53,442 bases of DNA, taken from assembly GCA_012519515.1 (NCBI GenBank), contig JAAYQC010000048.1:1-53442 (forward strand). The letters are read 5' to 3'. Positions 1-53,442 of this stretch are shown piece after piece. The DNA is from Bacteroidales bacterium. GTDB lineage: Bacteria > Bacteroidota > Bacteroidia > Bacteroidales > VadinHA17. The position numbers were made by a program, and so were the translations under genes. Position 1 is the first letter of the stretch. Each line of letters opens with the position of its first letter. The notes below the pieces were generated by a model. The model was not told where the DNA came from, ran no database searches, and saw only the letters and a list, made by a program, of their open reading frames with translations.

Positions 1-131
1 ATCCATTAATATACTGATTCCCAAGGTTTTAATCAAATAAAAATCACTTATTTTATTGACATTCAGGTATTTATATGTTAATAACTTATTCTATTTCAAC
101 TCTTAATTCGCATATTTTAATAAAGATAACA

Positions 132-437
132 ATGGTAGTATCAGTAAATTCCACACCAAGCAAGGAAGTATTCCAATCTTTACTGGATGATACTGTAAAG
201 TATCTTAAAGCAGAAGCAACTAAAAGCCCAAAGACATACCTTTCATATTTGGGCAACAAACTGGAAGGTGTGGTTGCAGATGTAATGACTCAAACAGCAA
301 AAGGAACACCATTTGAAGATTCGATTGAACTTATATCTGGTCAAAGATTCCCTGATATAATTGCAAAGAAATATTATGGCGTTGAAGTTAAAACTTCGAA
401 ACAAAATCACTGGTTTAATCATAAAATCATGGTCTGA
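132..437 (+). pseudogene. Truncated restriction-endonuclease-like gene (PD-(D/E)xK core)
   Basis: The reading frame gives about 100 residues that end abruptly. The stretch FPDIIAKKYYGVEVKT has the D...ExK arrangement of PD-(D/E)xK nucleases, and the context GQRFPDI plus KQNHW resembles type II restriction enzymes in my recollection. The frame stops a few codons after KQNHW, before the C-terminal half such an enzyme would need. The break lies directly beside a copy of a terminator-like repeat at 442-472, so it looks like a recombination scar and not a simple point mutation. I take ATG 132 because residues from MVVSVN onward read as a normal N-terminus; an ATG at 75 is also in frame. No methyltransferase partner is visible in the window, although one could lie to the left. 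Function is inferred from the motif only and the product is probably inactive. Confidence 0.55.
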
Positions 438-753
438 TATGTCCCGTGTCGGCTGCCTGGGGGTTTTGATTGCAGACAAGAGGTTTGAAATATCGAACCA
501 TGAGTTAATAAGAGATATGGGAAAATTCTTAAACTTGGAGAAGTAATTCTGATAGGCTCCAATATGGCATAAGAATTGTTTTGTATTGATAAAAATGTGA
601 TATTTGTGTCTTTTCGTTCAAAATGCATTTTATTTGTTTGAAAATTCTTAATATCTTAGTAGGTGTTATTAACAATAATCTGCACAGGAGGAAACTAGTT
701 AAAGAACATCTCATCTCTTTTTACGTTATATTATTCTGATACTTTACATTATT
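438..753. other. Gene-free AT-rich stretch with recombination debris
   Basis: Nothing here reads as an intact gene. Positions 442-472 match the loop and right arm of the terminator-like hairpin found at 2064-2105. After it, 484-546 reads in one frame as the tail FEISNHELIRDMGKFLNLEK before a stop codon, which looks like the last residues of some lost gene. The rest, to the start of the small gene at 754, is AT-rich and shows no convincing promoter match. Confidence 0.5.
442..472 (+). repeat. Partial copy of the tRNA-proximal terminator repeat
   Basis: TCCCGTGTCGGCTGCC at 442-457 is identical to 2081-2096. The following bases, a G run, then TTTTGATTGC, align with TTTTTGTTTGC at 2101-2111 with few differences. 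The left arm of the hairpin is missing here. The copy sits exactly where the nuclease reading frame breaks, so it marks one edge of a roughly 1.6 kb segment whose other edge is the copy at 2081-2111. Confidence 0.6.
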
Positions 754-990
754 ATGAACAAAAAAAATATGTACCAAACGGATTTTTTGACAGCGAACTC
801 CTTTGTCATTGGGATGGGCAGTGTATTTAATCTGGCAGGTAACTATTTTGAATACAATTATTCTCGTACACCTGAAGAAGCTGATGAAATTGCAATAGCG
901 TCTGATTGGCAGATAATTGGTGAAGATATTAAGCAAGCCATTTCAGGATACGAGAAGGAAAACCACAAACAACTCGTTTTACCATTTTAA
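754..990 (+). CDS. Small protein of unknown function (78 aa)
   Basis: I do not recognise a named domain. The product is soluble-looking with no signal peptide or membrane segment: a short basic start (MNKKNMYQTDF), a glycine-containing middle (GMGSVFNLAGNYF) and an acidic, probably helical C-terminal half. Small proteins beginning this way occur as accessory genes in Bacteroidota, which I recall only generally. It ends three bases before the start of the DUF2335 gene at 994, so the two are almost certainly cotranscribed. The AT-rich setting beside tRNA-fMet fits acquired DNA. A toxin-antitoxin or phage-related role is possible but nothing in the sequence shows it. Confidence 0.6.
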   Translation: MNKKNMYQTDFLTANSFVIGMGSVFNLAGNYFEYNYSRTPEEADEIAIASDWQIIGEDIKQAISGYEKENHKQLVLPF

Positions 991-993
991 ATA

Positions 994-1527
994 ATGGCTC
1001 TTAGAAAGGATTTAAAACACACCAATGATCAGGGTATTGAATCCTCAATTCCTGATCAAGCTGTTCCCGACGAGTTAAAACCAATCCTTAGAAAACTTTC
1101 GCAGGAAGAACAGCGGAAGATTAAGTCAATTATTGTTTCTTCCTATCAATCTTATAGCGGCCCCATACCTGCTCCTGAAGCATTGGAGAAATACAATCAA
1201 ATTATACCTGATGGGGCGGATAGAATTATGAGGATGGCGGAGAATCAATCCAACCATAGAATTAAGATTGAGGAAACCGTGATAGCAGGACAGGTAAAAC
1301 AGTCAAGCCGAGGACAACTATTTGGATTAATTATAGCTTTTTTTACTTTAGGTGCAGCTGTTGTTCTGGCTATGTTTGGACATGAAGCTGTTGCATGTGT
1401 TCTGGGTGGAAGCACAGTAATTTCTCTTGCTACGGTTTTTGTTATAGGTAAAAGAGAACAACGATTGAAGCTTGAGGAAAAGAAACCCTCTTTCGGGAAT
1501 CCAAATCAGCCCCCCTCAAATAATTAG
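994..1527 (+). CDS. DUF2335 family membrane protein
   Basis: The 177-residue product has a hydrophilic N-terminal half with the stretch SYSGPIPAPEALEKYNQIIPDGADRI, split here as SYSGPIPAPEALEKY and IIPDGADRIMRMAE, which I recognise as the DUF2335 signature. Two membrane helices follow at about residues 108-128 and 132-152 with a short turn between them, then a basic, proline-rich cytoplasmic tail ending in NQPPSNN. DUF2335 proteins are short predicted membrane proteins found patchily in bacteria, often in mobile regions; their function is unknown. The gene follows the 78-residue gene with a 3-base gap. It is the last intact gene before the repeat-rich flank of tRNA-fMet. Confidence 0.75.
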   Translation: MALRKDLKHTNDQGIESSIPDQAVPDELKPILRKLSQEEQRKIKSIIVSSYQSYSGPIPAPEALEKYNQIIPDGADRIMRMAENQSNHRIKIEETVIAGQVKQSSRGQLFGLIIAFFTLGAAVVLAMFGHEAVACVLGGSTVISLATVFVIGKREQRLKLEEKKPSFGNPNQPPSNN

Positions 1528-1808
1528 GACTATTAACAGAACTGTTGGAGATTTTTGTTTCTGCATTTAGTTTGCAGGGGACATTTTACTTATGGTAATC
1601 TGCAATTCACCTTTTCCACCATAATCTTTAAAGAACTTCTTAATTTTTATACCTACCTTTAAGGTAAGTTTAATAACCTTCATTTCTTAGGCAATAATCC
1701 ATTCAATTCTTGGCATGAAACAGCATTACAACAACTCCAAACTAGTTGCGAATATTTGATATCAAACAGAGGCTATAATGAATGAAATCTAAAAAATGAA
1801 ACGTTATT

Positions 1809-1925
1809 ATGATAATAGATGAATCTTCTTATTGCTCATTTTGCAAGCCTGAATCTGGAAGGGAGATAATACTGGAGAATGAAATGTGTTACTGTGTATA
1901 CGATAAGTATCCTGTATCAACATAA
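1809..1925 (+). pseudogene. HIT-family protein remnant (N-terminal 38 residues)
   Basis: From ATG 1809 the frame runs 38 codons to TAA. It contains YCSFCKPESGREIILENE and CVYDKYPVS. This is the start of a HIT (histidine triad) protein of the kind that normally reads CxFC...ENE..YAIYDKYPVSPGH and goes on to the HxHxH nucleotide-binding site. Here the frame stops just where the PGHTLIIPKRH part should follow, so the domain's active half is gone. The surrounding DNA is AT-rich debris. The remnant may be part of the cargo of an old insertion at the tRNA. Confidence 0.55.
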
Positions 1926-2022
1926 TTAAATCCATAGAGATGAAGACATGTATTGTGAAACCGTTGATGTAGAACACCAATAACTTAACAACAATACGTT
2001 AAGAGAGTTATTTGTAGCGGAG

Positions 2023-2196
2023 GGATTATTTGCATGATCCTCAAGGGGGAGTGCTTAACAAGGAAAAATCCCTGTCAGCCTCCCGTGTCGGCTGCCGGGG
2101 TTTTTGTTTGCGTCAGTGGGGGAGGATTATTTACATGATCCTCGGGGGGAGTGCTTAACAAGGAAAAATCCCTGTCAGCCTCCTGCGTCGGCTGCC
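2023..2196. repeat. Two direct copies of a 73-74-base terminator-bearing repeat
   Basis: Copy A is 2023-2096 and copy B is 2124-2196. They differ at only a few positions; both contain TGATCCTC, GTGCTTAACAAGGAAAAATC and CCTGTCAGCC. Within each copy, AAAAATCCCTGTCAGCC can pair with the later GGCTGCC plus G/T run, making a terminator-like hairpin (2064-2105 and 2164-2206). The same AAGGAAAAA/CCCTGTC motif occurs in inverted form in the tRNA-fMet terminator at 2275-2292. The copies therefore look like duplicated versions of the tRNA's downstream region. Confidence 0.7.
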
Positions 2197-2255
2197 ATGC
2201 TTTTTTATTTCTTCACCGGACATTCAAACTGACGTTTGATGTCCGGCTCGAAATA

Positions 2256-2287
2256 AAAAAGCCTGCCGCTAACGCGACAGGGCTTTT
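2256..2287 (-). terminator. Rho-independent terminator of tRNA-fMet
   Basis: Read on the minus strand, directly after the tRNA, AAAAAGCCCTGTCGC pairs with GCGGCAGGCTTTTT around a short GTTA loop, with one bulged base, and runs into a T tract. It begins seven bases beyond the tRNA 3' end. Confidence 0.75.
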
Positions 2288-2293
2288 TCCTTG

Positions 2294-2365
<72 letters not shown>

Positions 2366-2376
2366 ATATGTGCGTG

Positions 2377-2407
2377 CAAAGATAATATTTCTCCGGGAAA
2401 TGGCAAA
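2377..2407 (-). promoter_or_regulatory. Consensus Bacteroidota promoter of tRNA-fMet
   Basis: On the minus strand TTTG (2404-2407) is followed, after exactly 19 bases from its TTG core, by TATCTTTG (2377-2384). That is the TTTG-N19-TAnnTTTG promoter used by the primary sigma factor of Bacteroidota. The mature tRNA 5' end lies 12 bases downstream of the -7 box. Confidence 0.8.
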
Positions 2408-2457
2408 TTAAAATGTAATAAGAATTATTTTTGCCTGTTAATCAAACAAAAAACAAC

Positions 2458-2841
2458 ATGCCGCGAGTATTTCAAGCACTGAATATAGAAAAGGAAGAGA
2501 AAGAACAGAAACGTGATTATCTCGACCGTCATATGCCTTACGTAATATGTGCCGATGAAGTAAAAAGAGGTGAAAAATTTGTTGTAAAGGTCAGAATCGG
2601 GAACGAATATCCCCACCCTGATGAGTACGACCATTCAATAATCCTCATACAGCTCTGGAACCGTGAGACACTTCTTGCCGAGGCCCGTTACACACCGGGC
2701 GTATACGGCAACCTGCCGGGCCATTTTGAAATTGATTTTCATATAGTAGCGCCTGACGTATCGATGAATCTGTGCGCGATGTCGGTCTGTTCAAAGCATG
2801 GTTTGTGGCAAAGTGAAGACAAAGCTGTCAAGGTTGTCTGA
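2458..2841 (+). CDS. Superoxide reductase-like (neelaredoxin/desulfoferrodoxin) protein
   Basis: The 127-residue product has the one-iron superoxide reductase centre: His25 (DRH), His53 and His59 (PHPDEYDH), Cys111 and His114 (CSKHG). These are the expected four His and one Cys ligands. Such enzymes reduce superoxide to peroxide without making oxygen and are typical of anaerobes. There is no N-terminal rubredoxin-like iron site, so it is neelaredoxin-like. The family's mobile-loop Glu-Lys before the first ligand is Asp23-Arg24 here, so the catalytic lysine is replaced. I chose ATG 2458 (MPRVFQAL) over an in-frame TTG at 2431. The gene stands alone between tRNA-fMet and the M23 peptidase. Assignment of the fold is confident; activity is less certain because of the Lys-to-Arg change. 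Confidence 0.85.
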   Translation: MPRVFQALNIEKEEKEQKRDYLDRHMPYVICADEVKRGEKFVVKVRIGNEYPHPDEYDHSIILIQLWNRETLLAEARYTPGVYGNLPGHFEIDFHIVAPDVSMNLCAMSVCSKHGLWQSEDKAVKVV

Positions 2842-2848
2842 GGTTTGT

Positions 2849-2856
2849 TATCTTTG
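2849..2856 (+). promoter_or_regulatory. Possible -7 box upstream of the M23 peptidase gene
   Basis: TATCTTTG matches TAnnTTTG exactly, 20 bases before the start codon. No TTG lies at the expected distance upstream, so only the -7 half is supported. Confidence 0.4.
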
Positions 2857-2876
2857 CAGGCAATCATTAAGTAAAT

Positions 2877-3737
2877 ATGGCTAAAAACGATAAGAAGAAA
2901 ACCAACTGGCGCGACAAGTTCAAATTTGCCGTGACCAATGATACAACCTTTGAAGAGCTATGGAGGATAAAGCTGACCAGGTACAATGCTTTCCTGCTTG
3001 TTTTCTTCGTGGTCTTCTTCATAATCATTGCAACTGCATCTCTTATTTCTTTCACGAACCTGAGGGAGTTGATTCCCGGATACCCCGATGTGACAATGCG
3101 CCGGGATATTCTACTTAATGCCATCAGGCTCGATTCGCTTGAAAGGGAACTTGCCCTCAGGGATCATTATTTTGAGAACCTGAATGCCATTATTGCCGGT
3201 GAAAGGCCGGCCAGTTCAATGGTTTTGCGCGATACCACCGCCAACTACAACAATATCTCTTTCCGAAGCTCACCTGAAGATTCGGCACTGAGAGTTCAGG
3301 TTGAAACGGAAAGCAGGTACAGCATATCCCAGAATCAGGTCACTGAATATGAAACAAGCCTTGCCAGTCTTCATTTCTTCCCTCCGGTAAGGGGCATCGT
3401 GTCTGGCAAATTTGATCAGGCAAAAAGGCATTTCGGCACCGACATAGTCACCCGGCCCAAGGCGCAGGTGGATGCAGCCCTTGCCGGCACTGTTATTTTT
3501 ACCGGCTGGACGAGGGAAACGGGATATGTTATTGAGATCCAGCACGCGAACAATATTGTATCGATATACAAGCATAATGCCTCACTGCTGAAGGAAACGG
3601 GTGATCTGGTCAGAACAGGTGAAGCAATAGCGGTTGTGGGCAACTCGGGCGAGATTTATACATCCGGACCCCATCTTCATTTTGAGATTTGGTACAAGGG
3701 GAGCCCGCTTGATCCGGAAAAATACGTTATCTTCTAA
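2877..3737 (+). CDS. Membrane-anchored M23 (LytM-type) peptidase
   Basis: The 286-residue protein has a cytoplasmic basic start, one membrane helix at about residues 38-60, a linker that is partly helical (about 85-150) and a C-terminal M23 domain. The zinc site is complete: His185 and Asp189 in HFGTD, and His266 and His268 in HLHFE. The family cuts peptide crossbridges of peptidoglycan in the periplasm. Intact ligands suggest an active enzyme and not a degenerate EnvC-like activator, although a divisome or envelope regulatory role cannot be excluded. The next gene, dxr, begins 13 bases downstream, so the two are likely cotranscribed. Confidence 0.85.
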   Translation: MAKNDKKKTNWRDKFKFAVTNDTTFEELWRIKLTRYNAFLLVFFVVFFIIIATASLISFTNLRELIPGYPDVTMRRDILLNAIRLDSLERELALRDHYFENLNAIIAGERPASSMVLRDTTANYNNISFRSSPEDSALRVQVETESRYSISQNQVTEYETSLASLHFFPPVRGIVSGKFDQAKRHFGTDIVTRPKAQVDAALAGTVIFTGWTRETGYVIEIQHANNIVSIYKHNASLLKETGDLVRTGEAIAVVGNSGEIYTSGPHLHFEIWYKGSPLDPEKYVIF

Positions 3738-3750
3738 TATCAGGGTTCCT

Positions 3751-4920
3751 ATGCCAAAGAAAATTGCCTTACTCGGATCGACGGGCTCGATTGGCACCCA
3801 GACCCTGGATGTCATATCCAGATATCCCGGTGAGTTTTCGGTTGAAGTTCTGACTGCAGGCTCCAATATAAAACTGCTGACCCAGCAGGCGATTACATGG
3901 CAGCCCAATGCAGTTGTCATTGGCGACCAGTCGCATTATCAGAGGCTAAGGGAAGCCCTGAGGGACTACCCGATCAAGGTTTATGCCGGAGATGAAGCTA
4001 TTGAACAGGTTGTAAGAGCTTCCAATATCGATCTGGTTGTTGCAGCCATGGTTGGCTATTCCGGGCTTAGACCTGCCATTTCGGCCATAAAGGCGGGCAA
4101 GAGGATTGCCCTTGCAAACAAGGAAACCCTTGTTATCGCGGGTGAAATAATAAAGAAGCTTGTCAAGGAATCGGGAAGCAGGATCATCCCGGTCGATTCT
4201 GAACACTCCGCCATATTTCAGTGCCTTGCAGGAGAAATGGGCAATCCTGTTGAAAGAATCACCCTTACCGCCTCGGGAGGCCCTTTCCTGAATCACACAA
4301 TGGAGATGCTTGAAAATGTGAAGCCCCAGGAAGCCCTTAAGCATCCAAACTGGCAAATGGGTAATAAGGTGACCATCGATTCGGCATCACTCATGAACAA
4401 GGGTCTTGAGGTAATAGAGGCACGATGGTTGTTTGATATTCCCCCTGAAAAAATTGAAGTGATAATCCATCCTCAGTCCATAATCCATTCGATGGTTCAC
4501 TTCGCCGACGGATCGGTGAAGGCCCAGATGGGGATGCCGGATATGCGGGTTCCTATATTGTATTCACTGAGTTATCCCGACAGGTTCACATCTGATCTTC
4601 CAAAACTAGATCTCAGCCGGTGCAGCACGCTGTCGTTCTTTTCTCCCGATCTTAACAGGTTCCGTAACCTTAGGCTGGCATACCATGCCCTGAATGAAGG
4701 CGGGAATATGCCCTGTATCCTGAATGCGGCTAATGAAGTGGCCGTCAATGCTTTCCTGGCCGGAAGGATAGGATTTCTGCAGATGTCGGATGTGGTGGAG
4801 CATACCATGGAGAAAACGGAATACCTGGCTTCACCCGGACTCGGATTTCTGGAGACCACCAATTCTATGGCCAGAAACGAAGCCCGGAATTATATTAACG
4901 AACTATGTAAACGATCATGA
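3751..4920 (+). CDS. dxr: 1-deoxy-D-xylulose 5-phosphate reductoisomerase
   Basis: Dxr (IspC) converts DXP to 2-C-methyl-D-erythritol 4-phosphate using NADPH, the committed step of the MEP isoprenoid pathway. At 389 residues it has normal family length. Visible motifs are the NADPH loop GSTGSIG at residues 9-15, ANKETLV, the metal/substrate segment PVDSEHSAIFQ, the flexible loop segment LTASGGPF, and HPNWQMGNKVTIDSASLMNK. I start it at ATG 3751 (MPKKIALLGS); the frame is open further upstream into the M23 gene, but the extra residues are not Dxr-like. Its stop codon overlaps the rseP start (ATGA), a sign of translational coupling. Confidence 0.97.
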   Translation: MPKKIALLGSTGSIGTQTLDVISRYPGEFSVEVLTAGSNIKLLTQQAITWQPNAVVIGDQSHYQRLREALRDYPIKVYAGDEAIEQVVRASNIDLVVAAMVGYSGLRPAISAIKAGKRIALANKETLVIAGEIIKKLVKESGSRIIPVDSEHSAIFQCLAGEMGNPVERITLTASGGPFLNHTMEMLENVKPQEALKHPNWQMGNKVTIDSASLMNKGLEVIEARWLFDIPPEKIEVIIHPQSIIHSMVHFADGSVKAQMGMPDMRVPILYSLSYPDRFTSDLPKLDLSRCSTLSFFSPDLNRFRNLRLAYHALNEGGNMPCILNAANEVAVNAFLAGRIGFLQMSDVVEHTMEKTEYLASPGLGFLETTNSMARNEARNYINELCKRS

Positions 4921-6248
4921 CCGTATTAATCAAGATACTTCAGTTTTTACTGAGTCTTTCAATAATTGTTATTGTCCACGAGTTCGGACATTTCCTGTTT
5001 GCCAAGCTCTTCAAAACAAGGGTTGAGAAGTTCTATCTCTTCTTCGATCCCTGGTTTTCGCTTTTTAAAAAGAAGATAGGAGAGACAGAATACGGAATAG
5101 GCTGGCTTCCACTGGGGGGTTACGTGAAGATATCCGGAATGATTGATGAGTCGATGGACAAGGAACAGATGAAACAGCCTCCCCAGCCGTGGGAGTTCCG
5201 GTCGAAGCCAGCCGGTCAGAGACTGCTGATCATGACGGCCGGCGTCATCTTTAATTTCATCTCAGCCCTTATAATTTACGTCGGGGTACTTTACGCGTGG
5301 GGAGAGACTTACCTTCCTACTGCAAACGTAAAGTATGGTATCGTTACCGACTCGGCCGGCTATTCAATCGGCCTCCGGAATGGAGACATGATCGTCTCGG
5401 TTGACAATGTCAAGATAGAGAATTTCAATGAGATAGCTGCAGACATAATACTCAACGACCGTGAGACCATACAGGTTGAGCGAAACGGTGAGATCATCAG
5501 CCTGCCCATACCGGTTGAGTTCATTGCCAGGATGCTTAAGGGAGAAGGACGTCTGGAGCCAAGAACTCCTTTCAGGCCCTATGTTGTTTCGGGATTCGCC
5601 AAGGAATCGCCTGCCAAGCTTGCAGGTGTGGTTGAAGGCGACGAATTCACAGGCATTGACGGCAATGATTTCCAGTGGTTTGATGAATTCCAGGCCTATC
5701 TTTCCCGGAACCGGGACAAGGAGGTAACGGTGAATGCAATAAGGGACGGGAACAGGGTCGATATTCCGGTTGTGCTTACCGAAAATGGCACACTGGGAGT
5801 CGGAAGCTCCCGTACCTATGCGCAAATCTTCGAGCTGAAAACGGTGAATTACGGGTTCCTTGCTTCAATACCTGCCGGGATTACCAAAGGCTTCAAGACT
5901 ATCGGCGACTATGTCAAGCAGTTCAGGGTTATATTCTCAAAGCACACGAAAGCATATGAGTCGCTTGGAGGATTCATTACCATCGGGAGCATCTTTCCCG
6001 GGGTATGGGATTGGCAGTCGTTCTGGAACCTGACAGCTCTTCTCTCAATTATACTCGCCGTTATGAACATACTTCCCATTCCGGCTCTTGACGGCGGACA
6101 TGTTATGTTCCTGCTTTACGAAGTGATTACCGGAAGGAAACCAAGTGACAAATTCCTGGAATATGCACAGATAACCGGGATGCTAATACTACTTGGCCTG
6201 TTAATCCTGGCCAACGGGAATGATATAATGAGACTTATAAGGAATTAA
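4917..6248 (+). CDS. rseP: RIP metalloprotease RseP (site-2 protease)
   Basis: This is a 443-residue intramembrane zinc protease. The first membrane helix carries HEFGH (His21, Glu22, His25), and a late helix carries LDGGH (residues 391-395) supplying the third ligand. Between them lie two PDZ-like regions, about residues 140-195 and 215-285, the second recognisable by SPAKLAGVVEGDEF. The family releases anti-sigma factors or remnant signal peptides within the inner membrane. The gene overlaps dxr by four bases; a dxr-rseP order is common in Bacteroidota. The substrate here is unknown because no anti-sigma gene is nearby. Confidence 0.95.
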   Translation: MTVLIKILQFLLSLSIIVIVHEFGHFLFAKLFKTRVEKFYLFFDPWFSLFKKKIGETEYGIGWLPLGGYVKISGMIDESMDKEQMKQPPQPWEFRSKPAGQRLLIMTAGVIFNFISALIIYVGVLYAWGETYLPTANVKYGIVTDSAGYSIGLRNGDMIVSVDNVKIENFNEIAADIILNDRETIQVERNGEIISLPIPVEFIARMLKGEGRLEPRTPFRPYVVSGFAKESPAKLAGVVEGDEFTGIDGNDFQWFDEFQAYLSRNRDKEVTVNAIRDGNRVDIPVVLTENGTLGVGSSRTYAQIFELKTVNYGFLASIPAGITKGFKTIGDYVKQFRVIFSKHTKAYESLGGFITIGSIFPGVWDWQSFWNLTALLSIILAVMNILPIPALDGGHVMFLLYEVITGRKPSDKFLEYAQITGMLILLGLLILANGNDIMRLIRN

Positions 6249-6289
6249 GATTTATTTTCGATTCCGGGTGTAAAGACACAGTATTTTTA

Positions 6290-6297
6290 TAACTTTG
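6290..6297 (+). promoter_or_regulatory. Possible -7 box of tatA
   Basis: TAACTTTG fits TAnnTTTG and lies 23 bases before the tatA start codon. The -33 position reads GTG and not TTG, so the match is partial. It would let tatA be expressed separately from dxr-rseP. Confidence 0.45.
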
Positions 6298-6320
6298 CAT
6301 AAATTAAAAAAATTAAAGAA

Positions 6321-6488
6321 ATGGGAAGGATAGGTTTAACTGAGATAATTCTTATTTTGCTTGTTGTTGTGCTTTTGTTCGGCGGCCGTAAGATTCCCGA
6401 ACTGATGAAAGGTATCGGTCAGGGCATGAAGGAATTTAAGAAAGCTTCAAAAGTTGATTCCGACAGCGAGAAAGAAGCTACGAAATAG
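6321..6488 (+). CDS. tatA: Sec-independent translocase subunit TatA
   Basis: This 55-residue protein has the TatA/E layout: a single N-terminal membrane helix (about residues 6-20), the FGGRKIPEL hinge, an amphipathic helix ([14 protein letters not shown]) and a short charged tail ([10 protein letters not shown]). TatA multimers form the pore of the twin-arginine pathway, which exports folded proteins across the inner membrane. No tatC is in the window. It is a small stand-alone gene with a candidate -7 box before it and a clear terminator after it. Confidence 0.93.
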
Positions 6489-6518
6489 GATTTTTTTAAT
6501 CCTTACTAAGGTATATTA

Positions 6519-6542
6519 GGGCTGGAACACAGCCCTTTTTTT
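6519..6542 (+). terminator. Rho-independent terminator after tatA
   Basis: GGGCT (6519-6523) pairs with AGCCC (6531-6535) around a 7-base loop, followed directly by seven T residues. It is 30 bases past the tatA stop. Confidence 0.8.
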
Positions 6543-6737
6543 GTATATGGTCTTGCGAGACCTGTCACTGTGCTCTGAGCCAAAACCCACCCCCCGCTTA
6601 GGGCGGGGCAGGCTCTCCGGTGGAGGGGATCCTCCCGATACAACCTTCGCTAAAGCCTCATTATAAGAGACCTGCACGACTTGCACGACTTGCACGACTT
6701 GCATGACAGCGACCGCAGGGAGCAAGCCCTGTGCTTC
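6543..6737. repeat. Repeat-like intergenic stretch with a 9-base tandem repeat
   Basis: Between the tatA terminator and the mqnC stop codon there is no gene. The stretch holds a GC-rich inverted repeat near 6588-6608 (CCCCGC, TTAGG, GCGGGG-like arms) and a short tandem array at 6673-6707, where TGCACGACT occurs three times and then once with a change. GC-rich filler of this kind differs from the AT-rich spacers elsewhere in the window. Confidence 0.6.
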
Positions 6738-7823
6738 TTATACCGTTTCGTATTTCTGGTTCCTCCTCACCGGAACATAGCCTGCTTCCTTTATGACAGC
6801 CTGAATCTCTTCCGCATCGAAGCGGTTATCTGATCCTGCCGAGCTGACCACGTTTTCCTCAATCATTATTGATCCGAGGTCGTTTGCCCCGGCGTGAAGC
6901 GAAAGGATTGCAACTTCTTTCCCCACGGTCAGAAGCGACGACTGTAGATTTGTAATATTGTTGAGCATAATCCTGCTGATAGCAATCAGCCTGATATAAT
7001 CCGGTGCAGTGTAGCTGCTTTTTATTCCATGTCTCCCGGCGAGCAGTGTTCCCTCATCCTGAAAAGGCCAGGGGATGAAGGCAATGAAACCGTAGCTTCC
7101 TTCCGGCCTTTTTTCCTGCAGCTCCCTCAGCCTTACAAGATGTTCGATTCTTTCTGTAGTTGTTTCAACATGACCGTACATCATTGTGGCAGAGGTGGGC
7201 AGGTTCATCCTGTGGGCTTCGCGCATCACTCCGAGCCATTCATCCGTTGTTGCCTTGGCCGGGGATACAATCTTTCTCACCCTGTCGGACAGGATTTCCG
7301 CTCCGGCTCCAGGCAGAGAGTCTAGTCCTGCTTCCAAAAGCCGTTCCAGGACAGTCCCGTACGGCAGCTTTTCCTTTTTTGACAGATATACTATTTCGGG
7401 GGGACCCAGTGCATGCAGTTTAAGAGAGGGATAGAGTTCCTTCAACCGTGTGAACAGCCCCGTGTAAAAATCCAGTCCCAGATCGGGATTCATTCCCCCC
7501 TGGAGAAGTATCTGGTCGCCGCCCAGAGAATACAGCTCATCTATCTTCCTTTTGTAATCCCCGATAGTTGTCACGTAGGCATCGGGATCGTCCTTACGGC
7601 GGCAGAAATTGCAGAACTTACAACGGGAGAAGCATATATTTGTTAAATTGACATTTCTGTCGATCATCCATCCGGCATTTTTCCCCGGCACATGAATCTG
7701 TCGCAATGTATCCCCTATATAGATCAACTCCCCGTACGGTGCATGCCGATAGAGGAAGGTTCCCTCTTCAACAGACAGGGGCATGAGGTCGAGGGCCTTT
7801 TTATACAGGTAGTCAAGTTCCAT
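6738..7823 (-). CDS. mqnC: Cyclic dehypoxanthinyl futalosine synthase (radical SAM)
   Basis: MqnC is a radical SAM enzyme that cyclises dehypoxanthine futalosine in the alternative (futalosine) menaquinone pathway. The 361-residue protein carries the Fe-S motif CFSRCKFC (Cys64, Cys68, Cys71) and the family stretches LQGGMNPD, LDSLPGAGAEILSD and SATMMYGHVE. These favour MqnC over the related MqnE or CofG/CofH enzymes. Length is normal for the family. It is transcribed away from pepA, with no mqnA/B/D/E nearby, so the pathway must be dispersed. It implies menaquinone-based, probably anaerobic respiration. Confidence 0.9.
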   Translation of the reverse strand: MELDYLYKKALDLMPLSVEEGTFLYRHAPYGELIYIGDTLRQIHVPGKNAGWMIDRNVNLTNICFSRCKFCNFCRRKDDPDAYVTTIGDYKRKIDELYSLGGDQILLQGGMNPDLGLDFYTGLFTRLKELYPSLKLHALGPPEIVYLSKKEKLPYGTVLERLLEAGLDSLPGAGAEILSDRVRKIVSPAKATTDEWLGVMREAHRMNLPTSATMMYGHVETTTERIEHLVRLRELQEKRPEGSYGFIAFIPWPFQDEGTLLAGRHGIKSSYTAPDYIRLIAISRIMLNNITNLQSSLLTVGKEVAILSLHAGANDLGSIMIEENVVSSAGSDNRFDAEEIQAVIKEAGYVPVRRNQKYETV

Positions 7824-7860
7824 ATTTTAAGAATTCCGGGTGAAGTACAAGCAGGTCCGG

Positions 7861-7888
7861 CAAATGTAATTCTTTGCAAAATATGCAA
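7861..7888 (-). promoter_or_regulatory. Promoter of mqnC
   Basis: On the minus strand TTG (7886-7888) is followed after 17 bases by TACATTTG (7861-7868), an exact TAnnTTTG -7 box. The spacing is two bases shorter than the usual 19-21. The start codon lies 38 bases downstream. Confidence 0.55.
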
Positions 7889-7930
7889 TGAATAATTTAA
7901 TTAACTTTACTGTTTCAAAAATTTCCGCGT

Positions 7931-9400
7931 ATGTCGAAACTACCAGAATTACACAGGATTTCACAAATAGCTCCCGATCAGTCGGTTATTTGCATCACTG
8001 GAGAAAACGGACTTCCCGGATGGCTGACCCTGTCAGCAGCGGAGAAGGATTATGCTCTCAAGCAGCTTCAGGCGGATGAAGAGTATGTAGTTGTTAACTC
8101 ATATTTCAAGCAAACGTATATAGTCAGGATTAAGGACTCGTATCCGGAATACAGGAAGAAGGAAGAGCTTCGCAAGATGGCTTTCAATCTGAGGAAAGTG
8201 ATAAAATCGAACAAGCATGATTCGCTTGTTATTGCCGGCCATAAGACTTTCGCGGGAGCGGTATCCGCTTTTGCCGAAGGCCTTCTTCTGAGTTTCTATT
8301 CGTTCGACAAATACAAGACTTCAGTCGCCGAAAAGGACAAAGCCGCTTATCCCTCAAAAATACTTTTTTACGAAGGTCCTGATGATGATGAGATTAAATG
8401 GCTTGCTGATATCACCGCTTCGGTATGGCTGATCAGGAATCTCATCAATGAACCTGTTAACCATCTGAATGCTCCGGCGCTGGCTGATGAAATAAGGCGG
8501 ATAGGGGAAGATTCGGGATTCAGTGTTGAGATTCTTAACAAGGGCAGGATTGAAGCCCTAAAGATGGGAGGGCTTCTGGCTGTGAACAGGGGAAGCGTTG
8601 ATCCTCCGGTTTTCTGCATTCTGGAATGGAAGCCTGAAGAAGCACTTAACAGGAATCCTGTTGTGCTTGTTGGTAAGGGGATTGTGTATGACACCGGCGG
8701 ACTTAATCTCAAACCCGGTGACTATATGGAGAACATGAAGGGAGACATGGCAGGCGCTGCTGCCGTCACGGGAGCGATGCGCACCATTGCCAGGGCCAAG
8801 CTGCCGGTTCATGTTGTCGGTCTCGTTCCTGCCACTGACAATCGTCCGGGTGGCAATGCCTATACCCAGGGTGATATCATTACCATGTTCAACAAGATGA
8901 CGGTTGAGGTTGCCAACACCGATGCCGAGGGACGACTCCTGCTTGCCGATGCCATCAGCTATGCTTCCTTATACAGGCCCGAACTGATAATAGATGTCGC
9001 GACTCTTACGGGTTCGGCTGCAATGACTTTTGGAATACAGGCAGTTGCCGTTATGGGGAATGCCGACAGGAAATATTTCAGCTTGCTGGAGGAGGCGGGC
9101 AACGAGGTGTATGAGAGGACTGCCGAACTGCCTTTCTGGGATGAATACGGCGAACTTATCAAATCGGATATTGCCGATGTAAAGAATATAGGAGGCAGGG
9201 AAGCCGGAGCCATTACCGCCGGCAAGTTCCTTGAACGATTTGCCGAATACCCGCTTATCCATCTGGATATTGCCGGTCCGGGTCTGCTTAAGAAGGATGA
9301 CTATTACAGGCTTAAGGATGGCCCAGGCACGGGCGCCAGGCTGCTCGCGGAGTTTCTGAGGAAGTATGTCTCCGTTTTAACTAAAAAAACCAATAAATAA
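7931..9400 (+). CDS. pepA: Leucyl aminopeptidase (M17 family)
   Basis: M17 aminopeptidases remove N-terminal residues from peptides in the cytoplasm using two metal ions. The 489-residue protein has the two-domain layout: a variable N-terminal domain to about residue 170 and the conserved catalytic domain after it. The key motifs are GKGIVYDTGG (Lys249, Asp254) and NTDAEGRL (residues 329-335). The stop TAA and the next ATG share a base (TAATG), so pepA and pdxA are translationally coupled. It opens the plus-strand run pepA-pdxA-ruvA-sprA-gcvH. Confidence 0.95.
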   Translation: MSKLPELHRISQIAPDQSVICITGENGLPGWLTLSAAEKDYALKQLQADEEYVVVNSYFKQTYIVRIKDSYPEYRKKEELRKMAFNLRKVIKSNKHDSLVIAGHKTFAGAVSAFAEGLLLSFYSFDKYKTSVAEKDKAAYPSKILFYEGPDDDEIKWLADITASVWLIRNLINEPVNHLNAPALADEIRRIGEDSGFSVEILNKGRIEALKMGGLLAVNRGSVDPPVFCILEWKPEEALNRNPVVLVGKGIVYDTGGLNLKPGDYMENMKGDMAGAAAVTGAMRTIARAKLPVHVVGLVPATDNRPGGNAYTQGDIITMFNKMTVEVANTDAEGRLLLADAISYASLYRPELIIDVATLTGSAAMTFGIQAVAVMGNADRKYFSLLEEAGNEVYERTAELPFWDEYGELIKSDIADVKNIGGREAGAITAGKFLERFAEYPLIHLDIAGPGLLKKDDYYRLKDGPGTGARLLAEFLRKYVSVLTKKTNK

Positions 9401-10497
9401 TGAACGGAAAAAAGATAGTTGCAGGGATATCCCATGGTGATATTAATGGCATCGGGTATGAAGTCATTATCAAAACCCTTATGGACACGGAGATCAACGA
9501 CTACTGTGTTCCGGTAGTCTATGGCTCTCCCAAGGTGGCGGCATATCACCGCAAAGCCCTGAATATTGGTAATTTCAGTTTCAATAATATCAGGTCGGCC
9601 GAGGAAGCCCATCATCAGAAGGCCAACCTGATTAATTGTCTCGACGATAATGTAAGGGTTGAGCTGGGGAAATCGACTGCCCAGGCTGGAGAAGCCGCGT
9701 TTGCCTCACTCGAGAAAGCTGTCGCCGACCTGATGAGCGGAAAGGTGGATGTACTCGTTACAGCTCCTATCGATAAGAACAGCATACAGTCGGACGATTT
9801 CCACTTCCGCGGTCACACGGAATATCTGATGGAAAAGGCGGAAGTTGATGATGTTCTGATGTTTCTGGTAAGTGAAAGCCTCAGGATAGGAGTGGCAACA
9901 GGTCATGTGCCTCTCAGGGAAGTCCCGGGACTTATAACCGCCGGTCTTCTTATTAAGAAAATAAAACTTATGAATCAGTCGCTGATTGTTGACTTTGGGA
10001 TCCGCAAGCCACGGATAGCGGTTCTCGGGCTGAATCCGCACGCGGGCGACAATTCCCTTATCGGGAGGGAGGAGGAAGACATCATTGTTCCTGCTATCCA
10101 GCAGGTTGTACGGGATAATATTCTTGCATTCGGTCCTTTCCCGGCCGACGGGTTTTTCGGTTCAGGTTCATTCGCGAAGTTTGACGCTATACTGGCAATG
10201 TATCACGACCAGGGACTTGCTCCTTTCAAGGCTTTGTCGTTTGATACGGGAGTCAATTTCACGGCCGGGCTGCCTTTTGTAAGGACCTCTCCCGTTCATG
10301 GTACAGCATATCAGATAGCCGGTAAGGGAGAAGCATCCGAAAGCTCATTCCGCCATGCCTTGTTTCTTGCCCGCGATATTTTCAGGAACAGGCAGCTTTA
10401 TGCCGAGATAAGCCGGAATCCCCTGAAACACCAGGATATAGAGATCCTTACCGACAGGGTCGATGAGCTTCCTCCGGAAATCCCTAACTCCGATTAA
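9400..10497 (+). CDS. pdxA: 4-hydroxythreonine-4-phosphate dehydrogenase
   Basis: PdxA oxidises 4-phosphohydroxy-L-threonine in the DXP-dependent pyridoxal phosphate pathway. The 365-residue protein shows the family motifs GDINGIGYEV at the start, VTAPIDKNS, FRGHTEYL, GHVPLREVPG, GLNPHAGDN, AMYHDQGL and the substrate segment RTSPVHGTA. The histidines expected to hold the divalent metal are present (GHTEYL, NPHAGD, YHDQG). It starts on the last base of the pepA stop and ends five bases before ruvA. Confidence 0.95.
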   Translation: MNGKKIVAGISHGDINGIGYEVIIKTLMDTEINDYCVPVVYGSPKVAAYHRKALNIGNFSFNNIRSAEEAHHQKANLINCLDDNVRVELGKSTAQAGEAAFASLEKAVADLMSGKVDVLVTAPIDKNSIQSDDFHFRGHTEYLMEKAEVDDVLMFLVSESLRIGVATGHVPLREVPGLITAGLLIKKIKLMNQSLIVDFGIRKPRIAVLGLNPHAGDNSLIGREEEDIIVPAIQQVVRDNILAFGPFPADGFFGSGSFAKFDAILAMYHDQGLAPFKALSFDTGVNFTAGLPFVRTSPVHGTAYQIAGKGEASESSFRHALFLARDIFRNRQLYAEISRNPLKHQDIEILTDRVDELPPEIPNSD

Positions 10498-10502
10498 CAT
10501 TT

Positions 10503-11084
10503 ATGATAGATTATATTACAGGCAGGATAGCGGAACTGACGCCAGCTTATATTATCATCGACAACGGGGGGATAGGCTGGTTTGCCAATATCTCGCTGAC
10601 AACCTATTCGCGGCTTGAGGGAAAAACCGAATGCAAGCTGCTTGTACATGAGGTAATCAGGGAGGACAGCCATCAGCTTTATGGTTTTTCCGACAGGGAG
10701 GAAAGAGAAATGTTCAGGCTGCTGATTACCGTGTCGGGGGTGGGTGCCGCCACTGCCAGAATGATGCTCTCATCGCTCACCCACCACGAGCTCGAAAAGG
10801 CAATTTTAGGTGCAGATGTCAATATCCTCAAGGGAGTTAAGGGTATAGGGCTGAAGACCGCACAAAGAATAATAGTTGATCTTAAGGACAAGGTCGGAAA
10901 ACCGACCGGAACAGGTGAAATATTTGTATTTACAGACAATACCAAACGTGAAGAGGCGTTATCAGCTTTAGTGATGCTTGGGTTTGGCAAGAGCGCTGTT
11001 TTGAAGGTACTCGACAGGATCATCAGGGATGAAAAAGACCTGACAGTTGAGGAACTGATCAAGAGAGCACTTAAAAGCCTGTAA
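10503..11084 (+). CDS. ruvA: Holliday junction branch migration subunit RuvA
   Basis: RuvA binds four-way DNA junctions and loads the RuvB motor. The 193-residue protein starts with the OB-fold segment MIDYITGRIAE, continues with YGFSDREEREMF, then two helix-hairpin-helix motifs (SGVGAATARMML and KGVKGIGLKTAQRIIVDL) and a C-terminal helical domain that contacts RuvB. Length is typical. Neither ruvB nor ruvC is in the window. RuvA directly before sprA is, as I recall, a common arrangement in Bacteroidota. Confidence 0.96.
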   Translation: MIDYITGRIAELTPAYIIIDNGGIGWFANISLTTYSRLEGKTECKLLVHEVIREDSHQLYGFSDREEREMFRLLITVSGVGAATARMMLSSLTHHELEKAILGADVNILKGVKGIGLKTAQRIIVDLKDKVGKPTGTGEIFVFTDNTKREEALSALVMLGFGKSAVLKVLDRIIRDEKDLTVEELIKRALKSL

Positions 11085-11103
11085 ATAAGAATATTTTTCT
11101 CAT

Positions 11104-14100
11104 TTGGGATCAGGGATATCATATAAAGATCTGCTGAAATTTATATATTTTGTATTATTCACTTCATTGCTTTTTATATCAACCGAAGTAAATAGTCAGA
11201 TATCAGTCCCGGCATCACTTCCCGATACCACGCTCAGATCACCCCTCAGGCTGCAGGATGTTTCGGGTAATCCTTATGATGTATCATCCCGGTCGGCTTT
11301 TTTCCTCAATAATCCTTCGAACATCATTTCGGGCGCAGTTTATGATCCCGACAAGAACGAATACATGATCTTCCAGAAGGTGGGATCGTTCAATTACAGG
11401 AATCCGGTATACATGTCTCCGGAAGAATACCGTAATTATCAGTTCAACAAGGGGATGAGGGAGTACTGGCAATCGAGGATAAGAGGTGAGACATCGGGTT
11501 TCAGATCAGGCCTGATACCCCAGCTGGAGATTGGCGGAGCCACTTTCGACAAGGTCTTTGGGAGCAACGTGATAAACATTGTTCCGCAGGGATCGGCAGA
11601 GCTGGTTTTCGGCATAAACATTTCAAGAACTCAGAACCCGACTCTTTCCGAGAAACTCAGGACCATTCCAACCTTCGACTTCAAGGAGAAGATCCAGATG
11701 AATGTTACCGGAACGATCGGTGACAAGATGCAGCTGGGCGTCAATTACAACACCGACGCCATGTTTGAATTTGAGAACCGTACAAAGCTTCAGTATTCGG
11801 GCAAGGAAGACGAGATAATCAAGAAGATAGAAGTGGGTGATGTAACCCTGCCTCTGCCCGGAACGCTTATCACCGGAAGCTACAGCCTTTTTGGGCTCAA
11901 GACAGAGATGCAGTTTGGCAGGCTGAATATGACCACCGTGCTGTCGCAGCAGAAGGGCGAAACATCAACCATTTCGGTCAAGGGAGGAGCCCAGTTGAGC
12001 GAGTTTGAGATATATGCTGACGACTATGAGGCCAACCGGCACTTTTTCCTTGCACATTATTTCAGGGATATTTACGACGACGCCCTGAAAAACCTGCCTG
12101 CAGTAAGTTCCGGTCTGAATATCACCAGGATAGAAGTATGGATAACAAACAAGACAAGCAGTTATGATGAGACAAGGAACATAGTGGCCTTTTCCGACCT
12201 TGCCGAGAACAGCAGCCATATTTATAACAGGGTCCCTGAGTTCCAGGCCCCGCCGGGAGCCCCGATCTTTCCTGACAACGCGGCCAACCAGCTTTACAAC
12301 CAGCTTCAAACAAATTATTCCGGGATGAGGGATGTTGACCAGGTTATCAATGTCTTTTCTACCTTGTACCCGGGCTTTCAGATTGGACGCGACTATGAGA
12401 AGATAGAAAATGCAAGGAAGCTGAATGACAGGGAATACACCCTGAACCCCATGCTTGGATATATATCGCTGAATACCGCACTTAATACCGATGAAGTTCT
12501 CGCCGTTGCTTTTGAGTACACCCTGAACGGCCAGGTTTACAAGGTGGGAGAGTTTTCGACCGATGGTATAACGGCCCCGCAGGCTCTTGCCCTGAAACTG
12601 ATCAAGGGTACAACTCTCAGTCCGAAGTACCCTACCTGGGACCTGATGATGAAGAATATCTATTCTCTTGGTTCAGGAAGGCTCGAAAGGGGTGATTTCC
12701 AGCTTAATATTCTCTATGAAGATGACAAGACGGGGAATGCCATCAATTACCTGCCCGAGGGAAGGATAGCAAACAAAGTACTTCTTCAGGTTCTTGGCCT
12801 CGATAATCTCAACAGTCAGCAGGACCGTCAGCCCGACGGGTATTTTGACTTTATCGACGGAGTCACCATCAATGTAAGCAGGGGTAAGATAATCTTCCCG
12901 GTGCTTGAGCCTTTCGGCAGTTATCTTAAGAAACAGATTGGCGACAATCAGATAGCTGCAAAGTATGTCTTCCAGGAGCTTTACGATTCTACGCAGACAC
13001 TTGCCCGGCAGATGGCCGAGAGGAACAAGTTCAAGATGACTGGGCAATATTCGTCGGAATCCGGTTCGGAGATAAGGCTCAATGCCACCAATATTCCTGC
13101 CGGGTCAATAATAGTAACCGCCGGCGGGGTTACCCTTACCGAAAACGCTGATTACACGGTCGATTACAACATGGGTGTTGTGACGATCATCAACTCGGCC
13201 CTTATTGAATCGAATACTCCCATCCAGGTTTCGCTCGAGAGCAACCAGTTTTTCGGCTTCCAGACCAAAACCCTGGTAGGGACTCATCTCGATTACAGGA
13301 TCTCGGATAATTTCAACGTGGGTGCAACGCTGTTGCACCTTAATGAACGACCATATACCCAGAAGGTCAATTTCGGTGAAGAGCCGATTTCGAATACTAT
13401 CTGGGGGCTGAATACATCATACAGGGGGCAGTCGCAGTTTCTGACAAAACTCATTGACAAAATCCCTCTTCTTGATACAAAAACACCGTCAAGCATTTCA
13501 TTCAACGGGGAATTTGCAGAGCTGATTCCTGGCCATTCACGCGCAATCTCAAGTGCAGGCAACTCTTATATTGATGATTTTGAGTCGAGTGAAATCCCGC
13601 TCGACCTTAAATCTTTCAATGCCTGGTCAATTTCAAGCATCCCGCAAGGCCAGGATCAGCTGTTCCCCGAAGCTTCCCTCAACAACAATCTTGCCAGCGG
13701 ATACAACAGGGCTAAGATCTCGTGGTACGTTATCGACCCCTTGTTTCTGAGAAACGGTTCCTCGACACCCGGGCACATCAAGCAGGATGCTTCCACGCAG
13801 TCGAGCCATTTTGTAAGGGAGGTATATGAAAATGAGATTTTCCCTAACAGGGAAAGCACCAGCGGGATCCCGACTACCTTATCGGTGCTTAACGTTGCAT
13901 ATTACCCGGGAGAGAGGGGTCCCTACAACTATGATACCTATCCGGGTCCCCTGTCGCGCGGTATGAACTCCTCCGGCCTGCTCAACGACCCTCAGTCGAG
14001 ATGGGGAGGCATGATGAGGGAGGTTTTAACCAGCGATTTTGAAACGGCAAATATCCAGTATATAGAATTCTGGATGATGGACCCCTTTGTTGAGGATCCC

Positions 14101-17100
14101 TCACACCAGGGCGGCGACCTTTACTTTAACCTCGGTAATATCTCGGAAGACATTCTCAAGGACTCGCGGAAGAGTTTTGAGAACGGGCTTCCCGGCTCAC
14201 CTGATCTTCAGAATGTTGATTCGACGGCCTGGGGAAGGGTTCCCACGGTGCAGTCGGTGGTTCATGCCTTTGACAACAATTCAGAGTCGAGAATGTACCA
14301 GGACGTTGGTCTTGACGGACTCAGGAACGAGGATGAACGGGTGTTCTTCGCGGATTACCTCCAAAAGGCTGAAGGCATCCTCAGTCCTGAAGCCTACACT
14401 GAGCTGCTGAAGGATCCGTCGAACGATGACTTTCACTATTTCAGGGGTTCCGATTACGATATGCAGGAGCTGGGAATACTCGACAGGTACAAGAAATATA
14501 ACGGACTGGAAGCCAACTCGCCAACTTCCGAGATGTCGTCAGAATCATATCCCACAACCGGTTCCACTCTTCCCGACATGGAGGATATAAACCGCGACAA
14601 CACGCTCAATGAAACGGAGAGCTATTATCAGTACAAGATAAGCCTGAGACCCGAAGACATGAAGGTGGGTATGAACTATATAGTAGATGAGATAGAGCCT
14701 ACGGTCAAGATGGCAAACGGAGCCGAATCGAAGGTAAAATGGTATCAGTTCAGGATACCGGTTACTGAATATCAGAGACGCGTGGGAGTCATCAGCGATT
14801 TCAAGTCGATAAGGTTCATGAGGATGTTTCTCAGGAATTTCAACGATCCGGTGATAATGAGGTTTGCCGAGCTTAACCTGGTCAGGGCGGAGTGGAGAAA
14901 ATACAATCTCACTTTCATGGAGGGCGGCGAGAGGATCAGTGTTCCCGAGCCTGAGGACGGCACTTTTGAGATCAGTTCGGTAAGTATAGAGGATAACGCG
15001 GGCAAGAAGCCGGTTAACTACGTGCTTCCTCCGGGCTTCAACAGGGTTGTCGATCCGCAGAATCCCCAGCTCAGGCAGCTCAACGAACAATCGATGGTCA
15101 TCAAGGTGCTTGATCTTGCCGATGGAGACGCCCGTGCCGCGTACAGGAATGTAAACCTCGATTTCAGGCAGTATCGCAGCCTCAGGATGGAGGTACATGC
15201 TGAAGCTCTTACCGGCCAGCCTCTCTACGATAATGAGCTCACTGCATTTATAAGGCTGGGGTCTGATTACAAGTCGAATTTCTATGAATATGAGATACCT
15301 CTGAAGCTAACCCCTCCCGGCAGCTATGATAACGACTCCGAAGAAGAAAGGGCGATAGTATGGCCTGAGGCAAACAGCTTCAATATCGATCTGACCGTGC
15401 TTCAGGAGGCCAAAAAGGAAAGAAACCGGAGGCTGCAGGAAAGCGGGGCCTCGCTGAGCATTTCCGATGTGTTTGCCTTCAGGGACGATTCAAACAGGGT
15501 GTATGTGTGCGGTAACCCCAACCTGAGCAATGTAAAGGTGATAATGGTGGGTGTCAGGAATCCTATAAAGACCAGGAATCCGGGCGTGGATAATGGTGAT
15601 TCAAAATCGGCTGAAATATGGGTGAACGAGTTAAGGCTTAGTGATTTCAGGGAAGACGGGGGATGGGCGGCCAATGCACATCTGCAGACCAGGCTTGCCG
15701 ACCTGGGTACTATCGACATTGTTGGGCAGGCAAGCACTCCCGGATGGGGAAGCATCGACAAAAAGGTCAACGAAAGAAGCAAGGAAGAGGTTCTCAAGTA
15801 TGACATCTCCTCTACAATGGAGCTGGGTAAGTTCTTCCCCGAGAAAACCGGGGTACGACTTCCGGTGTATGTTGGCTATTCAGAAACCAGGATAAAGCCT
15901 CAGTACAATCCGCTCGATCCCGACATCACCCTGAAAGATGCTCTTGAGGAAGCTCCCGACAAAAAGGCGAGGGATTCAATAAAAACCATATCGGAGGATT
16001 ATTCGAGGAGGAAAACCATCTCGATAAACAATGCCGGGATTACCAAAAGGGGAGAGAAGCCCAGGCCATGGGATCTGGCAAACTTCAGTGTCAACTATAC
16101 CTTCAACGAAGTTTACAGGAGCAATACCAGGACCGAGATCGACCTCGAAAGGAACTATAAGGGAGGAATCAATTACAACTATGAAGCCCAGCCAAAGAAT
16201 ATAATGCCGTTCAGGAATGTCAAATTCCTTAATTCGCCTATATTCAGGATAATAAAGGATTTCAACTTCTATCCCTTCCCGAAGAGTATTTCATTCAGGA
16301 CAGATATAGGCAGATATTACAATGAAGTAAAGACAAGGAATATAAACAACCCGAACCTGCTAATCACGCCGACATTCAGGAAGGATTTTGAATGGACCAG
16401 GATGTTTGACGTCAAGTATGATCTGACCAGGCAGCTTAAGATCGATTTCACATCGACTAATATAGCGAGGATTGATGAGCCGGAAGGGGCCGCCGACCGC
16501 CGGAGGTATCAGAGCGACTACGAGAACTGGTGCGATTCGGTAATGAACAACATCAAGCGTTTTGGAAGGACTACTTCCTACAACCATTTTATCAACGCGA
16601 CCTACAATGTTCCCATAAACAAGCTTCCGGGGCTTTCGTGGGTCACTGCCACCGCGAGGTACGGATCTGACTATTCCTGGCTTGCAGGAGCGCTGTATCC
16701 CGATTCGATGAACATCAACCTGGGGAATTCGATCAGGAACCGTAACGAGCTGTCGCTGTCGGGTACTGCCAACCTGGCGAGCCTGTACTCCAAATCGAAG
16801 TTTCTTAAGAGCGTTGAGGACAACACCAGGCCGGGGGCGGTCAGAAGGATGCAGACAGAATACAGGACTGTGGTATTCACAAGGGAAAATGTGAATTTCA
16901 GGGCTAAGGTAATGAGACCTCTGGTTCACAATCTAAAGACAAAAGACGTAAAGGTTATTATAACCAGGAAAGACGGCTCTGAAGTCAGGGGCAATGTGGA
17001 GATAGTCAGTGAAAACAGGGTTAATTTCACTACCGATGAGGCCGTGGAAGGCACCCTTGTGACAATAGAGGGGAGGGTCCCCAAAAAGCGCAATCCCATG

Positions 17101-18534
17101 ACTGTTACCGGCGAGTATTTACTGCGTGCGATGATGGGTGTCAGGTCGGTCAGTATGACTTATACCTCATCGCAGGGCCAGTTCCTGCCGGGATTCCTTC
17201 CGGAAGCAAAATTCCTTGGCGGAACGAAGATAAACAATGTAACAGCCCCGGGTCTGCCCTTCATGCTGGGATTGAGCGACAGGAAATTTTTTGATAAGGC
17301 CATGGCGAACGGCTGGCTTACAACCGACACCCTGCTCAACACACCTGCAGTGTACAACAGCCGCAGGGATCTGTCGATCAGAAGCGTTGTTGAGCCATTT
17401 CCCGGATTGAAGATCGATATCAATGCCGACAGGAGGTTCCTGGAGAATGAAAGTTCCTATTATACCGCCGATTTCAACGGCAACTTCCCCGACAGCACCA
17501 GGAACAGGGTTATCAGCGGAAATTTCAGTATCTCGGTAATATCGTGGGGTACGGCCTTCGAAAAGATATCAAAGGACAACAACTATGTATCGGCCACTTT
17601 CGAGGAATTCAAGAAGAATACCCTGATCATTTCAAACCGCAGGGCTCAGGCAAGGCGGGAATTGGATCCAGGATACGAACCTGACATTGATCCCGAGACC
17701 GGCCAGCCCCTGACCGATGGTTTCAAGAGCGGTTACGGGAAGACATCGAGGGAAGTTCTGATACCTGCTTTCTTCGCCGCGTATACTAAATCGGATCCGC
17801 ATAAGGTCGATCTGTCGACCTTCCCTTCGGCTTTCAGGATGATGCCCAACTGGAGAATAACATTCGACGGCTTCTCGAAATTTGAGTTCGTTCAGAAGTT
17901 TTTCAGATCCATTAACATCACCCATCAGTACAGGAGCGTTTACCAGATCGGGTCGTATACCACCAACCTTAATTACTTCGTTGATGGCAACGGGATTAAT
18001 AGTATCAGGGACCTTCAGAAGAACTTCATACAGCAGTATGAGATAAACACCGTGACCGTCAGCGAGCAGTTCAGCCCGATGATAAACGTCGACATGAACT
18101 GGAAGAGCAATCTCACATCGCGGTTTGAATGGAGAAAATCAAGGACGGTATCACTTAATCTCACCGGCAACCAGGTAACCGACAGCCGTATCAACGAGCT
18201 GGTAGTTGGCGCGGGTTACCGTTTTGATGATGTCAGGATAACGGTAAAGACGGGAGGAGCGCAGAAGACGCTGAAGAGCGATCTGAACTTAAGGCTTGAT
18301 CTGTCGATCAGGGATAACAAGACAGTGGCAAGAAAGCTTATTGAGGATGTCAATCAGCCCGTGGCCGGTATCAAGGTTATGACCATGGGAGCAACGGCCG
18401 ATTATGTACTGAGCGACCGTTTCAATCTCCAGATATTTGCCGACCATAACATGAATAATCCCTTTGTGGCAAACACCTTTCCTACATCCAACACAAGTTT
18501 TGGCTTCAGTCTGAAATTCACCCTCGCGCAATAG
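11104..18534 (+). CDS. sprA: T9SS outer membrane translocon SprA/SovA
   Basis: This 2476-residue protein is the giant beta-barrel through which type IX secretion cargo crosses the outer membrane. Length, an N-terminal hydrophobic signal segment (about residues 8-31, ending near EVNSQ), the tail FGFSLKFTLAQ with a beta-barrel-like end, and conserved internal stretches (GMREYWQSRIRGE, NIVPQGSAELVFGI, YIDDFESSEIPLDLKS) fit SprA. Many alternating Tyr/Phe-rich strands are visible throughout. No ATG is available: an in-frame stop lies at 11086, and the first usable codon is TTG 11104, which gives a complete signal peptide. It sits between ruvA and gcvH. Other T9SS parts (PorK/L/M/N) are outside the window. 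Confidence 0.95.
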   Translation: MGSGISYKDLLKFIYFVLFTSLLFISTEVNSQISVPASLPDTTLRSPLRLQDVSGNPYDVSSRSAFFLNNPSNIISGAVYDPDKNEYMIFQKVGSFNYRNPVYMSPEEYRNYQFNKGMREYWQSRIRGETSGFRSGLIPQLEIGGATFDKVFGSNVINIVPQGSAELVFGINISRTQNPTLSEKLRTIPTFDFKEKIQMNVTGTIGDKMQLGVNYNTDAMFEFENRTKLQYSGKEDEIIKKIEVGDVTLPLPGTLITGSYSLFGLKTEMQFGRLNMTTVLSQQKGETSTISVKGGAQLSEFEIYADDYEANRHFFLAHYFRDIYDDALKNLPAVSSGLNITRIEVWITNKTSSYDETRNIVAFSDLAENSSHIYNRVPEFQAPPGAPIFPDNAANQLYNQLQTNYSGMRDVDQVINVFSTLYPGFQIGRDYEKIENARKLNDREYTLNPMLGYISLNTALNTDEVLAVAFEYTLNGQVYKVGEFSTDGITAPQALALKLIKGTTLSPKYPTWDLMMKNIYSLGSGRLERGDFQLNILYEDDKTGNAINYLPEGRIANKVLLQVLGLDNLNSQQDRQPDGYFDFIDGVTINVSRGKIIFPVLEPFGSYLKKQIGDNQIAAKYVFQELYDSTQTLARQMAERNKFKMTGQYSSESGSEIRLNATNIPAGSIIVTAGGVTLTENADYTVDYNMGVVTIINSALIESNTPIQVSLESNQFFGFQTKTLVGTHLDYRISDNFNVGATLLHLNERPYTQKVNFGEEPISNTIWGLNTSYRGQSQFLTKLIDKIPLLDTKTPSSISFNGEFAELIPGHSRAISSAGNSYIDDFESSEIPLDLKSFNAWSISSIPQGQDQLFPEASLNNNLASGYNRAKISWYVIDPLFLRNGSSTPGHIKQDASTQSSHFVREVYENEIFPNRESTSGIPTTLSVLNVAYYPGERGPYNYDTYPGPLSRGMNSSGLLNDPQSRWGGMMREVLTSDFETANIQYIEFWMMDPFVEDPSHQGGDLYFNLGNISEDILKDSRKSFENGLPGSPDLQNVDSTAWGRVPTVQSVVHAFDNNSESRMYQDVGLDGLRNEDERVFFADYLQKAEGILSPEAYTELLKDPSNDDFHYFRGSDYDMQELGILDRYKKYNGLEANSPTSEMSSESYPTTGSTLPDMEDINRDNTLNETESYYQYKISLRPEDMKVGMNYIVDEIEPTVKMANGAESKVKWYQFRIPVTEYQRRVGVISDFKSIRFMRMFLRNFNDPVIMRFAELNLVRAEWRKYNLTFMEGGERISVPEPEDGTFEISSVSIEDNAGKKPVNYVLPPGFNRVVDPQNPQLRQLNEQSMVIKVLDLADGDARAAYRNVNLDFRQYRSLRMEVHAEALTGQPLYDNELTAFIRLGSDYKSNFYEYEIPLKLTPPGSYDNDSEEERAIVWPEANSFNIDLTVLQEAKKERNRRLQESGASLSISDVFAFRDDSNRVYVCGNPNLSNVKVIMVGVRNPIKTRNPGVDNGDSKSAEIWVNELRLSDFREDGGWAANAHLQTRLADLGTIDIVGQASTPGWGSIDKKVNERSKEEVLKYDISSTMELGKFFPEKTGVRLPVYVGYSETRIKPQYNPLDPDITLKDALEEAPDKKARDSIKTISEDYSRRKTISINNAGITKRGEKPRPWDLANFSVNYTFNEVYRSNTRTEIDLERNYKGGINYNYEAQPKNIMPFRNVKFLNSPIFRIIKDFNFYPFPKSISFRTDIGRYYNEVKTRNINNPNLLITPTFRKDFEWTRMFDVKYDLTRQLKIDFTSTNIARIDEPEGAADRRRYQSDYENWCDSVMNNIKRFGRTTSYNHFINATYNVPINKLPGLSWVTATARYGSDYSWLAGALYPDSMNINLGNSIRNRNELSLSGTANLASLYSKSKFLKSVEDNTRPGAVRRMQTEYRTVVFTRENVNFRAKVMRPLVHNLKTKDVKVIITRKDGSEVRGNVEIVSENRVNFTTDEAVEGTLVTIEGRVPKKRNPMTVTGEYLLRAMMGVRSVSMTYTSSQGQFLPGFLPEAKFLGGTKINNVTAPGLPFMLGLSDRKFFDKAMANGWLTTDTLLNTPAVYNSRRDLSIRSVVEPFPGLKIDINADRRFLENESSYYTADFNGNFPDSTRNRVISGNFSISVISWGTAFEKISKDNNYVSATFEEFKKNTLIISNRRAQARRELDPGYEPDIDPETGQPLTDGFKSGYGKTSREVLIPAFFAAYTKSDPHKVDLSTFPSAFRMMPNWRITFDGFSKFEFVQKFFRSINITHQYRSVYQIGSYTTNLNYFVDGNGINSIRDLQKNFIQQYEINTVTVSEQFSPMINVDMNWKSNLTSRFEWRKSRTVSLNLTGNQVTDSRINELVVGAGYRFDDVRITVKTGGAQKTLKSDLNLRLDLSIRDNKTVARKLIEDVNQPVAGIKVMTMGATADYVLSDRFNLQIFADHNMNNPFVANTFPTSNTSFGFSLKFTLAQ

Positions 18535-18579
18535 TAAGATTTCAGGGTCGGCCCTGTAAGGGTATTTGAAAAAAAACAA

Positions 18580-18587
18580 TAAATTTG
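18580..18587 (+). promoter_or_regulatory. Possible -7 box of gcvH
   Basis: TAAATTTG matches TAnnTTTG, 47 bases before the gcvH start. A TTTG upstream at 18565-18568 is too close (11 bases) to be a normal -33 element. A small hairpin, CAGGG-TCGG-CCCTG, lies between the sprA stop and this box without a T tract. Confidence 0.35.
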
Positions 18588-18634
18588 GGCTGAGCTTTAT
18601 CAGGATCAGAAATTTTTACACTAAAGACAAAGAT

Positions 18635-19009
18635 ATGAACGTACCGGCAAATTTGCGTTATACCAAAGACCACGAGTGGCTGCGTATAGAAGGAGAATTC
18701 GCGTTTATAGGGATTACCGATTTTGCCCAGGGTGAACTTGGGGATATTGTTTTCCTTGAGATAGAGACTGAAGGTGAGACTCTGGATAAGGAAGAGGTAT
18801 TCGGGACCGTAGAAGCTGTGAAGACTGTATCCGATCTGTTCATGCCAGTAACAGGGGAGATACTTGAGGTTAACCCGGCTTTGGCCGATTCGCCTGACCT
18901 TATCAACAAGGATCCTTATGGCGAAGGATGGATGATAAAGATCCGGGTTTCCGATTCCGCGGAGCTGGAATCGCTTCTTTCAGCCGAACAGTATCAGGAG
19001 TTGCTATAA
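18635..19009 (+). CDS. gcvH: Glycine cleavage system H protein
   Basis: GcvH carries the methylamine group on a lipoyl arm between the P, T and L proteins of glycine cleavage. The 124-residue protein has normal length; the lipoyl lysine lies in VEAVKTVSDL. Other family marks are YTKDHEWLR near the start, GITDFAQGELGDIVF, and PYGEGWMIKI. I start it at ATG 18635; the frame is open upstream but the extra residues do not resemble GcvH. No other gcv gene is nearby; the sprA-gcvH pairing is common in Bacteroidota. Its last six bases overlap the end of infB on the other strand. Confidence 0.95.
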   Translation: MNVPANLRYTKDHEWLRIEGEFAFIGITDFAQGELGDIVFLEIETEGETLDKEEVFGTVEAVKTVSDLFMPVTGEILEVNPALADSPDLINKDPYGEGWMIKIRVSDSAELESLLSAEQYQELL

Positions 19010-21958
19010 AGTCTTTTTGACCTCCACTTCCTGGTATCCTTCTATGATGTCGCCGATCTTGAGGTCGTTGAAGTTTGATATATTCAAGCCGCACTCATAA
19101 CCGCTGACAACTTCTTTCACATCGTCCTTGAAGCGTTTCAGGGAACCCAGTTCGCCGGTGTATATCACGATACCGTCGCGTATCACTCTTATTTTTGTAT
19201 TCCTTGTGATTTTGCCCTCCTTGACGTAGCATCCCGCAACGGTTCCGACCCTGGTAACCCTGAACAGATCCCTGACCTCCAGGGTGGCAACGATTTCCTC
19301 CTTAAGTTCGGGTGAAAGCATCCCTTCCATTGCAGCCTTGATCTCTTCGATAGCATCGTAGATGATTGAATAGAGACGGATATCGATTTCCTCCTTTTCG
19401 GCAAGCTTACGCGCGTTGAAAGAAGGTCTTACCTGGAAGCCAACGATAATGGCATTCGATGCTGCAGCCAGGAGGATGTCCGACTCGGAGATCTGACCTA
19501 CTGCCTTATGGATGATGTTAAGCTGAATCTCTGGAGTTGAAAGCTTGATAAGCGAATCGCTGAGAGCTTCCACCGATCCGTCGACGTCTCCTTTCACTAT
19601 GATATTCAGTTCCTGGAAATTCCCGATAGCGATACGGCGTCCTATCTCATCGAGCGTGATATGTTTCTGTGTACGCAATCCCTGTTCCCTCTGGAGCTGG
19701 GCTCTCTTGTTGGTTATGTCCTTGGCTTCACGTTCGCTTTCCATTACATTGAACTTGTCGCCTGCCTGTGGTGCTCCGTTCAGTCCGAGAACGAGAGCGG
19801 GAGAGGAAGGACCCACTTCATCAATTCTGCCTCCTCTTTCATTGTACATAGCTTTGACATTGCCGAAGTTGGTTCCCGCGATCATAATGTCGCCCACCCT
19901 CAGTGTGCCAGCTTTCACCAGCACCGTGGCCGTGTATCCGCGGCCCTTGTCGAGTGATGACTCAATGACAGTTCCAACCGCCGCTTTATTAGGATTGGCT
20001 TTCAGTTCGAGCATCTCTGCCTCGAGAAGCACTTTTTCGAGGAGGAGGTCAATATTGAGGCCGTTTTTTGCCGAAATCTCCTGCGACTGGTACTTGCCTC
20101 CCCAGTCTTCGACCAGGTAGTTCATCGCGGCCAGCTCTTCCTTGATCTTTTCAGGATTCGCTGTAGGCTTGTCAATTTTGTTTATTGCAAACACTATTGG
20201 CACGCCGGCAGCAGAGGCGTGGTTTATGGCCTCTTTGGTCTGGGGCATGACCCCATCGTCGGCAGCCACAACGATGATGGCTATATCCGTTATCTGTGCT
20301 CCCCTGGCACGCATGGCGGTAAAGGCCTCGTGGCCGGGAGTGTCGAGGAATGTAAGATGCCGGTCGTCATCGAGGGTAACGGCGTAGGCACCGATGTGCT
20401 GAGTAATACCGCCGGCTTCACCGGCGATCACGTTTGTTCGCCTTATATAGTCGAGAAGTTTTGTCTTACCATGGTCAACATGTCCCATAACCGTAACTAT
20501 AGGCGGCCTTGGCAGCAGATCCTCCTCCCGGTCTTCCTCTTCCCTGACTGTTTCCTGCAGTTCGGCACTTACGAATTCAATCTTGTATCCGAACTCATCA
20601 GCCAGAAGGGCAAGGGTTTCAGCATCGAGTCTCTGGTTTATAGAGACGAAAAGCCCGAGGTTCATACAGGTTGAGATGATATCGGTTACGGGGATGTCCA
20701 TCATTGAGGCAAGTTCATTTGCCGAAACGAATTCCGTAACTTTCAGGATATTTTTTTCCTGTTCCATCCTGTCTTCTACCTCACGGTTTTTCTGGCTTAT
20801 CAGTTCGCGTTTTTCCCTGCGGTACCTTGAGCCTCTTGATTTTCCCTTGGTAGTAAGCCGTGCGAGGGTTTCCTTTATCTGCTTCTGTACTTCCTCTTCA
20901 TCCACCTCTGTACGGATAGCTCTCTTCCTTACAGATGTTTTCCTTGCCGGACGGTCTTTCTTGTCGGCAGGAAGCGGTTTAGCAACAGGAGCAATTTCTT
21001 TCTCCTTGGTAATCCTTTTTCTTTTCTTTTTTCGTCTGAAGCCGGATTCTCCGTCAACGTTGACCTGCTGGTAACCGGTTTTTTTCTTTTCTTCCTCCGG
21101 TAGGGTGATCTTGCCCACGACGGTAAGACCCACGAGTTTTTCCACGGGCTGCTTGAAGATTTTCCTTTCTTCCTTTTGTTTCGGAGCGGCCGTGGCTGCT
21201 ACCTTTTCCTGTCCGGCTTCAGCAGTATCTTTGGTCCGTGGAGCCTTTCCGGCCGGCTTCTGCTTTGCTGCAACGGCTTGTTCTTTCTTCTGTTTGCGTG
21301 GCTTTTCTTCTCCGGCGGGGGGAGCTTCCTTTTTCTCTTTTTTTGCAGCTTTGGGTTCCCCGGCAAGCTTATCAAGGTCGATCTTGCCTACAATGTGCAC
21401 GTCGATGGGAGACTTTGTTTTTTCCTCCATTACCGGTTCGGCAATTTCGGGGCTTGCTGTTTCCGCGGCCGGTTTTTGTACCGGTTCGGCAGGACTTTCA
21501 GCTTCCTTTTCAGGCTCTGGCGGAGCAGCTTTTGCAGGTCGTACAGCCTTTGGTCTGAGAGCCTTATCGAGATCGATCTTGCCCACCAGTTTTATGTCGG
21601 GCTTTTTGATTTCCGTCCTTATATCTATGGTCTTTTTAACAGGAGAAGTATCCTTTATAATTACTTCCTCGTCCTTGTCCTGTTCGTCGGTCCTGGCTCC
21701 CGGCACGTCATCGATGGATACTGTCTCCTTTCTCCTGTTGAGATCCTTCAGCATCAGCTTCTCCGACTCCTTTTTGACGTGGAGGTCGCCGCTGTATTCC
21801 TTCAGCAGAAGAAGGTAAGCTTCATGAGGCAGTTTAGTGTTTGGATTAGGATCAAGATCAAACCCCTTCTTGTGGAGGAATTCCACAATAGTAGAAATCC
21901 CGACGTTGAATACGCGGGCTGCTTTGCTCAATCTTGTTGCCTTAATATCTTCTGTCAT
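19004..21958 (-). CDS. infB: Translation initiation factor IF-2
   Basis: IF-2 is the GTPase that brings initiator tRNA to the 30S subunit. The 984-residue protein starts with an IF2N-like helical region ([22 protein letters not shown], in two parts [12 protein letters not shown] and [10 protein letters not shown]), then about 350 residues of Lys/Glu/Pro/Ala-rich low-complexity linker with repeated KIDLDK motifs, a second IF2N region, and the G domain: GHVDHGKT at 492-499, then DTPGHEAF and NKID. Domains II, III and IV follow to the C-terminus. It is the third gene of rimP-nusA-infB. The stop codon overlaps the gcvH stop region by six bases, leaving no room for a terminator between them. Confidence 0.97.
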
Positions 21959-22009
21959 AGATATGTAATCAGTCTTTCTTAAAATCTCTAAAGGATATTA
22001 TAGTTATTA

Positions 22010-23248
22010 TTATTCAAATTCGGCTTTAAGGATATCGATAACATCCCTTACTGTTTCTTCTTCAAGGTCGGTACGTTTGACAAGGTCGTTGATGGAAAGG
22101 TTCAGAACGCTTCTTGCCGTATCACATCCTATTGATTTGAGTTCCTCGATTATCCACTCATCTATCTCGTCGCTGAATTCTTCGAGGTTCACATCTTCTT
22201 CATCCTCTCCTCCCGGTTCCCTGTAGACATCAATCTCATAACCAGTCAGCTGACTGGCAAGCTTTATGTTGAGGCCTCCTTTCCCGATCGCGAGCGACAC
22301 CTCATTTGGCTTCAGGTAGATCTCGGCTCTTTTTGTTTCTTCATTGAGTTTTATGGATGTTATCTTTGCAGGGCTGAGGGCTCTCTGGATGAACAGCTGG
22401 TTATTTGATGTGTAGTTTATAACATCGATATTCTCGTTTCTCAGTTCCCTTACAATGCCATGTATCCTTGAACCTTTCATTCCCACGCAGGCACCCACCG
22501 GATCAATCCTTTCGTCGTACGATTCCACTGCCACCTTGGCACGTTCCCCGGGAACGCGGACTATTTTCTTGATAGTGATGAGGCCGTCGAATATCTCAGG
22601 CACCTCAAGTTCGAACAGTCTTTCGAGGAATACGGGAGAGGTACGGCTGAGTATGATGAAAGGAGTGTTGTTTCTCATTTCAACCTTGATCACGACGGCA
22701 CGGACGGAATCGCCTTTACGGAAGTGATCGGAAGGGATCTGTTCGTTTTTCGGAATTATCAGTTCATTGCCGTCGTCATCAAGCACAAGGATCTCCCTCT
22801 TCCAGACCTGGTATACTTCGCCGGTTACTATTTCACCGATCCTGTCCTTGTACTTCATGTAGATGTTGTTTTTCTCGAGATCGAGAATCCTTGCTGTCAG
22901 GTTCTGCCTTAGCGACAGGATTGCCCTGCGTCCGAAATCGTGAAATCTGACTTCATCCGATACTTCCTCACCCACCTCGTAATCCTCGTCTATCTCCTTG
23001 GCCTTTGACAAGGGTATCTGCAGGTTGGGATCAACCATTTCCTCGTCGTCCACAACCACCCTGTTCCTCCATATCTCAAAATCACCCTTGTCGATATTGA
23101 CAATGATGTCGAAATTGTCGGCTGAACCGTATTTCTTGGCAAGTATGTTCCTGAAAACGTCTTCAAGAACGCTCATCATGGTTGGACGGTCAATATTCTT
23201 GAGCTCTTTGAATTCTGAAAAGGTATCGATCAAATTGATATTTTCCAT
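22010..23248 (-). CDS. nusA: Transcription termination/antitermination factor NusA
   Basis: NusA binds RNA polymerase and nascent RNA and adjusts pausing, termination and antitermination. The 412-residue protein has the N-terminal polymerase-binding domain (to about residue 130), an S1 domain beginning near GEIVTGEVYQV, and two KH domains (VGACVGMKGSRIHGIVREL and EVSLAIGKGGLNIKLASQL). A short acidic region and a C-terminal helix-hairpin-helix-like segment (SIGCDTARSVLNLSINDLV) follow. It lies between rimP and infB with gaps of 23 and 51 bases, the classical operon order. Confidence 0.96.
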   Translation of the reverse strand: MENINLIDTFSEFKELKNIDRPTMMSVLEDVFRNILAKKYGSADNFDIIVNIDKGDFEIWRNRVVVDDEEMVDPNLQIPLSKAKEIDEDYEVGEEVSDEVRFHDFGRRAILSLRQNLTARILDLEKNNIYMKYKDRIGEIVTGEVYQVWKREILVLDDDGNELIIPKNEQIPSDHFRKGDSVRAVVIKVEMRNNTPFIILSRTSPVFLERLFELEVPEIFDGLITIKKIVRVPGERAKVAVESYDERIDPVGACVGMKGSRIHGIVRELRNENIDVINYTSNNQLFIQRALSPAKITSIKLNEETKRAEIYLKPNEVSLAIGKGGLNIKLASQLTGYEIDVYREPGGEDEEDVNLEEFSDEIDEWIIEELKSIGCDTARSVLNLSINDLVKRTDLEEETVRDVIDILKAEFE

Positions 23249-23271
23249 CTTTCGAAATCTTCTTGATGTTA

Positions 23272-23721
23272 TTATATTGTTAGGACAATTTTTGTCGCTT
23301 TCACCTGATCGAAGTTGAACGGGATGTCCTTTTTTTCTTTTCCCGCTCCCTTGATCTTCACTTCCGTTTCGAGGTCGAAGCCTCCGCCGGTAACATTTTT
23401 AAGGATCCCCGTGTATTTTTCTCCCTCATTGTCGACGACGGCAACCTTCTTTCCTTCGTTCTTGTAGTACTGCTCAATCACCGTGAAGGGAGAATCCAGC
23501 CCCGGCGATGATACCAGCAGTTCAAAATCCTCAGAATCACGGTCGAGAGCTTTCTCGATATGACGGTGCAGAAGGGCGCATTCATCGATTGTTATTCCCT
23601 CCCGGGTGTCAACAAGCACGGTAATCCTGTTGGATGCACTGACCTTTACCGACACGATAAACATCGATGTGCCGCTGATGTGCTCCCTGATCAATTCCTC
23701 TATCCTGTTCTTGTCCGTCAT
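23272..23721 (-). CDS. rimP: Ribosome maturation factor RimP
   Basis: RimP helps assemble the 30S ribosomal subunit. The 149-residue product has the N-terminal alpha/beta domain with VLVDTREGITIDECALLHR and the family hallmark LLVSSPGLDSPF, then the C-terminal SH3-like domain (KYTGILKNVTGGGFDL). It is the first gene of rimP-nusA-infB. A near-perfect promoter and a short hairpin lie upstream, so this is where the operon starts. Confidence 0.94.
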   Translation of the reverse strand: MTDKNRIEELIREHISGTSMFIVSVKVSASNRITVLVDTREGITIDECALLHRHIEKALDRDSEDFELLVSSPGLDSPFTVIEQYYKNEGKKVAVVDNEGEKYTGILKNVTGGGFDLETEVKIKGAGKEKKDIPFNFDQVKATKIVLTI

Positions 23722-23743
23722 CCGCTGAAACTGATAATAAAAT

Positions 23744-23761
23744 AGGGGACTTTTGTCCCCT
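23744..23761 (-). promoter_or_regulatory. Leader hairpin in the rimP-nusA-infB 5' untranslated region
   Basis: AGGGGAC and GTCCCCT pair perfectly over seven bases with a four-base loop. The hairpin lies between the promoter and the rimP start, 22 bases before the start codon on the minus strand. On that strand the loop is AAAA and no T tract follows, so a terminator is unlikely. It might protect the transcript or affect translation of rimP. Confidence 0.5.
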
Positions 23762-23789
23762 AGGTCTCAAATTCCCCTCTATTCGGGTG

Positions 23790-23819
23790 CAAAGATAATG
23801 ATTGTTTGACAATATGCAA
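23790..23819 (-). promoter_or_regulatory. Consensus promoter of the rimP-nusA-infB operon
   Basis: On the minus strand TTG (23817-23819), then exactly 19 bases, then TATCTTTG (23790-23797). The spacing and the -7 box are the same as for the tRNA-fMet promoter, which makes both calls more credible. The rimP start lies about 69 bases downstream of the -7 box. Confidence 0.8.
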
Positions 23820-24041
23820 TAGATTGGAGACCTTATTTTTATTTACAAAATCAGGAACTTCCTGCAAATAATTATCGTTTCAGGTAAAAAAATTGTTGTA
23901 AAACGATAAGCGGGATATTGATAAACGATAAAAATTCTGTTGTTTTTTATATGTTGCAGGTAGTTAATTTTGCAATTATAATTGGGAAGGAAAAGCGGGC
24001 AAGGAAATTAAAGAGGTTTTTTCAATTATGCATAATATTAC

Positions 24042-24240
24042 TTACCCCCTTCCCTCCCGTCCCGATAGCTATCGGGAGTTATCGGGAGCTATCGGGACTT
24101 CCCCCAGAGTGAAGGAGCAAGAGAATATTGCTAATATTGGGGAGGAATACAAATTGTAATATTTGATATAACAAATTGAGCAGTAACTTCCTATAGAAGA
24201 AGCTTTTCCCCCTTGGGGGAAACGGGAAAGGGGGTGATAA
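24042..24240. repeat. MITE-like intergenic repeat, copy 1
   Basis: The element begins TTACCCCCTTCCCTCCCG and ends CGGGAAAGGGGGTGATAA, which are imperfect inverted repeats of one another. Inside are TTCCCCC...GTGAAGGAGCAAGAG, a conserved GCTAATATTGGGGAG block, and a hairpin TTTCCCCCTTGGGGGAAA. This copy also contains three overlapping copies of an ATCGGGA motif, including the palindrome CCCGATAGCTATCGGG. No reading frame fits a transposase, so any mobility would be non-autonomous. Confidence 0.65.
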
Positions 24241-24283
24241 GAATGGCAGAAGAGGATAATGAGAAAGATCAATTAATTTATCC

Positions 24284-24460
24284 TTACCCCCTTCCCAACC
24301 TTCCCCCAGGGGTGAAGGAGCAAGAGAATTCTGCTAATATTGGGGAGAAATACGAATTGCAATTTTCGATATAATAAATTGTGCAACAGCATCCAATGGA
24401 AGAAGCTTTTCCCCCTTGGGGGATCCCGATAAATATCGGGAGGGAAAGGGGGGGTGATTG
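24284..24460. repeat. MITE-like intergenic repeat, copy 2
   Basis: The same structure as copy 1, 43 bases downstream and in the same orientation: TTACCCCCTTCCCAACC at the left end, GTGAAGGAGCAAGAG, GCTAATATTGGGGAG, AAGAAGCTTTTCCCCCTTGG, and GGGAAAGGGGGGGTGATT at the right end. The internal ATCGGGA palindrome sits at a different place (CCCGATAAATATCGGG near the right end), so such palindromes have been added or lost independently. Confidence 0.65.
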
Positions 24461-24572
24461 AATACTAGGAGGTGAGTGTTTAATGGGGAGGTGTGGAGCA
24501 GGCAGGTTAAAGGGAGAGATATTTATTTCGGTAAAATCAGATTATTAGTGTTTAAAGATAGAAGTAAGATTA

Positions 24573-25538
24573 GTGATTACAAGTACTCATAATAATTTTT
24601 ATACTCCCGATGAACGGGCCCTTTTGTCGGAATGCACGTTATGCCCCAGGGAATGCCATGCCGACAGGTTTGAGGGAGGATCGGGATATTGCGGCGCCGA
24701 TGCCGGGATGAACATAGCATCGATATGCATTCACAGGGGAGAGGAGCCGCCCATAAGCGGTCCGTCGGGCATTTGCAATATCTTCTTTTCAGGCTGCAAC
24801 CTGTGCTGCATCTATTGCCAGAACTACGAGATAAGCAGGTCGCTCGGGGCTTCGAAGTCCTGGATTACCAGGCTTGAAGATGCCCTGGATGTTATTGAAA
24901 GTCTTCTAGGGCAGGGAGTGAAAGCCGTGGGTTTTGTTTCCCCGTCGCATGTGGTGCCACAGGTAAAAGCGATCATACGGGGGCTTCATTCGAAGGGTTT
25001 GCGGCCTGTCACGGTCTATAATACAAACGCCTACGACAGGCCTGAGCTTGTCGACAGCCTTGAAGGCCTGATAGATGTATGGCTTCCGGATTTTAAGTAT
25101 ATAAGTGAGAATACTGCGCTTGAGTATTCAGATGCTGGCGATTACCCATCGGTAGCCCTTCATGCCCTTAAAAGGATGTATTATCTGAAAGGTTCGCCGC
25201 TCCGGACCGACAGTGAAGGCAGGGCTGAAAACGGTATGCTGATAAGGCACCTGGTGCTTCCGGGGTATGCTGAAGAAAGCATAATGGTTCTCAGGACGAT
25301 AGCTGAGGAGCTCTCCCCGGGGGTAAGCGTTTCTCTTATGTCGCAATACTATCCCACTCCCGAAGTGAGGAAACATCCCGTACTGGGAAGGGCTCTTTAT
25401 GTTTCCGAATACAGATCGGTTGTAAAGGAGATGGAGAAGCTTGGTTTCAGGAACGGCTGGATACAGGACCCTGAGAGCTGTATAAGCTACAGACCTGATT
25501 TTTCAAGGGAACATCCTTTTGAGCATGGAGGGATTTAG
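24573..25538 (+). CDS. Radical SAM protein, PflX/COG1313-like
   Basis: The 321-residue protein has two cysteine clusters. CTLCPREC plus GYCG (Cys21, 24, 28, 40) near the N-terminus looks like an additional metal or Fe-S site. CNLCCIYCQNYEIS holds the radical SAM CxxxCxxC motif. This layout and IDVWLPDFKY, SQYYPTPE belong to the pyruvate formate-lyase-activase-like group (PflX, COG1313), whose substrates are mostly unknown. No formate-lyase-type target is in the window. The start is GTG 24573: no ATG lies in frame before the first Cys cluster. The gene stands alone, with MITE-like repeats upstream. Confidence 0.8.
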   Translation: MITSTHNNFYTPDERALLSECTLCPRECHADRFEGGSGYCGADAGMNIASICIHRGEEPPISGPSGICNIFFSGCNLCCIYCQNYEISRSLGASKSWITRLEDALDVIESLLGQGVKAVGFVSPSHVVPQVKAIIRGLHSKGLRPVTVYNTNAYDRPELVDSLEGLIDVWLPDFKYISENTALEYSDAGDYPSVALHALKRMYYLKGSPLRTDSEGRAENGMLIRHLVLPGYAEESIMVLRTIAEELSPGVSVSLMSQYYPTPEVRKHPVLGRALYVSEYRSVVKEMEKLGFRNGWIQDPESCISYRPDFSREHPFEHGGI

Positions 25539-25664
25539 GGATGAAACCTCAGGGGAGTATGCCGGGGGATCAAGTGGTGAAGCAGGCGAAGGTTCAGGTA
25601 TAATTATTAATTTGCCTGAAAAAGAACCTGAATCGCTAAGGTAAGTGCAATTAAAACATTTTCA

Positions 25665-25672
25665 TATTTTTG
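25665..25672 (+). promoter_or_regulatory. Possible -7 box of the HD hydrolase-lpx gene cluster
   Basis: TATTTTTG fits TAnnTTTG and lies 20 bases before the GTG start of the HD protein. No TTG is found at the right distance upstream. Confidence 0.35.
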
Positions 25673-25692
25673 TAACTTAAGTTTTCAGAGGG

Positions 25693-26949
25693 GTGGCATA
25701 CCTTACAAACAAAAGGAAAATTATTAATGATCCGGTGTACGGATTCATAAGCATACCGAGCGATCTGATCTATGACATCATTCAGCACCCCTATGTGCAG
25801 CGACTCAGAAATGTGAGGCAGCTCGGACTTACCAGCTTTGTCTATCCCGGCGCCAATCACAGCAGGTTCCAGCATTGTCTTGGAGCTCTTCATCTTATGG
25901 ATAATGCCCTGAAAACCCTTAAGGGAAAGGGTGTGGACATATCTCCGGAAGAAGAGGAGGCTGCCATGATCGCGATACTGCTTCATGACATTGGCCATGG
26001 TCCTTTTTCACACGCGCTCGAGAACTCAATAATAAGAGGCATCAGTCATGAAGACCTCTCCCTGCTGCTTATGGAAAAGCTCAATGAGGAGTTTGGCGGT
26101 AAGCTGCGACTGGCAATAGACATTTTCAGGGGCAGTTATGAAAGGAAATTCCTTCACGAGCTTATTTCGGGGCAGATGGACATGGACAGGCTCGATTATC
26201 TAAGGCGCGATTCATTCTTCACGGGCGTTATAGAAGGATCTGTTGGTTCCGACAGGATAATAAGGATGCTCAGCGTGGTAAACGACAGTCTCGTTATGGA
26301 TGAAAAGGGAATATATTCCCTCGAGAAGTTCCTGATTGCTCGCAGGCTCATGTACTGGCAGGTTTACATGCACAAGACTGTGCTTTCGTCGGAGAGTCTT
26401 CTTGTAAAGGTACTCAGCAGGGCAAGAGAAGTGATGCATCAGGGAGTTGAGTTATTCACCACTCCGGCACTTGGGTTTTTCCTGAAAAATAATATTGGTC
26501 CGGCCGACCTGAGCCCTGCAGGACTTTTCAGTCCCGGCATTATTGCTGCAAATTTCACCCGTCTCGATGACACTGACATTCTTGCTTCAGCCAAGTACTG
26601 GACCGACAGTTCGGACTTTGTTCTTTCGGACCTGTCGCGAAGGTTGATGACAAGGAACCTGCTTTCGGTAGAGCTTCAGAACGAGCCTTTCACGGCCGGC
26701 CGGATTGATAAGCTTACCGGAGCGGCGGTGAAATATCTGAAGATTGATCCCGCTCTTGCTGGCTACTATGTCTTTTCAGGTACGGTTTCAAACCGTGCCT
26801 ATGCTCCCGATTCTCCTGAGGTAATGATCCTTCTGAAGAACGGCACAACAGCAGATATAACGGAAGTTTCGGATATGTTCGAGCACCGGCTGCTTTCGGA
26901 ACGTATCACAAAATATTATTTATGTTATCCCAAAGAAATAAAACAATAA
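25693..26949 (+). CDS. HD-domain phosphohydrolase (dNTPase/SAMHD1-like, COG1078)
   Basis: The 418-residue protein begins with DPVYGFISIP and HPYVQRLRNVRQLG, and has the HD metal site: His61 (FQHCLGALHL), His98-Asp99 (LLHDIGHGPFSH) and a later aspartate in MDMDRLDYLRRDS. This is the COG1078 group, related to dGTPases and SAMHD1; deoxynucleotide hydrolysis is the usual inference but substrates vary. The start is GTG 25693. lpxD follows 6 bases after its stop, and the HD gene-lpxD-lpxC/fabZ-lpxA order suggests one operon, which is common in Bacteroidota. Confidence 0.88.
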   Translation: MAYLTNKRKIINDPVYGFISIPSDLIYDIIQHPYVQRLRNVRQLGLTSFVYPGANHSRFQHCLGALHLMDNALKTLKGKGVDISPEEEEAAMIAILLHDIGHGPFSHALENSIIRGISHEDLSLLLMEKLNEEFGGKLRLAIDIFRGSYERKFLHELISGQMDMDRLDYLRRDSFFTGVIEGSVGSDRIIRMLSVVNDSLVMDEKGIYSLEKFLIARRLMYWQVYMHKTVLSSESLLVKVLSRAREVMHQGVELFTTPALGFFLKNNIGPADLSPAGLFSPGIIAANFTRLDDTDILASAKYWTDSSDFVLSDLSRRLMTRNLLSVELQNEPFTAGRIDKLTGAAVKYLKIDPALAGYYVFSGTVSNRAYAPDSPEVMILLKNGTTADITEVSDMFEHRLLSERITKYYLCYPKEIKQ

Positions 26950-26955
26950 GATATT

Positions 26956-27993
26956 ATGGAATTTAATGCTGCCACAATTGCCGGATTCCTCAAGGGCGAG
27001 ATAGTAGGAGATCCCGAAGTAAAGGTCAATACCATTGCAAAAATAGAGGAAGGTCATCCGGGAGCCCTGTCATTTCTTGCCAATCCGAAATATGAACATT
27101 ACATCTATAGCACCGGGTCGTCCATAGTCCTTGTAAACAGCGACTTTGAGCCGTCGGCGCCCGTCGGTGCCACACTGATAAAGGTAAAGAATGCCTACGA
27201 GTCATTTGCCTCCCTGCTTCAGCTTGTCGACCAGTCGAGACCGCGCAAAAAGGGGATTCATCCTTCAGCTATTATTGAGCCTTCTGCAACAGTCGGGAAG
27301 GATGTTTACATAGGTTCCTTCGTTTATGTGGGTGAAAACTGTGTTGTGGGAGACGGCTGTTCTCTTTTCCCGAATGTCTTTGTAGGAGATAATACAAAGC
27401 TGGGTACCGGCTGCACCCTTAATCCGGGAGTGGTGGTGTACCACGATTGCATCATTGGGAATAACTGTACCGTTCATGCCGGCAGCGTGATAGGAAGCGA
27501 CGGATTCGGGTTTGCACCCCAGTCGGATAATGAATTCATGAAGATACCTCAGCTTGGGAATGTTATTCTTGAGGACAATGTGGAGATAGGCTCAAATGTC
27601 ACTATCGACAGGGCCACCATGGGATCGACCGTGATAAGGAAGGGTGTCAAGCTTGATAACCTGATCCAGGTGGGGCACAATGTAGAGATTGGAGAGAACA
27701 CGGTTATGGCTGCTCAGACGGGCATTGCCGGATCGACCAAGGTTGGAAGGAACTGCATGTTTGGAGGGCAAGTAGGGCTTTCGGGTCATATAAAGGTGGC
27801 TGACGGGGCCAGAATCGGGGCCCAATCGGGAATTCCTGGGGATGTAAAGAAGGAAAACTCAGTTCTTCTGGGCTATCCGGCTATAGATCACAGGGATTTC
27901 CTGAGATCCTCAATCATCTTCAGGCGACTGCCCGAACTGTACAGGAAGGTAGAGGAGCTGGAAAAGCAGATAAAAGAACTAAGGAAAGAATAA
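26956..27993 (+). CDS. lpxD: UDP-3-O-(3-hydroxyacyl)glucosamine N-acyltransferase
   Basis: LpxD adds the second acyl chain in lipid A synthesis, in the cytoplasm. The 345-residue protein has the N-terminal uridine-binding domain ([20 protein letters not shown]...[10 protein letters not shown]), then a left-handed parallel beta-helix of hexapeptide repeats from about residue 100 to 310, and a C-terminal helix ([19 protein letters not shown]). GSDGFGFAP and [12 protein letters not shown], the latter with the likely catalytic His, are family marks. It is cotranscribed with lpxC-fabZ and lpxA. Confidence 0.96.
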
Positions 27994-28050
27994 TTTGAAT
28001 GTTCGGTTTTTTTGTTTTTTTTTGTAAGCAGATGAAATTCCTTAAGACAG

Positions 28051-29445
28051 ATGAGTGAGAAACAGAGAACTCTTGCTAAAGAGGTAAGCCTGAACGGGAA
28101 AGGATTGCATACAGGGATTGATGTTACCATTACATTCAAACCGGCGCCTGCAAATCATGGTTATAAGTTCTGCAGGACGGATCTTCCCGGTAAACCTATT
28201 ATAAATGCTATAGCCGATAATGTTACCGATACATCAAGGGGCACCACCCTTGAGCAGGACGGAGCTTCGGTATCGACCATAGAGCACGTACTTGCATCAC
28301 TTTACGGCCAGAGGGTCGACAACGCGCTTATTGAGCTGAATGGTCCTGAAGCCCCCATTATGGGAGGTGCGGCCTGGAAATTCACTGAAGCAATCAAGGA
28401 AGCCGGTTTCAGGGAGTTGAAGGAAGACCGCAACTATTTCGTGATAAAGCAAAAGATTGCCTATTCGGATGAGGAAAGGGGAGTCGATCTTATAATCTAT
28501 CCCGACGATCACCTGAGCATTAACGTACTCATCGACTATAACTCAAAGGTACTTGGGAACCAGTATGCCATTCTTGATTCCATCGACGATTTTGAAAAGG
28601 AGATATGCAGAAGCCGGACTTTCGTGTTTTTCCATGAACTTGAGCCGCTTTACAGGATGGGGCTTATCAGGGGAGGTGATCTTGACAATGCCGTTGTGAT
28701 TCTCGAAAAGGAAGTGGAGAAGGAAGAGATCGAAAGGATCGCGAAAATGTTCAACAGGCCGGGTATAACAAAGCATACTGCCGGCATACTCAACAACACC
28801 GAGCTGAGATATCGGAATGAACCGGCAAGGCACAAGCTTCTCGACTTAATGGGCGATCTGGCTTTGGTAGGCCAGCCCGTCAAGGGAAAGGTTGTGGCAA
28901 CACGCCCGGGCCATTATGCCAATACACGGCTTGCAAAGCTGATAAGGCAGGAGATAAAAAAATCGCAGTCAAAGGTTGATATTCCGGCTTATGATCCTTC
29001 AGAGCCGCCCGTTTACACCCTTGAAGATATAAAGAAAAGACTGCCTCATAGGTATCCTTTCCTGTTGGTAGACAAGATCATATCGCTTAATGAGACCACT
29101 GTTGTCGGGATCAAAAATGTCACATTCAATGAGATCTTTTTCCAGGGGCATTTTCCCGACGAGCCGGTGATGCCCGGAGTTCTCATTGTTGAGGCACTGG
29201 CTCAGTGCGGCGGCCTTCTGGTGCTGGGTTCAGTAGAAGAGCCAGAGAGGTATTCCACGTATTTTCTCAAGATAGATAAGCTTAAATTCAAGCAAAAGGT
29301 GGTTCCGGGCGACACAATGATTCTCAAGATGGAGTTGATAGAGCCTATGAGAAGGGGTATTGTGATGATGTACGGTAACGCCTACGTGGGTAATCGTCTG
29401 GTTGCCGAAGGTGAGATGACTGCCCAGGTTATAAAAAACAAATAA
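28051..29445 (+). CDS. lpxC-fabZ: Fused LpxC deacetylase / FabZ dehydratase
   Basis: A bifunctional 464-residue protein. The N-terminal part (about 1-305) is LpxC, which removes the acetyl group from UDP-3-O-acylGlcNAc, the committed step of lipid A; its zinc ligands are His79 (STIEHVLASL), His261 and Asp265 (RHKLLDLMGD). The C-terminal part (about 320-464) is FabZ, the 3-hydroxyacyl-ACP dehydratase, with LPHRYPFLLVDKI and catalytic His367 (GHFPDEPVMPG) and Glu381. The fusion is known in Bacteroidota and joins lipid A and fatty acid synthesis, which compete for 3-hydroxyacyl-ACP. No stop or frameshift separates the two domains. Confidence 0.97.
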   Translation: MSEKQRTLAKEVSLNGKGLHTGIDVTITFKPAPANHGYKFCRTDLPGKPIINAIADNVTDTSRGTTLEQDGASVSTIEHVLASLYGQRVDNALIELNGPEAPIMGGAAWKFTEAIKEAGFRELKEDRNYFVIKQKIAYSDEERGVDLIIYPDDHLSINVLIDYNSKVLGNQYAILDSIDDFEKEICRSRTFVFFHELEPLYRMGLIRGGDLDNAVVILEKEVEKEEIERIAKMFNRPGITKHTAGILNNTELRYRNEPARHKLLDLMGDLALVGQPVKGKVVATRPGHYANTRLAKLIRQEIKKSQSKVDIPAYDPSEPPVYTLEDIKKRLPHRYPFLLVDKIISLNETTVVGIKNVTFNEIFFQGHFPDEPVMPGVLIVEALAQCGGLLVLGSVEEPERYSTYFLKIDKLKFKQKVVPGDTMILKMELIEPMRRGIVMMYGNAYVGNRLVAEGEMTAQVIKNK

Positions 29446-29453
29446 TCAGAATA

Positions 29454-30230
29454 ATGGTTTCCAATCTGGCATATGTTAATCCCGGGGCAAGACTTGCAGA
29501 CAATGTAAAGGTGGAGCCTTTCGCCTTTATTGATGAGAATGTTGAAATAGGTGAAGGGACATGGATAGGCCCTCATGCCACGGTCCTCTATGGCGCGAGG
29601 ATTGGCAGGAATTGTAAGATTTTTCCATCGGCTGTTATTTCGGGAATACCACAGGATCTCAAGTTCAAAGGTGAGGATACCACTGCAGAGATAGGCGATG
29701 GAACCACGGTAAGGGAAGCAGCCACTATCAACAGGGGAACTGCATCAAAAGGAAGGACCATCATAGGCCGTGACTGTCTCATCATGGCATATGCCCATAT
29801 AGGGCACGATTGCATCGTGGGCGACAACTGCATACTGGGAAATTCCACGGGTCTGGCAGGGGAGGTCAAGGTTGACGACTGGGCCATCCTGAGTGCCGGG
29901 AGCCTTGTACACCAGTTTGCACGGATCGGAGGTCATGTAATGATAGGAGGCGGCTCAAAAGTCAGAATCGACGTTCCTCCATTCATCAAGGCCGACCGCG
30001 ATCCCCTGACCTATCTCGGCCTTAATACGGTCGGGCTTACCAGACGAGGCTTTCCCAAAGAAAGGATCGATTACATTCATAACATCTACAGGGCTCTCTA
30101 TCAGAACGGCATGAATGTATCACAGGCTCTTGAATATATTGAAAAGGAATTCGCCCCGTCGGATGACCTGGAGTACATCATTGGTTTTATACGCGAATCG
30201 AAGAGAGGAATAATACGTGGTCCGCGTTAG
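29454..30230 (+). CDS. lpxA: UDP-N-acetylglucosamine acyltransferase
   Basis: LpxA transfers a 3-hydroxyacyl chain from ACP to UDP-GlcNAc, the first lipid A step. The 258-residue protein is a hexapeptide-repeat beta-helix (ENVEIGEGTWIGPHATV, GDNCILGNSTGLAGEV) with the catalytic His in MAYAHIGHDC, and a helical C-terminus (FPKERIDYIHNIYRALYQ). It begins eight bases after lpxC-fabZ. A weak stem (AGCACC at 30331-30336 with GGTGCT at 30348-30353, then GCTGTTTT) about 100 bases past the stop may end the transcript. Confidence 0.96.
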   Translation: MVSNLAYVNPGARLADNVKVEPFAFIDENVEIGEGTWIGPHATVLYGARIGRNCKIFPSAVISGIPQDLKFKGEDTTAEIGDGTTVREAATINRGTASKGRTIIGRDCLIMAYAHIGHDCIVGDNCILGNSTGLAGEVKVDDWAILSAGSLVHQFARIGGHVMIGGGSKVRIDVPPFIKADRDPLTYLGLNTVGLTRRGFPKERIDYIHNIYRALYQNGMNVSQALEYIEKEFAPSDDLEYIIGFIRESKRGIIRGPR

Positions 30231-30386
30231 CATCCTATTCCCTTTCCCATCCCTGAGCCTTCAGTTTAACTTCACCGTGATGGTTTGTGATCAGGAAACA
30301 TCCCTGGTCGGGCACCGTCATATGGCCGACAGCACCACACCGGTAACGGTGCTGCTGTTTTCCGGCTTGTTCATGGAAAGGCTTAT

Positions 30387-30761
30387 TCAGGTATGCATGA
30401 TACGTCTGCCGAAAGGAGTTATAGCCACTTCGGTAAGTTTGAAATGCTGGTTGCCGAAAGGAATTCCTATAATGGTTAAATATAGAAGCACCCCTAAGAC
30501 AGCATGGGTTAGCGCTATCCAGATACCGCCGCACAAAAGCCATAGGACATTCATGAACACATAAAGGCAGCCTGAACCGCGCGATTCCGGTCTGCTGGTC
30601 CTGCCGAAGGGCCACATTGCCAGTGATCCCATCTTGAGAGTCTGAAGGCCAAAGGGGATTCCAACGATGGTAAGCATGAGGATCAGGCTTCCAATGAAAT
30701 ACTCAATGGCAATAATCAGACCTCCGAAGATAAGCCAGATGAGGTTTCCAAGGATTTTCAT
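30387..30761 (-). CDS. YccF-domain membrane protein
   Basis: The 124-residue protein holds two YccF domains in tandem. Each has a hydrophobic helix pair and the family mark IVGIPFGLQTLKM or IIGIPFGNQHFKL, followed by PFGR. Four membrane segments are visible, at about residues 8-28, 24-42, 66-84 and 84-102, in two close pairs. Its role is unknown. Its start lies 12 bases downstream of the muiA stop on the same strand, so it is likely cotranscribed with muiA. Confidence 0.88.
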   Translation of the reverse strand: MKILGNLIWLIFGGLIIAIEYFIGSLILMLTIVGIPFGLQTLKMGSLAMWPFGRTSRPESRGSGCLYVFMNVLWLLCGGIWIALTHAVLGVLLYLTIIGIPFGNQHFKLTEVAITPFGRRIMHT

Positions 30762-30773
30762 CGTACGGGTGTT

Positions 30774-32402
30774 TTATTCGAGAATAATAGTTTTGTCCTT
30801 AGGATATTTCACAGAATAAGTTAATATGATCTGTCTCGTTTCCTGGGGTTTGATCTCAAGATCCCAGCTTACTTCCCCTGTTTGTCTGTTGTATCTGCCT
30901 CCCGAAAGCTCTTCAGCCTGCACATCAATTCCGCTGTTCGAGGAAACCGGTATCTGATCGTTTACGGTGATATTGATCTGATTCGACTTGTTGTTCCTCA
31001 CTGTTATCAGGAATGAGTATGTCTCGGTTTTATTGGAACCGAAAGTTCTTCTGCTTGTGTAGTCCTGTCTTTTTTCCCTTTTCACCAGAATACTGTTGTC
31101 ATTTCCGAGGGAAACAGTCAGGGTGTCTTTCATCTGGTTCACATTAAGGAATGATTTTCCGACAAAGGTGTTTTCGAAGTACAGGCTTGCCTCACCTCCT
31201 ATAAGGTTCTGTTCTGCCCAGCCTGATATGTTTCCGCTAAGGTATGCATGTGGTGAAAGTTTGGGGACCGTCACGTATTTGTATTCAGCCGGTGTCGTTG
31301 TGCGCTGGATCTCGATGGTTTGCACCTTACCATCAGGTTCTATGGTATAGGGTACGGCCACATCGAATGACACGGTGGTTTCCCCGACAGTTTTTTCCAT
31401 AGGCACGGGAGCAGCTTCGGCATACTGATCCATTTGCTGCTCTGTAACGACTGTCTCGTTTATTTTTACGGCTTCTTCCCTGTCGGCCACTGATCTGGTT
31501 CCCCTCGCCATACCCATTAACCTTGGTTCGGGGGCCGGAATATAATAGTCTATAAACCAGGGATGAAGAACAGGAATATCGCCCGAGACCCATGGTGTGG
31601 CATTGGAGAAGCTAAGTTTCACATCCTTCCATTGGACTCCGGTTTTCTGGTAAACATTTGCCTTGTAAAAGATCGTAACCGGCCGGCTAATGTTATCTAC
31701 CCTGATATCGTATGAAGGGTACCAGCCTGCATTGCTCACGACATAGCTGAAGCTGAGTTTTCCTGAAACGGATTTTTCGCTTGATACTGTAACTGAGATC
31801 TCCCCGGAGGGCAGCTGTTGCCTGCCGAATTTCCCGGAAATCTGTTTCTGAAGGTTTTCGATCTGTTTTTCGTAGTCTTTAATCAACCTGTTCTTTTTGA
31901 GTATGGCAGTTTTAACCTGTTCCATGTTACCGGTGTAGAGTTCCATCACGTTTTTGAGCTGTTCAACTGAAAACGTGGTCTCTTTTACAAGGATGGCCCT
32001 GTTGGCTATAAGGAAGGCTTCCTTTTCGTTTAAAACGGTTATTGCCGTCTTCTCATCCTCAACCTTGAGCTGAAGAGCCTCGATCTGGCTTCTGATGTTC
32101 TTCACTTCAGGAATAGACTCAAGATTTTCAAGGTAGTTGTTCCTGTGGCTCACCGAAAGGATTGTGAAATCACCGAAACCCTTTACCTGGATGCTGCCGG
32201 CGTCGATAAAGGGGGAGAGGGATCCAAGTTTTAGAACGGTCTTTCCCGATGGAAGGTCGATGCTGCATTCGTGATTCAGCTGAGCCCTGTCGGGATAAAC
32301 GGTAACATTTTTAATATCCGCCCTGATTTCTTTTTCGCTATCGGCGGAAAGGTTTAGAGTCTGAGTCATTATCAGTATTGACGTTATTATTAATTTCTTC
32401 AT
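30774..32402 (-). CDS. MuiA-family (DUF4139) surface protein
   Basis: The 542-residue protein has a signal peptide (MKKLIITSILIMTQTLNLSA), a DUF4140-type N-terminal region with IKNVTVYPDRAQL, a coiled-coil stretch at about residues 90-190 (IRSQIEALQLKVEDEKTA... and IKDYEKQIENLQKQI), and a long DUF4139 beta-rich C-terminal part from about residue 205 (SVTVSSEKSVSGKLSFSYVV) ending in YSVKYPKDKTIILE. The family was named after a mucoidy-inhibition phenotype; its molecular function is not established. It is exported, probably periplasmic or surface-exposed. It precedes yccF on the same strand. Confidence 0.85.
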   Translation of the reverse strand: MKKLIITSILIMTQTLNLSADSEKEIRADIKNVTVYPDRAQLNHECSIDLPSGKTVLKLGSLSPFIDAGSIQVKGFGDFTILSVSHRNNYLENLESIPEVKNIRSQIEALQLKVEDEKTAITVLNEKEAFLIANRAILVKETTFSVEQLKNVMELYTGNMEQVKTAILKKNRLIKDYEKQIENLQKQISGKFGRQQLPSGEISVTVSSEKSVSGKLSFSYVVSNAGWYPSYDIRVDNISRPVTIFYKANVYQKTGVQWKDVKLSFSNATPWVSGDIPVLHPWFIDYYIPAPEPRLMGMARGTRSVADREEAVKINETVVTEQQMDQYAEAAPVPMEKTVGETTVSFDVAVPYTIEPDGKVQTIEIQRTTTPAEYKYVTVPKLSPHAYLSGNISGWAEQNLIGGEASLYFENTFVGKSFLNVNQMKDTLTVSLGNDNSILVKREKRQDYTSRRTFGSNKTETYSFLITVRNNKSNQINITVNDQIPVSSNSGIDVQAEELSGGRYNRQTGEVSWDLEIKPQETRQIILTYSVKYPKDKTIILE

Positions 32403-32458
32403 GCCGGATTAATTTTAGCACATTAAAGTTAAGACTTTCCGGAATATGTCACATAACA

Positions 32459-32486
32459 ATAATCAGGCCGTGTTTGGCCTGATTAT
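32459..32486 (-). terminator. Inverted repeat between nhaD and muiA
   Basis: ATAATCAGGCC (32459-32469) and GGCCTGATTAT (32476-32486) pair perfectly over 11 bases with a six-base loop. It lies after the first nhaD gene and before the muiA gene, both read on the minus strand. The T tract is weak on the minus strand (ATTGTTATG) and better on the plus strand (ATTTTG). Confidence 0.65.
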
Positions 32487-32535
32487 ATTTTGTGTATGCT
32501 GGAATTAGAGTTGAGCCTGAATCTTGCACTTATGT

Positions 32536-33957
32536 CTATTCCTGTGCGGTCAGCTCATGGTAGTCGACTGTTCCCGGCGGCAGTGCGGCTTCAGTATGGT
32601 TTGCCATAGGGCATCCGGGTACCGGGCAGTTGATTATCTTGTGTTCCTTGTTATCGGTGGGATGCCAGCCGAGTATCAGGTACATGGCAAAGAATCCTAT
32701 CACATAAGCAACTGCAACATGCCATCCGTTTTTTAACCATCTCACCACGTTGCGGCCTTCGGGGAATTTATTGGTTATAGCCACGCCTGCTGATGATCCG
32801 AACCATATCATCGATCCGCCGAAACCGACTGCATAGGCAAGCAATCCCCAGTCGTAATGGCCCTGGTCGATACAAAGCTTTGTAAGTGGAATGTTGTCGA
32901 ATACCGATGAAAGTAATCCGAGCGCGAAAGATGTTCCCCAGCTGGCATTGGGAAGTTCTTCCACCGGCATCATGGAAGCGCACATCACAAGGCAAAGCAG
33001 GAAGACGGTTCCTAGAATGGATCCGGGGACTTCTTTCCATGGTATCTTGATTATCAGTGCTCCAAGCAGGAGGGCTATCCAGACTCCAAGGGCGGGCATA
33101 TCATAAAGAATATTTGAAAGGATTGCACCCACGAGGATCATCGCGACCACCGCGATCCTGCGCCAGTCTATTTTGATGCCGGACACAGAGTCTTTTTGTA
33201 TCACCTGGTATTTGTGCTGCTGGTGTGCGCCGAACCATGCAAAAAAAGCAAAGGCGAATATTGAGGCGACAAAAGCATGAAGTACATCAAGAGCGCTTAC
33301 GCCGGCAATCCACATCATGGTGGTGGTTGTATCACCTACTACACTACCGGCGCCTCCCGCGTTGCTCGCGGCTACAATGGCTGCAAGGTATCCGATGTGT
33401 ACCTTGTTCTTGAAAACAACCAGCGCTATTGTTCCGCCAATGAGAGCGGCAGCAATGTTATCGAGGAAAGCAGACATAATGAATACGAAAGCCAGGAGAA
33501 GGAAAGGACCTTTCCAGTCGTCGGGCAGGTAATTCGGCAGTATATCCGGAACCCTTGACTCCTCGAAGATCTTCGACAGTATGGCAAAGCCGAGGAGAAG
33601 TCCAAGCAGGTTAAGCATTATTCCCCATTCACCCTGTCGCATTTCCTTGTCGAGGAATTGCTCGCGAAGTGGCAATTCTCCGAACATATGTTCCATAAAA
33701 TTGAATCCCGGATCAAAGATCAGCTTGAATGTCAGGATGACAGTCAGCCCTATGATGGCCACCCAGAAGGTATGTTTGTGAAAGATGGCAACACCGAGAA
33801 GCACCAGACCAAAGAGAATGAATTCTATTCTTACCGGTCCGATGGTAGGTACATTGCCCGATGAGGCAAATGTTGTGAAAGGAATCAGGGCAAACAAAAA
33901 GAGAAGCAGAATTTTCCTTGAAAATTTTTCCAGTAATCTGATTTTACCAAAGGTCAT
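32536..33957 (-). CDS. nhaD: NhaD-type Na+/H+ antiporter, copy 1
   Basis: NhaD antiporters pump sodium (or lithium) out in exchange for protons across the inner membrane. The 473-residue protein has a signal-like first helix ending near TFASSGNVPTIGP, then about 12 membrane segments and the family stretches SAFLDNIAAALIGG, ASNAGGAGSVVGDTTTTMMWI and SSVFDNIPLTKL; the Asp-Asn pairs (LDN, FDN) and the GDTTT motif are the likely ion path. The cytoplasmic tail carries CPVPGCPM. A second, highly similar nhaD lies directly upstream on the same strand (gap 64 bases), so this is a tandem duplication. Confidence 0.9.
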   Translation of the reverse strand: MTFGKIRLLEKFSRKILLLFLFALIPFTTFASSGNVPTIGPVRIEFILFGLVLLGVAIFHKHTFWVAIIGLTVILTFKLIFDPGFNFMEHMFGELPLREQFLDKEMRQGEWGIMLNLLGLLLGFAILSKIFEESRVPDILPNYLPDDWKGPFLLLAFVFIMSAFLDNIAAALIGGTIALVVFKNKVHIGYLAAIVAASNAGGAGSVVGDTTTTMMWIAGVSALDVLHAFVASIFAFAFFAWFGAHQQHKYQVIQKDSVSGIKIDWRRIAVVAMILVGAILSNILYDMPALGVWIALLLGALIIKIPWKEVPGSILGTVFLLCLVMCASMMPVEELPNASWGTSFALGLLSSVFDNIPLTKLCIDQGHYDWGLLAYAVGFGGSMIWFGSSAGVAITNKFPEGRNVVRWLKNGWHVAVAYVIGFFAMYLILGWHPTDNKEHKIINCPVPGCPMANHTEAALPPGTVDYHELTAQE

Positions 33958-34021
33958 GAATGATATATTTATTAATTGTGGAATTTTAAGAGCCCCTAAA
34001 ATAAATAAATAATCATATATT

Positions 34022-35428
34022 TCAATCCTTCAAAAGCTCAAGGTATGAAACAGCCTGTACTTTTGCGACTGGTTTATTGGCCATCGGGCAACCGGGCACA
34101 GGGCAATTGATAATTTTATGTTCTTTATTGTCAGCAGGTTCCCATCCCAGCGTGAGAAAAAGGGCAAAAAAGCCGATAATATAGGCAACAATAATATGCC
34201 AGCCATTTTTGACCCAGAGCAGCACATTTCTTCCCTCCGGAAACTTGTTGGTAATAGCTACTCCTGCAGATGAACCGAACCAGATCATCGATCCTCCGAA
34301 TCCCACACAATAAGCAAGCATACCCCAGTCATAGTGTCCCTGTTCGAGACAAAGTTTCGTAAGAGGAATGTTATCGAACACCGACGAAAGGAATCCGAGC
34401 GAGAATGCAGTCACCCATGAAGCATTTGGAAGTTCTTCGACCGGCATCAGCGATGCACATGTAACAAGGCAGAGAAGGAATATGGTTCCCTTGAGAGAAG
34501 CGGGCACTTCCCTCCATGGAGCCTTGCGGATGAACGCCCCGATAATAATCGCTATCCAGACGCCCAGGGCCGGCATATCGTAAACTATATTCGATATTAT
34601 TGCTCCTGCAAGGATAAGGGCTACAATGAACAGTTTCGCCCAGTCGATGGTGACATTGGGATTGGGGTCACTCTGTATCTTCTGATATTTATCCTGCTGG
34701 TGTGCACCGAACCATGCGAAGATAAGAAGAGCTACAACAGCCGCCACGTAAGCATGTAGGACATTGAATGCCGATACACCGTCGATCCACATCATTGTGG
34801 TGGTTGTGTCGCCCACCACGCTTCCCGAGCCGCCTGCATTGCTGGCCGCGACCAATGCCGCGATATAGCCGATGTGTACCCTGTTTTTGAAGACAACCAG
34901 GGCTACCGTTCCTCCGATCAGTGCAGCTGCGATATTGTCGAGAAATGACGACAGTATAAAGACGAAAACCAGCAGCAGGAAAGGGCCTTTCCAGTCGTTG
35001 GGAAGATATTTGGGGAGGATATCCGGAACTCCCGATTCCTCGAATATTTTTGAAAGCATGCCAAAGCCGAGCAACAATCCTAGCAGATTGAGGATGATTC
35101 CCCATTCACCCTGTCTCATCTCCTTGTCCATCAGTTGTTCGACCATAGGTGTCGTTCCGAAGAAATGCTCCATTAAATGGAATCCAGGGTCGAACACAAG
35201 CTTGAAAGTCATAAGAACGGTAAGTCCGATCAATGCAACCCAGAAAGTATGCTTGTGGAACAGGGCAACACCGAGGAGTATCAGGCCAAAGAAAATAAAT
35301 TCGAGCCGTACCGGCCCTATTGAGGGGTGGTTGCCGCCTGAAGCAAGCAACACTGCAGGTGCAAGCAATGCAAGGATCAAAAGGGAGATCCTTTTAATGC
35401 CGTTCTTGATGAAAAGTTCTTTAAACAT
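34022..35428 (-). CDS. nhaD: NhaD-type Na+/H+ antiporter, copy 2
   Basis: This 468-residue protein is the upstream partner of the nhaD at 32536-33957. Nearly all transmembrane segments match closely (ASNAGGSGSVVGDTTTTMMWI, SSVFDNIPLTKL, GFGGSMIWFGSSAGVAI), and both end with NKEHKIINCPVPGCPM. The differences cluster at the N-terminus and in the loop after the HQQDKYQ segment. I start it at ATG 35428 (MFKELF); a TTG at 35473 is also in frame. Being first in transcription order, it probably drives both copies from promoter(s) in 35429-35560. Confidence 0.9.
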   Translation of the reverse strand: MFKELFIKNGIKRISLLILALLAPAVLLASGGNHPSIGPVRLEFIFFGLILLGVALFHKHTFWVALIGLTVLMTFKLVFDPGFHLMEHFFGTTPMVEQLMDKEMRQGEWGIILNLLGLLLGFGMLSKIFEESGVPDILPKYLPNDWKGPFLLLVFVFILSSFLDNIAAALIGGTVALVVFKNRVHIGYIAALVAASNAGGSGSVVGDTTTTMMWIDGVSAFNVLHAYVAAVVALLIFAWFGAHQQDKYQKIQSDPNPNVTIDWAKLFIVALILAGAIISNIVYDMPALGVWIAIIIGAFIRKAPWREVPASLKGTIFLLCLVTCASLMPVEELPNASWVTAFSLGFLSSVFDNIPLTKLCLEQGHYDWGMLAYCVGFGGSMIWFGSSAGVAITNKFPEGRNVLLWVKNGWHIIVAYIIGFFALFLTLGWEPADNKEHKIINCPVPGCPMANKPVAKVQAVSYLELLKD

Positions 35429-35487
35429 GTCAGAATGGTTAAGGAAATACCTATTTATAATTAAGGCTGCCAAATTAAAAATATTTT

Positions 35488-35501
35488 GAATCGCGCGATT
35501 C
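35488..35501. promoter_or_regulatory. Perfect 14-base palindrome upstream of nhaD copy 2
   Basis: GAATCGCGCGATTC is fully self-complementary. It lies 60 bases upstream of the nhaD start and on the sufB side, in the region where a promoter for either gene would be. It could be an operator for a dimeric repressor, but no binding protein is identified. Confidence 0.4.
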
Positions 35502-35591
35502 TCCGGAGGGAAATCTTATTAATGATTTTTGTCACTTAATCCTGACATGCAATTTTGAATGGCATTTTATTCTGAAGTCCTTAAATTTTCA

Positions 35592-35599
35592 TAATTTTG
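35592..35599 (+). promoter_or_regulatory. Possible -7 box of the suf operon
   Basis: TAATTTTG fits TAnnTTTG and faces sufB, with the repeat element lying between it and the start codon. No TTG lies at a proper distance upstream. If real, the leader would be about 250 bases long. Confidence 0.3.
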
Positions 35600-35632
35600 C
35601 ATTCTTATTTAGATTAAATATAATTAAGGACG

Positions 35633-35808
35633 GAAGGGGGAAGAGGAATGGCGAAAGGAGAAACCATCTTCTTTGTTCCAGACCCCCTTCCCGGCCTTCC
35701 CCCACGTTAGGGGGAAGGAGCCATCAAAGAAGAGGGGCTCATTGCCTTTGGGCGAAAGGAGAATAGCGGAATGGGAGAATGGGAGAAGGGGGGAGTGATT
35801 AGTCTTTA
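35633..35808. repeat. Intergenic repeat related to the MITE-like elements
   Basis: The core ACCCCCTTCCCGGCCTTCCC followed by a CCC...GGGGGAAGGAGC hairpin (about 35684-35727) matches the left part of the elements at 24042 and 24284. The ends are GGAAGGGGGA and GAAGGGGGGAGTGATT. It is a diverged member of the same family placed before sufB. Confidence 0.55.
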
Positions 35809-35851
35809 AAGGTGTCAGGCTTGGGAGATTGTTTTGCAATATAAGGTTTGT

Positions 35852-37303
35852 ATGGAAAGGGAGCAGGATAATATAATCAATGATATTACCTCAGGAGAGT
35901 ACAAGTATGGTTTTTATACCGATATCGAGACGGAAAAGATACCGAAGGGTTTGAATGAGGATACCATACGGCTTATCTCGGAAAAGAAAGGTGAGCCAGA
36001 ATGGCTTCTTGAGTTTCGTCTGAAATCGTTTCGCCACTGGCTGACCATGAAGATGCCGGGATGGGCTCATCTGAAGATTCCGGAAATAGATTTTCAGGAC
36101 ATAATATACTATGCTGCTCCCAAACAGGAGCCGGCTCCTGAAAGTCTGGACGATATTGATCCTGAGCTGAAGAAGACATTCGACAAGCTAGGGATACCGC
36201 TTGAAGAACAGAAGAGGCTGACAGGTGTTGTAGCGGTTGATGCCGTGATGGATAGTGTTTCGGTAAAGACTACTTTCAAGGAGACGCTGGCGGAGCTGGG
36301 GATAATCTTCTGTTCATTTAGCGAGGCGGTGAGGGAATATCCCGATCTGGTAAAGAGGTATATGGGTACCGTGGTTCCCTATACCGACAATTTCTTTGCC
36401 GCCCTTAATTCCGCGGTATTCAGCGACGGCTCTTTCTGCTATATTCCGAAGGGCGTAAGGTGCCCGATGGAACTGTCGACCTATTTCAGGATCAACGCGG
36501 CAAATACCGGGCAGTTTGAGCGCACCCTCCTTGTGGCCGACGAGGAAAGCTATGTGAGCTACCTCGAGGGCTGTACTGCTCCTATGAGAGATGAGAACCA
36601 GCTTCATGCCGCCATTGTCGAGATAATAGCCGAGAAAAACGCGAGTGTTAAGTATTCGACAGTGCAGAACTGGTACCCTGGCGACAGGGAAGGAAGGGGA
36701 GGGATATTCAATTTTGTTACGAAAAGAGGAATTTGCAGGGGCGATAATTCAAAGATTTCATGGACCCAGGTTGAGACCGGATCGGCAATAACCTGGAAGT
36801 ACCCCTCCTGCATCCTGAGAGGCGATAATTCAACGGGAGAGTTCTACTCCGTAGCTGTTACCAATAACCATCAGCAGGCTGATACCGGTACCAAGATGAT
36901 TCACATAGGAAAGAATACAAAGAGCACCATTGTATCTAAGGGAATCTCGGCCGGTCACGGGCAGAACAGCTACAGGGGGCTGGTAAAGGTGCTGAAGAAT
37001 GCATCCAATTCAAGGAATTTTTCGCAGTGCGATTCGCTTCTCCTCGGCGACAAGTGCGGTGCACACACATTCCCTTACCTTGAGGTCGACAATCAGACCG
37101 CGATAGTTGAGCATGAGGCTACCACGTCGAAGATAGGGGAGGACCAGATATTTTACTGCAACCAGAGAGGAATATCGACAGAGGATGCCATAGGCCTGAT
37201 TGTGAACGGTTATGCCCGGGAGGTGCTTAACAAGCTTCCCATGGAGTTCGCGGTCGAGGCACAGAAGCTCCTTCAGATAAGCCTGGAGGGCAGTGTGGGT
37301 TAG
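35852..37303 (+). CDS. sufB: Fe-S cluster assembly protein SufB
   Basis: SufB is the scaffold of the SufBCD complex that builds Fe-S clusters. The 483-residue protein has the family segments [47 protein letters not shown] and [19 protein letters not shown], with the conserved Cys in the last. I start it at ATG 35852 (MEREQD), because an in-frame TTG upstream adds residues unlike the family. It opens the suf operon sufB-sufC-sufD-sufS-sufE, followed by sufT. Confidence 0.97.
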
Positions 37304-37332
37304 TTGAAATTTTTTATTGATTATATTCTGAA

Positions 37333-38091
37333 ATGCTTAGTATTAAGAACCTTGAAGCCGGCATAAACGGAAAGATGATTCTGAAGGGAATAAACCTTGA
37401 GATTAAAGCAGGTGAGATACACGCTATAATGGGTCCCAACGGATCGGGCAAAAGTACCCTTGCTGCCGTTCTGGCAGGAAGGGATTTTATTGAGATCAGT
37501 GGGGGAACAGTGACTTATATGGGAAATGATCTTTTGCAGATGGCTCCGGAGGATCGTTCGAAGGAAGGAATTTTTCTCGGGTTTCAGTATCCCGTTGAGA
37601 TTCCCGGGGTCAGCATGGTCAATTTCATAAAGACCGCGGTTAACGAGCACCGTAAACACAGGGGGCTTGCACCGCTCTCGGCATCCGACTTTCTGAAGCT
37701 GATGCAGGAAAAGAAAGAACTGGTAGAAATTGATTCTAAACTGGCGAACCGCTCTGTAAACGAAGGGTTTTCAGGTGGAGAGAAGAAGAAGAATGAAATT
37801 TTTCAGATGGCAATGCTGGAGCCAAAGCTTGCCATTCTCGACGAAACAGATTCAGGACTCGATATTGATGCTCTCAGGATTGTGGCCAACGGGGTCAACA
37901 GGCTCAGGAAGCCAGATAACGCATCGATAGTTATCACTCATTACCAGAGGCTTCTCGATTATATTATCCCTGATGTGGTACACGTCCTGTACGACGGAAG
38001 GATAGTGAAGACGGCCGGAAAGGAACTGGCACTGGAACTGGAGGAGAAGGGTTACGACTGGATCAAGCAAGAGCTTTACAATCATAACTGA
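37333..38091 (+). CDS. sufC: Fe-S cluster assembly ATPase SufC
   Basis: SufC is the ABC-type ATPase of the SufBCD complex. The 252-residue protein has Walker A GPNGSGKST (34-42), the signature FSGGEKKKNEIFQM and Walker B LAILDETDSGLDIDAL, the form typical for SufC. It lies 29 bases after sufB and one base before sufD. Confidence 0.97.
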   Translation: MLSIKNLEAGINGKMILKGINLEIKAGEIHAIMGPNGSGKSTLAAVLAGRDFIEISGGTVTYMGNDLLQMAPEDRSKEGIFLGFQYPVEIPGVSMVNFIKTAVNEHRKHRGLAPLSASDFLKLMQEKKELVEIDSKLANRSVNEGFSGGEKKKNEIFQMAMLEPKLAILDETDSGLDIDALRIVANGVNRLRKPDNASIVITHYQRLLDYIIPDVVHVLYDGRIVKTAGKELALELEEKGYDWIKQELYNHN

Positions 38092-38092
38092 C

Positions 38093-39451
38093 ATGAACGG
38101 AAAATCAGGGGTATCGGATTTTTTTTCAAGGCTCTATTACGAAAACATAGGCAGGATAGGAGAGAGTTCCACTCCCATTATCAATTCTTTCAGAAAGGAG
38201 GCTATTGAGAAATTCAATCTCCTTGGGGTACCCACAAAGAAAATGGAGTCGTATAAGTATACAAACCTGGAGACCTTCTTCAGGCACGATTACCAGAGCT
38301 ATTTTATCCCCGAGGCATCTCATTTCAGGAAAGCGGAGGAATTCAGATGCGACGTCACGGAACTGGATGCTCACGGGATAGTGCTTATGAATGGATTTTA
38401 TCCTACCATAAACGGCAAGCTCAGGGAACTTCCTGGAGGAATCATTATAGGAAGCCTTAATGCAGCTGCAAGGAAATATCCCGATCTTATTGAAAAGCAC
38501 TACGGCAAATATGCAAGGAGCGATTCCGACGGGCTGATTCATCTTAACACTGCAATGGTTCCGGACGGTGTATTCATCTTTGTGCCTCGCGGTTCTGTTC
38601 CAGGAAAACCGGTTCAGGTGGTTAACCTCGTCGATTCGGAACAGGACACCTTCGATCAGCACAGGAAGCTGATAATCGTTGAGGAGAATGCTGAATGTTC
38701 GCTTATTATCTGCGACCACACGATGTCGCCGCAACGTTTTCTTACAAATGCGGTCCTGGAAATCCATGTCGCCGAAAATTCCTCCTTCGATTTGATAAGG
38801 GTTCAGAACGAACACAACAATGCCTGCAAGGTAACTCATACTTTCATTCATCAGGAGAGGAACAGCCGTGTGACATCGGGCATCATAACCCTTCACGGGG
38901 GCCTTGTTCGCAACAATACTTACCACCGGCTTAATGGCGAAGGAGCTGATTGCAACTCATACGGTCTTTCCCTGGCTGATAAATGGCAGCATATTGACAA
39001 CTACGTCAGTGTTGACCATGCATCGCCCAACTGCACAAGCAACCAGCTTTTCAAGGGTGTTTTTGATGACGTGTCGACCGGTGCATTTAATGGAAGGATC
39101 CATGTAGCACCCGACGCCCAGGGAACCGTTGCCTATCAGAAAAACAACAGTATATTGCTGACGGACCAGGCCAGGATGGATACAAAGCCCCAGCTCGAGA
39201 TCTATGCCGATGATGTGAAATGCAGTCATGGAGCTACCGTCGGTCAGCTCGACAACGACGCCTTGTTCTACATGCAGTCGAGGGGTATTGACAAACGGCA
39301 GGCCCTCCTGATGCTGATGTTCGGTTTTGCCCATGAGGTAACCCGGAACCTGAAGGTTGATGCTCTCAGGGAAAGAATAGACGGGCTTATTATGCAGAGG
39401 CTCAGGGGAGAACTGTCGCAGTGTGCAAGTTGTATGGTGAAATGCGTATAA
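38093..39451 (+). CDS. sufD: Fe-S cluster assembly protein SufD
   Basis: SufD is the SufB paralogue of the assembly scaffold. The 452-residue protein has the beta-helix core and the C-terminal family segments VAYQKNNSILLTDQAR, CSHGATVGQLDNDALFYMQSRGI and FGFAHEV. It starts one base after sufC and leads into sufS with a 13-base gap. Confidence 0.95.
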   Translation: MNGKSGVSDFFSRLYYENIGRIGESSTPIINSFRKEAIEKFNLLGVPTKKMESYKYTNLETFFRHDYQSYFIPEASHFRKAEEFRCDVTELDAHGIVLMNGFYPTINGKLRELPGGIIIGSLNAAARKYPDLIEKHYGKYARSDSDGLIHLNTAMVPDGVFIFVPRGSVPGKPVQVVNLVDSEQDTFDQHRKLIIVEENAECSLIICDHTMSPQRFLTNAVLEIHVAENSSFDLIRVQNEHNNACKVTHTFIHQERNSRVTSGIITLHGGLVRNNTYHRLNGEGADCNSYGLSLADKWQHIDNYVSVDHASPNCTSNQLFKGVFDDVSTGAFNGRIHVAPDAQGTVAYQKNNSILLTDQARMDTKPQLEIYADDVKCSHGATVGQLDNDALFYMQSRGIDKRQALLMLMFGFAHEVTRNLKVDALRERIDGLIMQRLRGELSQCASCMVKCV

Positions 39452-39464
39452 ATATACGGGAACG

Positions 39465-40682
39465 ATGAGAGACATTGATAATATCAGGTCGGATTTCCCG
39501 CTTCTTCAACAAAAAGTTTACGGGAAGCCGCTTGTGTATTTTGACAATGGCGCTACAACCCAGAAACCTCTCTGTGTGCTGGAAGAGCTACGAAAGGTTT
39601 ACACGGACTATAACGGAAATGTTCACCGTGGTGTTCATGCAATGAGCGATCTGACCTCGGAGGCATACGAAGGAGCCAGGGAAAAGGTAAGATCATTCAT
39701 CAATGCCGGGAAAAGTGAGGAAGTGGTTTTTACATCCGGTGCCACCTCATCATTAAATGCCATAGCCTTTTCATTTGGAGAGCGCTACATTAGTCGGGGC
39801 GATGAGATCATTGTCAGCGAAATGGAGCATCATGCCAACATAGTTCCCTGGCAGATGCTTTGCCTTCGAAAGGGAGCGGTTCTCAGGGTAATTCCTTTCA
39901 ACGACGCCGGAGAGCTTGAGCTGGATGAATACCTGAAACTTCTGTCGCCGCGTACCAGGATTGTCGCGGTAACCCAGGTATCCAATGCACTTGGAACCGT
40001 TGTGCCGCTTGAGGAAATTATCAGGCCGGCACATTCAATGGGAATACCGGTTCTTGTCGACGGGGCTCAGGGCATTCAGCACGGAATTACAGATGTCCGG
40101 TCGCTCGATTGTGATTTTTATGCTTTTTCGGGACATAAGATCTATGGTCCTACCGGAATAGGAGTGTTGTACGGGAAGGAGAAATGGCTTTCGGAATTGC
40201 CTCCTTACCAGGGTGGAGGAGATATGGTTGACAGGGTAAGTTTTGATCGGACCACCTATAATGTGCTTCCTTTCAAATTCGAAGCCGGAACCATGAATTA
40301 CGTCGGGGCAATAGGCCTGGGAAGGGCTCTCGACTATGTGAACGAACTCGGGAGGGAGGAAATTCTGCAGAGGGAAAAAACCTTGCTGGCTTATGCAACC
40401 GAAAGGCTGTCGGCGATAAAGGGACTGAGAATATACGGTCAGGCTGCCGAAAAGATTTGCACCATCTCCTTTCTTCTTGACAACATTCATCAGTATGACA
40501 CCGGCATGATCCTCGACAAGCTTGGCATTGCTGTCAGGACAGGCACGCACTGCGCGCAGCCGGTGATGGACCATTACGGTATTCAGGGCACCGTAAGGGC
40601 ATCATTATGCTTTTACAACACGATTGAGGAGATTGATGCACTTGGCACGGGAATTGAAAAGGTAATCGGTATGTTTTCATGA
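39465..40682 (+). CDS. sufS: Cysteine desulfurase SufS
   Basis: SufS takes sulfur from cysteine, leaving alanine, and passes it to SufE. The 405-residue class V aminotransferase carries the PLP lysine Lys225 (FSGHKIYGPTG) and the persulfide cysteine Cys363 (VRTGTHCAQPV), with the SufS-type (group II) loop. Its stop overlaps the next start (ATGA), so SufS and SufE are translationally coupled, as expected for partners. Confidence 0.96.
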   Translation: MRDIDNIRSDFPLLQQKVYGKPLVYFDNGATTQKPLCVLEELRKVYTDYNGNVHRGVHAMSDLTSEAYEGAREKVRSFINAGKSEEVVFTSGATSSLNAIAFSFGERYISRGDEIIVSEMEHHANIVPWQMLCLRKGAVLRVIPFNDAGELELDEYLKLLSPRTRIVAVTQVSNALGTVVPLEEIIRPAHSMGIPVLVDGAQGIQHGITDVRSLDCDFYAFSGHKIYGPTGIGVLYGKEKWLSELPPYQGGGDMVDRVSFDRTTYNVLPFKFEAGTMNYVGAIGLGRALDYVNELGREEILQREKTLLAYATERLSAIKGLRIYGQAAEKICTISFLLDNIHQYDTGMILDKLGIAVRTGTHCAQPVMDHYGIQGTVRASLCFYNTIEEIDALGTGIEKVIGMFS

Positions 40683-41221
40683 ACAGGAGAATGACTATCA
40701 ACGAGATTCAGGATAATATAATTGAAGAGTTTTCAGTGTTCGACGACTGGATGGACAAGTACAACCTTCTTATCGAGATGGGTAAGGAGCTGTCTCTGAT
40801 CGATCCGAAGTTCAAGGTAAAGGATTACCTTATCGAGGGCTGCCAGTCGAAAGTCTGGCTGTATCCCCATTACGATGGAAAGGAAGTGACCTTCACTGCC
40901 GACAGTGATGCAATAATTACAAGGGGTATTGTGGCATTGCTTATTAAGGTCCTTTCAGGTAGAACACCTGAGGAAATAATACAGGCCGATCTCTATTTCA
41001 TCGACAAGATAGGGCTGAAGCAGAATCTCTCGCCGACACGTTCCAACGGACTTCTCTCGATGCTGCGGCAGATGAAGCTTTACGCGATGGCCTTTGGGGC
41101 TCAGGGCTCAGGGGGAAGGGCACAGGGCACAGGGCACAGGGCACAGGGGGAAGAACGGCACGCGGCTAGCGGCATGCGGCACGCGGCGAAAGACGAAGAG
41201 AGGGGGAGACAGAGGGACTAA
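40679..41221 (+). CDS. sufE: SufE-like sulfur acceptor with an added repeat-derived tail
   Basis: SufE receives sulfur from SufS and delivers it to SufB. Residues 1-139 form a normal SufE domain: persulfide cysteine Cys55 in IEGCQSKVW, and DNA-coded end at about MKLYAMAF. After that 41 residues rich in Gly, Gln, Arg and His follow (AQGSGGRAQGTGHRAQ...). They are encoded by short tandem repeats such as GGGCACA (41118-41145), which elsewhere would be spacer. The natural stop has apparently been lost and translation runs into the repeats. Function of the catalytic domain should be unaffected, but the tail is unusual. Confidence 0.88.
   Translation: MNRRMTINEIQDNIIEEFSVFDDWMDKYNLLIEMGKELSLIDPKFKVKDYLIEGCQSKVWLYPHYDGKEVTFTADSDAIITRGIVALLIKVLSGRTPEEIIQADLYFIDKIGLKQNLSPTRSNGLLSMLRQMKLYAMAFGAQGSGGRAQGTGHRAQGEERHAASGMRHAAKDEERGRQRD
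41118..41145 (+). repeat. Heptanucleotide tandem repeat inside the sufE tail
   Basis: GGGCACA occurs four times in a row, preceded by related GGGCTCA units from about 41098. The 7-base unit is not a multiple of three, so copy changes would shift the sufE reading frame. Confidence 0.8.
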
Positions 41222-41222
41222 G

Positions 41223-41274
41223 AGACCGCAAGACCGCAAGACCGCAAGACCGCAAGACTGCAAGACCGCAAGAC
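41223..41274 (+). repeat. Octanucleotide tandem repeat after sufE
   Basis: AGACCGCA is repeated six times (one copy reads AGACTGCA), followed by a half unit AGAC. It begins two bases after the sufE stop codon region. It is too regular to be a chance sequence and is not CRISPR-like, as there are no spacers. From 41275 to 41434 the DNA is AT-rich with short imperfect repeats and no gene. Confidence 0.8.
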
Positions 41275-41434
41275 AATATATTGCCGTTATAACAATGTTA
41301 TAACGTGGTTCCGTGACTAATTTCTGAGAGATAAACACATAGCAAATGACGCGAGGCACAAGACACAAGACGCAAGGTCAACAAAAGTTCTTTCCACTTT
41401 TAACTTTCCACTTTTAACTTTCAACTCCAATAGT

Positions 41435-41755
41435 ATGGATCCCACAGAGCAACTTGAAATTGAAACCAGGATAGCCGGTGTTCTGAAGAGCATCTACGAT
41501 CCTGAGATACCTGTCAACATATATGATCTCGGGCTGATTTACAATGTAGAGGTCGACGACGATCACGTAGCACATATCACCATGACGCTTACCGCGCCAA
41601 ACTGTCCGATGGCCGACAGCCTTATTGAGGAAGTGCAGTACAAGGTGGCAGGCACCAGGGGAGTGAAGGATTGTGACATTAAGTTAACCTTCAATCCGCC
41701 GTGGGACAAAAGCATGCTCAGCGATGAGGCAAAACTTGAGCTTGGATTTCTTTAA
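41435..41755 (+). CDS. sufT: MIP18/DUF59-type Fe-S maturation protein (SufT)
   Basis: DUF59 proteins of this type act in Fe-S cluster maturation or carriage. The 106-residue protein has the hallmark DPEIPVNIYDLGLIY, the TLTAPNCPMAD segment with the conserved Cys, and a C-terminal LTFNPPWDKSML. Its position after sufE supports SufT and not the phenylacetate-pathway PaaD. The tandem-repeat-rich spacer separates it from sufE by 213 bases. Confidence 0.9.
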   Translation: MDPTEQLEIETRIAGVLKSIYDPEIPVNIYDLGLIYNVEVDDDHVAHITMTLTAPNCPMADSLIEEVQYKVAGTRGVKDCDIKLTFNPPWDKSMLSDEAKLELGFL

Positions 41756-41764
41756 GCAGAAGCC

Positions 41765-42715
41765 ATGCCGGGAAAGGACAACAGGGAATTATCGGAAGGA
41801 ATAAAGCAGAAGGCAGGCGAGCTTGGCTTTAACATCTGCGGTATTGCCCGGGTACGCGGGCTGGTTGAGAACGTTGTCAGGTTAAGGGACTGGATTGAAG
41901 CCGGCATGAATGATAAGATGGCTTACCTTGCCCGGGACCTTGATAAAAGGATCGATCCCGGAAGGGTTTTTTCCGGGGCAAAATCACTGGTTGTCACCGG
42001 TTTGAGTTATTATTCTGATGTTCTTCAGAGGGATCCTGAGGCCCCTTTGCTGTCGAGATATACTTACGGGGCTGACTATCATGGCGTTGTTACCGGGAAG
42101 CTAAACAGGCTGCTGGAGTGGATACAAATTGTCAGGCCCGGTGTCAGCGGCAGGGCTTTTTCCGACAATTCATCCATACTTGAAAAACCATGGGGGCGGG
42201 AAGCCGGACTCGGATGGCAGGGACGCCATTCCATACTGATCAACAAGAAAATAGGTTCCATGTTTTTTATCGGCATATTGATACTCGATACGGAGCTTGA
42301 ATATGACAAGCCATGTACGGAAGATTATTGCGGCACATGCAGGCAGTGCATCGAAGCTTGTCCCACCGGAGCCATAAACGAAAACCGGACCATTGATGCC
42401 AGGAAATGCATTGCAAACCTTACGATTGAAAACCGCGGGCCCATTCCGGCTGAGTTTGTTCCGCATCTTGGCAAAAGGATCTTCGGATGCGACAGATGCC
42501 AGGAAGTATGTCCGTGGAACCATGATCCGGATGTTGTAAGCGCTCCCGAATTTACCATCAGTGAAGAAATTGCCGGTATGAGTGTTGATGAATGGAAGAG
42601 CCTTTCACGCGAAAGCTTTCAGCGCCTGTTTTCAACGACGGCGATATCGAGAGTAAAGTATGAAAAGCTGATGAACAATATCAGGGATGCACTGAATCAG
42701 GGGGGCAGCCTATGA
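41765..42715 (+). CDS. queG: Epoxyqueuosine reductase QueG
   Basis: QueG reduces epoxyqueuosine to queuosine in the wobble position of certain tRNAs, using cobalamin and two [4Fe-4S] clusters. The 316-residue protein has both clusters: CGTCRQCIEACPTGAI and CDRCQEVCPWN. It is the shorter form without the C-terminal HEAT-like region. It follows sufT after nine bases, so Suf-made clusters may serve it directly. Confidence 0.94.
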   Translation: MPGKDNRELSEGIKQKAGELGFNICGIARVRGLVENVVRLRDWIEAGMNDKMAYLARDLDKRIDPGRVFSGAKSLVVTGLSYYSDVLQRDPEAPLLSRYTYGADYHGVVTGKLNRLLEWIQIVRPGVSGRAFSDNSSILEKPWGREAGLGWQGRHSILINKKIGSMFFIGILILDTELEYDKPCTEDYCGTCRQCIEACPTGAINENRTIDARKCIANLTIENRGPIPAEFVPHLGKRIFGCDRCQEVCPWNHDPDVVSAPEFTISEEIAGMSVDEWKSLSRESFQRLFSTTAISRVKYEKLMNNIRDALNQGGSL

Positions 42716-42725
42716 CGGGAGTGTG

Positions 42726-42756
42726 TTGCAACTTATCGTCATCTTTTGTACATTTA
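42726..42756 (+). promoter_or_regulatory. Possible promoter of the alpha/beta hydrolase gene
   Basis: TTG (42726-42728), 20 bases, TACATTTA (42749-42756): one base off the TAnnTTTG box and correct spacing. It supports a start at ATG 42772 instead of ATG 42712. Confidence 0.4.
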
Positions 42757-42771
42757 ACAAAAAATGCAGGT

Positions 42772-43593
42772 ATGGATTTCAATATTAAACTCAGCAACGG
42801 TTTTGTTCTGAGAGGCTTTATCATGAGTCCGGGTGAAAGGCTTCAGGCCATGATAATAATGGTTCACGGTCTGGGAGAGCATATCAGGAGATACTCTGGC
42901 TGGTCGGGGCTTTTCAACGAAGCCATGGCAGGCATGGTCGGTGTCGATCTTCCGGGTCATGGCCAGTCTGACGGCAAAAGGGGGCATATCAGGAGTTATG
43001 CTATTACCGACGAGATGATAGACAGCCTGCTTGACCAATGCAGTAAAACATTTCCGGGAATACCGTTGTTTCTTTACGGGCACAGTCTGGGCGGAGGCAT
43101 GGTGCTTGATTACATGCTGAGAAAGAATCCACCGGTAAAGGGGGCAATTGTTACTTCTCCATGGCTTAAGCTGTCATTTGAGCCTGAAAAGTCGAAAATC
43201 AGACTGGCCGGTATCATGAAAAATATCCTGCCATCGCTGGTTCAGTCATCCGGACTGGTTGTTGATCATCTGTCGCGCGACAGGGAGGTGGTTGAAAAGT
43301 ACAAAAAAGATCCCCTTGTTCACGGACTGATTTCAGTCAGTCTGTTTCACTCAGCCATGACGGCGGCATCACGTTCGCTGCATAATGCATCATCCCTGAA
43401 AAAGCCTTTGCTGCTGATGCACGGTACAGACGACAGGATATGCTCCAGTGAGGGCAGCCGCGAGTTCGCGGAAAAGACCCCGCTTGCCGAACTGAGGCTC
43501 TGGGAGGGAGCTTACCATGAACTTCACAACGACCTGTGCCGTCATGAGGTGTTTGACGCGATCAGGAACTGGCTTGAAACAAAGCTCTCCTGA
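42772..43593 (+). CDS. Alpha/beta hydrolase, monoacylglycerol lipase-like
   Basis: The 273-residue protein has the serine hydrolase layout: HGLGEHIRRYSGW oxyanion region, DLPGHGQSDG, the nucleophile elbow GHSLGGG, an acid in HGTDDRICS, and a histidine in GAYHELHND. The pattern is closest to monoacylglycerol lipase/lysophospholipase (YtpA/PldB-like). The start is debatable: ATG 42712 overlaps the queG stop by ATGA, but the added 20 residues are unlike the family and contain a promoter-like sequence, so I prefer 42772. The substrate is not known. Confidence 0.85.
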   Translation: MDFNIKLSNGFVLRGFIMSPGERLQAMIIMVHGLGEHIRRYSGWSGLFNEAMAGMVGVDLPGHGQSDGKRGHIRSYAITDEMIDSLLDQCSKTFPGIPLFLYGHSLGGGMVLDYMLRKNPPVKGAIVTSPWLKLSFEPEKSKIRLAGIMKNILPSLVQSSGLVVDHLSRDREVVEKYKKDPLVHGLISVSLFHSAMTAASRSLHNASSLKKPLLLMHGTDDRICSSEGSREFAEKTPLAELRLWEGAYHELHNDLCRHEVFDAIRNWLETKLS

Positions 43594-43603
43594 AAACTGA
43601 AGG

Positions 43604-44617
43604 ATGATGGAACTCAGAACGACATTCAGCATCGATCCGTCTCCCTCGAAGATCAGTTACAGCACACCTGTGATGTTCATTGGCTCATGTTTTGCAACCG
43701 CTATCGGCAGCCATCTCCGGGAGGGCAGAATGCCGGTAATGATTAATCCGGCAGGGACGGTCTACAACCCATTTTCAGCCGGGAACACCCTTGATGCGAT
43801 TATCTCATCACCCCGGTGTGAAAGGGACGGTCTTTACAGGCATGGGACCAGGTGGATAAGCTTTGATCACTACACTGATTTTTCATCTGACGATCCTCGA
43901 AAGCTTATTGAAAAGATAAGCGCTATGGAGGAGGAAGCCCGGGTATTTCTTTCGGGTGCCGGATTCCTTTTTGTAACATTCGGGACAGCAAGGGTGTACA
44001 GATGGAAGGAGAGCGGGAGGATAGTGTCGAACTGTCATAAAATCCCTTCGTCCTTTTTCAGCCACGAACTTCTGACACCCGATGAGATTGTATCGTTCTG
44101 GAGCGGGCTTCTCGACAGACTGAGAGAGTTTAACCCTGAACTGAAAGTGGTTTTCACAATCAGTCCTGTGCGTCACTGGAAAGATGGCGCTCACGGGAAT
44201 CAGATAAGTAAATCAGTTCTTTTTCTGGCAGTCGAAAAGCTCCTCTCTCATTCTTCGTCCCCGGGATATTTCCCTGCCTACGAACTGGTTATGGACGATC
44301 TCCGGGATTACCGGTTTTATGCTTCCGACATGCTTCATCTGTCGGAGACTGCCGTGGATTATATCCGGGCTGCATTTGACAAATGTTATTTTGACCGGGC
44401 TGCCATGGAATTGTGGAATGAAGTGTCGGGGATTTCAAAGGCGATTGAACACAGGATACTGACCGGCGACACGAATGAGATAAGGAAGTTTGCAGAGGGC
44501 ATGCTGGCAAGGATTGAAAGAATAAGAAAAAAGCACAAGTCTCTCGGTCTCGACAGCGAAGCAGACTATTTCAGGACTCTTCTTTCAGGGACACACGTTA
44601 CAGGTAGTAAGGAATGA
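43604..44617 (+). CDS. GSCFA-domain protein
   Basis: The 337-residue protein carries the name-giving motif GSCFA (FIGSCFATAIG, about residues 27-37), then NPAGTVYNPFS and FVTFGTARVYRW. GSCFA domains look like SGNH/GDSL-type lipase or esterase relatives, but their role is not established; the SGNH-like motif SPVRHWKDGAH and DMLHLSETA may supply the remaining active-site residues. It begins 10 bases after the hydrolase stop, so the two enzymes may act on related lipids. Confidence 0.85.
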   Translation: MMELRTTFSIDPSPSKISYSTPVMFIGSCFATAIGSHLREGRMPVMINPAGTVYNPFSAGNTLDAIISSPRCERDGLYRHGTRWISFDHYTDFSSDDPRKLIEKISAMEEEARVFLSGAGFLFVTFGTARVYRWKESGRIVSNCHKIPSSFFSHELLTPDEIVSFWSGLLDRLREFNPELKVVFTISPVRHWKDGAHGNQISKSVLFLAVEKLLSHSSSPGYFPAYELVMDDLRDYRFYASDMLHLSETAVDYIRAAFDKCYFDRAAMELWNEVSGISKAIEHRILTGDTNEIRKFAEGMLARIERIRKKHKSLGLDSEADYFRTLLSGTHVTGSKE

Positions 44618-44656
44618 TCAAAACTGAATGCCGCCACATGGCAGGCAGCCGGATTT

Positions 44657-45550
44657 TTATTTCAGTGAGTCGACAACCGTCCGGAATTCCTCAGGATTTC
44701 TTGTGATTATAATATTTTCGGGAATTCTCTTTTCATCTGACTCGGGATAATCGGTTAAAATAATTTTCCTTATCAGAAGTGACTTTCCGATGCTGCTGAA
44801 ATAGCTCATATTCTTTTTTGAGAAGTCGAATGAATATGAATTGACTATAAGGTATTCGAATTGTTTTATCTTATGTATTTCTATAATCTCTGAGGCAGGA
44901 AGGATGCCGCCTGTGAATATGGTGTCGAAGCCTCTCTTTTTTAGCAAGTATTTGTAGAACAAAAAATTGTTTTCTGACAGGTTGTCAGATGTATTGATCA
45001 TGGCAACCGATGTCTTCGGCTTCACGGCAGGAGCTGCAAGGCTGATGTCCTCAAGGATAAGAATTTGCCTGATCACATTCCTTACGAACTGTTCCTGGGC
45101 TCTTGAAAGACCACCTGTCTGCCAGAGCAGTCTGGCTTTTTCGAGCAGGGGACACAGGTATTTTATATAGGCTTCTTCCAGCCCGTATTTACTGACAAAG
45201 GGTTCAAGTGCTTCCCTGAACAGGGATTCATTGAAATTAATGCCTGACATCAGTATTTTGCCGGGGCTGTTCCCGCCTGTTTCGTGCCGGCCGCTGATGG
45301 TCATCACCCTTTCAGTGAGTTCCTCCTCGCTCAGCTTTGCTATTTTGGAAATTTTCAGTCCGTTTCTGTTCAGGTAAGCAACGTTCAGTATCTTTTTCAG
45401 TTCGGTTTCGCTGTAACTGCGGATATTGGACTCGGTCCGGTCGGGTTCCAGTATCCTGTACCTTTTTTCCCAAATCCTTATAGTGTGTGCCTTTATCCCT
45501 GAAAGGTTTTCCAGATCCTTTATCGTAAAAACATTAGTCCCTTCTTCCAT
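44657..45550 (-). CDS. MerR-family regulator with a cobalamin-domain-like C-terminus
   Basis: The 297-residue protein has an N-terminal MerR helix-turn-helix (TIKDLENLSGIKAHTIRIWEKRY), then a helical middle, then an alpha/beta domain resembling the B12-binding part of CarH-type light-sensing repressors (FLFYKYLLKKRGFDTIFTGG). The histidine that binds cobalamin in CarH (in an ExxxH motif before the LLF helix) is missing; the segment reads TSDNLSENN. It may therefore sense something else or nothing. I start it at ATG 45550 (MEEGTNVF); a GTG at 45577 is also in frame. Targets are unknown; no photolyase or carotenoid gene is in the window. Confidence 0.75.
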   Translation of the reverse strand: MEEGTNVFTIKDLENLSGIKAHTIRIWEKRYRILEPDRTESNIRSYSETELKKILNVAYLNRNGLKISKIAKLSEEELTERVMTISGRHETGGNSPGKILMSGINFNESLFREALEPFVSKYGLEEAYIKYLCPLLEKARLLWQTGGLSRAQEQFVRNVIRQILILEDISLAAPAVKPKTSVAMINTSDNLSENNFLFYKYLLKKRGFDTIFTGGILPASEIIEIHKIKQFEYLIVNSYSFDFSKKNMSYFSSIGKSLLIRKIILTDYPESDEKRIPENIIITRNPEEFRTVVDSLK

Positions 45551-45697
45551 AGCTTTCTGAATAAATAAGTTTAACACTACTACACCTTAACATTAACAAT
45601 CACTAAAGAGATTGTTTCCCGCTTCATAAACATATTCGGTCATATACTGAGAGCTATGCGGAATTACCCCCATATCCGCAAATTCCGGACCAATAAG

Positions 45698-46066
45698 CTA
45701 TTCCGGGTTCTCTATCATCACTTTCCTGACAATTCTTGTTCCGTCGACGAATCCAATGGTAACCAGGTACATTCCTCTTACAGGATTTTTAAGAATAACT
45801 TTCGTTGCAGTAACCGGATTTGTATAAGTGGCTCTGAAAATATCCTGTCCGATCATATTGGTAACCTTTACAGCGCTGATTTCCCTGTCGGCTTTTATTG
45901 AAAATGAATTTTCCCTGACAGGTACGGGGTAAATTGTAATATTTGTTACAGGGCTCTCCCTGGTAAAGGCTTTTTGCGGAAAATTTCTGACGATATTGGT
46001 GCTATCCTTCTGGGAGTGAAGGGTTAAAGGGAATAATATGAAAATAATGAGTAGAAATTGCTTCAT
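45698..46066 (-). CDS. Small orphan protein with a T9SS type A sorting domain
   Basis: The 122-residue product has a signal peptide (MKQFLLIIFILFPLTLHSQ) and, after about 30 residues, an almost complete type A sorting domain: ITIYPVPV, NMIGQDIF, GMYLVTIGF, RIVRKVMIE. In usual cargo this domain sits at the C-terminus of a large secreted enzyme or adhesin and is removed during export by the T9SS. Here it is nearly the whole mature protein. The start is ATG 46066. It has its own promoter-like box before it and follows kdsB on the same strand. Confidence 0.75.
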   Translation of the reverse strand: MKQFLLIIFILFPLTLHSQKDSTNIVRNFPQKAFTRESPVTNITIYPVPVRENSFSIKADREISAVKVTNMIGQDIFRATYTNPVTATKVILKNPVRGMYLVTIGFVDGTRIVRKVMIENPE

Positions 46067-46101
46067 ACGCACCCTGTCATGTTCTTTTTAAAATGCCGGT
46101 C

Positions 46102-46133
46102 TAAAGTTAGGCATTTTTATTATTCTGATCAAA
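46102..46133 (-). promoter_or_regulatory. Promoter-like sequence before the sorting-domain gene
   Basis: On the minus strand TTTG (46130-46133), 20 bases, then TAACTTTA (46102-46109). This is one base off TAnnTTTG. It overlaps the 3' end of kdsB. Confidence 0.4.
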
Positions 46134-46889
46134 GATTTTTTCCACTCTTTCGAGATCATCCGGCGTGTCAATTCCAATGTTTTCCCAGAGGGTAAGGGCG
46201 GTTTTTATCCTGAATCCGTTCTCGAGCCATCTGTTCTGTTCAAGCGATTCAGCTTTCTCGAGTGGGCTTCGGGGCAGGGATGTAAGGCGTTTCAGTATAT
46301 CCGTCCTGTAGCCGTAAAGGCCTATGTGTTTGTAATATGTATGTCTGGTGATCCATTCGGCTGCCGGGACATCCCTGAGGTAGGGTATTACCGATCTGCT
46401 GAAGTATATCGCGTATCCGGAAAGGTCGATGACTACCTTCGGATGGTTTGGATTGGCAAGGTCCTCTCCGGCTTCCACCTTCCGCACCAGGGTGGCAATT
46501 TCAACCGACGGGTCGTCAAAGCATGATGCAAGCAGGTTGATTTGTTCGGGTCTGATAAAAGGCTCATCACCCTGGATATTAATCACGGCATCGGGGCTGA
46601 AGCCTTCGATGGCGGCAATCTTTTCAGCAGCCTCGGCGCATCTGTCGGTACCGCTCTGGTGGGCGGAAGAAGTCATTACAGCTTTGCCTCCGAAGCCTGT
46701 AACGGCATCATGAATTCTCTGGTCATCGGTAGCAACATATACGGTTTCGAGCGAAAGGGAAGCCTGTTCATATACTCTTCTGATCATTGTTTTGCCTCCT
46801 ATCATCACCAGTGGTTTCCCCGGGAACCTTGTAGATGCGTATATTGCAGGAATAATGCCCGCGATATGATATCCTCCTGTATTCTTCAT
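46107..46889 (-). CDS. kdsB: 3-deoxy-manno-octulosonate cytidylyltransferase
   Basis: KdsB activates Kdo to CMP-Kdo for lipopolysaccharide core synthesis. The 260-residue protein has the nucleotide-binding start IPAIYASTRFPGKPL, DDQRIHDAV, SGTDRCAEA, NIQGDEPFI and the IGIDTPDDLERVEKIF end. It is transcribed away from the sigma-54 regulator gene, with a possible -7 box at 46926. Confidence 0.96.
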   Translation of the reverse strand: MKNTGGYHIAGIIPAIYASTRFPGKPLVMIGGKTMIRRVYEQASLSLETVYVATDDQRIHDAVTGFGGKAVMTSSAHQSGTDRCAEAAEKIAAIEGFSPDAVINIQGDEPFIRPEQINLLASCFDDPSVEIATLVRKVEAGEDLANPNHPKVVIDLSGYAIYFSRSVIPYLRDVPAAEWITRHTYYKHIGLYGYRTDILKRLTSLPRSPLEKAESLEQNRWLENGFRIKTALTLWENIGIDTPDDLERVEKIFDQNNKNA

Positions 46890-46925
46890 GGCGCTAATTT
46901 ACTAAAATAGCATTTCCCAATGTTT

Positions 46926-46933
46926 CAAAAATA
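46926..46933 (-). promoter_or_regulatory. Possible -7 box of kdsB
   Basis: On the minus strand TATTTTTG fits TAnnTTTG, 37 bases before the start codon. The -33 partner is not visible. Confidence 0.4.
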
Positions 46934-46962
46934 TCTTAAATTCGCAGCATTGTGAAACGGAT

Positions 46963-48195
46963 ATGAAAGATATTCAGAGCATAAAGCAGCGATTTGGCAT
47001 AATAGGCAATTATTCAGGGCTCAACAGGGCCATCGACATTGCCGTTCAGGTGGCTCCAACCGATCTGTCGGTACTCATAACAGGGGAAAGCGGGACCGGT
47101 AAGGAGGTTTTTCCGCAGGTTATCCACAGTTACAGTACCAGGAAACACGGGCAGTACATTGCTGTTAACTGCGGAGCCATACCTGAAGGAACCATCGACT
47201 CTGAATTATTCGGTCATGAAAAGGGAGCCTTTACCGGAGCCACTGAAAGCAGGAAGGGGTATTTTGAAGTTGCCGACAAAGGAACCATCTTCCTCGATGA
47301 GGTTGCCGAACTGCCTCTTTCAACCCAGGTCCGTTTGCTAAGAGTCCTTGAGACAGGTGAATTCATCCGTGTAGGCTCATCGAAAGTTCAGAGAACCGAT
47401 GTAAGGGTGATAGCTGCCAGCAATGTCGATGTGGCGAAAGCTATCGAGCATAATAAGTTCAGGGAGGACCTCTTTTACCGGCTAAACACGGTACCGATAA
47501 AGATCCCGCCGCTGAGGGAAAGGGGTGAGGACATTTTTCTCCTTTTCAGAAAGTTCGCGGTCGATTTTGCCGAGAAATACAGGATGCCTTCCATACGGCT
47601 GAGCAACGAGGCAAAGGATCTTCTATTAAGCTATTCGTGGCCGGGGAATGTGCGTCAGTTAAAGAATATTACAGAGCAGATATCAATAATTGAAAGCGAG
47701 AGGGAAATAAGCTATGAAGTGTTGCATGCTTACCTTCCCGACTACACCGGAGTCAAGTTGCCGGCCGTGATCAAAAGGGATGACGACAGATCATTCTCAT
47801 CCGAAAGGGAGATACTCTACAAGATCTTGTTCGACATGAAGAGTGATATGAACGATCTCAAGAACCTTGTTCTTGATCTCATTAAATCGGGCGAGATAGA
47901 CATGAGGCTTCATGAAAACAATTCAGGAATTATCAGAAACCTGATAAGGGACACAGGCAGAAGCGATTCTGTTGTAACAGCCGAGGCCCGTGACCTGAGT
48001 TTCGCTCCCCACCCCGGAACCAACATACAGGATACCGAGGAAGTGGTTGAAGAATCGCTTTCCCTTGCCGACAAGGAGATGGAGATGATAAAAAAAGCTC
48101 TGGAGAAGTACAACGGGAAAAGAAAGCTCGCTGCTCAGGAGCTTGGTATCTCGGAGCGCACTCTTTACCGAAAAATCAAGGAGTATGAAATCTGA
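46963..48195 (+). CDS. Sigma-54-dependent transcriptional activator without receiver domain
   Basis: The 410-residue protein is an AAA+ activator of sigma-54 RNA polymerase. Walker A is GESGTGKE (41-48), the sigma-54-contacting loop is GAFTGA (88-93), Walker B is GTIFLDEVAELP, and the C-terminus is a Fis-type helix-turn-helix (LAAQELGISERTLYRKIKE). There is no receiver or PAS domain before the AAA+ domain (residues 1-20 only), so it is not a classic two-component regulator; its activity may be set by a partner or by level. It is followed by lptE, so it may belong with envelope genes. Confidence 0.9.
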   Translation: MKDIQSIKQRFGIIGNYSGLNRAIDIAVQVAPTDLSVLITGESGTGKEVFPQVIHSYSTRKHGQYIAVNCGAIPEGTIDSELFGHEKGAFTGATESRKGYFEVADKGTIFLDEVAELPLSTQVRLLRVLETGEFIRVGSSKVQRTDVRVIAASNVDVAKAIEHNKFREDLFYRLNTVPIKIPPLRERGEDIFLLFRKFAVDFAEKYRMPSIRLSNEAKDLLLSYSWPGNVRQLKNITEQISIIESEREISYEVLHAYLPDYTGVKLPAVIKRDDDRSFSSEREILYKILFDMKSDMNDLKNLVLDLIKSGEIDMRLHENNSGIIRNLIRDTGRSDSVVTAEARDLSFAPHPGTNIQDTEEVVEESLSLADKEMEMIKKALEKYNGKRKLAAQELGISERTLYRKIKEYEI

Positions 48196-48211
48196 ATCCT
48201 GGAATATCTTC

Positions 48212-48721
48212 ATGAATCGTGCATGGAAAGCCGGTTTGGTTCAAACAGTTCTGTTTCTTCTGATGCTTCCCGGATGCGGCATCTATTCCTTTTCGGGTGC
48301 AAGCACAACCGGGTTAAGCACCGTGAGCATCCAGTATTTCCAGAACAGGGCAAGCCTTGTGCAGCCGGGGCTGAGTCAGTATATTACCGATGAGCTGACA
48401 GACAAATGCAAGGCTCAGACAAACCTGGCTATCGTAAATGGTTTGGGAGATGCCAATTTTGAAGGGGAGATAATCGATTACAACACCAGGCCGCATACTG
48501 TGTCGGCCGATGCAAATGCTGCAGTGAACCGTTTCACGATAGGAGTCAGGGTTAAGTTCACCAATGTGGCTGATCCCGAGAAAAGCTTTGAACAGACTTT
48601 TTCCAGATATGAAGATTACAGCAGTTTGAGCGATCTGAGTGAAGTGGAGTCACAACTGTCCGAAAGGATAGTGGAAATGCTTGTTGAGGACATCTTCAAC
48701 GCGGCATTTGTTAACTGGTAA
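48212..48721 (+). CDS. lptE: LptE-family LPS-assembly lipoprotein
   Basis: LptE plugs the outer membrane LptD barrel in LPS export. The 169-residue protein has a lipoprotein signal (MNRAWKAGLVQTVLFLLM then LPGC), giving an acylated Cys at residue 22, then GIYSFSGASTTGLSTVSI and the family fold with YITDELTDKCKAQTN and EGEIIDYN. I start it at ATG 48212, because the signal is then of normal length; an ATG at 48185 overlapping the upstream gene is also in frame. LptD is not in the window. Confidence 0.85.
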   Translation: MNRAWKAGLVQTVLFLLMLPGCGIYSFSGASTTGLSTVSIQYFQNRASLVQPGLSQYITDELTDKCKAQTNLAIVNGLGDANFEGEIIDYNTRPHTVSADANAAVNRFTIGVRVKFTNVADPEKSFEQTFSRYEDYSSLSDLSEVESQLSERIVEMLVEDIFNAAFVNW

Positions 48722-48727
48722 GCGTAA

Positions 48728-49951
48728 ATGAATAAAAGCGACTTTCTGAACCTGATGGGTGGAAATACGCCTGTCGACAGGCAGGTTCTCGCTGAGTTAA
48801 GCGAACTGGTAAACATATATCCGTATTTTCAGACAGCCCATATGCTTCTCCTCAAGAGTCTCAGGGATAATTCAGATATCCGCTTCGAGAATCAGCTCAG
48901 GAATTCCGCCATTCACATTGCCGACAGGGAAGTGCTTTTCAACTATCTGCAGATAGCGCCTTCGATTGTTGAGAAAGAGATTACTGATATTCAGAAGGAA
49001 ACAATTGCAGTCCCGCCTGAACCGGAAATACAACCTGTTGAAATTCCTGAACCTGAAGTGCAACCTGCCGAAATTCCTGAACCGGAAATACAACCTGTTG
49101 AAATTCCTGAACCGGAAATACAACCTGCCGAGGTTCCTGAGCCTGAAGAGCAACCTGTTGAAGTACCTGAACCGGAGATACAACCCGTTGAAATTCCTGA
49201 ATCTGAAGTGATTCCTGAATCTGTCGAGGGCGATTTTGCCCAGACCATTCTTGATTCGGCGATGAACAGCCAGAATTTCATTGATGAGATAGAAAGGGAT
49301 TCAAGGCCCAGACCGGTGAAGGATCAGCCTGACAGTATGGCGAGCATTCTGGAAAGGACCGTTGTCGGAACGATTGATCCTGAAATGGACGACAGCTACT
49401 TTGGCCCGGACTTGTTCATTCCGGTGAGTTATGATGAACCTGAAACGGAAGAAGAGGAGGAAGAAATTTTCTATATGGATCCGGGATTCTTATTTACTCC
49501 CCGCGGTGAACCTGAGGAAGAGCCTGTAACTGTTGAGGAAGAGCCTGTAACTGTTGAAGAAGAGCCTGTAACTGTTGAGGAAGAACCGGTTATCACTGAG
49601 GAAGAGTTGGTTGCCATTGAGGAAGTGCCGGAAATTTCTGCAGAGGAACTCACCAGATCTGACATTGATCAGAAAAGGAAGGAACAGGCTGACCTTATCG
49701 ACAGGTTTATCATGGCAAATCCGAGAATCATTCCCCAGATTGAAAAGCCGGCTTCCCCGAACGAAGATCTGTCGAAGCCATTTACGGAGGAGCACGGAGG
49801 ATTTGTCACTGAAACCCTGGCAAGGATCTATGTCACTCAGGGTTATTATTCCAAGGCAATAGATATTTATGAGAAATTAAGTTTGAAATTTCCGCAAAAA
49901 AGTAATTACTTTGCGGCTCAAATTGAAAAGATAAGAGAGATTATAAAATAG
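48728..49951 (+). CDS. Bacteroidota protein with long Pro/Glu repeats and a TPR-like end
   Basis: The 407-residue protein has an N-terminal helical region (MNKSDFLNLMGGNTPVDRQ, IYPYFQTAHMLLLKSL), two Pro/Glu-rich repeat blocks (residues 97-156 with a 10-residue PEPEIQPVEI unit, and about 263-304 with an EEEPVTV unit), and a C-terminal TPR-like motif (VTQGYYSKAIDIYEKLSLKFPQKSNYFAAQIEKI). I do not recognise a named function. The order lptE-this gene-secG is found in other Bacteroidota as I recall. No signal peptide is visible, so the protein is probably cytoplasmic. Confidence 0.8.
   Translation: MNKSDFLNLMGGNTPVDRQVLAELSELVNIYPYFQTAHMLLLKSLRDNSDIRFENQLRNSAIHIADREVLFNYLQIAPSIVEKEITDIQKETIAVPPEPEIQPVEIPEPEVQPAEIPEPEIQPVEIPEPEIQPAEVPEPEEQPVEVPEPEIQPVEIPESEVIPESVEGDFAQTILDSAMNSQNFIDEIERDSRPRPVKDQPDSMASILERTVVGTIDPEMDDSYFGPDLFIPVSYDEPETEEEEEEIFYMDPGFLFTPRGEPEEEPVTVEEEPVTVEEEPVTVEEEPVITEEELVAIEEVPEISAEELTRSDIDQKRKEQADLIDRFIMANPRIIPQIEKPASPNEDLSKPFTEEHGGFVTETLARIYVTQGYYSKAIDIYEKLSLKFPQKSNYFAAQIEKIREIIK
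49016..49195 (+). repeat. 30-base coding repeat (decapeptide PEPEIQPVEI-type)
   Basis: Six consecutive 30-base units encode PEPE(I/V/E)QP(V/A)E(I/V). DNA differences are few and partly synonymous, so this is a recent tandem expansion. Being a multiple of three, copy changes keep the frame. Confidence 0.85.
49514..49639 (+). repeat. 21-base coding repeat (EEEPVTV-type)
   Basis: Units of 21 bases, GAGGAAGAGCCTGTAACTGT plus T, are repeated: three near-identical units, then increasingly diverged ones. They encode an acidic seven-residue repeat. Confidence 0.8.
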
Positions 49952-49958
49952 CATAGAA

Positions 49959-50327
49959 ATGGGAATATATATTTTTATTTCAGTTTTAATCATCATTGCC
50001 TGCGTACTGCAGGTTTTGATAGTCCTGGTTCAGAATTCAAAAGGAGGGGGTCTGGCTGCCAATTTCACTTCTGCCGGACAGTCGATGGGGATCAGGAAAA
50101 CCGCCGATTTCCTTGAAAAATCAACATGGACACTTGCAGCAGCCATTCTTACTCTTTGTGTTGTTGCAACAGCTGCAATACCTCGCGGCTCGGGTGCAGA
50201 ACGCTCAAGGATTGAAAGTTCCATTCAGAATGCTGTTGATCCGAATGCAATTCCCACACTTCCCACTGCTGTTCCCACTGATGGGGCATTAACACCTTCA
50301 GGAAACGAACAACAGCCTGAGGACTAA
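49959..50327 (+). CDS. secG: Preprotein translocase subunit SecG
   Basis: SecG is the small accessory subunit of the SecYEG channel. The 122-residue protein has two membrane helices (about residues 3-22 and 53-73), the conserved QNSKGGGLAANF turn between them and a longer-than-usual Pro/Thr-rich tail. It follows the repeat protein by 7 bases and is ended by a very strong terminator. Confidence 0.92.
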   Translation: MGIYIFISVLIIIACVLQVLIVLVQNSKGGGLAANFTSAGQSMGIRKTADFLEKSTWTLAAAILTLCVVATAAIPRGSGAERSRIESSIQNAVDPNAIPTLPTAVPTDGALTPSGNEQQPED

Positions 50328-50350
50328 GGGTTTTACAACTTAAATATTAA

Positions 50351-50389
50351 ACAAAGTGTCAGTTTGTCATAAACTGACACTTTGTTTTT
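50351..50389 (+). terminator. Strong rho-independent terminator after secG
   Basis: ACAAAGTGTCAGTTT pairs perfectly with AAACTGACACTTTGT over 15 bases with a five-base loop, followed by TTTT. The stem also serves leftward-reading transcripts in principle, but no gene lies there. Confidence 0.9.
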
Positions 50390-50534
50390 ACATGGGTTAT
50401 GTAGTTGGTATACAGCAATATATGTCATGATGTCATGATTGTTTGCATGAAATTGTCAGTATCTGACCGATAAAATGTCGGCTTATTAGCCCGATAGTCG
50501 GGAAAAAACCGTTTGGCATAAATTTCGCTAAAAG

Positions 50535-50563
50535 TTGAGGCAGAAATCAAATCATTAACTTTA
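50535..50563 (+). promoter_or_regulatory. Possible promoter of groES-groEL
   Basis: TTG (50535-50537), 18 bases, then TAACTTTA (50556-50563), one base off the TAnnTTTG box, 13 bases before the groES start. Further upstream (50391-50530) there are small palindromes, such as CCCGATAGTCGGG, but no CIRCE element. Confidence 0.45.
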
Positions 50564-50576
50564 AAACTATATAAAG

Positions 50577-50855
50577 ATGGCACAAGTAAAAGGAAAGGTA
50601 TTGGCAGGGAAGGTTCTTGTAAAACCTCATGAAGCTGAAGCTAAGACTGCAAGCGGTATCATTATTCCTGATTCAGCAAAGGAAAAACCTCGTCAGGGCA
50701 CGGTAGTAATGGTCGGGGCTCCGAAAAAAGATGAAGAGATGGAAGTAAAGAAGGGGGACGTTGTTCTCTACGGTAAGTATTCAGGCCAGGAACTGAACAT
50801 AGACAATGAGGATTATCTTCTCATATCACAGTCAGACATACTTTTCATTCAGTAA
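50577..50855 (+). CDS. groES: Co-chaperonin GroES
   Basis: GroES caps the GroEL cylinder. The 92-residue protein has the family segments GKVLVKPHEAEAKTASGIIIPDSAKEKP, split as KVLVKPHEAEAKTAS and GIIIPDSAKEKP, and the mobile loop in the latter. It is separated by 28 bases from groEL. Confidence 0.97.
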   Translation: MAQVKGKVLAGKVLVKPHEAEAKTASGIIIPDSAKEKPRQGTVVMVGAPKKDEEMEVKKGDVVLYGKYSGQELNIDNEDYLLISQSDILFIQ

Positions 50856-50859
50856 TTAA

Positions 50860-52515
<1,656 letters not shown>

Positions 52516-52547
52516 TAAATAATATTTTTTCGAATAACATTAGTAAT

Positions 52548-52581
52548 GCAGAGGCGGGCACGTCCCGGCTCTGCTTGTTTT
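52548..52581 (+). terminator. Rho-independent terminator after groEL
   Basis: GCAGAGGCGGG (52548-52558) pairs with CCCGGCTCTGC (52564-52574), one mismatch, loop CACGT, then TTGTTTT. Confidence 0.8.
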
Positions 52582-52607
52582 AATACGCCAGGTATTTTAT
52601 AATTTTA

Positions 52608-52615
52608 TATATTTG
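52608..52615 (+). promoter_or_regulatory. Possible -7 box of lepA
   Basis: TATATTTG fits TAnnTTTG, 26 bases before the lepA start. No TTG lies 19-21 bases upstream; the nearest is in the groEL terminator tail. Confidence 0.45.
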
Positions 52616-52641
52616 CAGCTGTTTTTCAGATTATCAGCCGG

Positions 52642-53442
52642 ATGCATCGAATCAGGAATTTCTGTATAATAGCGCACATCGACCACGGTAAAAGTACCCT
52701 GGCCGATCGTCTGCTTGAAAAAACCAATACTGTCAATGAAAGGGAGTTTCAGAACCAGGTACTTGACAACATGGATCTGGAGCGGGAGAGAGGCATTACC
52801 ATAAAAAGCCACGCCATCCAGATGGAATACCTCCACGACGGTGAGTTGTATTGTCTGAACCTTATTGATACCCCCGGACATGTTGATTTCTCCTATGAAG
52901 TTTCCAGATCGATAGCCTCCTGCGAGGGAGCCCTGCTGGTTGTCGATGCCACCCAGGGAATCCAGGCCCAGACTATCTCCAACCTTTATATGGCCATCGA
53001 TCATGACCTTGAGATTATCCCCGTACTTAACAAGATGGACATGGCAAGTGCGATGCCCGATGAGGTTAAGGATCAGATTGTCGATCTGGTTGGCTGCAAC
53101 AGGGACGACATAATTGAGGCAAGCGCCAGAACCGGTATGGGGATCGACACCATCCTCGAAAGGATAATCAACCTTATTCCGGCTCCGGCAGGCGATCCGG
53201 AAGCACCCCTTCAGGCCCTTATTTTTGATTCCATGTTCAATTCCTTCAGGGGGATAATAGCTTATTTCAAGATAGTCAACGGTACTATAAGGAAGGGCGA
53301 CAGGGTAAAGTTTTTCAGTACAGGTCATGAATACACGGCTGATGAGATAGGAATTCTGAAAATGAAGCCGGAACCGCGCGACGAAATGAGTGCCGGAGAT
53401 GTTGGTTACATTATTTCGGGAATAAAGGATTCGTCGGAGGTA
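52642..53442 (+). CDS. lepA: Elongation factor 4 (LepA), N-terminal part
   Basis: LepA is a ribosome-bound GTPase that acts under stress by remodelling ribosomes. The first 267 codons are in the window; the gene runs off the right edge. The G domain is clear: [18 protein letters not shown] (P-loop), [13 protein letters not shown] (switch I), [14 protein letters not shown] and NKMDM; the next domain starts around [15 protein letters not shown]. The first ATG (52642) gives [17 protein letters not shown], a normal LepA start. Confidence 0.95.

Follow-up and report, generated by a model that had tools for sequence, protein, structure and literature searches.

The short gene studied here encodes a T9SS type A sorting domain (CTD) behind a signal peptide and a linker, and the evidence leaves us practically certain that it is a maintained gene and no decaying remnant. 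From the comparisons below, we put the probability that the sorting domain itself is the functional part of the protein at roughly 0.85; judged from sequence, selection appears to act on the tag as the product, and the cell appears to need this tag and not a cargo. T9SS sorting domains are regarded as address labels that can be removed and that may drift in sequence. A tag that is kept alone and is nearly as conserved as the CMP-Kdo synthetase KdsB, encoded just upstream, implies that CTDs can be functional products in their own right, and such a protein would provide a natural minimal ligand for asking about recognition by PorV and SprA, CTDs acting in trans, and the sensing of T9SS load.

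Within the window (the whole stretch of 53,442 nucleotides that was analysed), the open reading frame occupies exactly 45698-46066 on the minus strand, opens with an ATG at 46066, and yields a product of 122 amino acids (Table 1). The only alternative in-frame start is a GTG six bases upstream of this ATG, and a start farther upstream was rejected because none lies in frame past that codon. The Sec-type signal peptide was called by eye from the sequence; the protein contains no cysteine and hence no lipobox, and a lipoprotein was therefore rejected. The preliminary description of this DNA saw a tag without cargo, preceded by about 30 residues. The stand-alone tag holds up, while the stretch ahead of the domain is shorter, about 24 residues (19 to 42), variable and partly disordered, with no passenger domain in it. 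Three extra residues follow the domain at the C terminus.

Table 1. Positions in the window of the stand-alone gene, its parts, its neighbours, and sprA
Feature	Position	Strand	Basis or remark
sprA/sov, T9SS outer-membrane translocon	11104..18534	+	TIGR04189, 2722 bits
GSCFA-family protein	43604..44617	+	such a protein follows kdsB directly in genome G029
MerR-type regulator, downstream neighbour	44657..45577	-	weak B12-binding match, below cut-off
Stand-alone type A sorting-domain protein	45698..46066	-	open reading frame, TIGR04183, Pfam, genus homologues
Type A sorting domain, residues 43-119 (Ig-like beta-sandwich, conserved VTNMIGQ stretch, K115)	45710..45940	-	
Mature N terminus and variable, disordered linker, residues 19-42	45941..46012	-	alignment, model, identity, dN/dS
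Predicted signal peptide, residues 1-18	46013..46066	-	by eye; model helix 3-18
Gap between kdsB and the gene, 40 bp	46067..46106	-	no TAnnTTTG in gap or last 60 bp of kdsB
kdsB, CMP-Kdo synthetase, upstream neighbour	46107..46889	-	
Sigma-54 activator, divergent from kdsB	46963..48195	+	

The assignment as a sorting domain is based on profiles and on a predicted fold. TIGR04183 matches residues 45 to 118 of the 122 (E = 1.2e-7; 31.6 bits, above the cut-off of 23), and PF18962 of Pfam scores just below its own cut-off (25.7 bits against 27; E = 1.5e-5), a score by which the domain is a divergent member of the family. Across the order, TIGR04183 matches all 22 aligned rows at E ≤ 0.001. In an AlphaFold model built on a 30-row genus alignment, pLDDT averages more than 90 across the domain and less than 50 for residues 23 to 37. 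In a Foldseek search with this model, the best T9SS matches were the CTDs of RemA and RemZ (8gl6, 8gl8) from the SprA-PorV translocon, and the top rank of all went to an unrelated alpha2-macroglobulin domain. VIA-align placed the CTDs of RemA (Z = 11.5), RemZ (10.6), NucA (10.5), and mirolase (10.4) first, with rmsd values of 1.6 to 1.9, followed in fifth place by PorZ (9.8), which is level with an unrelated glycoside hydrolase, and closely by other Ig folds such as DUF3244 (9.3). A profile search against PDB sequences returned nothing significant, the best match reaching 15.6 bits (E = 0.12). K115 is invariant in 30 of 30 genus rows and 22 of 22 order-wide rows and, from the ranges aligned by VIA-align (model residues 42-119 with RemZ 1040-1114), probably lies at or near RemZ Lys1110. 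The genus has YPVP in place of the YPNP of the compared tags.

The way in which the parts of the protein have drifted points to the domain as the part under selection. Among 20 genomes picked by hand before the comparison from those genus members that have the stand-alone locus together with PorU and C25-like matches, mean pairwise identity was 67.7% for the domain, 29.9% for the linker, and 49.6% for the signal peptide, with KdsB at 70.4%. As yardsticks for CTD drift we had two, PorU and one cargo family, which we label C25-like, whose protein matches part of the PorU profile and whose orthology we assume from length and match. In both of them drift is faster at the C-terminal end than in the preceding part (41.5% for the C25-like CTD against 60.1% for the rest of the fetched part; 56.3% for the last 85 residues of PorU against 66.0%), whereas in the stand-alone protein the tag is the slow part. 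Pair by pair, identity is higher for the stand-alone domain than for the C25-like CTD in 190 of 190 comparisons and higher than for the end of PorU in 186 of 190. Column entropy lies below that of the C25-like CTD in 62 of 80 aligned columns, and the columns with excess conservation include R51, N53, T69, I72, Q74, D75, P84, P95, D108, and V113. When dN of each region was set against overall dS and pooled over the 36 close pairs with dS below 1.0, the ratio came to 0.105 for the domain, 0.368 for the linker, and 0.189 for the signal peptide; over the 84 pairs with dS below 1.5 it was 0.132 for the domain and 0.426 for the linker (dS was finite in 241 of the 435 pairs and saturated in 194).

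A full-length copy of the gene is present in 33 of 36 same-genus genomes, and the 32 copies in relatives match at E values of 5e-56 to 3e-21, are 42-74% identical, and have open frames 124-145 codons long; four further genus genomes, reached through kdsB, all have it, which brings the count to 37 of 40. The frame is intact in all 37 copies, and none of them carries a cargo domain. This genus-wide conservation excludes a chance open reading frame, and the recurrence of the same short length in many assemblies led us to reject a truncated pseudogene or an assembly artefact. Of the three genomes that lack the gene, two (G013 and G032) also yielded no kdsB. In the third, G029, the GSCFA gene comes directly after kdsB, both the stand-alone CTD gene and merR being missing from the interval, and the CTD gene was found nowhere else in this genome, which is 98% complete and has sprA, PorU, and at least 10 CTD matches. 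A scan of genome records returned 59 loci, several from the same assemblies as in the 36-genome search, which comprise 54 full-length stand-alone loci, two halves of a single gene cut by contig ends, and three ordinary CTDs in long frames. Among the 54, kdsB was seen in 51 and merR in 49: L111 and L113 retain the gene with no adjacent kdsB, the L073 locus starts at a contig end, and no merR was seen in L081, L090, L096, L108, and L112, of which L096 ends shortly after the gene. The gene is thus not simply travelling with one neighbour. At L016:1850-2263, a short tandem repeat (its frames read LLTPHTSHLTPHSS...) lies behind the stand-alone gene, in the place where most relatives have merR.

The arrangement with kdsB suggests that the two genes may be transcribed together. 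In 29 of 30 genus loci, those with kdsB, the gap between kdsB and the gene measures 40-60 bp (median, 51), and in none of these 29 does TAnnTTTG, which we take to be the Bacteroidetes -7 element, occur in the gap or within the final 60 bp of kdsB; the short gap and the missing element both fit co-transcription. A sigma-70 scan found no minus-strand site, and on these two negative results a promoter of its own was rejected. No RNA family reached its gathering score between 44500 and 47200. The tight spacing is a feature of the genus, the gap being more variable in other families. The window also holds lpxC/fabZ and lptE, and the open reading frame at 48728-49951 contains tandem repeat arrays at 49016-49201 (30-bp units) and 49512-49625 (21-bp units) that give Pro/Glu-rich repeats.

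Beyond the genus, a profile search of 393 genomes of the order, in which 11-15 candidates were scored per genome and the best loci were then read, showed that other families, too, have stand-alone CTDs of comparable length following kdsB. Copies linked to kdsB occur in 11 family codes (f1, f17, f18, f37, f56, f57, f58, f63, f73, f85, and f105), so that the check proposed in the preliminary description, a search for the same short gene beside kdsB in relatives, came out positive in the genus and in 10 further family codes. The columns without any variation across the 22 order-wide rows, four of which come from the genus, are M1, Q19, P47, P49, F55, N70, G73, G98, Y100, and K115. When kdsB 3' flanks were instead chosen without a CTD search, a stand-alone copy was found in 10 of 145. 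These 145 flanks, out of 175 kdsB-bearing genomes, consist of 140 that were fetched (one of 203 bp and three of 843-1164 bp) and five positives (G000, G051, G071, G092, and G197); the count leaves out G069, G145, G175, G180, G182, and unlisted genomes, including the known carriers G052 and G119, as well as the flank matches of G165 (a cargo protein) and G149 (on the opposite strand and cut by the end of the flank). The profile scan of the flanks would miss a cargo protein with its CTD farther than 1.3 kb from kdsB; a cargo-domain scan of these flanks found cargo in G165 only.

In two loci from one genome each, kdsB is followed by a CTD protein with a large cargo (L037:544-1839 in f90 and L208:209-1351 in f15), which we call lamin-tail-like from its look. 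The preliminary description had named relatives with a large cargo domain in the same gene as the observation that would make this a truncated pseudogene; such proteins are absent from the genus (0 of 37) and exist far away, where they bear on the origin of the gene and not on its present function. They make an ancestor with cargo, followed by ancient loss of that cargo, a possible origin. In a tree of 63 CTDs, whose 84 columns leave the deeper forks without resolution, the kdsB-linked stand-alone rows alone require seven label changes; with four stand-alone rows added whose kdsB is out of view, the 29 rows require four changes, of which the starred branches force one. A single clade for these 29 rows was not rejected (p-AU = 0.229). 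With so few columns, the tree neither shows nor excludes a single origin of the stand-alone form.

The preliminary description took sprA in the window as a sign that a T9SS is likely present, and this is borne out by the TIGR04189 score and by the rest of the same genome, in which we also found PorU and at least 16 other CTD matches at E ≤ 0.001 (the CTD counts for this genome and for G029 are lower bounds, the TIGR04183 scan of this genome having left 45698-46066 itself unlisted). SprA accompanies all 12 known carriers in the order sample; since it is present in 187 of 198 genomes of the order, this co-occurrence is uninformative. An essential role in the T9SS was rejected, as G029 has sprA and PorU and lacks the gene. 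The gene is accessory, and the T9SS does not generally depend on it, as seen from G029 and from the mere 10 of 145 flanks that carry a copy.

We give nearly even odds to an action of the free CTD on the T9SS carrier or translocon. The protein would reach the periplasm through its Sec-type signal peptide, fold there, and act in trans with the same surface as the CTDs of cargo proteins, its most likely partners being the PorV carrier and the SprA pore, which it would bind as a small client or ligand. Its effect at PorV/SprA could be to adjust or report the occupancy of the carrier, or it could be a tiny protein destined for release. LPS is the anchor of T9SS-exported proteins, and transcription together with CMP-Kdo synthesis would tie the dose of the CTD protein to LPS supply. 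The complete scheme, in which the free CTD from the kdsB transcript serves as a pseudo-substrate at PorV/SprA and couples T9SS traffic to LPS supply, is doubtful, and we offer it as speculation. In the passages of Lauber et al. (2024, PMC10994853) on which we draw, type A CTDs are bound inside the SprA pore by loops of PorV, and the near-invariant Lys1110 of RemZ touches PorV; the remaining conserved CTD residues set the fold, and the main role of the lysine may lie elsewhere. With K115 at or near this position, the stand-alone protein could still enter the PorV/SprA site. In Porphyromonas gingivalis, as far as the text used of Mizgalska et al. (2024, PMC11285876) goes, the L-beta3-beta4 loop and the C terminus are needed for T9SS function, and added C-terminal histidines are tolerated on PorU; by alignment, both elements have counterparts in the stand-alone protein, which has three extra C-terminal residues. 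These extra residues, the YPVP in place of YPNP, and the absence of the gene from G029 count against a role at the T9SS site. The free form of the RgpB CTD dimerizes by strand swap, according to part of a 2016 report (PMC4804311), and by analogy the free CTD described here might also pair with other CTDs.

A job outside the T9SS remains a serious rival to this action at the carrier or translocon, although we consider it unlikely: the Ig-like fold may have been co-opted for a small periplasmic or secreted protein, for example, in the envelope or LPS work to which kdsB belongs. The linkage to kdsB in 11 family codes, the lpxC/fabZ and lptE genes of the window, the structural nearness of other Ig folds such as DUF3244, and the YPVP motif of the genus are all in keeping with co-option, and so is Fjoh_0547 of Flavobacterium johnsoniae, a CTD protein of 112 amino acids that, in the portion of PMC7712824 used here, is reported in supernatants even without SprA or PorV; for at least one stand-alone CTD, this argues against an obligate role at the translocon. 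Against co-option, the order-wide rows retain the hallmarks of the tag (K115 and a TIGR04183 match, each in 22 of 22), and in L111 and L113 the gene persists with no kdsB beside it. The existence of Fjoh_0547 also makes too strong the statement of the preliminary description that the domain is known only as a C-terminal tag of larger cargo. Like the window protein, Fjoh_0547 is small and leaves almost no space for cargo beside its CTD; it differs in coming from Flavobacterium and, if it is one of the 12 f124 loci described below (a guess from length), in belonging to a separate clade with other neighbours.

Signalling of the kind proposed for PorA (PGN_0123) of P. gingivalis, where a surface CTD protein feeds a signal into T9SS gene expression, strikes us as improbable here. 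PorA is likewise small, with a signal peptide and a CTD, and PMC7712824, in the part consulted, reports that it affects T9SS genes via PorXY-SigP and that its CTD binds PorV; however, PorA has a FimH-like domain before its CTD, and the window protein has none, nor any room for one in the approximately 24 variable residues before residue 43. It is more improbable still that the linker is the product, with PorU cutting before the domain to leave an N-terminal surface peptide of about 20 residues, one of the options raised in the preliminary description. PorU is present in the genome, and Q19 and D21 are invariant in the 30 aligned genus copies (Q19 in the 22 order-wide rows as well), yet the linker is the least conserved part of the protein, with 29.9% identity and dN over dS of about 0.4, and this variability counts against a surface peptide. 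That the gene is a functionless fusion remnant, or a truncated pseudogene of a cargo gene, as the preliminary description had also considered, we find scarcely credible: the large-cargo CTD proteins behind kdsB in L037 and L208 offer a source for such a remnant, but all 37 genus frames are open and free of cargo, dN over dS of the domain is about 0.1, and the domain is nearly as conserved as KdsB.

The type A CTDs of RemA, RemZ, NucA, and mirolase (8gl6, 8gl8, 8glk, and 8qb1) share the fold of the domain in the window protein and tag larger substrates, whereas the product of the window gene consists of the tag itself, in conserved form. PorU and PorZ resemble the window protein as T9SS machinery proteins that keep an uncleaved CTD; they differ in being large, and in PorU the last 85 residues are less conserved than the stand-alone domain (56.3% vs 67.7%). 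The "orphan CTDs" of PMC12618676 were rejected as the same thing, since, in the portion of that paper used, the term denotes type B substrates that have no shuttle gene linked to them. A search of open-licence papers retrieved nothing on a stand-alone CTD gene beside kdsB.

Stand-alone CTDs recur beside other gene sets, so that small "T9SS sorting domain-containing proteins" should not be dismissed as fragments. In family f124 of the same class, 12 stand-alone type A CTDs (L325, L327, L329-L332, and L334-L339; three of them 112 amino acids long from the first Met) form a clade of their own (95/83), in a tree whose deeper forks are weak on 84 columns. A gene for a LuxE-type acyl-protein synthetase lies beside eight of the 12 by motif, with Pfam confirmation in L336, and no kdsB was found beside any of them. 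At L039:1501-1896 and L040:1296-1718 (f43), stand-alone CTDs stand directly behind aminotransferase-V (sufS-like), sufE, and FeS_assembly_P (DUF59-like) genes, with no kdsB in view. The genome of the window itself encodes, at L260:504-1046 (C116), a small CTD protein with a stretch of about 60 residues (GGSASYSVGQVVYTS...) before the tag, and CTDs in open frames of similar size to this one occur in many genus genomes among the matches listed.
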